From Pasteurella canis (GTDB lineage: Bacteria > Pseudomonadota > Gammaproteobacteria > Enterobacterales > Pasteurellaceae): a DNA stretch of 64,000 nt. The position numbers were made by a program, and so were the translations under genes. The notes under the pieces were generated by a model. It did not search any database. It was not told the DNA's origin and was given only the letters and a program-made list of their open reading frames with translations. Within the stretch, counting starts at the first letter, position 1, and each line of letters opens with the position of its first letter. The DNA lies in NCBI RefSeq assembly GCF_900454865.1, contig NZ_UGTV01000015.1:1116001-1180000 (forward strand), written 5' to 3'. Below are positions 1 to 64,000 of the stretch, piece by piece.

Positions 1-250
1 CATACTCAACACAAGGATTTCCACGTTTCATTGCATTACCGATAATGACGACGTCTGGTGCTGGTTGTAATTGTGATACCTCAAAGTGAGGAATAATTTC
101 AATTCCACTTTCCTGTAAAAAAGTACTCATTGGAGGATACACATTCGTATCCGAACCAGTTACTTTATAACCAAGTTGTTTAGCAATGATTGCCACGCCA
201 CCCATAAACGTGCCACAAATACCCAAAATGTGAATATGTTTTACTGTCAT
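1..250 (-). CDS. mpl: UDP-N-acetylmuramate:L-Ala-gamma-D-Glu-meso-DAP ligase, N-terminal part
   Basis: The gene runs off the left edge, so only about the first 83 residues are present. They begin MTVKHIHILGICGTFMGG, the Rossmann-type start of Mur ligases, followed by the GSD turn near residue 34 and an IIGNAM segment near residue 72; together these are typical of Mpl. Mpl reattaches the tripeptide released during wall turnover to UDP-MurNAc in the cytoplasm (peptidoglycan recycling). It is divergent from fbp with 143 bases between the starts. The ATG at complement 248-250 is preceded by a weak AGAGATAG ribosome site. Identification rests on the N-terminus only. Confidence 0.88.
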   Translation of the reverse strand, partial: MTVKHIHILGICGTFMGGVAIIAKQLGYKVTGSDTNVYPPMSTFLQESGIEIIPHFEVSQLQPAPDVVIIGNAMKRGNPCVEY

Positions 251-335
251 TTTTCTATCTCTATAAAAAAATTGTCATAAAAGTGTGTCGAAGATCACAT
301 TGTTCACATTCGACTTTTTATGAAAAACTCAAGAT

Positions 336-344
336 TGCTATAAT
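336..344 (+). promoter_or_regulatory. extended -10 promoter element of fbp
   Basis: TGC followed by a perfect TATAAT (339-344) gives an extended -10, 50 bases before the fbp ATG. No good -35 is visible. Just upstream (about 287-314) lie GTCGAA and TTCGAC flanking two direct copies of a TCACATT-like word, which could bind a regulator; I cannot name it. Confidence 0.45.
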
Positions 345-393
345 AAATCAACTCACTACATGAGTAAAATTTATTAACAATAAGGATTAAAAT

Positions 394-1395
394 ATGAAAA
401 CGTTGGGTCAATTTATTGTTGAAAAACAAGCAGAATATCCTCAAGCAAAAGGAGAGCTTAGTGGGATATTGTCATCTATTCGACTAGTCGCAAAAGTTAT
501 TCATCGAGATATTAATAAAGCAGGTTTAACTAATAATATTATTGGTAACTCTGGCGTAGAAAATGTGCAAGGTGAAGCTCAAATGAAATTAGATCTTTTT
601 GCTCACAACACGATGAAAAATGCCTTAATCGCTCGAGAAGAAGTTGCAGGTTTTGCTTCAGAGGAAGAGGAAAACTTCGTAGCCTTTAATACTGAGCGAG
701 GGCGTAATGCCAAATATGTTATATTGACTGATCCGCTAGATGGTTCATCAAATATTGATGTCAACGTTGCTGTAGGTACAATTTTTTCAATTTATCGTCG
801 TGTTTCACCAATTGGTACGCCTGTTACACTAGAAGACTTCATGCAACCTGGCCATCGTCAAGTAGCAGCTGGCTATATTGTTTATGGGTCTTCTACTATG
901 CTTGTCTATACAACAGGTAATGGTGTAAACGGGTTTACTTATGATCCTTCTTTAGGCGTGTTCTGTCTTTCTCATGAAAATATCCAAATTCCTTCAAGTG
1001 GTAAAATTTATTCAATTAATGAAGGACAGTATTTGAAATTCCCTGCTGGAGTAAAAAAATATATCAAGTATTGTCAAGAAGAAGACAAACAAACCCAACG
1101 CCCTTATACATCTCGCTATATTGGTTCACTCGTATCTGACTTTCATCGTAATATGTTAAAAGGCGGGATTTATATTTATCCAAGTGCTACCAATTATCCA
1201 AATGGTAAATTACGTTTATTGTATGAAGGTAACCCAATGGCATTTCTTGCAGAGCAAGCTGGCGGTCTCGCAACTGATGGATTCAATCGGATTTTAGATA
1301 TCCAACCAACAGCATTACATCAACGTGTTCCTTTATTTATTGGATCTAGAGAAATGGTAAATAAAGCGCAAGACTTTATGGCTGAATTCAGCTAA
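394..1395 (+). CDS. fbp: fructose-1,6-bisphosphatase class I
   Basis: The product is 333 residues, the usual length for class I FBPase, which hydrolyses fructose-1,6-bisphosphate in gluconeogenesis in the cytosol. The metal-binding DPLDGSSN motif lies near residues 113-120 and is followed by [16 protein letters not shown]. The region around residues 240-265 ([18 protein letters not shown]) holds the substrate-binding tyrosines. The C-terminal [14 protein letters not shown] metal and phosphate site is intact. An AAGGATTA ribosome site precedes the ATG. The gene is divergent from mpl and ends in a short hairpin terminator. Confidence 0.97.
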
Positions 1396-1413
1396 ATGTA
1401 AAGTATTTTAAAG

Positions 1414-1446
1414 AGCCCGTAATTCATTTGACGGGCTATCTCTCTT
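1414..1446 (+). terminator. fbp terminator
   Basis: AGCCCGT (1414-1420) pairs with ACGGGCT (1431-1437), followed by a pyrimidine-rich tract (ATCTCTCTTCTCTT). The U-tract is imperfect, so it is a moderate terminator. Confidence 0.6.
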
Positions 1447-1516
1447 CTCTTATTATACGCAGCACAAAAAATAACCTTAAAAAAATTATTACTACTTAAT
1501 TTAGGAAAAGTTAGCT

Positions 1517-2011
1517 GTGAATTTTAAACAAATCTTGATGGCAGGAGTACTTGCGCTACCGCCTTTTTTACTCTGGAGTTGTGAACGCAGTGCTTCACCG
1601 TTAACGACATTGCCTAATAATCAAGAAGAAATCCAATACTTAAAACAATTTAATAGTATTGTTAAAATTACGCCTGCCGAGCGTTATATCACACAAGATG
1701 CACAAAACAATGATTTAGCAGCAATGACTTATCATGTACAAAATTTAAGTGATAAACCAATTAAAACCATTCTTTGGAATAGCGTTTATATTTTGGATTC
1801 AAACTTCCTTTATACTCATGATCTTCCTATTATTTTTGAAGCACCTTTAGCGCCACGTAGCCAACAAATGATTGCAGAAACAGTGCTTATTAATAATATC
1901 CCAAGAAAAAACAGACCATTAGTACTCAATACTAAAAATCCAATTAAAGTCATTATTATTGCTAGAGAAATTATTTTTGATGACGGAACTAAAGTAACAG
2001 TATCAAGATAA
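1517..2011 (+). CDS. putative lipoprotein of unknown function
   Basis: 164 residues with a GTG start, chosen because AGGAAAAG lies 7-14 bases upstream. The N-terminus has one lysine, a hydrophobic stretch (residues 7-20) and then LLWSC at 18-22, a plausible lipobox with Cys22. The mature part looks like a small beta-rich domain: NLSDKPIKTILWNSVYI is followed by a PLAPRSQQ turn and ends FDDGTKVTVSR. It faintly recalls YcfL-type periplasmic lipoproteins, but I do not assign a family. It lies alone after fbp, 73 bases past that terminator. Function is unknown. Confidence 0.7.
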   Translation: MNFKQILMAGVLALPPFLLWSCERSASPLTTLPNNQEEIQYLKQFNSIVKITPAERYITQDAQNNDLAAMTYHVQNLSDKPIKTILWNSVYILDSNFLYTHDLPIIFEAPLAPRSQQMIAETVLINNIPRKNRPLVLNTKNPIKVIIIAREIIFDDGTKVTVSR

Positions 2012-2316
2012 TTCAGTTCGAGCATAAAATGTAAATCATCCATTAAGAATAAGGTTTTCCTGCCCTACGTTATACAAAACCTCAATGATTATATTCGACG
2101 AATATCTCATTACTTACTTTTCAATTTATAAAATAAACTTTATGCCAAAATACTAGACCATCAATTTATGTGATCCCTCCCACAAATATCATTATTTCCA
2201 CCCTGATTACATTGCTATTACTATAAACAATATGTAACTATTTAAACCAAGTAATATCGTGCTGTTTGCTTTTTAGTTTGATCCTATTGAAATCATAAGT
2301 AAGAAGGAAAAAGTCT
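2012..2316. other. intergenic region with a CRP-like site, otherwise no gene seen
   Basis: This 305-base AT-rich gap separates the lipoprotein gene from the M20 peptidase gene. It has no credible open frame. The only clear element is the CRP-like palindrome at 2169-2184, listed separately. AGAAGGAA just before 2317 is the ribosome site of the peptidase gene. Confidence 0.6.
2169..2184 (+). promoter_or_regulatory. CRP-like binding site upstream of the peptidase-dcuC operon
   Basis: TGTGATCCCTCCCACA matches the CRP consensus TGTGA-N6-TCACA in 9 of 10 conserved positions, and its flanks are AT-rich. It lies 133 bases before the start codon. The binding inference rests on sequence match only; an AT-rich possible promoter follows downstream. 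Confidence 0.55.
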
Positions 2317-3438
2317 ATGTTATTAAATTCATTTCTGAAAGATCTCGAATCTCTCGTCAATATCGATAGTTATAGCTACGATCCTGTTGGTAAAGCAAAA
2401 GTTGTTGATTTCTTTAAACAAAAATTCCAATCCATTGGTTGGATAGTAGAGGAACATTTTTTAGATGAAAAAGTCGGCTCTGCGCTTATCTGTAAAAATA
2501 CACTCTCTGATGAATTTGATGTAGTACTATCAGGTCATATGGACACGGTCTTTAAAACAGGCACTGTAAGTGAAAGACCATTTAAAATCGAAGGTGATAA
2601 AGCTTTTGGACCCGGTATTGCAGATATGAAGGCAGGCTTACTTGCTGGCTTTTATGCTTGTCAGGCATTAACTGAAGAAAATGCCCTACAAAATGCACGA
2701 ATATGTGTCCTATTCAATCCAGATGAAGAAATTAGTTCGATCTATTCTCGTCCACTATTAGAAAAAATTGCACGCAAAACTCGTTATGCCATTATTCTTG
2801 AGGCAGCTCGTATCAATGGAAATCTTGTGAATGAACGAAAAGGCATTGGTAAATATGTCATTGAATTTTTAGGTAAGTCAGCTCATTCTGCTGTTGACCC
2901 ACAAAATGGAGCAAACTCAATTAATACTTTCATTCGTATCGCTCAAGAATTACTCAATAGTACTGCTCCAGAAAAAGGTACTACAATGAATATTGGTACG
3001 GTAGAGGGTGGGACCACACCAAATACCGTACCAGATTATGTTAAAACACAGATTGACTGTCGTTTCACATCTCTTGAGGAGAGTGAACGCTTAAATCAAG
3101 TCATTTATGCACTCCATGATACCGTGACAGAAGAACGTGTCAAAATTAAAGTCTCTGGTGGTATTACTCGTCCACCTTGGCGTCGTACTGAAGCTGGTTT
3201 GAAATTCTGTGCCGCAGTCGATGAGATCAAGGAGCGACTAGGAATAAAAGCAGAATGGGAATCAACTGCCGGGGGATCTGATGGTAATTTCTTTGCTGCA
3301 CTTGGCGCTATTGTCATTGATGGAATGGGGCCAAGTGGTGGGAAATGGCACAGCCCAGATGAATACCTCAATATTGATTCTATCGAGCCAAGAATCAAAT
3401 TAGTCACTGAAGTCATTAAATACTGTACTCAAAAATAA
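2317..3438 (+). CDS. M20 family metallopeptidase (glutamate carboxypeptidase-like)
   Basis: 373 residues of the di-zinc M20 peptidase fold. Visible zinc and catalytic motifs are SGHMDTV near residue 70, GPGIADMKAG near 96, the catalytic pair DEE near 138, EA near 165, and the C-terminal WHSPDE near 343. The central dimerisation domain carries SAHSA and the GGTTPNTVPD loop typical of carboxypeptidase G2/ArgE-like members. It probably removes an amino acid from an N-acyl or peptide substrate in the cytosol. It sits 12 bases before a DcuC-type transporter gene, so the pair may import and split one substrate. The exact substrate cannot be read from the sequence. Confidence 0.85.
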   Translation: MLLNSFLKDLESLVNIDSYSYDPVGKAKVVDFFKQKFQSIGWIVEEHFLDEKVGSALICKNTLSDEFDVVLSGHMDTVFKTGTVSERPFKIEGDKAFGPGIADMKAGLLAGFYACQALTEENALQNARICVLFNPDEEISSIYSRPLLEKIARKTRYAIILEAARINGNLVNERKGIGKYVIEFLGKSAHSAVDPQNGANSINTFIRIAQELLNSTAPEKGTTMNIGTVEGGTTPNTVPDYVKTQIDCRFTSLEESERLNQVIYALHDTVTEERVKIKVSGGITRPPWRRTEAGLKFCAAVDEIKERLGIKAEWESTAGGSDGNFFAALGAIVIDGMGPSGGKWHSPDEYLNIDSIEPRIKLVTEVIKYCTQK

Positions 3439-3450
3439 AGGGGAATACTT

Positions 3451-4845
3451 ATGTTAGGACTTTTACTGGGATTAGTCGTCACAATAATTGTAGGCTATCT
3501 AATCATTAAAAAATATAAAGCCCAATTTGTTTTACTCTGTGGTGGTATTATTTTGATGTGTTTTGCTGTGCTATTTGGTTTAGGTGAAATTCTGCCTGCA
3601 AATAAATCTACAGGTTGGGTAGGATTCGATATTTTCGAATTTATTAAAAATTTATTCAGTACCCGTGCAGCCGATCTCGGTTTAATGATCATGGCAGTAG
3701 GTGGTTTTGCACGTTACATGGATAAAATTGGTGCAAGTGAAGCATTAGTTAATGTTGCTGTTAAACCATTAAATGCAATTAAAGCACCTTATTTAGTACT
3801 AGCACTAGCCTATATAATTGGGCAAATCTTGAATATTTTTATTCCAAGTGCATCAGGGCTTGGTCTATTATTAATGTTAACGATTTTCCCAATTTTAGTG
3901 AATCTTGGTGTAAGTAGAGAAGGTGCGGCGGCGCTAATTGCGACGACAGCTTGTTTAGATTTAGGTCCAGCATCTGGCAATGCGGTACTTGCGGCTAAAA
4001 CTGCAAATATTGATATTGCAGAATATTTTGTCAACTACCAACTTAAACTAGCGATTGTCACGATGATCGTGATTGCGACCTCGCATTTCTTCGTGCAAAA
4101 ATGGTTTGATAAAAAACAAGCACTACTTGGCAACGGAAGCATCATGGAGAATGGCATTGAGGCAGACACAAAAGTAGAAAACCAAAATAACTCAGCTTTA
4201 CCTATTCCAACTGTCTACATTTTATTACCACTTTTACCTCTTGTCCTTATTTTAACCTTCAGTAAATTACTAGTAAGTAGTATCAAGATGAATGTTGCTA
4301 CTGCGATGATCATCAGCTTATTTATCGCAATGCTATTTGAATTTGTTAGAAAAAAAGATGTAAAACAAGTATTTGCTGAAATGCAGGTTTTCTTTGACGG
4401 CATGGGTAAACAATTTGCAGCAGTTGTCACATTAATTGTTGCGGGTGAAACTTTTGCAAAAGGATTAACTGCAGTAGGTGCGATTGATACGATTATTTTA
4501 GGCGCACAAACCTCTGGTTTTGGTGTATTTTTGATGACTTTAGTAATGGTGTTAATCATTACACTTTCAGCAATCGTGATGGGCTCAGGAAATGCCCCAT
4601 TCTTTGCCTTTGCAGCATTAGCTCCTAAAGTGGCAACAGGGTTAGGGATCTCGCCTGTATTAATGGTATTACCAATGCAATTAGTTGCAGGTATTGCAAG
4701 AAGTATGTCGCCAATTACAGCTGTCATTGTTGCTGTTTCAGGGGTGGCAAACGTATCACCGTTTGATTTAATTAAACGTACTGCGCTACCAATGGCGTTT
4801 GCATTACTTACGGTTTTCTTTGGTACATTTGTGCTTTATCATTAA
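3451..4845 (+). CDS. dcuC: DcuC-family C4-dicarboxylate (anion) transporter
   Basis: 464 residues, almost entirely hydrophobic, with about 12 membrane segments arranged as an inverted repeat around a hydrophilic loop near residues 220-250. The family signatures SASGLGLLLM near 131, LDLGPASGNAVLAAK near 170 and MGSGNAPFFAFAALAPK near 375 align with my memory of E. coli DcuC. DcuC proteins move succinate, fumarate and related anions during anaerobic growth. Here the operon partner is a peptidase, so the cargo may instead be an acylated amino acid. An AGGGGAATAC ribosome site precedes the ATG. It ends in a strong bidirectional terminator. Confidence 0.8.
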   Translation: MLGLLLGLVVTIIVGYLIIKKYKAQFVLLCGGIILMCFAVLFGLGEILPANKSTGWVGFDIFEFIKNLFSTRAADLGLMIMAVGGFARYMDKIGASEALVNVAVKPLNAIKAPYLVLALAYIIGQILNIFIPSASGLGLLLMLTIFPILVNLGVSREGAAALIATTACLDLGPASGNAVLAAKTANIDIAEYFVNYQLKLAIVTMIVIATSHFFVQKWFDKKQALLGNGSIMENGIEADTKVENQNNSALPIPTVYILLPLLPLVLILTFSKLLVSSIKMNVATAMIISLFIAMLFEFVRKKDVKQVFAEMQVFFDGMGKQFAAVVTLIVAGETFAKGLTAVGAIDTIILGAQTSGFGVFLMTLVMVLIITLSAIVMGSGNAPFFAFAALAPKVATGLGISPVLMVLPMQLVAGIARSMSPITAVIVAVSGVANVSPFDLIKRTALPMAFALLTVFFGTFVLYH

Positions 4846-4862
4846 TCATGCTTAGCATCTAC

Positions 4863-4893
4863 AAAAAATGGGCGTTTATCTGCGCCCATTTTG
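4863..4893. terminator. bidirectional terminator between dcuC and a membrane protein gene
   Basis: AAAATGGGCG (4865-4874) pairs perfectly with CGCCCATTTT (4883-4892) around an 8-base loop. Runs of A before and T after let it serve the two convergent genes. Confidence 0.8.
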
Positions 4894-4915
4894 CTTGATA
4901 TAAAAATGACTTTTT

Positions 4916-5725
4916 CTAGTGAATAAAGGCGAAACTTGCCCATACAGGTAGTGAAGTGACTATCAAAAGTAAAATCGCTAATGTGTTATAACTTAATTTC
5001 CATTGTTTAAAAATATGAACTGCAATAATAAGAGCAATCAGTAAATGTAGACAAAAATAGAGTATCCAAGCTAACTGATTCGCAAAAGTGACTGTATTTG
5101 ACAAATACATCAATAGCCCCAGACCACTAAGTGCATTCAAAAACAAAAGCGATAACATAAAAAATGGTAATAATGCTATTAAGCCTTGTAAGCGGTTACG
5201 AGATACAACTAATGCCAGATTAGCCAAAATAATTCCTACTAATCCTTGTCCGAAAATATTGTATTGGATAAAAGAAGAAATAGAGAGTTCGATAAAGATC
5301 AATAAATAACAGAGGCTCCCTAATATGCCCATCAATCCTGCAATAATTAGCATCGATTGGCGTAATTGATTGTCTTGCGGTTGACGCCATGTAGCTAAAA
5401 CAATTGCGATTCCACATAGACTCATCATGTCTGTCAAAATAAAGTGGTAGTTAGAAAAAAAGCTAATAATAAACCACATTCCCCAAAATACTGCAAAATA
5501 CCAATTAACTTTACTTAAACGTTCACGTTGTCCTGGGCAGATCTGACCTTTCATAAAGACTAATACGCTTACTAATTGTGCTATCAATATACCAAATGCA
5601 AAATGAGAAATCGCTTTTGATTGTGGTTGTAAAAACATTGCAAAAAAATCAATACTCAGAATTAATATGAGTGGAAATACAGATGAAAGTGCGGTAAATA
5701 ATGGGGATTGTTTTTGTTCTGACAT
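4916..5725 (-). CDS. integral membrane protein of unknown function
   Basis: 269 residues starting [10 protein letters not shown]. An in-frame ATG lies 14 codons upstream, but AAGG at a suitable distance favours this start. Hydrophobic runs suggest eight or nine membrane segments with short polar loops; the longest loop is near residue 60 ([13 protein letters not shown]). There are no obvious catalytic motifs or known transporter signatures. The architecture is like an anchor subunit or a small transporter, but I do not recognise the family. It is divergent from the TRIC gene and convergent with dcuC. Confidence 0.65.
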
Positions 5726-5836
5726 AAATCGTGCTGCCTTAATAAAATGAATTTGCCAATTATGCAAGAATTAGAAAGCACGGTCAAAATTTCCTATTCT
5801 TTTGTACAATTCCCCTCTAAAATAATCTTATTTTTA

Positions 5837-5845
5837 ACCGCACTT
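5837..5845 (-). repeat. DNA uptake signal sequence (intergenic)
   Basis: Exact ACCGCACTT within AACCGCACTTTTAGA, just before the TRIC gene. A degenerate, oppositely oriented copy (AAAGCACGGTCAAAATTT) lies at about 5775-5792. Confidence 0.9.
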
Positions 5846-5860
5846 TTAGAGATAAAATTT

Positions 5861-6541
5861 ATGCTGTTAAGTGTATTATACATTATAGGTATTACTGCTG
5901 AAGCAATCACAGGCGCTTTAGCCGCAGGGCGCGAAAAAATGGATATTTTTGGTGTCATTATCATTGCTTCTATGACAGCGATTGGTGGGGGGTCTGTACG
6001 TGATGTTTTATTAGGTCATTACCCACTAGGTTGGGTGAAAAATCCAGAATATTTTCTAATTGTTGCTGGAGCTGCTGTACTTACTGTCTTCATTGTCCCC
6101 TTTATTCGCCCATTTATGCGCTACTTCCACACTATTTTCTTAGTCCTAGATGCACTAGGATTAATTGTATTTTCGATTATCGGCGCGCAAATTGCGCTAG
6201 ATATGGGGCACGGATTTACTATTGCGATCATAGCCGCAATCATTACAGGTGCCTTCGGAGGGGTGCTACGAGATCTGCTATGCAATCGAATCCCTTTAGT
6301 TTTCCAAAAAGAGCTATATGCGAGTATTGCATTGATTGCCACGAGCATTTATATTGGCCTACAACACTTAAATATTGACCAAAATCTTGTCATCATTATT
6401 ACCTTAATAAGTGGATTTATTGCTCGCTTGTTGGCGATCTATTTTGAATGGGGATTGCCTGTATTTGACTACCAAGAGCAACAAATTGCGAAAAAGCCTA
6501 GTGATGATACATTACCGCAAAAAACACAATGGAAAAAATGA
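5861..6541 (+). CDS. TRIC-type (UPF0126) membrane channel protein
   Basis: 226 residues from an internal ATG. The longer frame upstream crosses an uptake signal and lacks a ribosome site, so the start [10 protein letters not shown] was preferred. It has about seven hydrophobic segments and two copies of the family hallmark, [11 protein letters not shown] near residue 42 and [13 protein letters not shown] near 131, the glycine-rich kinks of the trimeric intracellular cation channel fold. Bacterial members (E. coli YicG/YadS) are inner-membrane proteins proposed to pass cations or small solutes. It lies 16 bases before proA, an order I recall from H. influenzae. Confidence 0.88.
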
Positions 6542-6557
6542 TTCAGGAATAAACACA

Positions 6558-7820
6558 ATGACAATCAACTTACAGAAAATGGGAGAACAAGCCAGACAAG
6601 CCGCGTTTATCCTATCTCAACTTTCTCACCAACAAAAAAATGCCGCTTTATCAATCATCGCGGAGCAACTAGAAGCACAATCAGAATATATTCTTGCTGC
6701 AAATCAAAAAGACATTGAGACTGCAAAAAAAAATGGTTTATCAGACGCGATTATTGACCGTTTGTTATTGACTCAAACACGCCTAAATGCAATTGCTAAC
6801 GATGTACGCCATGTTATTTCACTTCCTGATCCTGTCGGTAACATCATTGATGGGGGAATATTAGACAGCGGTATTAAAGTTGAACGTATTCGTGTACCAC
6901 TTGGTGTAATTGGTACAATTTATGAGGCTCGTCCAAATGTCACTATTGACGTTGCAACACTCTGCTTAAAAACGGGTAATGCTGTTATTTTACGCGGGGG
7001 TAAAGAAACGCAACATTCTAATAAAATCTTAGTGGAAGTTGTACAAAGTGCGTTAGTACAAGCGGGATTACCAAAATATGCAGTGCAAGCTATCACTGAC
7101 CCAGATCGTGCTTTAGTAATGGAACTTTTAAAACTCGATCGTTATGTTGATATGATCATTCCTCGTGGTGGAGCTGGCTTACATGAACTTTGTAAGCAAC
7201 ACTCAACTATTCCTATTATCGTAGGTGGTATCGGCGTATGTCACTTGTTTGTTGAACAAAGCGCAGATTTAGACAAAGCATTACCTTTAATCGAAAATGC
7301 TAAAACTCAGCGCCCAAGTACCTGTAACACACTCGAAACCTTATTAGTTCAACGCTCGATTGCAGCTTCTTTCTTACCGAAATTAGCAGCCCATCTAACT
7401 GTAAAAAATATCAAATTTCATGCAGATCAGACCGCTCTTTCAATCTTGCAATCTGTACAAACAAATGTTGAGCCAATACAAGAAGAACAATTAAGTCAAG
7501 AGTGGCTTTCTTACGATTTAAATGTTGTTATTGTCGAAGATTTAGCAGAGGCAATTGCCCACATTCGTAAATATGGCAGTCAGCACTCTGATGGCATTTT
7601 GACTAATTCACAGCAACTTGCTCAACAATTCATTGCACAAGTCGATTCTGCTGCACTATATGTAAATGCAAGTACTCGTTTTACTGACGGTGGACAATTT
7701 GGTTTAGGAGCTGAAGTAGCTGTAAGTACCCAGAAATTACATGCTCGTGGTCCAATGGGGTTAGAGGCACTAACGACATACAAATGGGTTTGTGTTGGGG
7801 ACTATACGTCTCGTAAATAA
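6558..7820 (+). CDS. proA: gamma-glutamyl phosphate reductase
   Basis: 420 residues from the ATG after AGGAATAAAC. A longer frame extends into the upstream gene and is rejected. It catalyses the NADPH-dependent second step of proline synthesis, gamma-glutamyl phosphate to glutamate semialdehyde. The aldehyde-dehydrogenase-like fold shows the NAD(P) segment EARPNVT near 115-121, RGGKE near 140 and the catalytic cysteine in RPSTCNTLE near 255. The C-terminal [20 protein letters not shown] is characteristic. No proB lies beside it, so the glutamate kinase gene must be elsewhere. Confidence 0.97.
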
Positions 7821-7845
7821 TTAGAATTAACCCAAATGAATTTAT

Positions 7846-7878
7846 TTGACAATTTTTTATAACTCATTGTTTTATAAT
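7846..7878 (+). promoter_or_regulatory. candidate lysC promoter
   Basis: A perfect TATAAT is at 7873-7878, 41 bases before the lysC ATG. TTGACA at 7846-7851 is perfect too, but the spacer is 21 bases, longer than the usual 17, so the pairing of the two boxes is uncertain. Confidence 0.35.
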
Positions 7879-7918
7879 ATTGATACAACATCATAACAAT
7901 AATTTTAAGGAGCCAATT

Positions 7919-9271
7919 ATGTCTCATCTGTCTATCGCAAAATTTGGGGGAACTAGCGTTGCTAATTACAATGCAATGTATGCTTCTGCCAAAATCGTTA
8001 TTAATGATCCTAATACACGTGTTGTTGTTCTATCCGCTTCAGCTGGTATCACTAATTTATTGGTCTCTCTAGCAAATGGCTGTGATTTAGCCGAACGTAC
8101 AAAACTAATTAATGAAGTACGTCAAATTCAAGAAAACATCTTGAGTGAATTAAAAGATGATAGTGGTGTACGTTATAAAATTGAAAAATTGCTGGCGAAT
8201 ATTGAAGCCCTTGCAGAAGCGGCGAGTCTCGCAACATCTCTTGCACTCACAGATGAATTAATCAGTCATGGAGAAATGATGTCTTCTTTAATTTTCGTTG
8301 AAATACTACGTGAATTAAATACGACAGCAACTTGGTTAGATATTCGCACAGTCATCGCAACAGATAGCCACTTTGGAAAAGCCATTCCTCAAGATAAAAA
8401 AACACAACAACACAGTGACCAAATATTGAAACCACTGATTGATCGTGGAGAACTCATTATTACTCAAGGGTTTATTGGGCGAGATGAACAAGGCAAAACA
8501 ACAACATTAGGACGAGGAGGTAGCGACTACTCTGCCGCCTTGTTAGCAGAAGTACTTAACGCTAAAGATGTCTTAATCTGGACTGATGTTGCAGGCATTT
8601 ATACAACAGATCCTCGTATTGTTCCTAATGCAAAACGTATTGATACAATGAGTTTCTGCGAGGCAGCCGAAATGGCAACATTTGGTGCAAAAGTGCTTCA
8701 CCCAGCTACTTTACTCCCAGCTGTTCGCAGTAATATTCCTGTCTATGTGGGATCGAGTAAAGCTCCTGAAGCAGGAGGAACATGGGTAGTTCGTGATCCA
8801 CAACCAAGACCAACTTTTCGTGCAATTGCACTACGCAGAGATCAAGTTCTCTTGACACTTTCTAGTTTAAATATGTTACATGCGCAAGGTTTTCTAGCAA
8901 AAGTCTTCACACTCTTAGCGAAATATAAAATATCTGTGGATGTTGTTACAACCTCTGAAGTCAGTATCGCTTTAACTTTAGATAAAACAGGCTCTGCCTC
9001 CTCAGGAAATAACTTACTTTCAACAGATTTAATTGATGAATTGACCAAACTTTGTAGTGTCAAAATTGATCATGACTTATCACTAGTTGCCTTAATTGGT
9101 AATGAGTTACATACACACTCAGGCATAGCGAAGCGTATTTTTGACACATTAGAAAACTACAACATCCGTTCAATTTGTTATGGCGCGAGTACTAATAATA
9201 TTTGTATGTTAGTACATAATGAAAATGCCGATGCAATTGTCAGTGCTTTACATCGTTCTTTGTTTGAATAA
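7919..9271 (+). CDS. lysC: lysine-sensitive aspartokinase III
   Basis: 450 residues from the ATG preceded by TAAGGAG; E. coli LysC is 449. It phosphorylates aspartate, the first step towards lysine, threonine, methionine and diaminopimelate. The kinase domain has KFGGTSV at residues 6-12, GRGGSDYSA near 200 and the TDVAGIYTTDPR loop near 222. Two ACT domains occupy the C-terminal third (from about residue 310), as expected for lysine feedback. It is a stand-alone enzyme without a fused homoserine dehydrogenase. Only about 98 bases separate it from proA, too short for a lysine riboswitch. A uptake-signal-like hairpin ends the gene. Confidence 0.95.
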   Translation: MSHLSIAKFGGTSVANYNAMYASAKIVINDPNTRVVVLSASAGITNLLVSLANGCDLAERTKLINEVRQIQENILSELKDDSGVRYKIEKLLANIEALAEAASLATSLALTDELISHGEMMSSLIFVEILRELNTTATWLDIRTVIATDSHFGKAIPQDKKTQQHSDQILKPLIDRGELIITQGFIGRDEQGKTTTLGRGGSDYSAALLAEVLNAKDVLIWTDVAGIYTTDPRIVPNAKRIDTMSFCEAAEMATFGAKVLHPATLLPAVRSNIPVYVGSSKAPEAGGTWVVRDPQPRPTFRAIALRRDQVLLTLSSLNMLHAQGFLAKVFTLLAKYKISVDVVTTSEVSIALTLDKTGSASSGNNLLSTDLIDELTKLCSVKIDHDLSLVALIGNELHTHSGIAKRIFDTLENYNIRSICYGASTNNICMLVHNENADAIVSALHRSLFE

Positions 9272-9282
9272 AATTCTACTAG

Positions 9283-9326
9283 AAGGGCGGTCAAAATTTT
9301 CAATTTTTTGACCGCCCTTTTCTTTT
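9283..9326. terminator. lysC terminator built from a near-uptake-signal inverted repeat
   Basis: AAGGGCGGTCAAAA (9283-9296) pairs perfectly with TTTTGACCGCCCTT (9306-9319), followed by TTCTTTTC. The arms differ from the uptake signal AAGTGCGGT by one base on each side (T to G, with the matching change opposite). Confidence 0.85.
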
Positions 9327-9361
9327 CTACAATTCTAACAAGTTATCAAATAAAAACGTAA

Positions 9362-10744
<1,383 letters not shown>

Positions 10745-10763
10745 TTCATTTGCTCTTATCATC

Positions 10764-10797
10764 AATGGAAAGCAAAACTTGCTTTCCATTTTCTTTT
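10764..10797 (+). terminator. purA terminator
   Basis: AATGGAAAGC (10764-10773) pairs with GCTTTCCATT (10781-10790), with a 7-base loop, followed by TTCTTTT. Confidence 0.8.
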
Positions 10798-10855
10798 CGA
10801 TCTCTAATTGATTGAAAACCTCTATTAATACCATAGATTTAATAAATCAAATTTA

Positions 10856-10869
10856 TTAATTTAGATCAA
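10856..10869 (+). promoter_or_regulatory. FNR-like box upstream of the cytochrome c peroxidase gene
   Basis: TTAATTTAGATCAA matches TTGAT-N4-ATCAA at 9 of 10 positions. A TAATAT element at 10892-10897 would place the transcript start near 10904, so the box would centre about 41.5 bases upstream, the usual position for an activating FNR dimer. An alternative TATAAT lies at 10884-10889. This would give anaerobic induction; it is inferred from sequence only. Confidence 0.6.
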
Positions 10870-10932
10870 AAAACCTCATATTTTATAATGTTAATATCCT
10901 TACTTAGAATAACAAAAGGAGTGCTTATATTT

Positions 10933-12336
10933 ATGAAAATGAAAAAATTATTATTATCTGCAGTAACGCTCGCAACCGTCGGTTTTTTAGGCACTGTAGG
11001 TTATATTCATATCTTCGATAAACAACAGGCTGCTACATTATTAGCACAAACACAATTGAGTGGGCAGGCTCATAATGTTGCCAAAGTACTCTATGACAAT
11101 GGCTGCCAATATTGTCATACAACAAATACAGAGCTTCCCTTTTATGCTAAATTTCCTATTGCAGATAAAATAATGCAGGAAGATATCCAAAAAGGTACCA
11201 GAGTATTTTTACTCAATGATATTCTTGATGGATTAAAAGATCCAAGCAAACTATCTGAAGTAAGTCTCGCCAAATTAGAACAAGTGCTGATTAAAGATGA
11301 AATGCCAATCGCAAAGTTCATTCATGTCCACTGGGGCTCACGTCCTGATGTAGAGGAAAAAGCAACAGTATTAAATTGGATCCGAGAACAACGCAAAAAC
11401 CATTTTCTCCCACCACATACAGAAGGAACTGATCCAACTCGTTTAGTCCAACCGATCCCTGATAGTGTAGACACCGATCCATTAAAAGTCGCTTTAGGTA
11501 ATATGCTCTATCATGATGGACGGCTTTCTGCTGATGGGACAATTGAATGCCACACTTGTCACCAACTTAAACTTGGTGGCGTCGATGGGCTAGCTGTTTC
11601 AACAGGCATTGATGGATTAAAAGGTGGTATCAATGCACCAACTGTCTATAACTCTGTTTTTAACATTTTACAGTTTTGGGATGGACGTGCGAAAGATCTT
11701 GCGGCACAAGCAGGCGGTCCTCCTCTCAATCCTGTAGAAATGGGCTCAAAAAGTTGGGATGAGATTGTTGCAAAATTTGAACAAGATGACTCTTTTAAAC
11801 AACAATTTCTTGCCGTATATCCTGAGATCAGCGAAGCAACGATTACTCATGCTATAGCTGAATTTGAAAAAACATTAATTACACCAAACAGTGCCTTTGA
11901 CCGTTATCTAAAAGGAGATAAAAATGCACTAAATCAAGATCAATTACGTGGTTATCAATTATTTAAAGAGAACAAATGTGATACTTGTCACGTTGGTGTC
12001 GCAATGGGAGGACAGTCATTCGAGTATATGGGATTATTCGATGACTATTTTGCGGCAAGGGGCACCCCATTAACCGAAGCAGATCAAGGTCGTTTTGCAC
12101 ATACACAAGACCCAGCAGATATGCATAAATTTAAAGTACCAACATTACGCAATATTGCATTAACTGCACCTTATATGCATGATGCACGTACTAACGATCT
12201 AAAAGAAGCTGTACGAATCATGCTACATTATCAAAGCGGTAAAGACTTACCAAGTAAAGATATCGCAGATATTGCAGCTTTCTTGCAATCATTAACAGGA
12301 GAATATCAAGGAAAGTTACTCACAATTGAAAATTAA
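10933..12336 (+). CDS. tri-heme cytochrome c peroxidase / quinol peroxidase (YhjA-like)
   Basis: 467 residues from the ATG following AAGGAG. An uncleaved-looking N-terminal membrane anchor (about residues 4-24) precedes three CxxCH haem-c sites: CQYCH near residue 58, CHTCH near 199 and CDTCH near 348. Classical bacterial CcpA peroxidases have two haems. The extra N-terminal domain matches E. coli YhjA and the quinol peroxidase described in Aggregatibacter, which take electrons from the quinol pool to reduce H2O2 in the periplasm. Conserved peroxidase segments RGYQLFKENKC and KVPTLRNIALTAPYMHD near 412 are present. An FNR-like box precedes it. Confidence 0.9.
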   Translation: MKMKKLLLSAVTLATVGFLGTVGYIHIFDKQQAATLLAQTQLSGQAHNVAKVLYDNGCQYCHTTNTELPFYAKFPIADKIMQEDIQKGTRVFLLNDILDGLKDPSKLSEVSLAKLEQVLIKDEMPIAKFIHVHWGSRPDVEEKATVLNWIREQRKNHFLPPHTEGTDPTRLVQPIPDSVDTDPLKVALGNMLYHDGRLSADGTIECHTCHQLKLGGVDGLAVSTGIDGLKGGINAPTVYNSVFNILQFWDGRAKDLAAQAGGPPLNPVEMGSKSWDEIVAKFEQDDSFKQQFLAVYPEISEATITHAIAEFEKTLITPNSAFDRYLKGDKNALNQDQLRGYQLFKENKCDTCHVGVAMGGQSFEYMGLFDDYFAARGTPLTEADQGRFAHTQDPADMHKFKVPTLRNIALTAPYMHDARTNDLKEAVRIMLHYQSGKDLPSKDIADIAAFLQSLTGEYQGKLLTIEN

Positions 12337-12360
12337 TCATCCCCTCCATATTTCTCTGCA

Positions 12361-12386
12361 GACCTAGTTTAGACTAGGTCTTTTTT
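12361..12386 (+). terminator. peroxidase gene terminator
   Basis: GACCTAGT (12361-12368) pairs with ACTAGGTC (12373-12380) around TTAG, followed directly by six T. Confidence 0.88.
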
Positions 12387-12420
12387 ACTTCCCCCTAAGA
12401 AAGAAATATTTCGTATTTTT

Positions 12421-12434
12421 TTGATGCAGGTCAC
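12421..12434 (+). promoter_or_regulatory. weak FNR-like box upstream of nrdD
   Basis: TTGATGCAGGTCAC has a perfect left half-site and three of five matching bases in the right half of TTGAT-N4-ATCAA. nrdD is commonly under FNR control, which makes it plausible, but the match is incomplete. Confidence 0.35.
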
Positions 12435-12548
12435 ATTTTTACAAAATATATTTGATAATAATTCTCACCTAAAAATAAGAATTTTATTAATAAAACCAAT
12501 TGCTAATCAGATTACGCCTAATTTTTTATCTCCAAAAGGTCCCATGCA

Positions 12549-12595
12549 ACACAATATATTGTGGTTGAAAATAAAAATACAACTAGATATAGTAT
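12549..12595 (+). promoter_or_regulatory. paired NrdR boxes upstream of nrdD
   Basis: Box 1, ACACAATATATTGTGG (12549-12564), is a near-perfect NrdR palindrome. Box 2, with core CTAGATATAG (12583-12592), lies 31 bases downstream, three helical turns, the spacing typical of NrdR operators. NrdR is the ATP/dATP-sensing repressor of ribonucleotide reductase genes. The boxes end about 43 bases before the nrdD ATG. Strong sequence match; regulation is inferred. Confidence 0.8.
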
Positions 12596-12637
12596 TCACG
12601 TTATTTGGGTCATACACATAAAATAGGGTAAAACAAT

Positions 12638-14779
12638 ATGGCATCGTTCTTTGTAATCAAACGTGATGGTTCACGTGTAGGCTTTGAAATTCAGCGTATT
12701 ATCAATGCGATCAAAAAAGCAGCACAAGCAGTTAATGTCGAAGATGATCGCTATTGCTATGCTATTGGTCAACAAGTTTGTGATGAAATTTTTGCACGAT
12801 ATCAACAAGAAATTGACATTAGTCACATTCAAAAGATTGTGGAAAATCACCTCATGTCAAGCCAATATCCAGAAGTAGCACGTGTTTATATTGAATATCG
12901 TCATGATCGTGATCTGGCTCGTGAAAAACGTAGTCATCTCACTAAAGAAATTGAAGGGCTAATCGAACAAAGTAATGTTGAGTTACTGAATGAAAACGCA
13001 AATAAAGATGCTAAAGTCATCCCAACACAACGTGATTTATTAGCAGGTATTGTGGCAAAACATTATGCTAAACGTTATATCTTGCCACGTGATGTTGTTG
13101 AGGCCCACGAAAAAGGCGAAATTCATTATCATGATTTAGATTATGCGCCTTTTTTCCCAATGTTTAACTGTATGCTAGTTGATTTAAAAGGCATGTTAAA
13201 TAATGGCTTCAAGATGGGAAATGCTGAAATTGAGCCACCAAAATCTATTGGTACAGCAACAGCAGTCACTGCACAAATCATTGCACAAGTTGCTAGTCAT
13301 ATTTATGGCGGAACAACAATTAACCGCATTGATGAAGTATTAGCCCCTTATGTTCAACTCAGTTATGAGAAACACCTTAAAACCGCTGCTGAATGGCACA
13401 TACCTGATGCAGAAAACTATGCAAAAGCCTTAATTGAAAAAGAATGTTTTGATGCATTCCAATCTTTAGAATATGAAGTAAATACATTGCATACATCAAA
13501 TGGGCAAACACCATTTGTGACTTTTGGTTTTGGCTTAGGAACAAGCTGGCAATCAAAATTAATCCAGCGTTCAATCCTGAAAAACCGTATCCGTGGTCTA
13601 GGCAAAAATCATAAAACGCCTGTATTTCCGAAACTTGTCTTTACGATTAAAAAAGGTATTAACCAAAATCCAGCCGATCCTAACTATGATATTAAACAGC
13701 TTGCTTTAGAATGTGCTTCTAAACGCATGTATCCTGATATCCTCAACTATGATCAAGTCGTCAAAGTCACAGGTTCGTTCAAAGCGCCAATGGGCTGCCG
13801 TAGTTTCTTAAGCGCTTACTATGAAAATGGTGAGGAAATGCATGACGGGCGTAACAATCTTGGTGTTGTGAGTCTAAACTTACCGCGTATTGCAATTGAA
13901 GCTAAACGTCGTAATCCACAACAAAGTGCGGTTGATTTTTACAAAATTTTAGATCAACGTCTCGCCATTGCTAGAAAAGCATTGATGACACGTATTGCTC
14001 GTTTAGAAAACACTAAAGCCAGAGTAGCTCCAATCCTTTATATGGAAGGTGCCTGTGGTGTGCGCTTAAAAGCTGATGATAATGTATCACAAATCTTTAA
14101 AAATGGACGAGCATCTATCTCGCTTGGTTATATTGGTATTCATGAAACAATCAATGCACTCTATGGCGATAAACACATGTATGATGATGAACAATTGCGT
14201 CAAAAAGGCATCGAAATTGTGCAATATCTCAGCAAAGCTGTACAGCAATGGAAAGCAGAAACTGGCTACGCATTTAGTCTGTATTCAACACCAAGTGAAA
14301 ATTTATGCGATCGTTTCTGTCGTTTAGATACTAAACAATTCGGTATTATTGAAAACGTCACAAACAAAGGCTACTACACTAATAGTTACCATTTAGATGT
14401 AGAAAAAAAAGTCAATCCATACGATAAAATCGACTTTGAATTACCTTATCCTACATTAGCAAATGGTGGATTTATTTGCTATGGTGAATATCCAAATGTT
14501 CAACACAATTTAAAAGCGTTAGAAGATGTTTGGGATTATAGCTACGATCGCGTTCCTTACTATGGTACAAATACACCTATCGATGAATGTTATGAATGTG
14601 GTTTCACTGGCGAATTTGAATGTACGAGTAAAGGTTTTACTTGTCCAAAATGTGGTAATCATGACAGTGAAAAAGTATCTGTAACACGCCGAGTCTGTGG
14701 TTATTTAGGTAGCCCCGATGCTAGACCGTTTAACGCAGGTAAGCAAGAAGAAGTGAAAAGACGCGTGAAACATTTGTAA
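12638..14779 (+). CDS. nrdD: anaerobic ribonucleoside-triphosphate reductase, class III
   Basis: 713 residues, close to the 712 of E. coli NrdD. It reduces ribonucleoside triphosphates to deoxy forms without oxygen by a glycyl radical. An ATP-cone regulatory domain occupies residues 1-95 (VIKRDGSRVGFEI). The zinc site is formed by YECGFTG and CPKCG near 647-673, and the radical glycine is in RRVCGYLGSPDARP near 686. The start fits a short AGGGTAAAACAAT leader. An uptake signal lies inside the gene (13924-13932). Its activase gene nrdG follows 237 bases later. Confidence 0.97.
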   Translation: MASFFVIKRDGSRVGFEIQRIINAIKKAAQAVNVEDDRYCYAIGQQVCDEIFARYQQEIDISHIQKIVENHLMSSQYPEVARVYIEYRHDRDLAREKRSHLTKEIEGLIEQSNVELLNENANKDAKVIPTQRDLLAGIVAKHYAKRYILPRDVVEAHEKGEIHYHDLDYAPFFPMFNCMLVDLKGMLNNGFKMGNAEIEPPKSIGTATAVTAQIIAQVASHIYGGTTINRIDEVLAPYVQLSYEKHLKTAAEWHIPDAENYAKALIEKECFDAFQSLEYEVNTLHTSNGQTPFVTFGFGLGTSWQSKLIQRSILKNRIRGLGKNHKTPVFPKLVFTIKKGINQNPADPNYDIKQLALECASKRMYPDILNYDQVVKVTGSFKAPMGCRSFLSAYYENGEEMHDGRNNLGVVSLNLPRIAIEAKRRNPQQSAVDFYKILDQRLAIARKALMTRIARLENTKARVAPILYMEGACGVRLKADDNVSQIFKNGRASISLGYIGIHETINALYGDKHMYDDEQLRQKGIEIVQYLSKAVQQWKAETGYAFSLYSTPSENLCDRFCRLDTKQFGIIENVTNKGYYTNSYHLDVEKKVNPYDKIDFELPYPTLANGGFICYGEYPNVQHNLKALEDVWDYSYDRVPYYGTNTPIDECYECGFTGEFECTSKGFTCPKCGNHDSEKVSVTRRVCGYLGSPDARPFNAGKQEEVKRRVKHL

Positions 14780-14792
14780 TTTACTTTTACCC

Positions 14793-14822
14793 CCTCCCCC
14801 CTTTTTATAAAAAGCGGGGAGG
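14793..14822. terminator. hairpin after nrdD
   Basis: CCTCCCCCCTTTTT (14793-14806) pairs with AAAAAGCGGGGAGG (14809-14822) with one mismatch. No T-run follows on the plus strand, so it may be an mRNA-end or processing structure rather than a simple intrinsic terminator. Confidence 0.5.
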
Positions 14823-15016
14823 AGTGATCTGTTGATAACTGACTTATTTAAAGCCCTTTTTAATGTAAGCAAATTGCTTATTATGGAAAATCTAATTTAT
14901 AAGAAAAAAATATTTTTGATACCAGATATACATTCATATAAGTTCTTTTTCTTTTACATTAATTTAAATAATGAATAACAGACTATCATCCCTAATATAG
15001 AAGCAATAATAGTATT

Positions 15017-15481
15017 ATGAATTATCTTCAATACTACCCTACTGATATTGTTAATGGCGAAGGCACACGTTGTACATTATTTGTCAGCGGTTGTATTCAT
15101 GCCTGTAAAGGTTGCTATAACAAAAAAAGCTGGTCTTTTAATGCTGGTATTCCTTTTGATCATGCAATGGAAGAACAAATTATCCGTGATTTAAAAGATA
15201 CTCGAATCAAGCGTCAAGGCCTAACTCTGACAGGTGGAGATCCTTTACACCCAGCTAATATTGCTGTGCTTTTACCTTTCGTAAAAAGAGTTAAACAAGA
15301 ATGTCCTGAAAAAGATATATGGGCGTGGACGGGTTATACATTACAAGAGCTCGACGGATTACAGCGTGAAATTTTGCCCTATATTGATGTCCTTATTGAT
15401 GGTAAATTTGAACAAGAAAAAGCAGACCCTAGCCTAGTATGGAGAGGGTCATCAAACCAAATCATCTACCGTTTTAAATAA
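15017..15481 (+). CDS. nrdG: anaerobic ribonucleotide reductase activating protein
   Basis: 154 residues, the length of E. coli NrdG. It is a radical-SAM enzyme that forms the glycyl radical on NrdD. The iron-sulfur motif CIHACKGC (CxxxCxxC) is at residues 26-33. GGDPL near 76-80 is the SAM-binding glycine stretch, and WAWTGYTLQEL near 107 is typical. It follows nrdD after a 237-base gap with a hairpin, so a separate promoter is possible; I see no clear one. Confidence 0.95.
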   Translation: MNYLQYYPTDIVNGEGTRCTLFVSGCIHACKGCYNKKSWSFNAGIPFDHAMEEQIIRDLKDTRIKRQGLTLTGGDPLHPANIAVLLPFVKRVKQECPEKDIWAWTGYTLQELDGLQREILPYIDVLIDGKFEQEKADPSLVWRGSSNQIIYRFK

Positions 15482-15560
15482 TCTTAACACTTAAGATTTC
15501 ATTAAGATCTCTTTAGTAAAGTAATACTTGTTTAAATTACTCACTATGTTGGAGGACGCA

Positions 15561-16238
15561 ATGAAAACAAACACAGTTAGCATTATTTTAACTCTAGATC
15601 CTATTGAAACATCACTTGGTATATTGCTAGAAGATCTATTAGCACAGACTCATCGACAATTTGAGGTTATTGTGGCTAGTTTAGGCAATACAGAGCAAAA
15701 TAAAGCTATTGTTGAAAGCTATCGTGATAAATTAGATTTACAATTTATTCAACTCGATGGACAAGCAGTAAATGTTGCTAAAAATCTTGCTGTAGAAAAA
15801 GCTAAGTATGAGCGTTTACTATTTTTAAATCCTAAATTGCGTTTAGCACCCGATTTTATCTATCAATCTTTATCCTATTTAGATAAACAACAACTTTGGT
15901 TAGCTAGTGGAAAGCTACAAGTACAAGACGTGTCATTAATCACCCGTTTAGTCCTTGATGGATTTAATCTATTGATGTGGCTTTCTAAATTTATGAACCC
16001 ATTAAGTACATTTGACTGTTTATTTACGACTAAACAAGTACATAATACAATCGGTGGATTCGATATTCACGAAACAAAAACTTGTAACTATCTGCAAAAA
16101 GCAGTTAAAACCTTTAATTACAATGTAATCAATACAGGTGCACAATACGCTAGAGGTCAAATTGAACAGCAAGGCACATTAACATTTATTGGCAAGTATT
16201 TACGTGACTATCTACGCTTATTGGTTAAAAATATCTAG
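15561..16238 (+). CDS. GT2-like glycosyltransferase-fold protein
   Basis: 225 residues from the ATG 5 bases after GGAGG; an earlier in-frame ATG includes that ribosome site and is rejected. The N-terminus has the GT2 pattern: VSIILTLDP near 6, LLAQTHRQFEVIVAS near 28, and VAKNLAVEKAKYERLLFLNP near 77-96. The usual nucleotide-sugar/metal DxD is replaced by LNPKLRL, so activity is doubtful or differs from standard GT2 enzymes. The length suggests a single domain without membrane anchors. It lies between nrdG and yjjV with no sugar genes nearby. Role unknown. Confidence 0.65.
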   Translation: MKTNTVSIILTLDPIETSLGILLEDLLAQTHRQFEVIVASLGNTEQNKAIVESYRDKLDLQFIQLDGQAVNVAKNLAVEKAKYERLLFLNPKLRLAPDFIYQSLSYLDKQQLWLASGKLQVQDVSLITRLVLDGFNLLMWLSKFMNPLSTFDCLFTTKQVHNTIGGFDIHETKTCNYLQKAVKTFNYNVINTGAQYARGQIEQQGTLTFIGKYLRDYLRLLVKNI

Positions 16239-16254
16239 CGAGTCTCACACTCAA

Positions 16255-16281
16255 AAATGGCTAAGTTTCACTTAGCCATTT
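16255..16281 (-). terminator. terminator overlapping the yjjV stop codon
   Basis: AAATGGCTAAG (16255-16265) and CTTAGCCATTT (16271-16281) form an 11-bp stem with a 5-base loop. On the minus strand TTTTT follows, so it mainly serves yjjV, and its stem includes the stop codon at 16272-16274. It may also slow transcription from the GT2-like gene. Confidence 0.7.
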
Positions 16282-17072
16282 CCATTTGCAAATAAATCAA
16301 CACTTTGTTGCCAAATACATTGTTCTATCTGTTCTGGTGTTTCTGTTCTCAACTCACATAAAGATTGGAATACATTAAATACCCGCTCTGGGCGATTCAC
16401 TTGTCCTTGGAAACCAAATACAGGCATATCTGGTGAATCAGTTTCTAACAATAAACAATCTAAAGGCAAACGCCGAACAGCATCACGCGTTTTATTGGCA
16501 CGCTGATACGTGATTGTTCCTCCTACACCAATCTTATAACCGAGCTCGACAAAACGCTTGGCTTGCTCATAGCTTCCAGCAAAACCATGTATTACACCTC
16601 GTTTTGCTAGTGGGATACGTTTTAGAAAAGTAAATAACTGATCATGTGCTTTACGCGAATGTAAATTAACTGGCAAATCATATCGCTTTGCGAAATAAAG
16701 TTGTGCTTCTAAAAACTCACATTGCTTACGCCAAAGTAAATCTGTTAATAATTCAGGAATCGCTCGTTCTAAACCAATCTCAGCTACTGCCGTACAATTT
16801 AATCTCTGTTCAGATAATGCTTTCTCTAATAAAACAAGATCATGCTGGCTATGCTGGGCAATATAAAGTGGATGTAACCCAAGCCCATAATATAAATGTT
16901 GAGGATAAAGTGCGGTCATTTTTTGAATAAAATTGAAATCTTGAGCAAGTACAGAGACAATCAAAATTTTATTGACCCCTACTTGTAATGCATTACTCAA
17001 TAGCTGTTCAATCGACTCACCAGTATCGCGTTGTAAATAGTCTAAGTGAGTATGAGTATCAAAAAATGCCAT
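16272..17072 (-). CDS. yjjV: TatD family metal-dependent hydrolase (YjjV-like)
   Basis: 266 residues of the TatD TIM-barrel family. The metal motif DTHTHLD is at residues 5-11, the bridging glutamate in AEIGLE near 98, and ETDSPDMPVFGFQGQVNRPE near 211 is distinctive for the YjjV branch rather than TatD or YcfH. The family acts as Mg-dependent DNases or related hydrolases; the natural substrate of YjjV is not established. An uptake signal is embedded at 16908-16916. It is transcribed in the same direction as the cyclophilin genes upstream, 12 bases from the first. Confidence 0.88.
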   Translation of the reverse strand: MAFFDTHTHLDYLQRDTGESIEQLLSNALQVGVNKILIVSVLAQDFNFIQKMTALYPQHLYYGLGLHPLYIAQHSQHDLVLLEKALSEQRLNCTAVAEIGLERAIPELLTDLLWRKQCEFLEAQLYFAKRYDLPVNLHSRKAHDQLFTFLKRIPLAKRGVIHGFAGSYEQAKRFVELGYKIGVGGTITYQRANKTRDAVRRLPLDCLLLETDSPDMPVFGFQGQVNRPERVFNVFQSLCELRTETPEQIEQCIWQQSVDLFANGNG

Positions 17073-17084
17073 TATGCCAAAGCC

Positions 17085-17642
17085 CTATTCAACAGTAACT
17101 GACTGAATTATTATCTCTTGCTTCGGTACATCACGATGAAACCCTGAACGCCCTGTGTCCACTTGGCTTATCTTATCCACAACATCCATACCCTCAATCA
17201 CGTTGCCAAAGACCGCATATCCCCACCCTCGTGCTGTTTCTGCACTAAAATTTAAAAAATCATTATCTACAGTATTAATAAAAAATTGCGATGTCGCTGA
17301 ATGGGGATCAGAAGTACGAGCCATTGCTACTGTACCACGTAAGTTTTTTAGTCCGTTATTTGCCTCATTGTGGATAGGTGCGTTGGCTTTCTTTTGTTTC
17401 ATATCTACCTCAAAGCCTCCAGCCTGCACCATAAAACCATCAATAACTCGGTGAAAAATTGTTCCATTGTAAAAACCAGATTCACTATATTGAAGAAAGT
17501 TTTGACTCGAAATAGGTGCTTTCTCTTGCTCTAAAGCGATTTTGATTTCACCGTAGTTAGTATGTAAAACGACATTTTTTGCTTGTGTACTAACTGCTAA
17601 TAAACCAATACTAAGGATACTCAATACTTTAAATATTTTCAT
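17085..17642 (-). CDS. ppiA: periplasmic peptidyl-prolyl cis-trans isomerase (cyclophilin)
   Basis: 185 residues: a signal peptide (residues 1-21, ending STQAK) and one cyclophilin domain. The catalytic arginine is in [11 protein letters not shown] near 59-69, and the active-site glutamine is in SQFFIN near 115. It catalyses proline isomerisation during folding outside the cytoplasm. The mature part is strikingly like the neighbouring cytoplasmic cyclophilin, including the same last residues SVTVE. This suggests local duplication followed by gain of a signal peptide. The symbol is by location and family. Confidence 0.88.
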
Positions 17643-17654
17643 AATGATATTCCT

Positions 17655-17679
17655 AAAAAACTCCCCTCAATTGAGGGGA
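17655..17679 (-). terminator. terminator of the cytoplasmic cyclophilin gene
   Basis: TCCCCTCAA/TTGAGGGGA (17662-17679) is a perfect palindrome. Read on the minus strand it is followed by GTTTTTTAGG, so it ends ppiB transcription just before the ppiA start. Confidence 0.82.
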
Positions 17680-17685
17680 AATTCA

Positions 17686-18195
17686 TTATTCAACAGTGAC
17701 AGAAGTAATAATAACATCGTCTTTTGGTACATCTTGGTGGAAACCTTTATTGCCAGTTTGCACCACTTTTATTTTATCGACAACATCCATACCTTCTACA
17801 ACTTCACCAAATACGGCATAACCCCATTCTTGTACAACTTTTTTACCAAATAATTCTTTTGCACGATGATCTAAAAACGTATTATCTGCAACATTGATAA
17901 AAAATTGTGCTGTTGCTGAATGTGGATCAGAAGTACGTGCCATTGCAATGCTACCACGTTTGTTACTCAGTCCATTATTTGCTTCATTTTGGATTGGCGC
18001 ATTGGTATTTTTCTCACGCATACCCACTTCCATACCACCACCTTGAATCATAAATCCATCAATAACACGGTGAAAAATTGTGTTATTATAGAAACCACTT
18101 TGACAGTAATTTAAGAAATTTTCCGCAGTGATGGGTGCTTTTTCGTGATTTAATTCAATTTTAATATCGCCAAAATTTGTGTGTAATGTAACCAT
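17686..18195 (-). CDS. ppiB: cytoplasmic peptidyl-prolyl cis-trans isomerase B
   Basis: 169 residues from the ATG 9 bases after AGAGG ([15 protein letters not shown]). Two earlier in-frame ATGs are either too close to or upstream of that site. No signal peptide is seen. The cyclophilin core has the catalytic [14 protein letters not shown] near residues 42-55 and TAQFFIN near 98. Compared with its tandem partner it carries a short insertion around [17 protein letters not shown] (near residue 111). Length agrees with E. coli PpiB (164). It is divergent from cysS. Confidence 0.93.
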
Positions 18196-18297
18196 TGCCA
18201 TTATCCTCTGAAATTTCAAAGCGTTTATTATTCCATAAAAGCCCAAGAAATGCTATAAAGTGGCAATTCTAGGCGTATGTGCATATACGCTAACTAA

Positions 18298-18306
18298 AAG
18301 TGCGGT
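18298..18306 (+). repeat. DNA uptake signal sequence (intergenic)
   Basis: Exact AAGTGCGGT within CTAAAAGTGCGGTCTGTTTTC, between ppiB and cysS. A short hairpin GCGTAT/ATACGC (18273-18290) lies immediately upstream. Confidence 0.92.
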
Positions 18307-18348
18307 CTGTTTTCACTAAATTTTGAAGAATAATAAGAGAGCAAACAA

Positions 18349-19728
18349 ATGCTAAAAATTTTTAATACATTAACGAGAGAGAAAGAAGTTTTTACCCCTA
18401 TACAAGCAGGTAAAGTCGGGATGTATGTCTGTGGCGTTACTGTCTATGATTTATGCCATATTGGGCATGGTCGAACCTTTGTTTGCTTTGATGTTATTGC
18501 TCGTTATCTACGCTATTTAGGCTATCAATTAACTTATGTACGTAACATCACAGATGTTGATGATAAAATCATTAAACGTGCATTAGAAAATAAAGAAAGC
18601 TGTGAGCAACTCGTTAATCGTATGGTCTTAGAAATGTACAAAGACTTTGATGCACTTAATGTTTTACGTCCTGACGTTGAGCCAAGAGCTACACACCATA
18701 TTTCTGAAATTATTGCGATTGTACAAAAACTGATTGAGCGTGGACATGCTTATGTCGCAGAGAATGGTGACGTGATGTTTGATGTAGAAAGTTTTAGTCA
18801 ATACGGTAAATTATCTCGTCAAAATCTTGAACAATTGCAGGCAGGTGCACGTGTTGAAATCGTAGAAATCAAGAAAAACCCAATGGATTTTGTATTATGG
18901 AAAATGTCAAAACCAGAAGAACCAAGTTGGCAATCGCCTTGGGGGGCTGGTCGTCCAGGCTGGCATATTGAATGTTCTGCGATGAATTATAAAGAGCTAG
19001 GCGAACATTTCGATATCCACGGCGGCGGCTCCGATCTGATGTTTCCGCATCATGAAAATGAAATAGCCCAATCTTGTTGTGCACATGGTAATGATTATGT
19101 AAATTATTGGATTCATTCGGGCATGATCATGGTTGATAAAGAAAAAATGTCGAAGTCACTTGGCAACTTCTTTACTATCCGTGATGTTTTGAATCATTAT
19201 AATGCAGAAAGTGTACGTTATTTCTTATTAACTGCACATTATCGTAGCCAACTGAATTACAGTGAAGAAAATCTTAATCTTGCACAAGGTGCATTAGAAC
19301 GTTTATATACTGCACTACGAGATACAGATCCAAATGCCCTCCCTAATGGAGGTGAACACTTTGTTCACTCCCTTAAAGAAGCAATGGATGACGATTTCAA
19401 TACGCCAAATGCAATCTCAGTGTTATTTGAGATGGCTCGAGAAATCAACAAGTTGAAAGCAGAGAATAACGTGCAAGTAAGTGGTTTAGCAGCGCAAATG
19501 CGTGAATTGGCTGCTATATTGGGTTTATTATACCAAGATCCTGAAGCCTTTTTACAAGCAGGTTCAAATGATGATGAAGTGGCAATAATTGAAGCGCTTA
19601 TCAAACAACGTAATGAAGCACGAGCAGTAAAAGATTGGGCTGTCGCAGATGCGGCACGCAATAAACTAACTGAAATGGGTATTGTATTAGAAGATGGTGT
19701 AAACGGCACCACATGGCGTAAGCTATAA
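18349..19728 (+). CDS. cysS: cysteinyl-tRNA synthetase
   Basis: 459 residues, near the 461 of E. coli CysS, a class I synthetase. The HIGH-type motif is in CHIGHGRTF near 36-44, and the KMSKS loop is [10 protein letters not shown] near 265. The zinc-binding Cys in YVCGVTVYD near residue 28, and the WHIECS segment near 207 with downstream [15 protein letters not shown], are all intact. The C-terminal anticodon domain ends GTTWRKL. An AGAGAGC ribosome site precedes the ATG. It is convergent with yebE across a shared hairpin. Confidence 0.97.
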
Positions 19729-19759
19729 AAAAGAATACTTTTCTCTGAATGAGGAAAAC

Positions 19760-19798
19760 AATAACGGCAAGGAAAAATATCCTTGCCATTATTTTTAT
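19760..19798. terminator. bidirectional terminator between cysS and yebE
   Basis: AATAACGGCAAGG (19760-19772) pairs with CCTTGCCATTATT (19781-19793) with one C/A mismatch, followed by TTTATCT. Confidence 0.75.
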
Positions 19799-19804
19799 CT
19801 AGAG

Positions 19805-20452
19805 TTAAAAACCTGCTTGTTTTTCTAACTGCTCGACTAACGCATCATCTAAATTTAAAGCAGTCGCTAGTTGTGATAAAAACACAATTTCTTTACGCGT
19901 TAATTCTTGGCAAACTATACGTGCAGCAAGATAAACTTGAGTAGCAAGTGCCGTATCATTACCTACAATGCGTCCAATTTCGGCAACAGTAATTGGATGA
20001 GCAATTTCTTGTTCAACCCATTGCTTCAACTCAGGATCATTTCCTCCTTCTTCAGCGATAATAGCTCTTTCCTTTTCATCAATTTCACCGTCTGAAATTG
20101 CTGCTGCAATCATAGTACGTAAGATAATCACACTCTTATCTTCCGACTGCTGAGTTGTATTAAAAGCGGCTTCAGATAGATTTCCATCGGTTTGATTAGT
20201 GGCAGTTGACTGATTTTTTTGATAATTCTGATATGCCTGATAAGCAATACTCCCTAATGCGGCTAAAGACCCTAACTTAGTTAATTTAGCACCACCACTA
20301 CGTCCTAATACCATTGACAAAATACCAGCTAAAGCAGCCCCACCACCAAGTTGAGTAATTTTTTCTGCTGTATTCTGACTTGGCTTATTAATTTTCCCCG
20401 CAGTTTTTGTTACTGTGCCCAATACTTCATTTAAAATACGATTGAAATTCAT
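19805..20452 (-). CDS. yebE: DUF533/TerB-like inner membrane protein (YebE-like)
   Basis: 215 residues. Residues 32-70 are glycine- and alanine-rich (GGGAALAGILSMVLGRSGG), the short membrane-associated part of DUF533 proteins. A polar linker (75-105) is followed by a TerB-like helical domain with the acidic DGEIDEKERAIIAE motif near 119. E. coli YebE has the same layout. Its function is not established, though related TerB domains bind metals. The gene stands alone, with 508 bases to frdA. Confidence 0.8.
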   Translation of the reverse strand: MNFNRILNEVLGTVTKTAGKINKPSQNTAEKITQLGGGAALAGILSMVLGRSGGAKLTKLGSLAALGSIAYQAYQNYQKNQSTATNQTDGNLSEAAFNTTQQSEDKSVIILRTMIAAAISDGEIDEKERAIIAEEGGNDPELKQWVEQEIAHPITVAEIGRIVGNDTALATQVYLAARIVCQELTRKEIVFLSQLATALNLDDALVEQLEKQAGF

Positions 20453-20960
20453 GTTAGCTTTCCTTCATCAAATAACTAAATTTAGAGAATATTTAGACAA
20501 CGATAACTAGAATAAATTCCATATTCATTAGAAATTACTCAAATAAACTACAACTCAAGCCCCCCTTCAAAGTGAGATATAAACATTCACTGATGAAAGT
20601 AAAACTTCATTAGAATGCATAATTTAATGGTTTTAAAACAATTTGAATCTAGTGCATTATGAAACTCAAAGTTAGATTCAACTATCAATCTAACCTTCGA
20701 GCTCTTACTTAAAACGCGGTGAGTTTTTTATAGATTTCCTTGTGCTTTAATGATTAAAAGCAACCTTTAAATAAAATTTGAATCAAGAATAATGCTTATA
20801 AAATGACCCATTTTTAACTTTTTTGAGGTAGATCACGAAACTGAGCTTTTATTGTAAAAAAAGATTATTAATCTTTGAAAATAATGGCAAAATGAAGAGA
20901 CCCTAAATTAATCAATTTTGGTTTATTTTTATTTTTTACTTTCTTGATTGGAGGAATATC
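20453..20960. other. gene-free region upstream of frdA with alternative hairpins
   Basis: 508 AT-rich bases with no credible gene. Three things are visible. First, TTGAATCTA (20643-20651) can pair with TAGATTCAA (20673-20681), and the overlapping GTTAGATT (20671-20678) can instead pair with AATCTAAC (20687-20694). Second, AAAACGCGGTGAGTTTTTT at about 20709-20728 looks like a decayed uptake signal. Third, the FNR-like box and palindrome of the frd promoter lie at the right end. The rest shows nothing recognisable. Confidence 0.5.
20823..20876 (+). promoter_or_regulatory. frd promoter region: FNR-like box and palindrome
   Basis: TTGAGGTAGATCAC (20823-20836) matches TTGAT-N4-ATCAA at 8 of 10 positions. 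About 40 bases downstream, AAAGATTATTAATCTTT (20860-20876) is a palindrome that contains a possible -10 (GATTAT). Fumarate reductase is classically FNR-activated, which fits; a second regulator at the palindrome is conceivable. Confidence 0.5.
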
Positions 20961-22775
20961 GTGCAAACTGTTAATGTCGATATTGCAATTGTCGGTGCTG
21001 GTGGTGGCGGTTTACGCGCAGCTATTGCAGCAGCGGAAGCAAACCCTAACTTAAAAATCGCTTTAGTTTCAAAAGTATATCCTATGCGTAGCCACACAGT
21101 TGCGGCTGAAGGTGGTGCTGCGGCAGTTATCAAAGAAGAAGATTCTTATGATAAACATTTCCACGATACCGTAGCAGGTGGTGACTGGCTATGTGAACAA
21201 GATGTTGTTGAATATTTTGTACAACACTCGCCTGTTGAAATGACTCAGCTTGAACGCTGGGGATGCCCTTGGAGCCGCAAAACAGATGGTGATGTTAACG
21301 TGCGCCGTTTTGGCGGTATGAAAATTGAACGTACTTGGTTTGCTGCGGACAAAACGGGGTTCCATTTACTTCATACCTTATTCCAAACATCTATCCAATA
21401 TCCACAGATTGTTCGTTTTGATGAGCACTTCGTCCTTGATATTCTTGTTGATGATGGTCATGCACGCGGCATGGTTGCAATGAATATGATGGAAGGTAAC
21501 TTAGTACAAATTAATGCTAATGCAGTTGTGATTGCTACAGGCGGTGGCTGTCGTGCATTCCGCTTCAATACCAATGGTGGTATCGTTACAGGTGATGGGC
21601 TTTCGATGGCATATCGCCATGGTGTTCCATTACGTGATATGGAGTTTGTACAATATCACCCAACAGGCTTACCAAATACAGGTATTTTAATGACTGAAGG
21701 TTGTCGTGGTGAAGGTGGTATCTTAGTTAATAAAGATGGTTATCGTTACTTGCAAGACTATGGACTAGGTCCAGAAACGCCAATTGGCAAACCTGAAAAT
21801 AAATATATGGAGCTCGGTCCACGTGACAAAGTTTCACAAGCATTCTGGCAAGAACTACAAAAAGGTAACACTCTAAAAACAGCAAAAGGTGTTGACGTTG
21901 TTCATTTAGACTTACGCCATTTAGGTGAAAAATACTTACATGAACGTTTGCCGTTTATCTGTGAATTAGCACAAGCTTATGAAGGTGTTGACCCTGCGAA
22001 AGCACCAATTCCAGTACGCCCAGTTGTTCATTATACAATGGGTGGTATTGAAGTCGACTTCAATAGTGAAACACGTATTAAAGGCCTATTCGCTGTGGGT
22101 GAGTGTGCCTCTTCAGGTTTACATGGTGCAAACCGCTTAGGTTCAAACTCACTTGCAGAATTAGTCGTTCTCGGTCGTGTAGCGGGTGAATACGCAGCAC
22201 AACGCGCAGTTGAAGCGCCAGCTGTCAATCAAACAGCCGTAGATGCACAAGCAAAAGATATCGTACAACGCTTAGATGACCTATATAACCAAGAAGGTAC
22301 TGAGTCTTGGTCTGAAATCCGAGATGAAATGGGCGATGCAATGGAAGAGGGCTGTGGTATCTATCGTACACAAGAAAGTATGCAAAAAGCAGTTGATAAA
22401 ATTGCAGAATTAAAAGAACGTTATAAACGTATTCGCATTGCTGATCGTTCAAGCGTCTTCAATACCAATGTCCTATATACTGTTGAATTAGGTTATATCT
22501 TAGACGTTGCACAATCAATTGCAAATTCAGCAATTGAGCGTAAAGAATCTCGCGGTGCACACCAACGTTTAGATTATACAGAGCGTGATGACGTCAATTA
22601 CTTGAAACATACACTTGCATTCTATAATGGTGATGATGCGCCACGCATTGAATACAGCGATGTAAAAATCACTAAATCACAGCCTGCAAAACGTGTTTAT
22701 GGTGCAGAAGCTGAGGCCCAAGAAGCTGCAAAAGCGCAAGCAACCGAAACAAATAAGGAGAACGCAAATGGTTAA
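20961..22775 (+). CDS. frdA: fumarate reductase flavoprotein subunit
   Basis: 604 residues from a GTG preceded by GGAGGAATATC. It is the catalytic subunit that reduces fumarate to succinate in anaerobic respiration, at the cytoplasmic face of the membrane. The dinucleotide-binding [10 protein letters not shown] is at residues 11-20, and the covalent-FAD histidine is in [10 protein letters not shown] near 43. EFVQYHPTG near 230, [10 protein letters not shown] near 355 and the catalytic arginine region [10 protein letters not shown] near 390 are present. The C-terminal tail is alanine/glutamine-rich. It overlaps frdB by 8 bases. Confidence 0.97.
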
Positions 22776-23538
22776 TCAGGCTATCATGAACATTGAAGTA
22801 TTGCGTTACAATCCTGAACAGGACAAAGAACCATACTTACGCACTTATCAAGTACCTTATGATAACCAAACTTCATTACTTGATGCATTAGGCTATATCA
22901 AAGATAAACTTGAACCAGAACTTTCTTATCGTTGGTCTTGTCGTATGGCGATTTGTGGCTCTTGCGGTATGATGGTGAATAACAAGCCAAAATTGGCTTG
23001 TAAAACATTCTTACGTGACTACAGCGGTCATATGCGTATCGAACCATTAGCTAACTTCCCTATTGAACGTGACTTAGTTGTTGATTTAAGCCACTTTATT
23101 GAAAGCCTAGAAGCAATTAAGCCTTACATCATTGGTAACCAAGCACCTGCATTAGATGGAAAACCACATCCATCCGCAGAATTAGCAAAAAGCCGTACAA
23201 AACAAACACCAGCTCAGTTAGAAAAATACCGCACATTCTCGATGTGTATTAACTGTGGCTTATGTTATGCGGCCTGCCCACAATTTGGCTTAAACCCTGA
23301 ATTCGTTGGTCCTGCGGCATTAACTCTGGCCCATCGTTACAATCTCGATAATCGTGATCATGGCAAAGAAGAACGTATGAAGATTATCAATGGTAAAAAC
23401 GGTGTTTGGAGCTGTACATTTGTTGGATATTGTTCAGAAGTCTGTCCAAAACATGTAGATCCAGCTTCAGCGGTAAACCAAGGTAAAGTCGAAAGTGCAA
23501 AAGACTTTGTAATTGCAATGCTTAAACCGCAAAAGTAA
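22768..23538 (+). CDS. frdB: fumarate reductase iron-sulfur subunit
   Basis: 256 residues from the ATG inside the last codons of frdA, after AAGGAG. Three iron-sulfur clusters are encoded: the 2Fe-2S set [11 protein letters not shown] near 58-68 with a later Cys (KLAC), the 4Fe-4S motif [12 protein letters not shown] near 155, and the 3Fe-4S set with [11 protein letters not shown] near 220. It carries electrons from menaquinol at FrdCD to FrdA. A longer upstream frame overlaps frdA and is not used. Confidence 0.97.
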
Positions 23539-23548
23539 GGAGTGTAAA

Positions 23549-23947
23549 ATGACAGCAACAACCAGTAAACGCAAAAAATATGTGCGTGAAATGAAACCAA
23601 CTTGGTGGAAAAAGTTAGATTTTTACAAACTTTATATTGCACGTGAAGCAACAGCAATTCCCACACTTTGGTTCTGTTTAGTATTACTTTATGGTGTAAT
23701 CAGCTTAGGAAATTTAGAAAGTTTTGCTAATTTTGTTTCTTTCTTAAAAAATCCAATCGTGATTATTCTTAACATTATTACACTTGGTGCAATGTTATTA
23801 AATACAGTGACTTACTATGTAATGACCCCTAAAGTCTTAAATATCATTGTAAAAAGTGAACGTATTAATCCAAAAATTATTACAACGGCATTATGGGCTG
23901 TCACTGGACTTATCAGCCTCGTCATTTTAGTGTTTATGTATGTATAG
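23549..23947 (+). CDS. frdC: fumarate reductase membrane anchor subunit C
   Basis: 132 residues from the ATG after AAGGAGTGTAAA; E. coli FrdC is 131. Three membrane helices are visible (about 37-58, 68-90, 108-130), after a basic N-terminus with [22 protein letters not shown]. It anchors FrdAB and shares the quinone site with FrdD. It begins 10 bases after frdB and is followed by frdD in the same operon. Confidence 0.95.
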
Positions 23948-23960
23948 CGAGGAGAAAAAG

Positions 23961-24311
23961 ATGAAAGATACACCAAAACGTTCTAATGAACCTGTTGTAT
24001 GGTTACTATTCGGTGCAGGTACAACTGTAAGTGCAATGTTCTACCCAGTACTGGTCTTAGTCCTTGGCTTCTTATTGCCATTTGGTTTAATTGATCCTAA
24101 AAACACAATTGAACTTGTCGCGTTTTTACATACAGGTATTGGGAAATTATTGTTACTTGTCTTATTAATTTTCCCAATGTGGGGAGCGATGCACCGTATT
24201 CATCACGGTATGCATGATTTCAAAATTCACATCCCTGCAAGCGGCGTCATTTTCTATGGATTATCAACACTTTATACTGTATTAGTATGCTTTGCTGTAT
24301 TTAGTTTATAA
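23961..24311 (+). CDS. frdD: fumarate reductase membrane anchor subunit D
   Basis: 116 residues from the ATG after GAGGAGAAAAAG; E. coli FrdD is 119. It has three membrane helices (about 17-42, 55-78, 92-114) and a [14 protein letters not shown] loop near 76-89 carrying the conserved histidines near the quinone. It completes the frdABCD operon, which ends in a strong terminator. Confidence 0.95.
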
Positions 24312-24325
24312 TCTATATAATCAAT

Positions 24326-24354
24326 AAAAAAGGCGGTTTTATCCGCCTTTTTTA
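24326..24354 (+). terminator. frdABCD terminator
   Basis: AAAAAAGGCGG (24326-24336) pairs with CCGCCTTTTTT (24343-24353), with a 6-base loop. Confidence 0.9.
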
Positions 24355-24561
24355 TGTTTAACATATCTTAAATTAGCAGCAATTTAATTGCATTTTTAAC
24401 CTTTTTATATTTAAAGACTAGCTGATAGTGTAAGAATTTATAGTTAAAATTTAAATTCTATTTTTATTAACTAACGTATTCTGTATTAAAAAGATATCTT
24501 AGCAAGTAGCTATCCTTTTTATTTCTATTACGTATTTACTCCATGGTCTCTTTTTACCATT

Positions 24562-25632
24562 TTAAGTACGCTTTCGACTTAATAGCCACCATGTAATTAA
24601 CAAAAACAAAATACTTGGCATCAATGCTCCAGCTAAAGGAGTCACATTATAGACTAAGCTTAATGGACCAAAAATCTCATTAACGACATAAAATAAGAAT
24701 CCAAAACAAATCCCAGTGACAATTCTCGCACCTGCGGTTACGCTGCGTAATGGTCCAAAAATAAAAGATAATGCAAGCATCATCATCACACCGACTGACA
24801 ATGGTTGAAATAACTTACGCCAATAAGTCAGCTCAAATTTTTTGGACTCTTGTCCTGTTTCTTTTAAAAACGCAATATAATTAGACAGTCCAGTAATAGA
24901 CAAAGACGTTGGTCGTAAAGAGGCAATACCTAATTTATCTGGCGTCAAACTCGTTTGCCATTCTGTATTTAATTGATTTATGGTCTTAATTTCATCATCT
25001 AAAATTTCTGATTCATTCAGTTGTGTTAAAATCCATTTACCATCTTGGTAAGAGGCAGAATTTGCATGTTTTACACGTTTGAGCTGTCGATTATCAGCAA
25101 AACTATAAATATAAACATCACTTAACTCAATATCATCCGTAATCCGTTTAATATAAATAAAGTCATTGCCATCTTTTGCCCAAATGCCATTTTTCACAGA
25201 TAATAATGATCCACCCGAAATCGCTTTTGAGCGCATATCACGTGCAAATTGCTCAGTTTGCGGAATACCCCATTCACCGATCAACATCGTCAGTATGACG
25301 AGTGGTAATGCAGTTTTCATTACAGCAAAGCCAATCTGCAAACGAGAAAAACCTGATGCTTGCATAACAACAAGTTCACTTCGACTCGCTAAATTACCTA
25401 AAGCAATTAATGCGCCTAACAACGCTGCCATTGGAAAAAAAGTTTCAATATCTTTAGGGATAGTTAATACCGTATAAAGAATAGCTTGTAAAATATCGTA
25501 GGTCCCTTTTCCCACACTCCGAAACTGTTCTACAAACTTAATAATGGCCGATAAGCCAACTAACATAACTAATGTTGCAAAAATCGCCCCTAAAATGCTT
25601 TTTCCCAGATAACGGTCTAAAGTATTCATCAT
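24562..25632 (-). CDS. lptG: LPS export ABC transporter permease LptG
   Basis: 356 residues, close to E. coli LptG (360). It has six membrane helices in two blocks (three before about residue 125, three after about 270) around a large periplasmic beta-jellyroll domain, the layout of YjgP/YjgQ permeases. With LptF and the ATPase LptB it extracts lipopolysaccharide from the inner membrane. NTLDRYLGK at the start and SRSELVVMQASG near 83 are typical. It begins 5 bases after lptF. The 250 bases beyond its 3' end hold only the frd terminator and AT-rich sequence. Confidence 0.94.
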   Translation of the reverse strand: MMNTLDRYLGKSILGAIFATLVMLVGLSAIIKFVEQFRSVGKGTYDILQAILYTVLTIPKDIETFFPMAALLGALIALGNLASRSELVVMQASGFSRLQIGFAVMKTALPLVILTMLIGEWGIPQTEQFARDMRSKAISGGSLLSVKNGIWAKDGNDFIYIKRITDDIELSDVYIYSFADNRQLKRVKHANSASYQDGKWILTQLNESEILDDEIKTINQLNTEWQTSLTPDKLGIASLRPTSLSITGLSNYIAFLKETGQESKKFELTYWRKLFQPLSVGVMMMLALSFIFGPLRSVTAGARIVTGICFGFLFYVVNEIFGPLSLVYNVTPLAGALMPSILFLLITWWLLSRKRT

Positions 25633-25637
25633 TTTAA

Positions 25638-26744
25638 CTATCCTTTTAATGCAACACTCTTATTGAGCCAATAGCGTACTTTATACATTGATGCGCTACT
25701 CCAACTATTCAATATAATCCCCAATAGGAAGAAAATAAAATTCACTAATGGCATTAAAAGACTCGCATCTAATTTCCCAGCACTCCATGCTGATTTTAAG
25801 GAGCTTTGTAATAAAAAATAAATTAAATATAATAGTAATGCTGGAATAATTTTAGCAAAACGCCCTTGTCGAGGATTAACACGACTCAATGGTACTGCAA
25901 TCAACGCCATTAAAGGGACTGCCAAAATCAAGCTTAAACGCCAATTCAATTCTGCCTTTGCCGCAGATGTACTTGTATTAACTAAAGTCCAAAAGCTTAG
26001 CTCTGCTGCATCATGATCTTCATTGTTGGTATTTTGATAACCCAAATAAGCTTGATACTCATCAAAATGAGTAATTCGAAAATCGGGAAAAGCACTGCTT
26101 CCTTCAACACGTTGGCTATTTTGTAATTTCAGAATTTGATCGCCATTAGGTAACGCTGTTAACATGCCTTGTTCCGCAACAAGCACTGAAGGCTTTAAAT
26201 TCCCTTTTTCTCTAGTCTGGAATAAATAGACATCATGAATAGTATTATCTTCTATCTTATCAATAAACAATACGAATTCATTATTGTTAGTGTTGATGAA
26301 TTGACCTGAAGCAAGTGCTCCCATCGTTGGATTTGCCTTAGCATCTTCTAGAATTTCACCTTGCTTTTGAATTGCCCAAGGTGTCAACCAAAATACATTA
26401 TATGTAGCTAAAGCAGCAGTAAAGAAAGAAAGAATTAATACAACTCGTACTAAAATACGCTGTCCAACACCACAAGCTCTCATTACTGTAATTTCACTTT
26501 CAGCATATAAGCGTCCAAAAGTTAATAAAATTGCAATAAATAAACATAATGGCAACATTAACTGTGCCATTGTTGGCATACCTAATCCAAGTAAAGACAT
26601 GACTAAATCGGCAGGTACTTTACCACTTGCGGCAGAGCTTAATACACGAACAAGTTGTTGACAAAAGAAAATCAGAAGTAGAATAAATAAGATTGCTATT
26701 TGGCTCTTAAATACTTCTTTAGTTAAATATCGGGTTAAAATCAC
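25638..26744 (-). CDS. lptF: LPS export ABC transporter permease LptF
   Basis: 368 residues, against 366 in E. coli. It starts with [13 protein letters not shown] and has the YjgP layout: three helices (about 12-33, 55-75, 100-120), a periplasmic domain, and three C-terminal helices. The coupling segment [13 protein letters not shown] near 80 contacts LptB. It forms an operon with lptG, while its partners lptB, lptC and lptA lie 20 kb away in this window. It is divergent from pepA with 115 bases between the starts. Confidence 0.94.
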
Positions 26745-26859
26745 ATTATTGCCTATATTTTTCTTGCAATTTATATAGAATGGTCTAATTTGGCTAATTT
26801 GTTGCCGTATGATAACTTATTTTTAAACCGAAAACAGTAAAAATCTTTGAGAGGATAAA

Positions 26860-28341
26860 ATGAAATATTGTGCAAAATCGACCGCACTTTTAGATATAAA
26901 AAGTAACATTATTGTCAGTATTTTCGAAGAGGGGGAACTTTCCTCCGCAGCTAGAAAAATTGACGAAATTTCACAAGGTTATTTGAGTAAATTAATTGAA
27001 TCTAGCGAAATCACAGGCAAAATTGGTGAGGTATTAGTATTACGCCATATTCCTAACTATACTGCTGAACGTGTTTTTGTTGTCAGTGCTGGGAAAAAAG
27101 GCGAAATAAACGAAAAACAATTCAAACAAATTATCCAAAATACTATTCAAGCAGTCAAATCGACTAAAGCACAGCAAGTTATCAGCTACTTATCTGATGT
27201 TGAAATTAAAGATCGCGACCTATATTGGAATATCCGTTTCAGTGTTGAAGCTATCGAATCAAATTTCTATCAATTCGAACAATTCAAAAGCAAAAAAAAT
27301 GATCAACAAATTACATTAACCGAGTTAATTTTTAGTGTTGAGAGTGAAATGGCTCAACAAGCAATTCAACATGCACAAGCTGTTGCTTTAGGCGTCAAAT
27401 TCGCTAAGGATATCGCAAATTGCCCTCCTAATATCTGTAATCCTGTTTATTTAGCTGAACAAGCAAAAGAATTAGCGACACGTTCTGATTTAATCAAAAC
27501 GACCGTGTTAGGTGAAAAAGAAATGGCTGAATTAAGCATGAATGCTTATTTAGCAGTCTCTCAGGGCTCAGTGAACGAAGCTCAACTTTCAATTATTGAA
27601 TATCGCAATCATCCAAACCCTAGCGCTAAACCAATCGTATTAGTAGGTAAAGGATTGACTTTTGATGCTGGAGGTATTTCTCTCAAACCAGCAGAAGCAA
27701 TGGATGAAATGAAATATGACATGGGTGGTGCAGCTGCAGTTTATGGTGTTATGAATGCGATTGCAGAACTAAAGCTACCATTAAATGTCATTGGCGTATT
27801 AGCTGGTTGTGAAAACTTACCAGATGGCCAAGCTTATCGTCCAGGTGACATTTTAACAACAATGAAAGGACTAACCGTCGAAGTATTAAATACAGACGCT
27901 GAAGGTCGCTTAGTACTATGCGATACATTAACTTATGTTGAACGTTTCGAGCCAGAATTGGTTATTGATATTGCAACCTTAACAGGTGCCTGCGTTGTGG
28001 CATTAGGTGCACACAATAGCGGTCTCATTTCAACAGACGATGAACTTGCTCAAGCCTTAGCACAAGCTGCTGCAGAAACAACAGATAAAGCATGGCGATT
28101 ACCACTAGGTGAAGAATATCAAGAACAATTGAAATCAAACTTTGCTGATCTTGCTAATATCGGTGGCCGTTGGGGTGGTGCAATTACTGCTGGGGCATTT
28201 TTATCTAATTTTGCAGACAAATATCCTTGGGCTCATTTAGATATCGCAGGTACTGCATGGTTACAAGGTGCTAACAAAGGAGCCACAGGTCGACCTGTTC
28301 CATTATTAGTACAATTCTTAATTAACCAATCTGCTAAATAA
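26860..28341 (+). CDS. pepA: leucyl aminopeptidase (cytosol aminopeptidase)
   Basis: 493 residues, an M17 di-zinc aminopeptidase that removes N-terminal residues and, in E. coli, also acts as XerCD accessory DNA-binding protein and as a repressor (CarP). The catalytic domain shows [14 protein letters not shown] near 264-277, [10 protein letters not shown] near 286 and the family signature NTDAEGRL near 345-352. An uptake signal is embedded in the first codons (26881-26889). The ribosome site is GAGAGGATAAA. Confidence 0.96.
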
Positions 28342-28350
28342 CAATATAAA

Positions 28351-28370
28351 GCCACTTTACTAGAAGTGGC
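28351..28370 (+). terminator. small hairpin after pepA
   Basis: GCCACTT (28351-28357) pairs with AAGTGGC (28364-28370), followed by TCTCACTC. It is weak; the stronger terminator is the uptake-signal pair just downstream. Confidence 0.45.
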
Positions 28371-28421
28371 TCTCACTCGGAAATAAAACGTTAGCATCAA
28401 AACGTATTGTGATGCCAGTAA

Positions 28422-28470
28422 AAAAGTGCGGTAGAAATGTTGAAAACTTTCTACCGCACTTTTGTTGTTT
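28422..28470. terminator. bidirectional terminator made of an inverted uptake-signal pair
   Basis: AAAAGTGCGGTAGAAA (28422-28437) pairs perfectly with TTTCTACCGCACTTTT (28448-28463), and TGTTGTTTTT follows. Both arms contain an exact uptake signal (28424-28432 and 28453-28461). It lies between convergent pepA and mtnN. Confidence 0.92.
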
Positions 28471-28483
28471 TTGCTTAATAAAT

Positions 28484-29173
28484 CTATAGTCTCTCTAACA
28501 TACCTAAGACTATTTGTGAGGATTGTTTTGCTGCCAGAGGTAAAAACTCTTCAAAAGACATATTAGCTTCTCCATCCCCCCCATCTGAAATAGCTCTAAC
28601 CACTACAAAAGGTAAGTTAAATGCATGGCAGACTTGCGCAATTGCCGTAGCCTCCATTTCGACAGCCATCACATTGGGGAAATCTACTTTAATTTTAGCT
28701 AAGGCTTCACCACCATTAATAAAGCTATCACCAGAACAAATCAACCCTCGCTTTACATTATGTCCTTGTGCTAATGCAATAGTTTCAGCTAAAGCAGATA
28801 ACCTTTCATCAGAAACAAAAGCAGGTGGGCAAGCAGGTAATTGTCCTTTGACATAACCAAATGCTGTCACATCTACATCATGATAAATCGTCTCATTTGA
28901 AATCACAATATCCCCCACGTTCAGACCAGCTGTTACTCCTCCCGCAGATCCTGTATTAATGACAATATCTGGACGAGTTAATTGTAATAATGCTGTTGTT
29001 CCCATTGCAGCAGCGACTTTACCAATACCTGATTGCACTAAAGCAACGGATTTACCCTGAATGTCACCTTCATAGATAGTACAACTCGCCACTTGAGTAA
29101 TCACTTTATTTTCCATTAAATTGGCTAAAATTTCGACTTCCTGTGCCATTGCACCCACAATACCAATTTTCAT
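28484..29173 (-). CDS. mtnN: 5'-methylthioadenosine/S-adenosylhomocysteine nucleosidase
   Basis: 229 residues (E. coli 232). It cleaves MTA and S-adenosylhomocysteine to adenine plus the thioribose product, recycling methyl-cycle by-products and feeding autoinducer-2 synthesis. It starts [16 protein letters not shown], with the catalytic Glu in this segment. NTGSAGG near 76, the substrate-binding [14 protein letters not shown] near 169 and the catalytic Asp in [11 protein letters not shown] near 197 are all present. Its start overlaps the stop of the upstream DsbA-like gene by one base (TAATG), implying translational coupling. Confidence 0.97.
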
Positions 29174-29844
29174 TACTTTTGTTTTTCCTTTATTAACTTA
29201 TTCACTAAAAAATCTAATACGGCAAGGCTGTAATCATCATTATACAATGTACTTGCAGTTAATACATATCGTCCATCGATCACAACATAAGGGTAAGTAA
29301 ACACACCATATTCTTCAGTGCGTTTTTCAGCCAATTCTACTTCATGTGTAACCTTAGCTGAATAAAATGCTTTCGTAAAATCATCTTTATTTATCCCTTG
29401 CTTCTCTAACCATGAACGCAACTCATCAAAATGAGCCAAATGAGAAAAACGCTGTTTCTCTGCTGTTTCAAATAACAATAATGCTGAGAGATCCTCTGCT
29501 TTAATCTCTTGTAAAGCATAAAAAACTAAGGCCGAATATTGTGCTTTATCTGTTGCGACAGGTCGTTCTATAAGTTTGACTTTATCGAAATTAATTTGAG
29601 AGTATAACTCTAGAATATCTAGAGCTGAAGAACATACACGACAATCATAATCAAAAAAGAATTGGATCAATAATGGCTCATTTGGATTTGAAATATAAAT
29701 AGGTGTTTGATACGAGAAATAATCTTGCCCGTCTAAAAAATATTGTGGCTTATCTTCATTTAAATATAGCGAAGGCGCTCCATTAGCTGCTAATGTACTA
29801 CGACAAAAACTAAATAAAACTAAAAGAAAACCAATTCGCCACAT
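29173..29844 (-). CDS. DsbA-like periplasmic thioredoxin-fold protein
   Basis: 223 residues with a signal peptide (residues 1-19, ending TLAAN). [14 protein letters not shown] near 67 gives a CxxC active site with an unusual RV pair. [15 protein letters not shown] near 183 supplies the cis-proline loop of the DsbA/thioredoxin fold. It is probably a thiol oxidoreductase or disulfide-bond factor. It sits between recJ and mtnN; I recall an uncharacterised protein in this position in H. influenzae. DsbC is encoded two genes upstream on the same strand. The substrate is unknown. Confidence 0.75.
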
Positions 29845-29853
29845 GTTAAATAA

Positions 29854-31578
29854 TTAACTTACTATAGGTGCAATATAGTCGACTAATAATTGCAAGCTAC
29901 GATTACCTCTAAATTCATTCACGTCTACTTTATAAACCAACCTTGCCGACTTAATAGACAAATCAGGATAATAACGAGTATCGACATTAAAGGCAATGGC
30001 ATCAAGTAATGGTCCGCCTTGTTTTGGCTCTACCATCATTTTTAAATGTTTATCTCCAACGAGGCGCTGTTGTAAAATGCTAAACTCGCCATCAAAAACA
30101 GGCTCTGGGAAAGCCTGCCCCCAAGGTCCAGCCTGTTTTAACCTTTCTGCTACATTGAGATTAAATTGTTGCGAACTCAATTCTCCATCAGTCCAAATAA
30201 TGCCTTGCAATTTATCTTCTCCGAGCCACTCACTCACCAATCGATTGAATTCAGTTTGAAATACTGTTAAATATTCTTCACGAATCGTTAAGCCTGCCGC
30301 CATTGCATGCCCACCGAACTTTAAGATCATATCTGGGAATTTACTATAAATACGTTCCAATGCATCGCGTAAATGAATCCCCTCTACTGAACGGGCTGAG
30401 CCTTTTAAAATACCCTCTTGTTCACGAGTAAATGCAACCACAGGACGATGAAATTGATCTTTAATTCTTGATGCTAAAATACCAAGCACCCCTTGATGCC
30501 AATCAGCTTGATATAGCACAATGCCAATAGGTAGTGTTTGTTCAAGTGCGGTCAATTTTCGACAAATTTCAAGTGCCTCTAGCTTCATTCCTTGTTCAAT
30601 TTCTTTACGCGTTTGATTGAGTCCATCCAGTTCTAAGGCAAGTGCCCGTGCGGTTGCCATATCCTCTGCTAATAATAGCTCAACACCCACAGACATATTA
30701 TCCAATCGTCCAGCAGCATTTAAACGTGGTGCAATAGAAAAACCAAGATCAGAAGCCGACAACTGACTAATCTCACGATTTGCAACTTCAACTAATGCAC
30801 GAATGCCACAACGACAATGTGAAGCGCGAATACGACTCACCCCTTGATAAATTAAAATACGGTTGTTTTGGTCTAATGGCACGACATCTGCAATCGTCCC
30901 AAGCGCAACAAGATCCAACAAATCACTAAAATTAGGTTGTGTCTTTTGATCAAAAATGCCGATCTCACGTAACTTAGCACGTAATGCCAGCATTAAATAA
31001 AAGGCAACACCAACACCTGCTAAGGATTTTGATGGAAATCTGCAATTGCTTAGATTTGGATTGACAATAGCCTCAGCATTAGGCAAAACCTCTGGGGGCA
31101 AATGATGATCAGTAATGAGAACTTTAACGCCATGTTGCTGTAAAAAAGTAACACCTTCTACAGACGATACGCCATTATCGACTGTGATTAACAATTGTAC
31201 TTCTTGCGCTAAAGCCTGTTCAGCTACCGCAATACTTAAACCATAACCCTGCTCAAAGCGATTTGGCACTAAAAACGTGACATGACGGAAACCTAATTGT
31301 TGCAAGGCGAGAACTGTTAGTGCTGTACTCGTTGCCCCATCCGCATCAAAGTCGCCAACTATAACAATTTTTTGTTGCTGATAATATGCCTCAACTAATA
31401 ATGCAACAGCTTCCTCTATACCTTGTAACAACTGTGGATTTAATAATGCGGCTAAAGTGCGGTCTAATTGTTGTGAGTTTTGAATATGACGCGAACGATA
31501 CAAACGATCTAATAAAGGATCTACACAAATTGACTCGCCATCTGGCACAATCCGACGTTGAATTAATTTATTCACCAA
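29854..31578 (-). CDS. recJ: single-strand-specific exonuclease RecJ
   Basis: 574 residues, near the 577 of E. coli RecJ, a 5'-to-3' single-stranded DNA exonuclease of the DHH family acting in RecF-pathway recombination and mismatch repair. GDFDADGATST near 77-87, the TVDNG motif near 132 and the hallmark DHHLPP near 156 form the Mn site. The DHHA1 domain carries GGHAMAAGL near 417. A C-terminal OB-like domain follows. Two exact uptake signals lie inside (30544-30552, 31455-31463). It starts after the dsbC hairpin. Confidence 0.96.
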   Translation of the reverse strand: MVNKLIQRRIVPDGESICVDPLLDRLYRSRHIQNSQQLDRTLAALLNPQLLQGIEEAVALLVEAYYQQQKIVIVGDFDADGATSTALTVLALQQLGFRHVTFLVPNRFEQGYGLSIAVAEQALAQEVQLLITVDNGVSSVEGVTFLQQHGVKVLITDHHLPPEVLPNAEAIVNPNLSNCRFPSKSLAGVGVAFYLMLALRAKLREIGIFDQKTQPNFSDLLDLVALGTIADVVPLDQNNRILIYQGVSRIRASHCRCGIRALVEVANREISQLSASDLGFSIAPRLNAAGRLDNMSVGVELLLAEDMATARALALELDGLNQTRKEIEQGMKLEALEICRKLTALEQTLPIGIVLYQADWHQGVLGILASRIKDQFHRPVVAFTREQEGILKGSARSVEGIHLRDALERIYSKFPDMILKFGGHAMAAGLTIREEYLTVFQTEFNRLVSEWLGEDKLQGIIWTDGELSSQQFNLNVAERLKQAGPWGQAFPEPVFDGEFSILQQRLVGDKHLKMMVEPKQGGPLLDAIAFNVDTRYYPDLSIKSARLVYKVDVNEFRGNRSLQLLVDYIAPIVS

Positions 31579-31622
31579 ACCAACCTACAATGAAAATGAG
31601 AAAATGAACAGATTAAGCAATT

Positions 31623-31644
31623 AAGGACGCTAAAAGGCGTCCTT
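31623..31644 (-). terminator. hairpin between dsbC and recJ
   Basis: AAGGACGC (31623-31630) pairs with GCGTCCTT (31637-31644) with a 6-base loop. On the minus strand TTAATTGCTT follows, a partial U-tract, so dsbC may be partly separated from recJ. Confidence 0.6.
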
Positions 31645-31665
31645 ACTTTAATTGGTATACGTCAT

Positions 31666-32352
31666 TTATTGACGATTTAATTCTGCAAGTAGTGCTTTGG
31701 GCTCTAAATACCCACCGATTAACTCACCAGTTGAAGTAATAATAGAAGGTGTACCATTTACACCAAATTGAAGACCTAATTGATAATGTTTCTTCACGAT
31801 CTCTGGTATTTTTAACTCTTTTGGTAAATTACCTTTTTCAGCTTCATTTAAAGCAAATTGTGGATCCTTAGCAGCAAAAATCGCCTCCATTTGACGAGCA
31901 ACTTTTGAGTTCACTCCGGCACGAGGAAAAGCCAAATAACGTACAGTAATTCCTAACTCATTGTACTCTTTAATCTTTTCATGTAGCACTTTACAGTAAT
32001 GACAACTAATATCCATAAAGACGGTCACAACATGTTTTTCATTTTTAGCAGGATAAACGATCATTTCTTTATTTAATTGATTCAATTTCTCTAACAAAAG
32101 TTTCCCTGCAACATCAGTCAAACCATTTTCACTAAGTTCATATAATTTCCCATCTAAAACGTATTTTGCATCATCTGTAATATAAAAAATACCTTGTTCA
32201 GTGATTGCGGTTTTTAAGCCATTAACAGGTGAATCTTTTAATTCAATATTCTTGACTCCCATATTATTCAGCCGTTCTGAAATAGCTTGTGTCGAGGCTA
32301 AAAGCTGTGCTGATAATGTCAATCCTATAAGTGTAGTCAAAAATCTTTTCAT
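31666..32352 (-). CDS. dsbC: periplasmic disulfide isomerase DsbC
   Basis: 228 residues with a signal peptide (1-23, ending ASTQA). The N-terminal dimerisation domain (about 24-80) carries NIELKDSPVNGLKTAITEQGIFYITDD. The catalytic thioredoxin domain has CHYC near residues 117-120 (E. coli has CGYC) and the cis-Pro loop GVNGTPSII near 197. It reshuffles wrong disulfides in periplasmic proteins and is kept reduced by DsbD. It is divergent from prfB. Confidence 0.93.
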   Translation of the reverse strand: MKRFLTTLIGLTLSAQLLASTQAISERLNNMGVKNIELKDSPVNGLKTAITEQGIFYITDDAKYVLDGKLYELSENGLTDVAGKLLLEKLNQLNKEMIVYPAKNEKHVVTVFMDISCHYCKVLHEKIKEYNELGITVRYLAFPRAGVNSKVARQMEAIFAAKDPQFALNEAEKGNLPKELKIPEIVKKHYQLGLQFGVNGTPSIITSTGELIGGYLEPKALLAELNRQ

Positions 32353-32473
32353 TTTTTATTCCTATTAATAATCACATCAATATCCAAAAACTAAAGTTAA
32401 GGATTATAAAGGGATTCCATATTTGTGCAAGCAAAGAAGCTAAAATTGCCTACCATATAACCCTAAAATAGCG

Positions 32474-32479
32474 TATAAT
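32474..32479 (+). promoter_or_regulatory. -10 element upstream of prfB
   Basis: A perfect TATAAT lies 33 bases before the prfB ATG. The matching -35 (TACCAT, 17-base spacer) is poor, so only the -10 is convincing. Confidence 0.35.
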
Positions 32480-32511
32480 TAATACTTAATTTTCACTATA
32501 AAACTTGCAGT

Positions 32512-33610
32512 ATGTTTGAAATTAATCCGATAAAAAATAAAATCTCAGACCTTGCTGAGCGCACACAAGTGCTTAGGGGGTATCTTTGACTTTGATACTA
32601 AAGTTGAACGTCTAGAAGAAGTTAATGCTGAACTTGAACAACCTGATGTCTGGAATGAGCCAGAAAAAGCACAAACTTTAGGTAAAGAACGTGTTGCCCT
32701 TGAAACAATCGTAAATACAGTTAAAGCTTTAGAACAAGGCTTAGAAGATGTTGAAGGTTTACTCGAACTTGCGATTGAAGCTGAAGACGAAGACACCTTC
32801 CATGAAGCAAATTCAGAGCTTGAAGATCTAGAAGAGCAATTAGCAAAATTAGAATTTCGCCGTATGTTCAGTGGTCAACACGATGCAGCAGATTGCTATG
32901 TCGATCTTCAAGCAGGTTCTGGTGGGACTGAAGCACAAGACTGGACTGAAATGCTATTAAGAATGTACCTACGTTGGGCAGAAAGCAAAGGCTTTAAAAC
33001 AGAGTTGATGGAAGTTTCCGATGGCGATGTTGCTGGAATTAAATCAGCTACAATTAGAATTTCTGGTGAATATGCCTTTGGTTGGCTACGTACTGAAACA
33101 GGAATTCACCGCTTAGTACGTAAAAGCCCATTTGACTCAAACAACCGACGCCATACTTCTTTTAGTGCTGCTTTTGTCTATCCAGAAATTGATGATGATA
33201 TTGATATAGAAATTAATCCTGCAGACTTACGCATTGATGTATATCGTGCTTCTGGTGCTGGAGGTCAGCATGTTAACAAAACAGAAAGTGCAGTACGAAT
33301 TACCCATATGCCAAGTGGTATCGTTGTACAATGTCAAAATGATCGCTCTCAACATAAAAACAAAGATCAATGTATGAAACAGTTGAAAGCGAAGCTCTAT
33401 GAAATGGAGTTACAGAAAAAAAATGCAGATAAACAAGCGATGGAAGATAATAAGTCTGATATTGGTTGGGGAAGCCAAATTCGCTCTTACGTACTTGATG
33501 ATTCGCGCATTAAAGACTTACGTACAGGAATAGAAAATCGAAATACTCAAGCCGTCCTTGATGGTGATTTAGATCGCTTTATCGAAGCTAGCTTAAAGGC
33601 AGGACTATAA
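32512..33610 (+). CDS. prfB: peptide chain release factor 2, with programmed +1 frameshift
   Basis: RF2 recognises UGA and UAA. The true start is ATG 32512. After 25 codons the frame meets an in-frame TGA (32587-32589), preceded by the Shine-Dalgarno-like AGGGGG (32575-32580) and the slippery CTT at 32584-32586. Skipping the T at 32587 continues in the +1 frame (32588-33610), giving 365 residues, exactly the E. coli length. The codon-recognition SPF motif is in KSPFDSN, and the catalytic GGQ is in [12 protein letters not shown]. The frameshift lets RF2 control its own synthesis. lysS follows after 85 bases, the familiar prfB-lysS order. Confidence 0.97.
32575..32590 (+). promoter_or_regulatory. 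prfB programmed frameshift site
   Basis: AGGGGGTATCTTTGAC contains the internal Shine-Dalgarno, a 3-base spacer, the slippery CTT and the poorly terminated TGA-C. It is identical in layout to the classic E. coli RF2 autoregulatory site. Confidence 0.97.
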
Positions 33611-33616
33611 TTCCAA

Positions 33617-33655
33617 AAAGTATAGTCAAAGCTTAGTAGAAATTGACTGTACTTT
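33617..33655 (+). terminator. 13-bp hairpin after prfB, resembling a decayed uptake-signal pair
   Basis: AAAGTATAGTCAA (33617-33629) pairs with TTGACTGTACTTT (33643-33655), with one G-U pair. It is followed by GTTCCTCTCCC, a weak U-tract. Each arm is an uptake signal (AAAGTGCGGTCAA and complement) altered by base transitions. Confidence 0.5.
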
Positions 33656-33695
33656 GTTCCTCTCCCTAAAATTAATGTAAATTTAAAGGAAAAAT

Positions 33696-35201
33696 ATGTC
33701 AGAACAAACTCAAGAACTCGATCTTAATGGCGAAATGTTAGTTCGTCGTGAAAAATTAGCCGCATTACGTGCAAAAGGTAATCCGTTTCCAAATACTTTC
33801 CGTCGTGATGCATTAGCTGCTGACTTACATACCCAATATGATGCGATTGAAGGCGAAGCATTAAAAGCACAAGAAGTCGAAGTAAAAGTTGCTGGTCGTA
33901 TTATGACTCGTCGCACAATGGGTAAAGCTACTTTTATCACATTACAAGATATGTCTGGTCGTATCCAGCTTTATATCGCTCGTGATAACTTACCTGAAGG
34001 CGTTTATGCTGAAGATGTGGGAACATGGGATCTAGGCGATATTGTAGGTGTAAAAGGAACGCTATTCAAAACAAAGACCAATGAACTCACTGTACGCTGT
34101 ACTGAAGTTGCTTTATTAACGAAAGCACTTCGCCCATTACCAGATAAGTTTCATGGTTTAAGTGATCAAGAAACACGCTATCGCCAACGCTATTTAGATT
34201 TGATTGCGAATGAAGATTCACGTCGTACTTTCATTATTCGTTCAAAAGTGATTGCAGGTATCCGTGATTATTTTATTTCCAAAGGCTTTATGGAAGTAGA
34301 AACACCAATGTTACAAATCATACCTGGTGGTGCTTCTGCGCGTCCATTTATCACTCACCACAATGCGTTAGATGTTGATATGTATTTACGTATCGCACCA
34401 GAGCTTTATTTAAAACGTTTAGTTGTTGGTGGTTTTGAGCGTGTATTTGAATTAAATCGTAACTTCCGTAATGAAGGTGTATCTGTTCGCCATAATCCTG
34501 AATTTACTATGCTCGAATACTACCAAGCCTATGCGGATTACCATGATTTAATGGATAACACAGAAGAACTCTTACGCAAACTAGCACTGGATATTTTGGG
34601 TACAACGATTGTTCCTTATGGTGAGCTGGAGTTTGATTTTGGTAAACCATTTGAACGTATCACAATGCATGATGCCGTACTTAAATATGGTGCAGATAAA
34701 GGTATTGTGAAAGAAGATTTATATGATTTTGATCGTGCTGTCGCTGTGGCCAAAAAATTAGGTATTGAAGTACAAAAATCTTGGGGTTTAGGTAGCCTTG
34801 TAAATGTCATTTTTGAAGAAGTAGCAGAACATCACTTAATTCAGCCAACATTCTTAATGGCTCATCCAGCGGAAATTTCACCATTAGCACGTCGTAATGA
34901 TGAAAATCCTGAAGTTACTGATCGTTTTGAGTTATTTATTGGTGGTCGTGAAATCGGTAACGGTTTCTCAGAATTAAACGATGCCGAAGATCAAAATGAA
35001 CGTTTCGATGCACAAGTTGCTGCAAAAGAAGCTGGTGATGATGAAGCTATGTTTAAAGATGAAGATTTTGTGACCGCACTTGAACACGGCTTACCACCAA
35101 CAGCGGGTGAAGGCTTAGGGATTGACCGTTTAGCAATGCTCTTTGCTAATGCAGCTTCAATTCGTGATGTTATCCTCTTCCCAGCAATGAAACAGAAATA
35201 A
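33696..35201 (+). CDS. lysS: lysyl-tRNA synthetase, class II
   Basis: 501 residues (E. coli LysS 505). The N-terminal OB-fold anticodon domain spans about 60-145 ([19 protein letters not shown]). Class II motif 1 ends VETPMLQ near 207, motif 2 is [18 protein letters not shown] near 258-275, and motif 3 is [11 protein letters not shown] near 475-485. It charges tRNA-Lys in the cytosol. An uptake signal is inside (35073-35081). The gene ends in a tight terminator, with neuA starting 48 bases later. Confidence 0.97.
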
Positions 35202-35212
35202 TGTCGTTTACT

Positions 35213-35234
35213 AAAAGGGCTCAAGCCCTTTTTT
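35213..35234 (+). terminator. lysS terminator
   Basis: AAAAGGGC (35213-35220) and GCCCTTTT (35225-35232) close a TCAA tetraloop and are followed by T. It ends just 5 bases before the neuA ribosome site. Confidence 0.85.
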
Positions 35235-35249
35235 CAATAGGAGCACATG

Positions 35250-35921
35250 ATGAAAAATATTGCTATTATCCCAGCCCGAGCAGGCTCAAAAGGGATTCCA
35301 GATAAAAATCTTCAACCTGTTGGAGGGCATTCTCTGATTGGACGTGCAATTTTAGCAGCTAAACAAGCTGACGTCTTTGACCAAATTGTAGTAACCTCAG
35401 ATGGTGATAACATTTTGCGAGAAGCAGAAAAATATGGTGCAACAGCTATTAAACGCCCTGCTGAACTAGCTCAAGATAATTCTAGAACAATTGATGCAAT
35501 TTTGCATGTGCTCGAAAAATTACAAGTGACTGAAGGGACTTGTACTTTACTACAACCAACTAGCCCGCTGCGCGATCATTTAGATATTAAAAATGCAATG
35601 GATATGTTTGTTAATGGTGGTGTAAATTCAGTAGTTTCTGCGTGTGAATGTGAACATCACCCATACAAAGCATTCACTTTAAGTAAAGAGCATGAGGTTT
35701 TACCTGTACGTGACATTGCTGATTTTGAGGCTGCACGCCAAACCTTACCAAAAATGTATCGTGCCAATGGCGCTATTTACATTAATGACATTGCACAACT
35801 ACTCAAAGAAAAATATTTCTTTATCCCTCCACTGAAATTTTACTTAATGCCAACTTATCGTTCAGTAGATATTGATGTGAAACAGGATTTAGAACTAGCG
35901 GAAATTTTAGCGAACAAATAG
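35250..35921 (+). CDS. neuA: CMP-N-acetylneuraminate (sialic acid) cytidylyltransferase
   Basis: 223 residues. The second of two adjacent ATGs is preferred because AGGAG (35239-35243) is 6 bases away rather than 3. It activates sialic acid with CTP for transfer onto surface glycans. The nucleotide-binding [15 protein letters not shown] is at residues 5-19, LQPTSPLR near 99 and [10 protein letters not shown] near 170 are family motifs, and the C-terminal [12 protein letters not shown] closes the metal site. Sialylation aids serum resistance in this family. It stands alone here; transport, catabolic and sialyltransferase genes are not in the window. Confidence 0.9.
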
Positions 35922-35937
35922 CCGCACGTTACCGTGA

Positions 35938-35985
35938 GTGGGCATTGCTACTGCTCAATGCAGTGACAATCCCGCTTTTTTATTT
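35938..35985 (+). terminator. neuA terminator
   Basis: GTGGG (35938-35942) pairs with CCCGC (35971-35975) and, inside it, GCATTG pairs with CAATGC; TTTTTTATTTTT follows. One side has a 9-base bulge. It separates neuA from the queCDE leader. Confidence 0.6.
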
Positions 35986-35988
35986 TTA

Positions 35989-36056
35989 CAGTGGTTCGTA
36001 AACCTCCCACTTGAACAATGGATATAACCAATCCTTGTTCGAAACAAAACTAGGAA
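35989..36056 (+). ncRNA. candidate preQ1-I-like riboswitch controlling queCDE
   Basis: AGTGG (35990-35994) pairs with CCACT (36007-36011). The loop TTCGTAAACC carries CC (36003-36004), able to form a pseudoknot with GG (36020-36021) across the A-rich tail TTGAACAA, as in short preQ1-I aptamers. The tail GAACAATGGA (36013-36022) can alternatively pair with TCCTTGTTC (36032-36040). If the aptamer holds the tail, CCTTGTT is free to pair with AACAA (36043-36047) and with the AGGA Shine-Dalgarno (36052-36055). That is a coherent OFF switch for queC, a preQ1 pathway gene. Assigned by eye, not by covariance search. Confidence 0.55.
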
Positions 36057-36062
36057 AACAAT

Positions 36063-36737
36063 ATGAATATTACAAATCCAAATAACAACCGCAAAGCAGT
36101 TGTTATCTTTTCAGGTGGACAAGACTCCACCACCTGTCTGATTCAAGCCATTCAAGAATATGGTGTCGAAAATGTGGAGACTATCACCTTCCAATATGGA
36201 CAACGCCACACTATTGAGCTAGAAAAAGCACAATGGATTGCACAAGATCTTGGTATTAAACAGACCCTAATTGACACCTCTGTCATCAAAGCCATCACGC
36301 AAAATGCCTTAATGGACGACAACGCAAAAATTGAGCAACAAGGTCATACGCCGAATACGTTTGTGGATGGTCGTAATGCATTATTTCTGCTTTATGCAGC
36401 CATCTATGCGAAAGGGCAAGGAATTCAAGACATTATCACTGGTGTCTGTGAAACCGATTTTAGTGGCTATCCCGATTGTCGAGATATTTTCATTAAGTCA
36501 ATGAATGTCACACTCAATCTTGCGATGGATTATCAATTTAATCTTAAAACACCTTTAATGTATTTGACTAAAACACAAACATGGCAATTAGCCGATGAGC
36601 TTGGTGCATTGGATTATATTCGCCAACATACGCATACTTGTTACATCGGTGTTGAACAAGGCTGTGGTGAATGTCCAAGCTGTATATTACGTGAAAAAGG
36701 TCTACAAGAATATCTATCAATGAAAAGTGCGGTCTAA
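36063..36737 (+). CDS. queC: 7-cyano-7-deazaguanine (preQ0) synthase
   Basis: 224 residues. It converts 7-carboxy-7-deazaguanine to preQ0 with ATP and ammonia in queuosine synthesis. The PP-loop FSGGQDSTT is at residues 16-24. The zinc site uses cysteines in the C-terminal [15 protein letters not shown] (near 194-208). The ATG follows TAGGAAAACAAT. queD begins 3 bases after the stop and queE soon follows, so the three form one operon for the preQ0 pathway. An uptake signal sits in the last codons (36725-36733). Confidence 0.96.
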
Positions 36738-36740
36738 ATT

Positions 36741-37166
36741 GTGTTTAAAATTGTAAAAGAGTTTAGCTTTGACATGGCACATATGCTTGATGGTCATGAT
36801 GGGAAATGTAAAAATTTACATGGGCATACTTATAAGTTACAAGTAGAACTTTGTGGTGATTTACATCAAAGTGGTCCCAAAAGAGGTATGGTAATTGATT
36901 TTTCAGATTTAAAATCTATTGTCAAACAACATATTTTAGATCCAATGGATCATGCTTTTATTTATGATTCTCATAGTGAAAAAGAAACAAAAGTTGCTGC
37001 TTTACTACAATCTTTAGATTCTAAAACCTTTGCTTTAACCACTCGTACTACTGCCGAGGAAATGGCTCGTTTTATTTTCAACTGTTTAAAATATGAAGCA
37101 CATTTGCCTATTTCTGCGATTCGTCTTTGGGAAACACCAACTTCATTTTGTGAATACGAGGAGTAA
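36741..37166 (+). CDS. queD: 6-carboxy-5,6,7,8-tetrahydropterin synthase
   Basis: 141 residues from a GTG start (MFKIVKEFSFDMAHML). It converts dihydroneopterin triphosphate to carboxytetrahydropterin, the first dedicated queuosine step. The zinc histidines lie in FDMAHML near 13 and NLHGHTYK near 27-32. The catalytic Cys is in DGKCKNLHG near residue 23. The Asp-His pair is in PMDHAFIYD near 70, and RLWETPTSFCEYEE closes the active site. It lies between queC and queE. Confidence 0.95.
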   Translation: MFKIVKEFSFDMAHMLDGHDGKCKNLHGHTYKLQVELCGDLHQSGPKRGMVIDFSDLKSIVKQHILDPMDHAFIYDSHSEKETKVAALLQSLDSKTFALTTRTTAEEMARFIFNCLKYEAHLPISAIRLWETPTSFCEYEE

Positions 37167-37174
37167 GAAACATA

Positions 37175-37804
37175 ATGCAAGGTCAACGTGTTTTACAACA
37201 GAAATATAACATTGTTGAAATATTTGAAAGTTTACAAGGAGAAGGCTTTAATACAGGGATGCCAAGTATATTTATACGCTTTGGAAAATGTAATTTAGCC
37301 TGCCCGTGGTGTGATACTCATTATAATCAGTATAGTACTTGGACACTTTCACAGATTCTCAATAAAGTGCGGTCATTTTCTAGTAAAAATATCATTATCA
37401 CAGGTGGTGAGCCGACTATTGTACCTAAACTTGATGTATTACTCGATCATTTAAAAGCCAATGGTTATTTTCTCGCAATTGAAACAAATGGTTTAAAAAC
37501 AATCCCTAGGCAAATTGACTATATTGCTACAAGTCCAAAGCGGTTATATCAGTATAAATATCAGCAACAATGCATTCCGTTTGCCCATGAAGTGCGCATT
37601 GTTGCAGATGAAAATGTATTAGATTTTTGTCAGCAAATCGAGCAACAAATCAAAGCTGAGCGTTATTATCTATCGCCTTGTGAAGTAAATAGTGAAATGA
37701 ATTTGCTCGACACTATTACACAATTAGGAATTTTAAACCAACGAGTTAATAAGCCGAAATGGCAATTGAGCATACAAGTACACAAATTAGTAGGAATTGA
37801 ATAA
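37175..37804 (+). CDS. queE: 7-carboxy-7-deazaguanine synthase
   Basis: 209 residues, a radical-SAM enzyme that contracts carboxytetrahydropterin to 7-carboxy-7-deazaguanine. The iron-sulfur motif is CNLACPWCD near 38-46, where the CxxxCxxC of QueE is apparent. IFESLQGEGFNTGMPSIFIRFGKC before it and ITGGEPT near 74 bind SAM. It starts 8 bases after queD. An uptake signal is inside (37365-37373). queC, queD and queE together supply preQ0; queF is not in the window. Confidence 0.95.
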   Translation: MQGQRVLQQKYNIVEIFESLQGEGFNTGMPSIFIRFGKCNLACPWCDTHYNQYSTWTLSQILNKVRSFSSKNIIITGGEPTIVPKLDVLLDHLKANGYFLAIETNGLKTIPRQIDYIATSPKRLYQYKYQQQCIPFAHEVRIVADENVLDFCQQIEQQIKAERYYLSPCEVNSEMNLLDTITQLGILNQRVNKPKWQLSIQVHKLVGIE

Positions 37805-37827
37805 AAGGTTATTTATCACCTTTTTCA
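37803..37827 (+). terminator. queE terminator
   Basis: AAAAGGT (37803-37809) pairs with ACCTTTT (37818-37824), with TTCATTTTTTC after it. The stem overlaps the last base of the stop codon. Confidence 0.6.
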
Positions 37828-37845
37828 TTTTTTCTTACATATCAC

Positions 37846-37873
37846 TTGATCATTGTATAATAAAATATATAAT
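37846..37873 (+). promoter_or_regulatory. promoter of the candidate small RNA
   Basis: TTGATC (37846-37851), a 16-base spacer and a perfect TATAAT (37868-37873). A second TATAAT lies at 37856-37861. The start would be near 37880. Confidence 0.5.
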
Positions 37874-37879
37874 GAATTT

Positions 37880-37967
37880 GTTTTTATTTAAGCAGTAAAA
37901 CGGCTCGGCTAATGTGAACACTCCCCCATAATCTTGAAAAAGATTTTCACATTAGCCATTTTTTTCT
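37880..37967 (+). ncRNA. candidate small RNA with C-rich loop and intrinsic terminator
   Basis: About 88 nucleotides between the queE terminator and the nif3-like gene. GGCTAATGTGAA (37907-37918) pairs perfectly with TTCACATTAGCC (37946-37957), followed by eight T in ATTTTTTTTC. Inside the 27-base loop a second stem AATCTT/AAGATT (37930-37935, 37940-37945) closes a GAAA tetraloop, leaving CACTCCCCCAT unpaired. A sigma-70-type promoter precedes it. C-rich unpaired loops are common seed regions of regulatory RNAs that bind ribosome sites. It could instead be an attenuator for the following gene. Confidence 0.45.
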
Positions 37968-38033
37968 TCTTATTCCAGATCAAATCCTTTACCATTGCCT
38001 CATTCTTTTATCACTATAGGATAATTAACAGGC

Positions 38034-38789
38034 ATGAATCATATTGAACTTGAACACATTTTAAATCAAAAATTAAATAGCCAAAGCATTTCGGACTACG
38101 CCCCTAATGGCCTACAGATAGAAGGAAAAAAAGATGTAAATAAGATCATCACAGGTGTCACAGCCAGTCAAGCGCTAATCGATTATGCCGTATCTCAGCA
38201 AGCTGATGCGATTTTAGTCCATCATGGCTATTTTTGGAAAAATGAAAATCCCTGTATTCGCGGTATGAAAAACAAACGCATTAAAACGTTATTAATGAAT
38301 GATATCAATTTATATAGCTACCATTTGCCTTTAGATATTCACTCAGAATTGGGCAATAATACCCGTCTTGCTAGCCTATTAGGTATTAAAAACTTACAGC
38401 CGTTAGAACAAGGCTCTATGAGCATCCCTGTTTATGGTACATTAACCACACCATTAACAAGTGAAGAATTTGCAATGCGTATTGAACAAACTCTTCATCG
38501 CAAGCCACTTGTTTGTAGCGAAAACGCACCGCACTTAATTCATACTGTTGGGATCTGTACTGGTGGAGGTCAAAGCTATATTGATTTAGCAGCTAATCAA
38601 GGGGTTGATGCTTTTATTACTGGTGAAGTTTCTGAACAAACGATTCATTCAGCTCGTGAGCAAGGCATTCATTTTTTCTCTGCTGGTCATCATGCCACTG
38701 AACGCTATGGCATCCAAGCTTTAGGGGAATGGATTGCAGAAAATTATGGATTAACGGTTGAGTTTAAAGACATTGATAATCCAGCTTAA
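38034..38789 (+). CDS. Nif3-like dinuclear metal centre protein (YbgI family)
   Basis: 251 residues (E. coli YbgI 247). The two-metal site is built from VHHGYFWK near residues 62-69, the aspartate in [12 protein letters not shown] near 100-111 and GHHATERYG near 222-230. The family forms toroidal hexamers; it is annotated as GTP cyclohydrolase I type 2-like, but its role in bacteria is unsettled. An exact uptake signal lies within (38528-38536). It stands alone, 66 bases after the small-RNA hairpin. Confidence 0.88.
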
Positions 38790-38866
38790 AGGAAGTCAGC
38801 TTTGTATTTATCCCTATTTTCCCTTATACTAACCACAATTTTTTAACATATGAAAAGGTATTGATT

Positions 38867-39649
38867 ATGGGCTTTTTAACAAATAAACGTATTTTAATTG
38901 CAGGTGTTGCAAGTAATCGCTCTATCGCTTACGGCATTGCACAAGCGATGAAACGTGAAGGTGCAGAACTCGCTTTTACTTATCAAAATGATAAATTAAA
39001 AGGTCGTGTAGAAGAATTTGCAAAAGAATTAGGCTCAGAGATTGTTATCCCTTGTGACGTAGGTACAGATGAAAGTATTGAGCAATGTTTTACAGAGTTA
39101 GCAAAACACTGGGATAAATTTGATGGATTCGTACATTCAATTGCATTCGCACCAGCAGACCAATTAGATGGTGATTATGTTGATTCAGTTAATCGTGAGG
39201 GTTTCCGTATCGCCCATGATGTGAGTTCTTATAGTTTCGTTGCAATGGCAAAAGCAGCTCGCAGTATGTTAAATCCAAACTCAGCACTATTAACCCTTTC
39301 ATACCTAGGTGCAGAACGCGCAATTCCAAACTACAATGTGATGGGTCTAGCAAAAGCCTCATTGGAAGCTAATACTCGTTTTATGGCAGCCTCTTTAGGA
39401 AAAGAAGGTATTCGTGTTAATGCAATTTCAGCAGGCCCAATCCGTACACTTGCTGCATCTGGCATTAAAAATTTCAAAAAAATGCTAGCCAATTTTGAAC
39501 AAACAGCCCCTTTACGTCGAACAGTAACAATTGAAGACGTGGGCAACTCGGCTGCATTCTTATGTTCAGATCTAGCCGCAGGTGTCACAGGTGAAGTATT
39601 ACACGTTGATGCAGGCTTCAGTATTGTAGCTATGGGTGAACTTGAATAA
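38867..39649 (+). CDS. fabI: enoyl-[acyl-carrier-protein] reductase (NADH)
   Basis: 260 residues (E. coli 262) from the ATG 8 bases after AAAAGG; an in-frame TTG two codons earlier is not used. It reduces the enoyl-ACP double bond in the last step of each fatty-acid elongation cycle and is the triclosan target. The Rossmann segment [13 protein letters not shown] is at residues 13-25. The catalytic Tyr and Lys lie in [10 protein letters not shown] near 156-165, and an [14 protein letters not shown] loop near 188 covers the substrate. It ends with its own terminator before rnb, an order I recall from H. influenzae. Confidence 0.97.
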
Positions 39650-39667
39650 GTTTTTATTATTATTTCT

Positions 39668-39694
39668 AAGCGGACAGTCTTGTCCGCTTTTTTT
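39668..39694 (+). terminator. fabI terminator
   Basis: AAGCGGACA (39668-39676) pairs with TGTCCGCTT (39681-39689) around GTCT, followed by a T-run. Confidence 0.9.
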
Positions 39695-39716
39695 GACGTT
39701 TAATGGATATTTCTGA

Positions 39717-41693
39717 ATGTTCCAAAATAATCCCCTCCTTTCCCAATTAAAACAACAAATCCGAGACAGTAAACTACAAGTTGAAGGTATAGTTAAAGGT
39801 TCTGATAAAGCATTTGGTTTTCTTGAGTGTGATAAAAAAAGCTATTTCATCCCACCAGCCGCAATGAAAAAAGTCATGCATGGTGACAAAATTAAGGCGT
39901 TAATTGAAGTAATTGGTGATAAAGAACAAGCTGAACCAGACCAATTACTCGAACCTATGTTAACTCGCTTTGTTGGGCGTGTTCATTTTAATAAAGATCA
40001 AAAATTACAAATCCTAGTCGATCATCCACAAATAAATCACCCGATTGCTGCAAGCCCAACTAAATTAGTACAAGAAGAATTACAAGAAGGAGATTGGGTC
40101 GTTGCCCATCTTAAGAACCATCCATTACGGGATAATCGTTTCTTTTTTGCTCAAATTAATGAGTTTATCTGTAAAAGTGATGATGAATTTGCCCCTTGGT
40201 GGGTCACTCTAGCACGCCATCAACAATCACGTTATCCAGTAAAGGGTTTAGCGCATTACGAAATGTTAGATCAGCAAACTCGTGAAGATCTAACCGCACT
40301 TTATTTTGTGACTATTGATTCAGAAAGCACAAAAGATATGGATGATGCACTCTATATCGAACCTATTTTAACTAGTGAAGTTCAAACTGGTTGGAGATTA
40401 GTTGTTGCTATCGCCGATCCAACTGCCTATATTCCACAAGACTCACAAATTGATAAAGATGCAAAACAACGTTGTTTTACTAATTATCTACCTGGTTTTA
40501 ACATCCCAATGTTACCACGTGAACTGTCTGATGAACTCTGTTCTTTAGTAAAAGACGAAATTCGCCCTGCACTTGTTTGCTATATTGACACAGATTTAGC
40601 AGGAAACATTGTAGGTAACCCTCGCTTTGTATCTGCCTATGTACAATCTAAAGCTAAACTAGCTTATAATTTAGTCTCTGACTACCTAGAACAAAAGCTA
40701 AATGCATGGCAACCAGAAAATACAGAAACAGCCCAACAAATTCATTGGCTTTTCCAATTTACGCAAGCGCGTATTGAGTGGCGCAAAAAGCACTCTTTAT
40801 TATTTAAAGAAAAACCTGATTATTCATTCATCCTCAGTGAAGATGGTAAAGTAAAAGACATAAAGGCTGAATACCGTCGTACGGCAAATCAAATTGTAGA
40901 AGAGGCGATGATCGTAGCAAATATTTGTGCTGCACATTATTTAGATGAGCAAGCCCAAGGAGGTATTTTTAATACTCATAGCGGATTTGATAAAAAATGG
41001 TTAGTGTCTGCCAGCCAATTTTTATTAACTCATCTCACTAATGAAGAAAACCTAGCTGAATTAAGTCAACGTTATTCAGTGGATACCTTATCAACATTAA
41101 CTGGTTATCGCCAAATGCGTCATGATCTTGAAAAAATAAACAACGATTATGTTGAATTCCGTTTACGTCGTTTCCTTACTTTTGCTGAATTTAAATCTGA
41201 ACTCGCACCGCACTTTGGCTTAGGTCTATCTGGCTATGCCACTTGGACATCACCCATCCGTAAGTACTCAGATATTATTAACCATCGCCTCATTAAAGCA
41301 ACGTTAACTAATCAATCTTGTGAAAAGCCACAAGAGGATATATTAACCCGCCTACAAGAAGCTCGCCGCCAAAATAGACTCGTCGAACGCGATATTGCAG
41401 ACTGGCTATACTGTCGTTATTTAGCTGAAAAAGTAGAAGAAAACGTTATTTTTAATGCTGAAGTACAGGACATCACTCGGGCTGGTTTACGTGTACAGCT
41501 TCTTGAAAACGGTGCTTCAGTCTTTGTTCCAGCATCAACCTTACATAATAACAAAGATGAAATACAAGCAAACACTGATGATATTGCTTTTTATATCAAC
41601 GGCGAACTTATTTATAAACTTGGTGATATAATTCAAGTAAAATTAACAGATGTGAAAGAAGCAACTCGCAGTATTATCGGAATAGTAAACTAA
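39717..41693 (+). CDS. rnb: exoribonuclease II
   Basis: 658 residues (E. coli RNase II 644). It degrades single-stranded RNA from the 3' end. Two N-terminal cold-shock domains (about 20-190) precede the RNB catalytic domain, whose metal aspartates lie in IDSESTKDMDDAL near 200-212. A C-terminal S1 domain covers about 590-655. YATWTSPIRKYSDIINHRL near 508-526 is a family signature. No strong ribosome site is seen before the ATG. Two uptake signals occur inside (40293-40301, 41207-41215). It is convergent with murA across a perfect hairpin. Confidence 0.95.
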   Translation: MFQNNPLLSQLKQQIRDSKLQVEGIVKGSDKAFGFLECDKKSYFIPPAAMKKVMHGDKIKALIEVIGDKEQAEPDQLLEPMLTRFVGRVHFNKDQKLQILVDHPQINHPIAASPTKLVQEELQEGDWVVAHLKNHPLRDNRFFFAQINEFICKSDDEFAPWWVTLARHQQSRYPVKGLAHYEMLDQQTREDLTALYFVTIDSESTKDMDDALYIEPILTSEVQTGWRLVVAIADPTAYIPQDSQIDKDAKQRCFTNYLPGFNIPMLPRELSDELCSLVKDEIRPALVCYIDTDLAGNIVGNPRFVSAYVQSKAKLAYNLVSDYLEQKLNAWQPENTETAQQIHWLFQFTQARIEWRKKHSLLFKEKPDYSFILSEDGKVKDIKAEYRRTANQIVEEAMIVANICAAHYLDEQAQGGIFNTHSGFDKKWLVSASQFLLTHLTNEENLAELSQRYSVDTLSTLTGYRQMRHDLEKINNDYVEFRLRRFLTFAEFKSELAPHFGLGLSGYATWTSPIRKYSDIINHRLIKATLTNQSCEKPQEDILTRLQEARRQNRLVERDIADWLYCRYLAEKVEENVIFNAEVQDITRAGLRVQLLENGASVFVPASTLHNNKDEIQANTDDIAFYINGELIYKLGDIIQVKLTDVKEATRSIIGIVN

Positions 41694-41696
41694 TAG

Positions 41697-41734
41697 AGAT
41701 AAAAAAGGGAAACAATTGTTTCCCTTTTTTATCA
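41697..41734. terminator. bidirectional terminator between rnb and murA
   Basis: AAAAAAGGGAAACAA (41701-41715) is followed immediately by its exact complement TTGTTTCCCTTTTTT (41716-41730). GATA and TATC extend the stem. Confidence 0.92.
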
Positions 41735-41746
41735 CAATAAATCAAG

Positions 41747-43045
<1,299 letters not shown>

Positions 43046-43303
43046 TTAAGAAAGTTGATTAAATAAGCGATCACGCTTCCATTTTTCAACAGTATAGGTT
43101 TTAATTGTTAATGCATGAATTGCATTACTTGAAATATATTCCATTAATGGTGCGTAAATCAGTTGCTGTTGCTTCACTCTAGATAAACCTGCAAACTCAT
43201 CACTCACAGCTATCACGCCATAATGAGCATTCTCACCTTGTACATATACTTCATCTAAGTTTAATGCTTCTTTTAAAATTCGTTCTATTTCTTGCGTTTC
43301 CAT
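43046..43303 (-). CDS. ibaG: BolA family protein IbaG
   Basis: 85 residues, a short BolA-fold protein. IERILKEALNLDEVYVQGENAHYGVIAVSDEFAG followed by SRVKQQQLIYAPLMEYI is typical, with the conserved histidine pair near HYGV and IHALTIKTYT. IbaG (YrbA) partners with monothiol glutaredoxin in iron-sulfur handling and has been linked to acid stress and envelope state. It lies between mlaB and murA, the same order as in E. coli. Confidence 0.9.
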   Translation of the reverse strand: METQEIERILKEALNLDEVYVQGENAHYGVIAVSDEFAGLSRVKQQQLIYAPLMEYISSNAIHALTIKTYTVEKWKRDRLFNQLS

Positions 43304-43306
43304 TAA

Positions 43307-43663
43307 CTATTTTCCGTCGGATTGAACAAATGTTGCTATCCAAGCGGATAGCCCAAATAAATCTGCCAGAGTAAAAAATTGGCTTGGCACATTTTTCAAA
43401 ATAATACGTTGCTCCCGTTTTACCGTCGTTTGGCAATATTGCAAAAAATCACACAACAATGCAAAGCCAGCAGAATCAATTCTATTCACCTGAGACAGAT
43501 CCCAATAGATATATGACATGCTGAGTTTTTCTGCTGATAAAAAAGAAGCACGTTGCTCCCATAAAGGCAGCAACGTGTCACGAGATAACTCCCCAATTAA
43601 TTGGAAAGCTATTTTATCATCATTTTTGTTTATTGCCCAAGTTAAACTTTTTAGTGCTTTCAT
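43307..43663 (-). CDS. mlaB: Mla STAS-domain protein MlaB
   Basis: 118 residues of STAS fold. The conserved phosphorylatable-site region VNRIDSAGFALLCDFL (near 70-85) sits before the typical helix. In the MlaFEDB complex MlaB binds the ATPase MlaF and is required for its stability and activity on the cytoplasmic side. It is 4 bases from mlaC and 3 from ibaG, so it is translated as part of the operon. Confidence 0.88.
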   Translation of the reverse strand: MKALKSLTWAINKNDDKIAFQLIGELSRDTLLPLWEQRASFLSAEKLSMSYIYWDLSQVNRIDSAGFALLCDFLQYCQTTVKREQRIILKNVPSQFFTLADLFGLSAWIATFVQSDGK

Positions 43664-43667
43664 TTAC

Positions 43668-44306
43668 TTATTTACTTAATGTCACTGGTACTTTAGCTGC
43701 TTTTTCAACTTGGTCAGTTAGTGCATCTAAACCGCTTTTTGCAATTGTTGGTGCCCATTCTTTTTCTTTCGTTTCAACCATACTGACACCTTCAGCACTC
43801 ATATCAAATACTTGCCATTTACCAGATTTGCTATTTTTGTACCAATAAAAAGTTAAATTAACGGGTGCCTGATTACCACTTTGAATCACTTTGACACGAA
43901 TACTGGCTGTTTTATCTGCTGATTCTGTTTTTGGCTTTTCAATTTGTAATTTTTGGTCAGAATACAAGGTTAATACTTGTGCATAAGTCTGTTCAATATA
44001 TTGTTCAAAGGCAACAAAGAACTTTTCCCTTTGCTCTGGTGTAGTCGCTTTAAAATTTTTACCTAGCACTTTTGAGCCCGCATATTTAACATGAACATAA
44101 GGCATCAGTTCAGTACGCACAATTGTTCTCAAATAATTAGGGTCTTGTTTAATTTTAGCTTGATTAGCTGTAATGTTTTTAAATAATTTATCTGATACTT
44201 CTACAGTTAAATCATAAGGCGTATCTGCTGCAAATACTTGGAGAGAAAAAAGTGCAGTTATAATTACCACCATTTTTGCCATCATACTTTTTAATACTGT
44301 TGACAT
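43668..44306 (-). CDS. mlaC: periplasmic phospholipid shuttle MlaC
   Basis: 212 residues with a signal peptide (about 1-26, ending QVFAAD). The mature part matches the Tol-Toluene-tolerance Ttg2D fold: IVRTELMPYVHVKYAGSKVLG, TTPEQREKFFVAFEQYIEQTYAQVL, and WQVFDMSAEGVSMVETKEKEW near the C-terminus. It carries phospholipid between the outer-membrane MlaA complex and MlaFEDB. AGGAG precedes the ATG. A one-mismatch uptake signal (AAGTGCAGT) lies near the signal-peptide region. Confidence 0.93.
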   Translation of the reverse strand: MSTVLKSMMAKMVVIITALFSLQVFAADTPYDLTVEVSDKLFKNITANQAKIKQDPNYLRTIVRTELMPYVHVKYAGSKVLGKNFKATTPEQREKFFVAFEQYIEQTYAQVLTLYSDQKLQIEKPKTESADKTASIRVKVIQSGNQAPVNLTFYWYKNSKSGKWQVFDMSAEGVSMVETKEKEWAPTIAKSGLDALTDQVEKAAKVPVTLSK

Positions 44307-44349
44307 AGTATTCTCCTATTTAACTTCTTAACAAATTTAAAATTCAGCA

Positions 44350-44856
44350 CTATTGCTCACTTACTTCTGGGTTAGTACTCGTATCGTTTTTATTACGATC
44401 ACCATATAAGAATTGTCCAACTAAGTCCTCTAACACTAATGCAGATTTTGTATCTACAACTCGCTCACCCTCTTTCCACATCGCAACTTCACCATCATCA
44501 AAACCAACACTTAATGCAATATATTGCTCACCTAATAAGCCTGATGTTTTAATTGATAAAGAACTTGTTTCTGGAATTTCATTATAACGTTCATCAATTG
44601 CAATTGTTACAATGGGTAAATAACTTTTCTCATCTAAAGTAATATCAGTCACACGACCAATAACAACCCCGCCCACTTTCAGTGGAGCACGGACTTTTAG
44701 TCCACCAATATTATCAAAAGTTGCATGAATTTTATAAGATTTAGTTTCACTAAATCCTTGTATATTCGCCACCTTTAAGCCTAAAAAGACTAATGCAGCA
44801 ATACCTAATAATAAAAATAAACCAACCCAAAATTCATATATCCGCGTTTGTCGCAT
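44350..44856 (-). CDS. mlaD: MCE-domain lipid-binding protein MlaD
   Basis: 168 residues. One membrane helix (about 10-30) is followed by a single MCE domain: ATFDNIGGLKVRAPLKVGGVVIGRV near 46-70 and IKTSGLLGEQYIALSVG near 103. MlaD forms a hexameric ring on MlaE in the periplasm and passes phospholipid to and from MlaC. Length is close to E. coli (183), with a shorter tail. It lies 40 bases after mlaE. Confidence 0.93.
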   Translation of the reverse strand: MRQTRIYEFWVGLFLLLGIAALVFLGLKVANIQGFSETKSYKIHATFDNIGGLKVRAPLKVGGVVIGRVTDITLDEKSYLPIVTIAIDERYNEIPETSSLSIKTSGLLGEQYIALSVGFDDGEVAMWKEGERVVDTKSALVLEDLVGQFLYGDRNKNDTSTNPEVSEQ

Positions 44857-44896
44857 ACTATTTCCTTTATATCCAACTAATTAAATCAAGCAATAA

Positions 44897-45679
44897 TTAA
44901 CTCGCACCAAACATTAATGCCGTTAATACAAAATCTAAACCCAATACGACTAATGAAGCATGTACAACCGTTCTAGTTGTGGCTTTACTAATTCCTTCTG
45001 AAGTTGGAATACAATCATAGCCATTAAATAATGCAATCCAAACAACAGCTATAGCAAAACAAACACTTTTAATAAAACCATTTAATAAATCATTTTCCCA
45101 AGTCACTGCGTTTTGCATAACAGACCAAAAACTACCTGCATCAACACCTTTCCAGTCTACGCCAACTAATGAGCCTCCCCAAATACCAATTGCAGTAAAA
45201 ATTACAGCAAGAATTGGCATTGCTATCACACCAGCCCAAAAGCGCGGTGCAATAACACGACGAAGAGGATCAACTGCCATCATTTCTAAACTGGATAATT
45301 GTTCTGTTGCTTTCATCAAACCAATTTCAGCAGTTAAAGCAGATCCTGCTCTTCCTGCAAATAAAAGTGCGGTCACAACGGGACCTAATTCACGTAATAG
45401 CGAAAGCGCGACAAGTTGCCCTAAACTCGTTTCTGCGGAAAAATCCACTAAGACAACATAACCTTGTAGACCCAATACCATACCAATAAATAAACCTGAT
45501 AGCATGATAATAAGTAAAGACTGGACGCCAAGCACATGCAGTTGTTTCACTAATAAAGGGAAATGCTTTCTGACTTGTGGCTTGCCGACTAGTGCCCCCC
45601 ACAACATAAACCCTGCCCGCCCAGCTGCACGGCAAGCACTAATTGCGTTGTGCCCAAAATGAGAAATAAATTTGATCAT
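44897..45679 (-). CDS. mlaE: phospholipid ABC transporter permease MlaE
   Basis: 260 residues, the same as E. coli MlaE. It has five or six hydrophobic segments (about 50-75, 88-110, 147-172, 200-220, 236-258). The family motifs are [25 protein letters not shown] (near 92-116) and the coupling helix [21 protein letters not shown] near 117. It is the membrane channel of MlaFEDB. Its ATG overlaps the end of mlaF by 4 bases. An uptake signal falls in the motif region (45365-45373). Confidence 0.95.
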
Positions 45680-46470
45680 TTAAATAGTTCCTCCACATAG
45701 TCTTGCGCAGGAAAATGAAAACGAACAGGTCCATCCGCCTCTCCATCTAAAAATTGGCGAACTTGGGGATCTTTACTTTGTAGCAATTGAGTTGAGGTCC
45801 CTTCTGCAATCACACGCTTATCAGCAATAATATAAGCATAATCAGCAATACTTAATACTTCTTGCACATCATGAGACACAACAATAGAAGTAAGTTGTAA
45901 TGCTTCATTTAATCGTTTAATTAAACTTAAAATGACGCCCATACTAATCGGATCTTGGCCAGCAAAGGGCTCATCAAACATAATGAGTTCTGGATCAAGT
46001 GCAATTGCTCTCGCTAAAGCTGCACGTCTTGCCATCCCACCTGATAACTCGGAAGGCATTAAATCTGCTGCGCCACGCAAGCCTACAGCCTCAAGCTTCA
46101 TCAAAACAATCTTACGAATCAATGACTCAGGAAGATGTGTATGTTCACGAATGGGGAATGCGACATTATCAAAAGTAGAAATATCAGTAAATAGTGCTCC
46201 TGACTGAAATAGCATCCCCATTTTTTGGCGAACTTGATATAGTTCTGAATTAGAAAGCTGACAGATATTTTGTCCATCAAACCAAATCTCACCTTTCTCT
46301 GGCTGTAGCTGACCACCAACTAACTTCAGTAATGTTGTTTTACCTATCCCAGAAGGCCCCATAATTGCAGTAATTTTTCCTTTTTCAAACTGCAAATTCA
46401 AATTGTCATAAATTGTGCGCTCGCCTCGTCTAAAAGTGAGATTTTTCACTTCGATTAAGGGATTATTCAT
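45676..46470 (-). CDS. mlaF: phospholipid ABC transporter ATP-binding protein MlaF
   Basis: 264 residues. Walker A is GPSGIGKTT near 37-45, the signature is [20 protein letters not shown] near 141-160, and Walker B is [13 protein letters not shown] near 161-173, followed by the switch His in VVSHD. The C-terminal tail ([14 protein letters not shown]) is specific to MlaF and contacts its partner. It energises retrograde/anterograde phospholipid transport that keeps the outer membrane asymmetric. It is the first gene of mlaFEDCB-ibaG-murA and divergent from lptC. Confidence 0.95.
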
Positions 46471-46653
46471 AAAATCTCTTTACTAACTAGAATACGTCAA
46501 AATTAAAGGGGGATATTCTACCAATTCCCCTTGAATGTCAAATTTTCGTCGATGCAAAATATACGCTCTTTCGACTATTTATATATGAAAACGTTCATTA
46601 AGATAAAATTTTTTTGAAAACAAACCCAACATTGATTTGTTTTATAAAAATTA

Positions 46654-46662
46654 TGCTATGAT
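46654..46662 (+). promoter_or_regulatory. extended -10 upstream of lptC
   Basis: TGCTATGAT (46654-46662) is an extended -10, with TTGATT at 46632-46637 as a possible -35 at a long 19-base spacing. It lies 44 bases before the lptC ATG. Confidence 0.4.
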
Positions 46663-46705
46663 TAGAGGTTAATGATTAACCCTAGCTAAATTTAAAATAC
46701 GTTTT

Positions 46706-47293
46706 ATGAATATTCGTTGGAATATTGTTTTATCTGCTATTGCGCTTGTATTACTTGCTTGGTTTTATTCACTTAATCAAAGTGAAGACAATCTTAGTAC
46801 ACTAATAAAAAAGCCAGATAGCCCAGAATATACAGGTCAAAAAATGAGAACAACTGTATTTTCTCCAACTGGAAAAAAACAATATTTTGCTTCCGCTGAA
46901 TCAATCTCACATTTTACAACATCGGGTAAAACACATTTTCAAATGCCTATGGTTTATTTATTTGATATTGATACATTAAATACTGATTCTGGCAACGATA
47001 AAGAAAGTTGGAAATTGAGTGCTAACAAAGCCGTTTTAACTAAAAACAATATGCTGTATTTAGAAGGGAATGTCATTGCAGAAAGTCTTTTTACCCATTC
47101 TCGTTTACAACGTGTTGAAACAGAAAGTGCCGTTGTTAATTTATCAACACAAGACATTACATCAGATACAACAGTGAAGATTTATGGACAAAACTTCCAC
47201 TCAACAGGTTTAAAATTAAGTGGCAATTTGCATCAACAAATTGCGACATTAAAAGAGCAGGTAAATACATACTATGAAATCAACAAGCAATAA
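46706..47293 (+). CDS. lptC: LPS export protein LptC
   Basis: 195 residues, near E. coli LptC (191). One N-terminal membrane helix (about 5-22, IVLSAIALVLLAWFYSL) anchors a periplasmic beta-jellyroll: KKPDSPEYTGQKMRTTVFSPTGKKQYFASAESISHF and KAVLTKNNMLYLEGNVIAES. It receives lipopolysaccharide from LptB2FG and hands it to LptA. Its 3' end overlaps lptA by 20 bases. No kdsC precedes it here, unlike in E. coli. Confidence 0.92.
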   Translation: MNIRWNIVLSAIALVLLAWFYSLNQSEDNLSTLIKKPDSPEYTGQKMRTTVFSPTGKKQYFASAESISHFTTSGKTHFQMPMVYLFDIDTLNTDSGNDKESWKLSANKAVLTKNNMLYLEGNVIAESLFTHSRLQRVETESAVVNLSTQDITSDTTVKIYGQNFHSTGLKLSGNLHQQIATLKEQVNTYYEINKQ

Positions 47294-47792
47294 ACTCATC
47301 TTTTTAGCCACATTACTCACTGTGACATTACCTGCTTTTGCGCTTAAAAATGACTCACAGCAGCCGATTAATATCGTATCTGATAATCAATCTTTAGATA
47401 TGGATAATAGTATTGTGACATTTACTGACAATGTCGTCATTACCCAAGGCTCTATTTTAATTAAGGCAAATAAAGTTATTATTAAACGCCCAGCTGATAA
47501 TTCAGGCAAAAAAGACACGATTGAGGCATTCGGGAATCCTGTTACATTTTTTCAAAAACTTGATGATGGGAAACCCGTTGAAGCGCAAGCCAATAAAGTC
47601 CACTACGATCTAAGTCATGAGTTTTTGACCTTAACTGGTAATGCACAATTGAAACAATTGGATAGTAAAATCCATAGCGATATGATTACTTATGATGTAA
47701 ATAAACAACAATTAAAAGCAAATAGTACTGGTCATGCTCGTGTCAGAACTATTTTAATTCCAACACAATTAAATGATAAAAATAAGAAATAA
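47274..47792 (+). CDS. lptA: periplasmic LPS-bridge protein LptA
   Basis: 172 residues with a signal peptide (1-23, ending AFALK). The OstA/LptA domain has [30 protein letters not shown] near 31-60 and a second repeat of the fold around [18 protein letters not shown]. LptA polymerises as a bridge carrying lipopolysaccharide across the periplasm to LptD. It overlaps lptC and is 8 bases before lptB. Confidence 0.94.
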
Positions 47793-47800
47793 GGTTTGCC

Positions 47801-48526
47801 ATGTCTATCCTTTATGCTGAGAATTTAGCTAAAAGCTATAAAAGCCGTCAAGTTGTTTCAGATGTAAGTTTAACTGTACATGCAAATGAAATTGTTGGAT
47901 TACTTGGTCCAAATGGTGCGGGAAAAACAACTACATTTTATATGGTTGTTGGGCTCGTCAATCATGATCAAGGTAAAATTCGTATTGATGATGAAGATAT
48001 TAGTTTATTACCTATGCACAACCGTGCCCAAATAGGTATTGGCTATCTTCCACAAGAAGCTTCTATTTTTCGACGTCTAAGTGTCTACGATAATTTAATG
48101 GCAGTGCTTGAAATCCGTAAAGATCTTACCCATGAACAACGTCGAGCAAGAGCTGATGAACTTATTGACGAATTTAATATTGGTCATATCCGTAATAACT
48201 TAGGACAATCACTCTCTGGTGGGGAACGTCGCCGTGTCGAAATTGCTCGTGCTTTGGCTGCAAATCCTAAATTTATTTTACTTGATGAGCCGTTTGCGGG
48301 AGTAGACCCCATTTCAGTAATTGATATAAAAAAAATAATTATGGATCTACGTGACCGTGGTTTAGGTGTGCTGATTACTGATCATAATGTTAGAGAAACG
48401 CTTGACGTATGCGAAAGAGCATACATTGTTAGTGCAGGCAAAATGATTGCAACGGGTACACCTGAAGAAATTCTAAACAACGAACAAGTGAAACGTGTAT
48501 ATTTAGGCGAAGAATTTAGACTGTAG
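47801..48526 (+). CDS. lptB: LPS export ABC transporter ATP-binding protein LptB
   Basis: 241 residues, the E. coli length. Walker A is [10 protein letters not shown] near 36-45, the Q-loop is [12 protein letters not shown] near 82, the signature is [17 protein letters not shown] near 136, and Walker B is [13 protein letters not shown] near 157-169. It is the ATPase partner of LptF and LptG, encoded 20 kb away in this window. ptsN starts 2 bases after its stop; the rpoN and hpf genes that stand here in E. coli are absent. Confidence 0.97.
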
Positions 48527-48528
48527 TT

Positions 48529-49056
48529 ATGATTAAATTTACCGAATTACTGAAACCTGAACATATTCGTCAAGGGTTAATTTGTACTAGCAAGAAACGC
48601 TTATTTGAAATTATTACTCAAGTCATTGCAGAGCAAGTTCAATTTGAAAATGCAGAACAATTTTGTTTTGAATGTTTGTTAAGCAGAGAGAAAATTGGCA
48701 ACTCTGGATTAGGTAATGGAATTGCCATGCCAAAAGCACGAATTCCTGAAGGTAAACAGCCCCTTGCCGTTTTCATTCATTTAGACTCACCGATTGAATA
48801 TGAATCAGCTGATCACCGTGAAGTCGATTTAATTCTTGCTCTTTTAATACCAGAAAAAATGTGTGAGCAATATATTTCTGTACTGCCTGAAATTGCAGAA
48901 AAGTTATCTGATAAAACACTTTGCAAACGATTAAGATCAGCACAAAGTGTTGATGAAATTTGGCATATTTTTGAAAATATAGATCAGCTTAACTCACAGC
49001 AAGATGAACATCAAGATAATGACGAAGCTGTCGAATATAATACTACATCCGTTTAA
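48529..49056 (+). CDS. ptsN: PTS IIA-like nitrogen-regulatory protein lacking the active histidine
   Basis: 175 residues of EIIA-Ntr fold aligning with E. coli PtsN over the whole length: TSKKRLFEIITQVIAEQ near 20, GNSGLGNGIAMP near 57-68, EVDLILALLIPE near 102, and LSDKTLCKRLRSAQSVDEIW near 130. The phospho-acceptor histidine, which follows the GIA-Met/Ile-Pro turn in active proteins, is Lys69 (codon 48733-48735). If correct the protein cannot take phosphate at the usual site. The C-terminal tail is acidic and longer than usual. Its context lacks rpoN and npr. A regulatory rather than phosphotransfer role is inferred. Confidence 0.9.
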   Translation: MIKFTELLKPEHIRQGLICTSKKRLFEIITQVIAEQVQFENAEQFCFECLLSREKIGNSGLGNGIAMPKARIPEGKQPLAVFIHLDSPIEYESADHREVDLILALLIPEKMCEQYISVLPEIAEKLSDKTLCKRLRSAQSVDEIWHIFENIDQLNSQQDEHQDNDEAVEYNTTSV

Positions 49057-49078
49057 TTAACTAGTAACAGGTAAGCTT

Positions 49079-49936
49079 ATGGAAATTATTATTATAAGTG
49101 GCCGTTCAGGTGCAGGGAAATCTGTTGCTCTCCGTGCTTTAGAAGATATTGGTTATTATTGCGTTGATAATTTACCTCTAGATTTGCTCCCTAAACTAGC
49201 GGATATTTTATCAGTAAATCATAAATCTGTTGCAATCAGCTTAGATATTCGTAATTTACCCTATTCATCAAAAACACTTGAACTATTACTGAATAAAGTA
49301 CAAGAACAACATCAAATTAAAATTATTTTCTTAGATACTGATCGCAGCACTTTAATTCGCCGTTATAGTGACTCACGCCGTTTACATCCATTATCTGTTC
49401 AAGATTTATCATTAGAAGCTGCGATTGACGAGGAACAAAACCACTTAGATCCTCTTATTCAATGTGCTAATTTAATTATTGATACAACGCGTCTTTCTAC
49501 TCATGAGTTAGCTGAACGTTTACGTAATTTTCTGCGTGGTACATCAGATAAAGACTTAAAAATTATTTTCCAATCTTTTGGCTTTAAATATGGTTTACCA
49601 CTAGATGCAGACTATGTATTTGATGTCCGTTTTTTACCAAATCCACATTGGAATCCTGAATTACGCCCGTTAACTGGCTTAGATGATGCTGTTGCAGAAT
49701 TTTTAAATAAACATAATGAAGTTAATCACTTTATTTATCTTACGCGTAACTACATTGAAACTTGGCTGCCGATGTTAGAGCAAAATAATCGCAGTTATTT
49801 AACTATTGCCATCGGTTGTACTGGTGGAAAACATCGCTCAGTGTATATCACGGAACAACTTGGACAATATTTCCAAGCTAAAGGAAAAAATGTTCAAATT
49901 CAGCATAAATCACTCACCAAACACAAGAAGAGCTAA
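49079..49936 (+). CDS. rapZ: RNase adapter protein RapZ
   Basis: 285 residues (E. coli RapZ 284). Walker A is GRSGAGKS near residues 8-15, and the Walker B-like aspartate is in [13 protein letters not shown] near 32. The C-terminal domain carries [16 protein letters not shown] near 246-261, the sensing site for glucosamine-6-phosphate. RapZ delivers the sRNA GlmZ to RNase E to tune GlmS synthesis in E. coli. It is last in the lptCAB-ptsN-rapZ cluster; npr is missing downstream. Confidence 0.93.
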
Positions 49937-49942
49937 ACAAAC

Positions 49943-49970
49943 AAAAAAGGAACAGTTTTGTTCCTTTTTT
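49943..49970. terminator. bidirectional terminator between rapZ and xseA
   Basis: AAAAAAGGAACA (49943-49954) pairs with TGTTCCTTTTTT (49959-49970) around GTTT. Its right edge overlaps the xseA stop codon. Confidence 0.88.
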
Positions 49971-51303
49971 AACGCTTGTTCACTTCCACAATCTCACTAA
50001 TAATACGACCTTGCAGTAAGGTTGTTTTTAAACGTTCTCCAACACGAACCTGTTGAATATTTGTCACAGCTTGACCTAAAGAATTTTCTGCGATCGAATA
50101 CCCTCGAGCTAAGACTTTTAATGGGCTTAGCCCATCTAACTTACCACAAGCATGGGCCAATTGGTGTTGTTTTTGTGTAAATAGACGATTCAATGCGATA
50201 TTCAGTCTTGTCTCTACTTGATAAACATATTGTTGTTGCTTCTGTACACGTAAAGGCAATAGATTATTTTGTATTCGCTTCGACAAGATACTCAATTTAT
50301 CCTGACGTTTATCTATTTGTGCTTGTGTACTTAACTGCAAACGATGGAACAGCTGTTGCATTCTTTGCTGCTGCATTCTTAACTGCACATGTGGATGTTG
50401 ACGTTGTAAACGAAGCCGAACATATTGCAAAGCTTGACTTTTCTCACTAAAGACGCGATCTAGTGCTATTTCTAAACGCTGTTTTTTATAAACCAGTTGT
50501 TGTAATAATTCTTGCTGATCACGACTGACTAATTCCGCTGCTGCTGAAGGAGTAGGAGCGCGTAAATCAGCCACAAAATCCGCGATCGTCACATCTGTCT
50601 CATGTCCAACCGCACTAATAATTGGAATCACTGAATTAAAAATTGCGCGTGCTACAAGCTCTTCATTGAAACACCAGAGATCCTCTAACGAGCCACCTCC
50701 TCGACCGACAATTAATACATCCACTTCTCGGCGCTGGTTTGCCAGCTCAATCATTTGTACAATTTCAATAGCAGCATCTTTACCCTGTACAGCAGTAGGA
50801 TAAATCACGATTTTCAAGCTAGGATCTCGCCGTCGCAATATGTGCAAAATATCTTGTAATGCTGCCCCCGTTTTAGATGTCACAATACCAACAGCTTTAC
50901 TAAAGGGCGGTAGATTTTTCTTAAGATTTTGTGCAAACAGCCCTTCTGCAGCTAACTTCATTTTTAACGTTTCAAACTGCTGCTGTAATAGACCCTCGCC
51001 CGCAGGATGCATGCTTTCAATAATAATCTGATAATCACCTCGCGCCTCATATAAACTGACACTTGCACGAACTAATACTTGCATACCATTTTGCGGACGA
51101 AAACTAACACGTAAGTTTTTCATACGGAACATTGCTGCGCGTATCTGAGCATGTTCATCTTTTAAAGTTAAATACCAATGCCCTGATACTGGCTGACTAA
51201 AATTAGAAATTTCACCCGTTAACCAAACTTGTCCTAGTTGATTTTCTAGCATTAAACGTACAGATTGATTCAATTGAGAAACAGAATAAATTTGATCAGA
51301 CAT
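49969..51303 (-). CDS. xseA: exodeoxyribonuclease VII large subunit
   Basis: 444 residues (E. coli 456). The N-terminal OB domain (about 1-100) starts YSVSQLNQSVRLMLENQLGQVWLTGEISNFSQPVSGHWYLTLKD. The catalytic region includes VGIVTSKTGAALQDILHILRRRDPSLK near 136 and the conserved VGRGGGSLEDLWCFNEE near 195-211 and SAVGHETDVTIADFVADLRAPTPSAAAE near 229. A glutamine-rich coiled-coil occupies 270-390. With XseB it degrades single-stranded DNA. xseB is not in this window. It is convergent with rapZ. Confidence 0.95.
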   Translation of the reverse strand: MSDQIYSVSQLNQSVRLMLENQLGQVWLTGEISNFSQPVSGHWYLTLKDEHAQIRAAMFRMKNLRVSFRPQNGMQVLVRASVSLYEARGDYQIIIESMHPAGEGLLQQQFETLKMKLAAEGLFAQNLKKNLPPFSKAVGIVTSKTGAALQDILHILRRRDPSLKIVIYPTAVQGKDAAIEIVQMIELANQRREVDVLIVGRGGGSLEDLWCFNEELVARAIFNSVIPIISAVGHETDVTIADFVADLRAPTPSAAAELVSRDQQELLQQLVYKKQRLEIALDRVFSEKSQALQYVRLRLQRQHPHVQLRMQQQRMQQLFHRLQLSTQAQIDKRQDKLSILSKRIQNNLLPLRVQKQQQYVYQVETRLNIALNRLFTQKQHQLAHACGKLDGLSPLKVLARGYSIAENSLGQAVTNIQQVRVGERLKTTLLQGRIISEIVEVNKR

Positions 51304-51366
51304 TATTAGAAATACCTTAATTTAGTACATTAATTGCTTCGTTTATAACAGTAACAGATAAAATCA

Positions 51367-52566
51367 CTACAATGACTCAAGCAATACCCAACCATCATCA
51401 ATCCAGTTACATAACGAGTCAATGAACAAGTCTAATGCTGTTTCTGGCTCTTCAGTCTGTGAGCACAAGCTTGTTAAATACGCAAAATCCACTCGCTTAC
51501 CATCAGCAAGTTGTTTTAGGACTTGTGCTTCTATTTCATTTAACTCATCTAGCCATTCACCGTTTGCATAAAGGCGTAATGGGTTCTCAAGATAAACTAA
51601 CTTACAATTATTATCTTGTACAATTGTACTATTCTCTTCTAAAAGCGACCGTACTTCGTCTAAATCACAATATTCCTCAGTTTCCAATAAATCATAACGT
51701 CTACTACTCACAGTTGTCGCTACAGCATGTTCAAATAAATGCTCAAATTGTTCTGATTCCGCTAATTGATCCAAAAATTGCTGTTTCATTGTTCTGACCA
51801 TTACAGAATCTAGTTTACCTGTTTCCTGTTCAGCTGGAGTAAGACGCAGTGGAATATGTAGCTCAGTTGTAGCTATATCAGGTAGTGCTTGACAAATCAC
51901 TTTGTTCACATTTTCTAATAAATCAGCCATATTAGGGTAACGTAAACCAAAAGAGAAAGTTAAACAATCGTTTTCCGCAACACCATAATGTGATAAACGA
52001 GAGGGCACATAAAGAACATCGCCTGGAGCTAAAACCTCATCTAAAATTAGCTCTCCCATATCGTCAAAAATACGGATCGGCTGATTTGCTTTAAATTCTG
52101 TGCTTGGATCACACCATTTACCTAATTGCCAACGACGATGACCATAGCCTTGGACTAAAAACACATCATATTCGTCATAATGCTTACCAACAGAGCCACC
52201 TTTAGGTGCATAAGACACCATAATATCATCGCGTTGCCACTGTGGAATAAACCCAAATGCCCCCCAAAGCTCTCCCAATTCAGTTGACCATTGCTCTAGA
52301 TTTTGAACTAAAACAGACCACTTCTCAGGCAAACCTTTAAAATCGTTAGTATTCAATGGACTACACTTTACTTGCCAATCATTATCTGAAAACTGTTTAA
52401 TTAGACGCGCTGTGACATCTTCTTGTTGTGCTAACTCAATAATATCTTCTGGCTGAAACATATTGACTATTTGTGGTAAGCCATTACGAATTAATAGCGG
52501 TTTTTTTTGCCAATAATCACGTAAAAAGATCGCCGAGGTTATATTTTCTGGTAAACAAAATTTCAT
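51367..52566 (-). CDS. roxA: ribosomal protein uL16 arginine hydroxylase (RoxA, YcfD)
   Basis: 399 residues (E. coli YcfD 373). A JmjC-type cupin binds Fe(II) and 2-oxoglutarate; the metal ligands appear in GKHYDEYDVF (HxD) near residues 132-141 and RLSHYGVA near 197-204. GHRRWQLGKW near 151 follows. The enzyme hydroxylates an arginine of 50S protein uL16, aiding growth. The C-terminal winged-helix domain covers about 300-399. It is followed on this strand by nothing for 63 bases, and preceded by rnfH at 8 bases. Confidence 0.88.
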   Translation of the reverse strand: MKFCLPENITSAIFLRDYWQKKPLLIRNGLPQIVNMFQPEDIIELAQQEDVTARLIKQFSDNDWQVKCSPLNTNDFKGLPEKWSVLVQNLEQWSTELGELWGAFGFIPQWQRDDIMVSYAPKGGSVGKHYDEYDVFLVQGYGHRRWQLGKWCDPSTEFKANQPIRIFDDMGELILDEVLAPGDVLYVPSRLSHYGVAENDCLTFSFGLRYPNMADLLENVNKVICQALPDIATTELHIPLRLTPAEQETGKLDSVMVRTMKQQFLDQLAESEQFEHLFEHAVATTVSSRRYDLLETEEYCDLDEVRSLLEENSTIVQDNNCKLVYLENPLRLYANGEWLDELNEIEAQVLKQLADGKRVDFAYLTSLCSQTEEPETALDLFIDSLCNWIDDGWVLLESL

Positions 52567-52574
52567 ATGTCATC

Positions 52575-52877
52575 CTATTTTTTTTCTTTCTGTTGAGCAG
52601 CTTGTTGCTCAGCACGTTTACGACGAATTTCCTTTGGATCAGCCAATAATGGACGATAGATCTCAACGCGATCGCCTTCTTTTAACAAATCTGTGAGTTT
52701 TGCGGGACGGCTAAAAATACCTACTTTATTTTCTCGTAAATCAATTTCAGTAAATTGTTGCAAAATACCTGACTGCAAAATAGCAGTTTGAATCATTGTA
52801 CCTTCTTCTACACTGAGTTTCTTTAAATAATGTCTATTAGGATAGGCATAAACAACTTCAATATTAATTTGCGCCAC
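52575..52877 (-). CDS. rnfH: RnfH family ubiquitin-like protein
   Basis: 100 residues with a beta-grasp fold: [34 protein letters not shown] is followed by [43 protein letters not shown], the last part being the family signature. The C-terminal tail is basic and glutamine-rich. Function is unknown; it is conserved beside ratA. It overlaps ratA by 14 bases. Confidence 0.88.
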
Positions 52878-53304
52878 CGTATACCTCTTTTGCTCTCTGT
52901 TTAAAGGCGTGAATCATTCTGGTTGTTAAATGAGTAAAAATCTGCCCAAATGCCATAGCAATAAGTGGATTAGAAAATTCAAATTCTAATTTTAATGCGA
53001 TTTTACAACTGTGTTCATCTAATTGGTCAAAAGTCCATTCTCCTTGTAAAAATTTAAAAGGACCTTCCACTAATTGCATTTTAATTGAACGATTTTCCAA
53101 CATTGTATTTTGGGTTGTAAAACGTTGACGGATCCCTGCTTTTGCAATGACTAATTCTGCTGTAACTTGATTTGTTTGATCAGTTAAAGTGCGTCCCGCT
53201 ACACAACCTGGTACAAAATCAGGATACTGTTCATAATTATTGACTAATTGATACATCTGCTGTGCACTATAAGCAACTAATGCACTTTGATTAATTATTG
53301 GCAT
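52864..53304 (-). CDS. ratA: RatA family START-like protein (coenzyme Q-binding / ribosome association)
   Basis: 146 residues of START/SRPBCC fold: [28 protein letters not shown] near 13-40 and [62 protein letters not shown]. coli RatA has been reported to block 70S association when overproduced, and its eukaryotic homologue COQ10 binds coenzyme Q, so the physiological role is not settled. RnfH was once proposed as its antitoxin, but the pair lacks most toxin-antitoxin features. It is divergent from the GT9 gene. Confidence 0.85.
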
Positions 53305-53390
53305 CTTATTACTACTTATTTTTCAAAAAAATTTTGTGTATTATAACGGAAAAGTGTGCTCTAAATAAGCAAAGAATTGGGACAACGACA

Positions 53391-54455
53391 ATGAACTTTA
53401 AACAACTATTTATTTTATTATTAGAAAATCGACAAAAACAGCCATCCCCAATTCAATTCAATCAAGTTAAATCGATCCTTCTTCGACCGTTAGGTTTTGC
53501 GATCGGTGATGCTGCTGTCCATACTGCTCACCTCAAACAACTAAAAGCCCTCTTTCCCCAAGCAAAACTAGGCGTTGTTGTGCACGGTGCTAATAAAGCA
53601 ATTTACCAAGCTTCAGGGCTGGTTGATGAATTTGTGGAGCGTAATCTTTTTAGTTATATCAAACACAGTAAAAAATGGGATCTTCTACTCGATTTTGAAA
53701 ACAACTTTAATTCTTCTTCTCTCTTCATGGATCGGATTTTGATGCCCAAATGGATTGTTATTTTCCGCAAATATAATAAGAAGTATTACAATTTTGAGAC
53801 AATTAAAAGCTATGATATTCATTGTCCTCAAAAAGATAATGCGCGTTTAAGTCATTATTTAATGCAATCTGTGTTTGCTGAACATTTTGTGTTGCCAGAA
53901 CCAGAAAGCGTACTAAATACAACAAAAGAAAATCGCCAAAAAGTCGAAAACTTTTGGCAAAACAATAAGTTTCGCTTACTCCTCTGCCCTCAAGGTAGCA
54001 AACGACAAATTCCTGAATCTGAACTCGCGACATTACTCAATGCCAGTTTAGTCGGCGAACTCAATCAAAAAGTAGAATGTCTCGTCGGCTACACGCCAAC
54101 TGCTCAAAATTATTGTGCGCAGCTTATACAATTATGTCCAACATTGGAGATTAAATGCTCACCTAAAACCAGTTTGGACGAATATTTAGCACTCGTTGAA
54201 AGTGCTGATCTTGTTGTTGCAGTAGATGGTGGATCATTACATTTAGCTTGTGCTTTCCAAAAGCCATTACTCAGTTTTTTTGCTAACAGCCAACCTAATT
54301 TAGGCACTTGGGAGCCTCTAATTCCTTCTGATATTCCACACCTTAAAGTCATTAGTGCTCATAGCGAGAACACGACTTCTGGAAATACGCAAAATTTCCC
54401 ATTGGAAAAGGCTATTCCTTGGTTAACTCAACAGATCACAAGAGCACAACATTGA
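53391..54455 (+). CDS. glycosyltransferase family 9 (heptosyltransferase-like)
   Basis: 354 residues from the ATG giving MNFKQLFIL; an upstream extension lacks a start site and reaches into the divergent promoter. The GT9 signatures LLRPLGFAIGDAAVHTAHLKQLKALFP near 28-54, LLLCPQGSKRQIP near 206, and ADLVVAVDGGSLHLACAFQKPLLSFFA near 290-316 are visible. Such enzymes add heptose or related sugars to lipooligosaccharide inner core at the cytoplasmic membrane. The acceptor cannot be named. It has only a weak ribosome site and stands just before pth. Confidence 0.82.
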   Translation: MNFKQLFILLLENRQKQPSPIQFNQVKSILLRPLGFAIGDAAVHTAHLKQLKALFPQAKLGVVVHGANKAIYQASGLVDEFVERNLFSYIKHSKKWDLLLDFENNFNSSSLFMDRILMPKWIVIFRKYNKKYYNFETIKSYDIHCPQKDNARLSHYLMQSVFAEHFVLPEPESVLNTTKENRQKVENFWQNNKFRLLLCPQGSKRQIPESELATLLNASLVGELNQKVECLVGYTPTAQNYCAQLIQLCPTLEIKCSPKTSLDEYLALVESADLVVAVDGGSLHLACAFQKPLLSFFANSQPNLGTWEPLIPSDIPHLKVISAHSENTTSGNTQNFPLEKAIPWLTQQITRAQH

Positions 54456-54513
54456 GTAAAAAGTCGTTTTCCGCTACAATACGCCACTATTTTTGAGTTG
54501 TGGAAGAGAGAGA

Positions 54514-55098
54514 ATGTCTGAAATCAAATTAATTGTGGGATTGGGTAATCCAGGCGATAAATATACGGATACTCGCCACAATGCGGGTGAATGGTTAATT
54601 GCACGTTTAGCACGTCGCTATAATATTAATTTAGTTCTCGAAAATAAGTATTTTGGTAAAACTGCGCGTGCTATCATTCATGGCCATGAAATACGTTTTT
54701 TAGTCCCGACCACATTTATGAACTTAAGTGGAAAAGCCGTGAGTGCACTGGCTAACTTCTATCGTATTAAACCTGAAGAAATTTTAGTCATTCATGATGA
54801 ATTAGATTTACCACCAGGTGTTGTAAAAATTAAACAAGGTGGGGGACATGGTGGTCATAATGGCTTACGCGATACAATTGCACAATTAGCAAATAATAAA
54901 AATTTCTACCGTTTACGTGTTGGTATTGGTCATCCCGGTGATAAAAATTTAGTATCTGCTTATGTATTAAGCAAACCTTCACCAACTGACTGGCAGTTGA
55001 TTGATAAAGCATTAGATGAAGCCACCGCCTGTATTGAAGTTTTAATCAAAGAAGGGATCACTAAAGCGACAAACAGATTAAACAGTTTTAAAGCATAA
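54514..55098 (+). CDS. pth: peptidyl-tRNA hydrolase
   Basis: 194 residues, identical to E. coli Pth in length, from the ATG after GAAGAGAGAGA. It frees stalled peptidyl-tRNAs. [19 protein letters not shown] near 9-27 contains the catalytic histidine; [15 protein letters not shown] near 59 and [26 protein letters not shown] near 93-118 complete the site. ychF follows 37 bases downstream in the conserved pth-ychF pair. Confidence 0.96.
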
Positions 55099-55135
55099 TT
55101 ATTTTTTAAAGATCACAACGTATTAAGGAAAGAAT

Positions 55136-56227
55136 ATGGGATTTAAATGTGGCATTGTTGGTTTACCTAACGTCGGAAAATCGACATTATTTAATGCATT
55201 AACTAAAGCGGGTATTGAAGCAGCAAATTACCCATTTTGTACGATTGAACCTAATACTGGCGTAGTACCAATGCCCGATTCTCGTCTAGATGCACTTGCG
55301 GCTATCGTTAATCCAGAACGTGTCCTCCCAACAACAATGGAGTTTGTTGATATTGCAGGACTAGTTGCGGGGGCAAGTAAAGGTGAAGGATTAGGGAATA
55401 AATTTTTAGCTAATATTCGTGAAACAGATGCTATTGGACATGTTGTTCGTTGTTTTGAAAATGACGATATCGTACATGTTGCAGGTAAAATTGATCCTGC
55501 CGAAGATATTGATACGATTAACACAGAATTAGCATTAGCAGATTTAGATAGCTGTGAGCGAGCCATACAACGTTTACAAAAACGTGCTAAAGGCGGTGAT
55601 AAAGAGGCTAAGTTTGAACTCTCTATCATGGAAAAAATCTTACCTGTCCTTGAAAATGCAGGAATGATTCGTTCAATTGCTTTGGATAAAGATGAGTTAC
55701 ATGCGATCAAAGGCTATAACTTCTTAACATTAAAACCAACAATGTATATTGCGAATGTCAATGAAGATGGTTTTGAAAATAATCCTTATTTGGATCGTGT
55801 ACGTGAAATTGCAGAAAAAGAAGGTGCAGTAGTTGTACCTGTGTGTGCTGCAATTGAATCTGAAATTGCAGAATTAGACGATGATGAAAAAATTGATTTT
55901 CTCCAAGATCTAGGTATCGAAGAACCTGGTCTAAATCGTGTTATTCGTGCAGGCTATAAATTACTCAACTTGCAAACTTACTTTACTGCGGGTGTTAAAG
56001 AAGTACGCGCTTGGACCATTCCTATTGGTGCGACAGCACCAAAATCAGCTGCAGTGATTCATACGGATTTTGAAAAAGGCTTTATTCGTGCTGAAGTCAT
56101 TTCATATGATGACTTCATCCAATATAAAGGCGAATCTGGCGCCAAAGAGGCAGGCAAATGGCGCTTAGAAGGAAAAGACTATATAGTACAAGACGGCGAT
56201 GTGATGCACTTCCGCTTCAATGTCTAA
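55136..56227 (+). CDS. ychF: redox-regulated ATPase YchF (OLA1 family)
   Basis: 363 residues, the E. coli length. An Obg-type P-loop, GLPNVGKST, is at residues 8-16, and the switch [22 protein letters not shown] near 69-88. The NVNE segment near 202 replaces the NKxD of GTPases, consistent with ATP preference. A C-terminal TGS domain ends [10 protein letters not shown]. It binds ribosomes and responds to oxidative stress. It is followed by an uptake-signal hairpin. Confidence 0.96.
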
Positions 56228-56240
56228 AATTGATTAAAAG

Positions 56241-56278
56241 AGCACCGCACTTTAATTATATAAGTGCGGTGCTTTTTC
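56241..56278 (+). terminator. ychF terminator made of an inverted uptake-signal pair
   Basis: AGCACCGCACTT (56241-56252) pairs perfectly with AAGTGCGGTGCT (56262-56273), followed by TTTT. Both arms include an exact uptake signal (56244-56252, 56262-56270). Confidence 0.92.
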
Positions 56279-56314
56279 ATTGACATTCATCATAAAAAAA
56301 TAAGAGAAGACAAG

Positions 56315-57724
56315 ATGTCGAATAAAAAAATTGGATTATTATCCCTGACTGCATTAGTACTCAGTTCAATGATCGGTTCAGGAATCTTCAGTCTGCCTCA
56401 AAATATGGCTGAGGTCGCTGGTGCTGAAGCATTAATTATTGGCTGGATTATCACTGGTATTGGTATCATCTTTCTTGGCTTATCTTTTTTCTATATATCT
56501 CGCTTGAAACCTGAACTTGATGGTGGAATTTATACTTACGCACGTGAAGGCTTTGGCGATTTAGTGGGATTTCTCTCTGCATGGGGATACTGGTTGTGCG
56601 CGACAATCGGGAGTGTAGGATATTTAGTTGTTGCCTTTGAAGGATTAGGTTTATTCACTGATAGCGCAGATCATGTACTATTTGGGCAAGGCAATACGCT
56701 TTTTGCTTTTTTGGGTGCTTCCATTGTTGTTTGGTTAGTTCACTGGTTGATCACAAGAGGCGTCAAAGAAGCCGCTTTTCTTAATCTACTCGCCACTTTT
56801 GTGAAAGCTTTCCCATTAATCTTATTTATTCTCTTAGCTGCTTGGTATTTTTCACCACAAACCTTTAATTATGATATTAAAGCCGTTGAACTAAAGAATA
56901 ATATTTCCGATCAAGTTAAAAATACGATGTTAATTACATTATGGGTGTTTGTTGGTGTTGAAGGTGCTGCTGTCCTTTCAGCACATGCTAAAAAACGCAG
57001 TGATGTCGGACTAGCTACCGTATTAGGTATTGTGATTGCCTTAATTTTATATGTTGCAATTACAGTTTTATCGCTCGGGATCCTACCTCGTGAAACAATT
57101 GCCAATATGCCGAATCCTTCTATGGCAGGGTTGCTAGAAAGTATGATTGGCAGTAGTGGCAAAATTATTATAACCGCTTGTTTAATTGTCTCCGTACTCG
57201 CCTCATACATTAGTTGGACAATGTATTCAGCCGAAGTCCCTTATCGTGGCGCAAAAAATGGCGCATTTCCTAAAATCCTCAATAAAGTGAATCAAAATGA
57301 GACTCCAATCAATTCACTTTGGTTTACTAATATCGTTGTACAATTTTGCTTAATATTAGTACTAATGACCGGGAAAAGCTACAATGCGCTGTTATTGATC
57401 TCAACCTCTATGATTCTAGTACCCTATTTATTAATTGGTGCTTATTTACTTAAATTATCTATTCAACAAAATAGTGCTTGGCACATCAAGTTAACAGGTC
57501 TGATAGCATCTATTTATGGTTTATGGATTCTTTATGCCGCAGGCTTAAACTACTTATTACTATCTGTCTTACTTTATGTACCAGGCATCGTTATTTATTT
57601 ATATTCAAGGTACCAACATCAAGGTAAAACTCTACAACTTAAAACAAACGAAAAAGTTTTACTATGTATAATTACTGTGGCGTTTATATTTGCGCTATAT
57701 AATAACATAAACAATCTTACCTAA
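56315..57724 (+). CDS. APC-superfamily basic amino acid antiporter (arginine/ornithine type)
   Basis: 469 residues from the ATG after AAGAGAAGACAAG; a longer frame crosses the preceding terminator and is rejected. About 12 membrane helices. SMIGSGIFSLPQNMAE near 18-33 holds the substrate-binding GSGIF of APC carriers, DGGIYTYAREGFGDLVGFLSAWGYWL near 68 and VFVGVEGAAVLSAHAKKRSDVG near 218 resemble the ArcD/YdgI group of basic amino acid/polyamine antiporters. The likely cargo is arginine, ornithine or lysine. It is convergent with a LysR gene. Confidence 0.82.
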   Translation: MSNKKIGLLSLTALVLSSMIGSGIFSLPQNMAEVAGAEALIIGWIITGIGIIFLGLSFFYISRLKPELDGGIYTYAREGFGDLVGFLSAWGYWLCATIGSVGYLVVAFEGLGLFTDSADHVLFGQGNTLFAFLGASIVVWLVHWLITRGVKEAAFLNLLATFVKAFPLILFILLAAWYFSPQTFNYDIKAVELKNNISDQVKNTMLITLWVFVGVEGAAVLSAHAKKRSDVGLATVLGIVIALILYVAITVLSLGILPRETIANMPNPSMAGLLESMIGSSGKIIITACLIVSVLASYISWTMYSAEVPYRGAKNGAFPKILNKVNQNETPINSLWFTNIVVQFCLILVLMTGKSYNALLLISTSMILVPYLLIGAYLLKLSIQQNSAWHIKLTGLIASIYGLWILYAAGLNYLLLSVLLYVPGIVIYLYSRYQHQGKTLQLKTNEKVLLCIITVAFIFALYNNINNLT

Positions 57725-57738
57725 TTAAGTGCTGGCAA

Positions 57739-57747
57739 AAGTGCGGT
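57739..57747 (+). repeat. DNA uptake signal sequence (intergenic)
   Basis: Exact AAGTGCGGT in GGCAAAAGTGCGGTCAGTTTT, in the 28-base gap between the convergent permease and LysR genes. Confidence 0.92.
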
Positions 57748-57752
57748 CAGTT

Positions 57753-58631
57753 TTAGCGCATTTTTGCCATCTCTTTTCTAATCCATTGTAGAAAAAGCAT
57801 TTTCTTTGGATGAGTAGTAAAGTCAGTTTCTGATAATAAATAATAAGCAGAACCATCAGGTATAAAACCATAAGGTGCTTGCAAAATCCCTTGATTAATT
57901 TCCTGTTCGACCATCCACTGAGAAACAAGTGCTACCCCAACTCCACCAAGTGCGCCTTGTAAAGCAAGAAAAAAACGCTCAAAAAAGACATCATGATACA
58001 AAGGAAAATCTATACCTGTTCTTTCCATCCAATCTTGCCAAGCTCGTGGGCGAGTATAAGTATGTAACTTTTGTTTTAATGTTAAATTTGGGATATGTAC
58101 AGGTCCCATATATTCATCTGCTATTTTTTCTGCGTACAAATTCTGTGACCAAATAAAATCATTACGACGCAACGCAATATCAATCGTATGGCGCTTAAAA
58201 TCCACTTGACCACCAGCAGCCAAAACGACAAGATTAAATTGATATTCGGCTTGAAACTGTGCCATTCGTGGAATCAACCATTTCATTGCTAAAGTAGGTT
58301 CACAAGACACAACGAGATCATCATTTTGTTTCTTATTAATTTTTTGTAAACCCAATTCCAATGTATTGAAAGCAGCTTGGCAAGTTTCATATAAACATTG
58401 TCCTGTTGCAGAAAGCACTAAATTACGCCCATTTTTTACAAACAATGCTTCAGCAAAATACTGCTCAAGTAATTTAATTTGTTTACTCACTGCACTATGA
58501 GTGACTGACAATTTTTCTGCTGCCATAGTGACACTGCCATACTCTGCCACAAAATAGAAAAACTTAAGTGCCTTTATTGGCAAGCGCTTTATTTGTTCCA
58601 AAATCTCACACCTCATTGTCATTTTTTTCAA
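57753..58631 (-). CDS. LysR family transcriptional regulator (GcvA-like)
   Basis: Up to 292 residues. The winged-helix DNA-binding domain lies near residues 15-75: IKALKFFYFVAEYGSVTMAAEKLSVTHSAVSKQIKLLE. The effector domain follows (from about 105). The sequence is most like GcvA/AmpR-type members. A TTG start giving about 282 residues is possible because GAGG precedes it at a better distance than any sequence before the first ATG. It is divergent from a LysE-type exporter gene with 62 bases between the starts, so it probably controls that gene. No exact operator can be named. Confidence 0.82.
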   Translation of the reverse strand: MKKMTMRCEILEQIKRLPIKALKFFYFVAEYGSVTMAAEKLSVTHSAVSKQIKLLEQYFAEALFVKNGRNLVLSATGQCLYETCQAAFNTLELGLQKINKKQNDDLVVSCEPTLAMKWLIPRMAQFQAEYQFNLVVLAAGGQVDFKRHTIDIALRRNDFIWSQNLYAEKIADEYMGPVHIPNLTLKQKLHTYTRPRAWQDWMERTGIDFPLYHDVFFERFFLALQGALGGVGVALVSQWMVEQEINQGILQAPYGFIPDGSAYYLLSETDFTTHPKKMLFLQWIRKEMAKMR

Positions 58632-58693
58632 TTTTATCCTAATTTATTTTCAGGCAAAATACAGGCAGTTTTACTTTTGTTCAAGGAGAAAAA

Positions 58694-59296
58694 ATGGATG
58701 AATTAATCGCTGTAATGAGTATTACTGTTCTCGCTGTTATCAGCCCTGGTAGTGATTTTGCAATGGTTAGTAGAAATAGTTACCTCTATGGTAAAAAAGC
58801 AGGTATGCTCACAGCTATTGGTATTGCTACCGCTGTATGGGTACATGTATTTTATACAGTTTTTGGGGTAAGTATACTGCTTATTACATTCCCAATACTG
58901 TTCCATTTTTTCAAAATATTAGGTGCCTGTTATCTCATTTATATTGGCATACAAACTTATCGTCATCCAGTAATACAAGTCAATTTACAACTTACGGATA
59001 CACTATTAACGTCTATGTCCGCCTTCAAGATAGGTTTTATCACTAACGCATTTAACCCTAAAACAACACTTTTTGTATTAAGTACTTTCACACAAATGGT
59101 CAATGCTAAAACGTCTCTTTGGATTCAATTAGGTTATGGTGCATTTATGTCACTAACTCATCTTATATGGTTTGCACTCGTTGCCTTATTATTATCACAA
59201 ACTGCTATTCGTCATTTGTTATTAGCCAAACAAATCTATATCAATCGGATAATTGGCGTAATTTTAGTCGTACTAGGTAGTTTATTACTTATTTAG
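58694..59296 (+). CDS. LysE/RhtB family amino acid exporter
   Basis: 200 residues with six hydrophobic segments. The family start is MSITVLAVISPGSDFAMVSRNSYLYGKKAGMLTAIGIA (near residues 8-45); SPGSDFAM corresponds to the PGPDF of RhtB proteins. The mid-region carries FKIGFITNAFNPKTTLFVLSTFTQM near 111. It would export an amino acid or analogue across the inner membrane. AAGGAGAAAAA precedes the ATG. Divergent coupling to a LysR gene is the usual arrangement of these exporters. Confidence 0.85.
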   Translation: MDELIAVMSITVLAVISPGSDFAMVSRNSYLYGKKAGMLTAIGIATAVWVHVFYTVFGVSILLITFPILFHFFKILGACYLIYIGIQTYRHPVIQVNLQLTDTLLTSMSAFKIGFITNAFNPKTTLFVLSTFTQMVNAKTSLWIQLGYGAFMSLTHLIWFALVALLLSQTAIRHLLLAKQIYINRIIGVILVVLGSLLLI

Positions 59297-59437
59297 CACT
59301 ATACTGTCTCATTTTTATTGTATTAAATCTTCTTTATCTGTCGAAATAAATAGTCTATATCTTGTTCAGTTTGGTATAGTAATCATACTTCATCTACATC
59401 GAACTAAAGTAGCTCACTTTTTTAAGGAATAATGATA

Positions 59438-60166
59438 ATGACACTATCCGATCTTCTCCAACGACGCCGTGCTGTACGTTATTTTGATCCAGAACACCCA
59501 CTTGATGACCAGAAAGTAAAATATTGTTTACAGCTCGCGACATTAGCCCCAACGAGTTCTAATATGCAACTATATGAGTTTTATCATATTACTGACAAGA
59601 CCTTGCTGAGCAAGTTAGCTGAGGCCTGTTTAAACCAGCAAGCTGCCACCAGCGCACAACAGATGGTCGTATTCGTTACTCGTCAAGATTTATATCAGCA
59701 GCGAGCACAGGCGATCTTAGATTTTGAAATTGACAACATAAAGCGCAATAGCCCAGTCGAGCGTCACGCTAATCGTATCAAGGGGAAAACAGATTACTAT
59801 GGCAAATTAATGCCTTTTGCTTACCGCCGTTGCTTCGGTCTTCTTGGTTTATTTAGAAAAGTACTAGCTAAAACAATCAGTCTATGGCGACCTATCTATA
59901 CGGAAATGTCAGAATCGGATATGCGAGTCGTGACACACAAAAGTTGTGGATTAGTCGCCCAAACTTTTATGCTCGCAATGACAGAACAGGGTTATGATAC
60001 TTGTCCAATCGAGGGTTTAGATAGCAGTCGGGTTAAGAAAATTTTAGCCCTTCCAGCAGGAGCTGAAATTAATATGATTGTCTCTTGTGGGGTACGTAAA
60101 GCAGGTAGAGGTATCTGGGGGGAACGATATCGCATTCCTTTTGAGCAGATTTATTACCAAAAATAG
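59438..60166 (+). CDS. nitroreductase family FMN oxidoreductase
   Basis: 242 residues from the second of two nearby ATGs, which sits 9 bases from AAGGA. RRRAVRYFDPEHPLDDQKVKYCLQLATLAPTSSNMQLYEFY near 9-50 is the nitroreductase FMN-binding start, and TCPIEGLDSSRVKKILALPAGAEINMIVSCG near 190 is the C-terminal half. Between them, about residues 108-160 form an insert rich in aromatic and basic residues. It would reduce nitro-compounds, quinones or flavins with NAD(P)H. Glutamine codons are mostly CAG (9 of 16), while neighbouring genes prefer CAA, a hint of foreign origin. Confidence 0.8.
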   Translation: MTLSDLLQRRRAVRYFDPEHPLDDQKVKYCLQLATLAPTSSNMQLYEFYHITDKTLLSKLAEACLNQQAATSAQQMVVFVTRQDLYQQRAQAILDFEIDNIKRNSPVERHANRIKGKTDYYGKLMPFAYRRCFGLLGLFRKVLAKTISLWRPIYTEMSESDMRVVTHKSCGLVAQTFMLAMTEQGYDTCPIEGLDSSRVKKILALPAGAEINMIVSCGVRKAGRGIWGERYRIPFEQIYYQK

Positions 60167-60180
60167 TCAATAACAAATAA

Positions 60181-60227
60181 AAAATGGGCATTTAAGATGA
60201 TTTATCATGTTAAATACCCATTTTATC
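60181..60227 (+). terminator. terminator after the nitroreductase gene
   Basis: A long stem of about 18 pairs (60181-60198 with 60203-60222, small mismatches) with ends AAAATGGG and CCCATTTT and a TTTA loop; ATCTCTT follows. Confidence 0.75.
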
Positions 60228-60367
60228 TCTTAGCTAGACCGTATTTTAAACGATATAAGCTATTTCTTCGAAAAAAGAGAGTTTATTGACATTTCAATCT
60301 ATCCCCGAAATTAAAGCTTATCCATTCAGTTGATTTTCTACAACATCATCAAACTTTCTCAAAACAG

Positions 60368-60376
60368 ACCGCACTT
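60368..60376 (-). repeat. DNA uptake signal sequence (intergenic)
   Basis: Exact ACCGCACTT in AGACCGCACTTTTACTG, 20 bases from the end of the amidohydrolase gene. Confidence 0.92.
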
Positions 60377-60395
60377 TTACTGTCGCAGTACACAT

Positions 60396-61637
60396 CTAAG
60401 CAGAGATCAACTCAGCTTGTGTTAATACAACTTGTTGTAATACGCGAATTCCAGCCTCAATATCTTCCCATTTAGTAAACTCCAATGGATTATGGCTAAT
60501 ACCATCACGCGATGGTACAAAAATCATTCCTGTTGGACATAACTTTGCCATATGCATAGCATCATGCCCTGCACCACTTGGCATAATCTCATAACTATAG
60601 CCCAATTGCTCAGTTGCCAGACGAATCTGTTCAATAACATCATCGGATAAAATAACAGGACTGTCCTTAGAAATCAGCTGTAATTCTGTTTTTAAACCAC
60701 GTTTTACAGAAACTTCTTCAAGCTGTTTTTGCAAAGCAATAAAAACTGACTCTCTTGCCGAAACATGGATACCTCGGATATCCACTAACAATTCACAAGC
60801 ACCAGGTACCACATTCATTACACCAGGTTTGACGGCTAAATTTCCAACTGTCGCAACAGTTGAATGTCCCGCAGTAATCGCAGCTTGTTCAATAGCTAAT
60901 GCCACTTCTGCGCCACCTAATAAAGCATCATGGCGATAATGCATAGCGGTAGCACCTGAATGATCTGCTTGTCCTTGAATTTTGACTAGACAGCGAATTG
61001 GTGCAGCAATCCCTGTAACGACACCAATTGTTTTATTTTCATTTTCTAAACGCGGTCCTTGTTCAATATGTAATTCAAAAAAACATTTAAACTCATTGGC
61101 TTGACGTCGCGCTTTTTCAACTAATTCAAAATCTAATCCGACTTCAGTGAGAGCGTCTGCTAAACTTTTACCTTGTTTATCTTTTAACTGACGCAACCCT
61201 GCTTTATCTACTACACCACACATCACTTTACTGCCTAATGTAGCGTAGTTAAAACGACTCGACTCTTCACACGTAAAAATAATTAATTCCAAAGGATAAC
61301 GCGTTTTGACACCTTGTTCACAAGCACTGAATAGAATTTCCAGACCAGCAATTGAACCCAAGGGCCCGTCAAATTTGCCAGCATTCACAACGGTATCAAT
61401 ATGTGAACCGAAAGCAACCGCAGGTAGATGATCTTCAATACCAGCCTTACGAATAAACACATTCCCAATTTCATCACGTCGAATGGAAAGATCATATTGC
61501 TGACATAATTCAAATAAATAATTATGTGCTAACTCATCTTCTGGACTAAATGCTAAACGTGTTAACTCCCCTTCCACAGAAGAAATTGACGCCAGTTTTT
61601 CAATGATATCTTGTACTCTAGCGAGATTAATTGACAT
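60396..61637 (-). CDS. M20 family amidohydrolase (N-carbamoyl-L-amino acid hydrolase / allantoate amidohydrolase type)
   Basis: 413 residues. GSHIDTVVNAGKFDGPLGSIAGLE near 76-99 binds the two metals; CEESSRF near 126 holds the catalytic Glu. FELHIEQGPRLENENKTIGVVTGIAAP near 189-215, VNVVPGACELLVDIRG near 276, and SGAGHDAMHMAKLCPTGMIFVPS near 350-372 define the HyuC/AllC group. It hydrolyses a carbamoyl or related amide of an amino acid in the cytosol. It lacks allantoin-pathway neighbours, so a carbamoyl-amino-acid or peptide role is more likely. AGGAG precedes the ATG. Confidence 0.85.
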   Translation of the reverse strand: MSINLARVQDIIEKLASISSVEGELTRLAFSPEDELAHNYLFELCQQYDLSIRRDEIGNVFIRKAGIEDHLPAVAFGSHIDTVVNAGKFDGPLGSIAGLEILFSACEQGVKTRYPLELIIFTCEESSRFNYATLGSKVMCGVVDKAGLRQLKDKQGKSLADALTEVGLDFELVEKARRQANEFKCFFELHIEQGPRLENENKTIGVVTGIAAPIRCLVKIQGQADHSGATAMHYRHDALLGGAEVALAIEQAAITAGHSTVATVGNLAVKPGVMNVVPGACELLVDIRGIHVSARESVFIALQKQLEEVSVKRGLKTELQLISKDSPVILSDDVIEQIRLATEQLGYSYEIMPSGAGHDAMHMAKLCPTGMIFVPSRDGISHNPLEFTKWEDIEAGIRVLQQVVLTQAELISA

Positions 61638-61818
61638 AAGTTCTCCTTTTTTGTTGGATAATCAAATTCGGTTTAAATCAATCTAGTGAAATCGCTTTCA
61701 ATAAAAGCAGTAAGAATTATGTCCATAGTATCAAATATACTATTCTTTATGTTGATTTTATGAAAAAACAGAGATCAGCAAAAAATAAATGCTTATCTTC
61801 AGTAAGAGATAGAAACAT

Positions 61819-61868
61819 AAAATCTGTTCCTTTATTATGTTAACAATATCATTCAAAGAACAGATTTT
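61819..61868 (-). terminator. ytfJ terminator
   Basis: AAAATCTGTTC (61819-61829) pairs with GAACAGATTTT (61858-61868), extended by TTT/AAA across a bulge. On the minus strand ATTTTATGTTT follows. It is convergent with nothing close and best serves ytfJ. The rest of the 246-base gap shows no gene. Confidence 0.65.
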
Positions 61869-61883
61869 TATCAATATAGCTTA

Positions 61884-62441
61884 TTATTTAGTTAATTCAG
61901 TTACTAAGTTAATCACATCCTGTACTTGTTGTGCTGACAATGCACCTTCATGGATAAATTTCACTTGCGCATTTTTATCTAGCACGACAATCAGACTCTC
62001 TTTTTCCTTCAAGTTCCACGCATTTTTGACCGCACTTTGCTGATCGAGAATCACTTGGCTACGAGTATTGCTTTTTTTCCCTTTTTCAGCACTACTTTTG
62101 ACAAAACTGCCTGTCCCAAATACAACATCGTCTGCATTAATAATCGTCGTTGTTTGATATTTTTCTGCATTCAATTGTGCTGCCTTAATGGCCTCCATCA
62201 ATGGTTCATTTTTTTCTTTTACACTACTACGCCCTGCAAAATGGTGCAAAATACGCACTTTACCAGCTAAATTTTTAGAATACCAAGGCTGATAACTGAT
62301 TTTTTCTCCTTGTAGTACTAATTCACCATCAGTCGCCACATTTACGGCAGGTAAATATGTATTCAATTGAATATTGTGTGCCAAAACATGTGGCGCGAAT
62401 AACATTGTAGCAAGTGTTAAAGCCAAGGTTATTTTTTTCAT
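61884..62441 (-). CDS. ytfJ: periplasmic YtfJ family protein
   Basis: 185 residues with a signal peptide (1-21, ending VLAHN). It matches E. coli YtfJ along its length: GELVLQGEKISYQPWYSKNLAGKVRILHHFAGRSSVKEKNEPLMEAIKAA and SLIVVLDKNAQVKFIHEGALSAQQVQDVINLV. The fold is thioredoxin-like, but no CxxC is present. The role is unknown. An exact uptake signal is inside (62029-62037). It is divergent from yjdM with 143 bases between the starts. Confidence 0.88.
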   Translation of the reverse strand: MKKITLALTLATMLFAPHVLAHNIQLNTYLPAVNVATDGELVLQGEKISYQPWYSKNLAGKVRILHHFAGRSSVKEKNEPLMEAIKAAQLNAEKYQTTTIINADDVVFGTGSFVKSSAEKGKKSNTRSQVILDQQSAVKNAWNLKEKESLIVVLDKNAQVKFIHEGALSAQQVQDVINLVTELTK

Positions 62442-62584
62442 TTTAGTTTCCTTTTTTGTGATAAATCTAGTGATTCTACGGGAAAAATAATTTTCAACAA
62501 ATCAGAGTTGTTAATGTAGATTTTTGGTAGAATTTCGCTTTTTTGCTATACTTTCGCATCATTTTATTGAAGAAGGAAAAAAGA

Positions 62585-62917
62585 ATGGAACACATGCCAA
62601 ATTGTCCAAAATGCCAAAGCGAGTATGTTTATCATGATTCAATCAATTTTGTTTGCCCTGACTGTAGTCACGAATGGTCTGGCAACGATGTCGTGGAAAG
62701 CGATGAAAGAGTTGTTAAAGACAGTAATGGCAATATTTTACAAGATGGCGATTCTGTCATTTTAATTAAAGATTTAAAAGTGAAAGGTTCTTCAATTGTA
62801 CTGAAGAAAGGCACTAAAGCGAAAAATATTCGTTTAGTCGATGCCGATCATGATGTCGATTGTAAAATTGATGGACAAAGCTTTTCGTTAAAATCTGAAT
62901 TCTTGAAAAAGGCTTAA
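62585..62917 (+). CDS. yjdM: zinc-ribbon protein YjdM (PhnA family)
   Basis: 110 residues from the ATG after GAAGGAAAAAAG. An N-terminal zinc ribbon, [25 protein letters not shown] (about 6-30), precedes an SH3-like domain: [44 protein letters not shown]. The family name comes from an old link to phosphonate use, but it is not a phosphonate enzyme and its role is unknown. It ends with its own terminator. Confidence 0.93.
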
Positions 62918-62922
62918 TATGC

Positions 62923-62964
62923 AAAATGTGCTATTAAAACATCAGTTAATAGCACATTTTTTAT
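62923..62964. terminator. bidirectional terminator between yjdM and the excalibur gene
   Basis: AAAATGTGCTATTAA (62923-62937) pairs perfectly with TTAATAGCACATTTT (62946-62960), followed by TT. Confidence 0.88.
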
Positions 62965-63176
62965 TATTTGCGACATTTCGAAGAACCATAGCTACTCCCA
63001 CCAGGTAAACATTCACAAGCCTCACCATCACCATCGGCATCTAAATGATATGCTGCATATCTTTCCATATAAGCTTGTGCTTGTGCCTGTGTTTTAAAAT
63101 TCTTGCAGCTCATCCGTTTTGCTACAGCATTATAAGAAATACTTAAAATAAGTAATCCAAGCAAAATGTGTTTCAT
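62964..63176 (-). CDS. small secreted excalibur calcium-binding domain protein
   Basis: 70 residues: a signal peptide (1-19, ending NAVAK) and one excalibur domain. The domain shows SCKNFKTQAQAQAYMERY, then DADGDGEACECLP, the DxDxDGxxCE signature with a calcium-type loop (near residues 47-56). It has four cysteines, which could form two disulfides in the periplasm. The excalibur domain usually tails surface nucleases and proteases; here it is the whole protein. Function is unknown. Confidence 0.8.
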   Translation of the reverse strand: MKHILLGLLILSISYNAVAKRMSCKNFKTQAQAQAYMERYAAYHLDADGDGEACECLPGGSSYGSSKCRK

Positions 63177-63255
63177 TTTATCTCCCCTTCATTATGTTGT
63201 AACCAACAATTGGAGTTATTTTAAACACACATAATGTAGACATAAAGCGAAATAG

Positions 63256-63271
63256 TTTGATCTACTTCACA
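63256..63271 (+). promoter_or_regulatory. CRP-like site of the ribose operon
   Basis: TTTGATCTACTTCACA matches TGTGA-N6-TCACA with one mismatch. It would centre about 60 bases before a start near 63323, the class I activation position, which fits sugar-catabolic control. Confidence 0.55.
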
Positions 63272-63288
63272 GATCGAACAAAACTCTT

Positions 63289-63316
63289 TTGCACTTTTTT
63301 TATTTATCCTTACACT
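63289..63316 (+). promoter_or_regulatory. candidate rbs promoter
   Basis: TTGCAC (63289-63294), a 16-base spacer and TACACT (63311-63316). Confidence 0.45.
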
Positions 63317-63327
63317 GATTACAACCT

Positions 63328-63345
63328 CATCGAAACGTTTCGATG
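63328..63345 (+). promoter_or_regulatory. RbsR operator
   Basis: CATCGAAACGTTTCGATG is a perfect 18-base palindrome with the CG-centred core of LacI-family operators, just downstream of the promoter and 28 bases before rbsD. By position it is the ribose-repressor RbsR site; rbsR itself is not in the window. Confidence 0.85.
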
Positions 63346-63373
63346 AAAATAAAAAACTAAGTTGAGGTATCTA

Positions 63374-63793
63374 ATGAAAAAAACAACTGTACTCAATGCA
63401 CAATTATCCCAAGTCATAGCCACTTTGGGGCATACTGATAGTTTGACTATCTGTGATGCAGGGCTACCTATTCCAACGCAAGTTGAGCGCATTGATTTAG
63501 CACTCAGTGCAGGGGTTCCCAGCTTTTTACAAACGTTTAATGCCGTAGTCTCAGAAATGTTTGTTGAACGTGTCGTCATCGCACAAGAAATAAAAGAAAA
63601 AAATCCGAAAATATTGACCGCACTGTTAAACAGCCTCTCTCAACTTGAACAACAGCAAGGTAATCACATTGATGTGGAATATGTTAGCCATGAAACATTC
63701 AAGGCTTATACACATCATAGCAAGGCCATTGTACGCAGTGGCGAATGTTCACCTTATGCTAATGTAATTTTATATTCAGGCGTACCATTTTAA
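63374..63793 (+). CDS. rbsD: D-ribose pyranase
   Basis: 139 residues, the E. coli length, from the ATG after TTGAGGTATCTA. It interconverts beta-pyranose and beta-furanose ribose so that ribokinase can use it. The [33 protein letters not shown] start includes the catalytic histidine, and the end [20 protein letters not shown] is diagnostic. It is first in the ribose operon and followed by rbsA after 12 bases. Confidence 0.96.
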
Positions 63794-63805
63794 GGGTTAT
63801 TCAAT

Positions 63806-64000
63806 ATGCAACATCAACCTTTACTCAAAATTAGCGGTATTGATAAATCCTTCCCAGGTGTCAAAGCATTAAGCAATGCCTGCTTATCTGTTTATGCAGG
63901 GCGTGCCATGGCATTAATGGGTGAAAATGGAGCAGGTAAATCAACTCTAATGAAAGTATTAACGGGTATTTACAGCAAAGATGCAGGCACCATTGAATAT
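63806..64000 (+). CDS. rbsA: ribose ABC transporter ATP-binding protein, N-terminal part
   Basis: The gene runs off the right edge; 65 codons are present. It starts [46 protein letters not shown], with Walker A at residues 39-46 (GENGAGKS). The full family protein has two ATPase domains, of which only part of the first is seen. It energises ribose import by RbsBC. Identification is by sequence and position after rbsD. Confidence 0.92.

Follow-up and report, generated by a model that had tools for sequence, protein, structure and literature searches.

The stretch of DNA analyzed here, referred to as the window, comprises 64,000 nucleotides of Pasteurella canis, and it harbors on its forward strand a que operon that is headed by a preQ1 class I (preQ1-I) riboswitch. 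All of the features described below lie on this plus strand. The first gene of the operon is queC (36063-36737), whose product matches TIGR00364 at 271.6 bits, above the cut-off, as well as PF06508. It is followed by queD (36741-37166; TIGR03367 at 104.8 bits, above the cut-off) and by a gene for a queE-like radical SAM protein (37175-37804), which is recognized by PF04055 and by TIGR04508 at 97.9 bits, below the cut-off of 240. The QueE-like protein is short, at 209 amino acids, and scores below the cut-off of all five QueE models compared. On its upstream side the operon adjoins a gene for a cytidylyltransferase of the NeuA/PseF kind (35247-35921; PF02348; TIGR03584 at 139 bits, with a cut-off of 205.7).

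The riboswitch occupies positions 35990-36055. It is preceded by a strong terminator-like stem-loop (35936-35977; -22.6 kcal/mol, z -5.2), whose U run (35976-35987) is separated by two bases from the first helix of the aptamer, P1. A similar stem-loop is found in two leaders of relatives (L042 and L043; z -5.5 and -5.9) and not in the 60-base folds of L039, L040 and L041. Transcription must then arrive at queC by reading through the terminator-like structure, or else start from a promoter that overlaps it. The only promoter-like match, at 9 of 12 positions, ends at 35992 and is unlikely to be correct, since transcription would then start inside the aptamer. The 5' arm of the stem-loop also contains the motif AGUGGG, which repeats the 5' strand of P1 and is complementary to CCCACU at 36006-36011.

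The class of the riboswitch is supported by homology. In a 201-base stretch, the Rfam model RF00522 covers the aptamer over positions 1-45 of 45 with a score of 30.7 bits (E 9e-5), and across the whole 2.34-Mb genome the same aptamer is the top match (E 2.5e-4, with the runner-up at E 0.075). Two of the weaker matches elsewhere in the genome (L002 and L003) were inspected, and neither has a queuosine gene in the frames examined; downstream of the aptamer in the window lie queC, queD and the queE-like gene. A first-pass annotation of this DNA had proposed a preQ1-I-like riboswitch before queCDE, and both class and target are upheld. The search with PreQ1 models that it suggested thus gives a full-length RF00522 match, although one that lies below the Rfam gathering score of 39 bits, which is a search convention and no structural criterion, so that a default Rfam scan of the window reports nothing. 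The shortfall is attributable to an insertion of about 30 nt, seen as 30 extra nucleotides in the L3 region of the alignment. The preQ1-II (RF01054) and preQ1-III (RF02680) families were absent among matches up to E 10 in the 201-base stretch, and no other Rfam family reached its cut-off in the scans of the window or of those 201 bases. The other weak Rfam names in the latter scan had scores far below their cut-offs and were taken as chance.

Within the aptamer, P1 is formed by a 5' strand AGUGG (35990-35994) and a 3' strand CCACU (36007-36011), both of which are read directly in the sequence and in the RF00522 alignment. The strands enclose the loop UUCGUAAACCUC (35995-36006), which supplies L1, the 5' side of P2 and L2 and which has the same length as in the structure reported in PMC8752633. 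Beyond P1 lie an extra hairpin (36012-36041), the L3 strand proper with the 8-nt sequence AAACAAAA (36042-36049), and the trinucleotide CUA (36050-36052), which equates to C31, U32 and A33 of the type I numbering and forms the 3' side of P2. The Shine-Dalgarno (SD) sequence AGGA (36052-36055) is located 7 nt 5' of the queC AUG. The stem, the 12-nt loop, the A-rich tail and the ribosome site had all been recognized by the first-pass annotation in their proper places.

The subtype can be read from a small number of diagnostic bases. The type I consensus has a U preceding the specificity C, a UU after the 5' strand of P1 and a CUA tail (PMC11625349, PMC8752633), the CUA being the type I tail (PMC8752633). 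In the window these are represented by U36005-C36006, U35995-U35996 and C36050-U36051-A36052. By virtue of the equal 12-nt loop length, U36005-C36006 equates to U16-C17 of the Carnobacterium antarcticum type I structure, in which C17 is the preQ1 specificity base (PMC8752633). On the strength of these bases the window aptamer is classified as preQ1-I, type I. It resembles the type I members of C. antarcticum, H. influenzae and N. gonorrhoeae, as they are described in PMC8752633, in P1, in the 12-nt loop, in the U-C before the P1 3' strand, in the A-rich L3, in the CUA tail, in an SD sequence that overlaps P2 and in the queuosine genes downstream. Members of this subtype are reported to bind two preQ1 molecules cooperatively, and these three to bind two (PMC8752633), and we infer that the window aptamer would likewise be expected to bind two stacked preQ1. 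It departs from them in having the hairpin of about 30 nt between P1 and L3, in having a C for A at position -5 of L3, and in scoring below the Rfam cut-off. The published consensus, as described in the papers drawn on here, has no helix inside L3, and since the hairpin at 36012-36041 is just such a helix, the window riboswitch is filed as a type I variant.

The hairpin consists of the stem segments 36013-36018/36035-36040 and 36020-36023/36031-36034, with a loop at 36024-36030 and a closing wobble between U36012 and G36041. The segment 36011-36043 folds at -11.1 kcal/mol (z -5.2) and L3 alone at -9.8 kcal/mol, while the whole 80-base leader folds just mildly better than shuffles (z -1.67). 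Three pairs of the hairpin that were checked in a longer context have probabilities of at least 0.99. The first-pass annotation had taken 36013-36022 and 36032-36040 to be competing strands; the two instead pair with each other as one hairpin inside L3, which that reading had missed. It had further given 36043-36047 a part in the sequestration of AGGA, to which this stretch is not complementary; the complement is UCCU at 36032-36035, within the hairpin stem.

After the hairpin, exactly 8 nt, AAACAAAA, remain ahead of CUA. In leaders that lack a hairpin, L3 is likewise 8 nt long in 44 of 46 distinct sequences of a first set and in 42 of the 50 short distinct sequences of a larger set, the others having 9-10 nt. 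The hairpin is therefore best described as a helix added at the turn between P1 and L3 that leaves the length of the working strand unchanged. In the solved structures this turn is a sharp bend at which the crystal density breaks, in chain C of the C. antarcticum (Can) and chain B of the E. coli (Eco) riboswitch (PMC8752633, PMC10622847), and on this account it appears to be a tolerant insertion point. A role of the hairpin as a transcription terminator is ruled out, as it is followed by AAACAAAA rather than by a U run.

Among relatives of the window, RF00522 reaches its cut-off in 97 of 140 Pasteurellaceae genomes, with two more at 38.9 bits. These 99 matches span 44-47 nt at 38.9-58.1 bits, and most of the leaders inspected among them precede queC. 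Two hairpin-less preQ1-I-like leaders (L060 and L062) have as their first long frame a queD-like protein that starts about 145 nt downstream. A further 17 of the 140 genomes have a longer or partial RF00522 match together with a long L3 in the queC leader, each of which was inspected. They encompass all six genomes of the window's genus, all nine of a second genus (with contigs named Actinobacillus), one of three of a third genus (G070) and G071, whose carrier contig is that of [Haemophilus] ducreyi. The remaining 24 genomes, without a strong RF00522 match, were searched for QueC, which was found in four and was not matched at E 1e-20 in the other 20; the queuosine pathway thus looks to have been lost in parts of the family. 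Three of the four (G117, G120 and G126, all of one genus, g38) have the hairpin in a queC leader that was located through QueC alone. The fourth, G113, has queC with no recognizable preQ1 aptamer ahead of it (L220). Hairpin carriers accordingly number at least 20 of the 140 genomes, the majority of relatives being hairpin-less, and g38 has both forms, its genome G116 having a hairpin-less leader (L076).

The hairpin is also found outside this family. In the Neisseriaceae-like family of G597 (83 genomes), 20 low-scoring or long matches and 20 low-scoring short matches were read, of which one in each batch was left unparsed. The queC leaders with a hairpin come from 12 genomes of one genus, to which a Snodgrassella alvi contig belongs, and from G887 (represented by an Eikenella contig) and G894. 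G899 and, less cleanly, G892 have a hairpin ahead of queF, while G886 and, with 3 bp only, G922 have one ahead of yhhQ. The preQ1-I leaders inspected in these Neisseriaceae-like genomes precede queC, queF, yhhQ and, once, queD (L124), with up to four matches per genome when weak ones up to E 0.3 are counted. The queC leader L139 (G924) has a 15-nt unstructured L3 that ends in ATAAATCAAAA, displaying the C at position -5 without the hairpin, and is a possible intermediate form.

Sampling at the level of the class (369 genomes, E up to 0.02) and of the phylum (398 genomes, E up to 0.005) turned up no carrier outside Pasteurellaceae, at limits that would miss many Snodgrassella-like carriers, with their E of 0.03-0.06. 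In the order of G399, 32 genomes searched up to E 0.05 gave matches that span 29-46 nt. A strict-pattern scan of genome contigs returned 11 matches, eight of which are queC leaders, including two Snodgrassella-like ones, with other Snodgrassella-like leaders missed; the remaining matches (L080, L081 and L084) were taken as chance. The same strict pattern had no match among viral contigs, and spread of the hairpin leader by phages was rejected on this search.

To compare the leaders, 170 parsed loci, including some from genomes that were fetched twice, were reduced to 80 distinct sequences of aptamer plus L3, and all counts refer to these. Dropped before counting were L001, which duplicates the DNA of the window, the loci L080, L081 and L084, any row in which no que gene was recognized behind the aptamer, loci of only a few bases and the unparsed leaders L157 and L180. 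The 80 sequences divide into 30 with a long L3 (at least 13 nt) and 50 with a short one, and the three late leaders of G117, G120 and G126 bring the distinct long L3s to 33. In 29 of the 33, L3 consists of a single hairpin placed 0-1 nt after P1 that leaves 8-9 nt, as against 1.82 +/- 1.29 expected from dinucleotide shuffles. Before the late rows were added, the corresponding figure was 26 of 30, with 1.86 expected; the three late rows all conform to the architecture, C included, and as they were fetched via the protein alone they constitute a fair test. The 33 rows are not independent and represent about twelve leader lineages by our grouping, with hairpin sequences that look unrelated from one lineage to the next. 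Predicted stems vary from 4 to 16 bp, with energies down to -20.3 kcal/mol. The exceptions are the H. ducreyi leader, whose hairpin has linkers of 3 and 11 nt, L143 (7 nt left), L141 (a 3-bp stem) and L139 (15 nt, no hairpin). It was also considered whether the hairpins might be inverted repeats of DNA-uptake sequences, and four such motifs were present in none of the 30 long L3s tested.

The second signature of these leaders is a C at position -5 of L3, directly before the last four A's, which is C36045 in the window. It is present in all 33 distinct long L3s, whereas the 50 short ones have A at this position in 43 cases and C in seven, all from Neisseriaceae-like loci and reading TTACC, ATACC or TTAAC before AAAA. 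Among the parsed Pasteurellaceae leaders, C at -5 and a long L3 coincide without exception. The sequence AAAA itself precedes CUA in 80 of 80 distinct sequences, its last two A's being fixed by the search expression.

The bases that would form the pseudoknot are conserved. In the solved type I structure, P2 includes A12-U32, which is part of the ceiling triple, an interaction of G9 with A33 and a hypothesized C10-G34 pair (PMC8752633 section 6), the last of which is dispensable according to later work (PMC11625349). The A12-U32 pair is possible in 79 of 79 distinct sequences with a 12-nt loop. Loop positions 8, 9, 12 and 14 are invariant in all 79, with position 14 being C throughout and position 15 being C in 70, while the invariance of positions 6, 7 and 17 is uninformative, as these were fixed by the search expression. 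The pairing of the loop CC (36003-36004) with a GG beyond the A-rich tail, as drawn in the first-pass annotation, is possible in 76 of the 79 in one of two registers, but P2 is built differently in the solved structure. For P1, all five pairs are retained in the six genomes of the window's genus, and in other Pasteurellaceae genera GUAG/CUAC in place of GUGG/CCAC provides a natural pair change. Six leaders with the GUAG/CUAC type of P1, from these other genera (L070, L072, L076, L077, L091 and L100), have the tail CUAGGU rather than CUA(A)GGA and are without the hairpin, unlike L217-L219, which share this type of P1 and carry it.

In some respects the hairpin-bearing L3 mirrors arrangements described for other preQ1 riboswitches. 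The preQ1-II class also has an embedded helix, P4, of possibly non-conserved sequence (PMC4971525), but it adopts a different fold, HLout, binds its ligand at a different site and is confined to Bacillota (PMC11625349), so that the likeness is one of architecture and not of kinship. In that class, deletion of P4 has a minor effect on binding, and the helix matters for kinetics (PMC11625349 section 6). Its secondary structure is kept though its sequence may not be, and the flanking adenines matter (PMC4971525); two papers nevertheless ascribe to the embedded hairpin a crucial or key part in recognizing the ligand (PMC11262651, PMC4971525). The E. coli type III riboswitch of yhhQ also has a longer L3, with a linker, GGUUAAUC, that puts a C directly before the A run (PMC10622847 section 4). 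It differs in that this linker has 8 nt and is not described as a helix, in having A-C rather than U-C before the P1 3' strand, and in that the whole SD sequence is buried. Shortening of the Eco linker changes the Kd by up to 4-fold (PMC10622847).

Taken as a whole, the start of the queCDE mRNA very probably folds as a preQ1-I type I aptamer with an embedded hairpin that does not itself switch. When preQ1 is plentiful, the A-rich L3 (36042-36049) would lie in the minor groove of P1, a contact that is presumed from the type I structures, while CUA and the first SD bases would complete P2 above the ligands, lowering translation initiation on queC. When preQ1 is scarce, the pseudoknot would open. 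The hairpin at 36012-36041 would stay folded in both states and offer no switching strand. For C. antarcticum a review calls the effect on translation indirect, with the pseudoknot outweighing SD burial (PMC11625349 section 9). The P1- and P2-forming bases are present and conserved. In a pseudoknot-free fold that includes the queC start, P1 is only 4% formed and the SD positions 36053-36055 engage in weak pairing further downstream, being unpaired at 0.06-0.15, so that the unbound state is not simply one in which the SD sequence is free.

As to what the hairpin does, its most likely role is that of a brace at the turn between P1 and L3, a proposal to which we give about an even chance. Sitting flush at the base of P1, it would put a fixed helix in place of a floppy turn and thereby keep L3 in its normal register on entering the minor groove of P1, and its effect would then most likely be on folding speed and on the effective affinity for preQ1, in parallel with helix P4 of class II and with the L3 linker of the E. 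coli type III riboswitch. The serious rival, which we regard as distinctly less probable though far from negligible, is that the hairpin was inserted neutrally at a turn that tolerates it, is without regulatory effect and has been kept only because deletions are rare. The insertion site is disordered in the crystal structures, the hairpin sequences differ between lineages and most relatives do without one, and both the long unstructured L3 of L139 and the coexistence of the two forms within g38 would fit such an insertion. Against it, 29 of the 33 long L3s keep a flush hairpin and an L3 of 8-9 nt where 1.8 would be expected, the C at -5 accompanies the long L3 in every one of the 33, and none of the six genomes in the window's genus has lost the hairpin, even though the stem in L041 is different and longer.

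Covariation contributes little to the case for the hairpin. The six sequences of the window's genus have 92.1% of cells paired and three pairs changed on both sides, which was as high in 75 of 500 shuffles, and covariation within the hairpin, for which the first-pass annotation had proposed to look, is thus weak in the genus and not above shuffles. Eight sequences from Snodgrassella-like genomes, whose inner part is poorly aligned, have 84.3% paired and again three pairs changed on both sides, a level equaled in 131 of 500 shuffles. One pair is broken in L042, and the stems of L217 and L219 each have a mismatch. The case for the hairpin therefore rests on its stability, on the flush architecture shared by unrelated sequences and on the preserved length of L3.

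The evolutionary history was followed on a quick tree of a single gene, built from 95 QueC proteins (30 of them with a long L3 in the leader), from which the leaders with the GUAG/CUAC type of P1 and the carriers G117, G120 and G126 were omitted. On this tree the trait changed at least six times, three of the changes being forced by strongly supported branches, and the Pasteurellaceae part alone requires at least four. A single clade for the 17 Pasteurellaceae carriers is rejected (AU p 0.0002), the group having been named after the tree was seen. Across the two bacterial families the hairpin has thus come or gone on several occasions, gains and losses being inseparable by parsimony on one gene. 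The unrelated hairpin sequences lean towards several gains, and the shared C at -5 leans towards something older. One could accordingly suppose a single ancestral hairpin-bearing form that was lost many times, since the C is common to the Pasteurellaceae and Neisseriaceae carriers and is kept without a hairpin by the seven Neisseriaceae-like sequences among the 50 short ones. We rate this history as rather unlikely, given that the hairpin sequences are unrelated, that the carriers within Pasteurellaceae form no single clade and that the matches in the order of G399 are of 29-46 nt.

Two other roles for the hairpin fare less well. It could be a second regulatory module placed inside the aptamer, responding to a protein, a nuclease, a small RNA or temperature, and the wide variation in its length and stability is what separately tuned outputs would predict; yet no loop or stem sequence common to the lineages was apparent by eye, the four DNA-uptake motifs were found in none of the 30 long L3s tested and no other Rfam family reached its cut-off, so that we consider such a module improbable. 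The full translational switch of the first-pass annotation, in which preQ1 frees 36032-36040 to mask the ribosome site, can be dismissed almost entirely: UCCU at 36032-36035 could indeed pair with AGGA at 36052-36055 by complementarity, and L042 retains it, but it sits in a hairpin of about -11 kcal/mol, its pairing with AGGA has a probability of 3e-4 and, when forced, costs about 6 kcal/mol (-12.3 versus -18.1), and UCCU occurs in only 2 of the 33 distinct long L3s, being missing from four of the five other leaders of the same genus (L039, L040, L041 and L043), with the entire segment absent from most relatives. What survives of that scheme is its sign, namely lower translation in the presence of preQ1, which is expected by homology.

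The class (preQ1-I) and the target (queCDE) of the window riboswitch are already known, and type I has been recognized before in H. influenzae and N. gonorrhoeae. The literature searched, which did not extend to the main comparative surveys and supplementary alignments, yielded no account of a preQ1-I riboswitch with a hairpin in L3; the hairpin-bearing L3 is accordingly presented as a new structural variant, for which an earlier mention is possible. A wider proposal, which we put forward tentatively and at somewhat less than an even chance, is that type I riboswitches acquired a third helix at the P1-L3 turn on several independent occasions, in both Pasteurellaceae and Neisseriaceae, and that they did so ahead of queC, queF and yhhQ alike. 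They would thereby have converged on the three-stem design of class II, in a manner coupled to an A-to-C change where L3 enters the P1 minor groove, with helix and C jointly setting the cooperativity or the speed with which the two ligands bind.

Among very small RNAs that bind a ligand, the preQ1-I aptamer is a standard model. A group of preQ1 riboswitches goes unnoticed under default Rfam annotation, with none of the 20 Pasteurellaceae carriers among the 140 genomes reaching the cut-off of 39 bits, nor any of the hairpin-bearing Neisseriaceae leaders that were inspected and listed. The leaders of orthologous genes also form a natural series, some having the hairpin and others lacking it, with stems from 4 to 16 bp, in which the effect of an embedded helix on a pseudoknot switch that is expected to bind two ligands is directly testable. 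Two Snodgrassella-like genomes contain a hairpin-bearing queC leader beside a queF leader that has no insert (L103 and L104).
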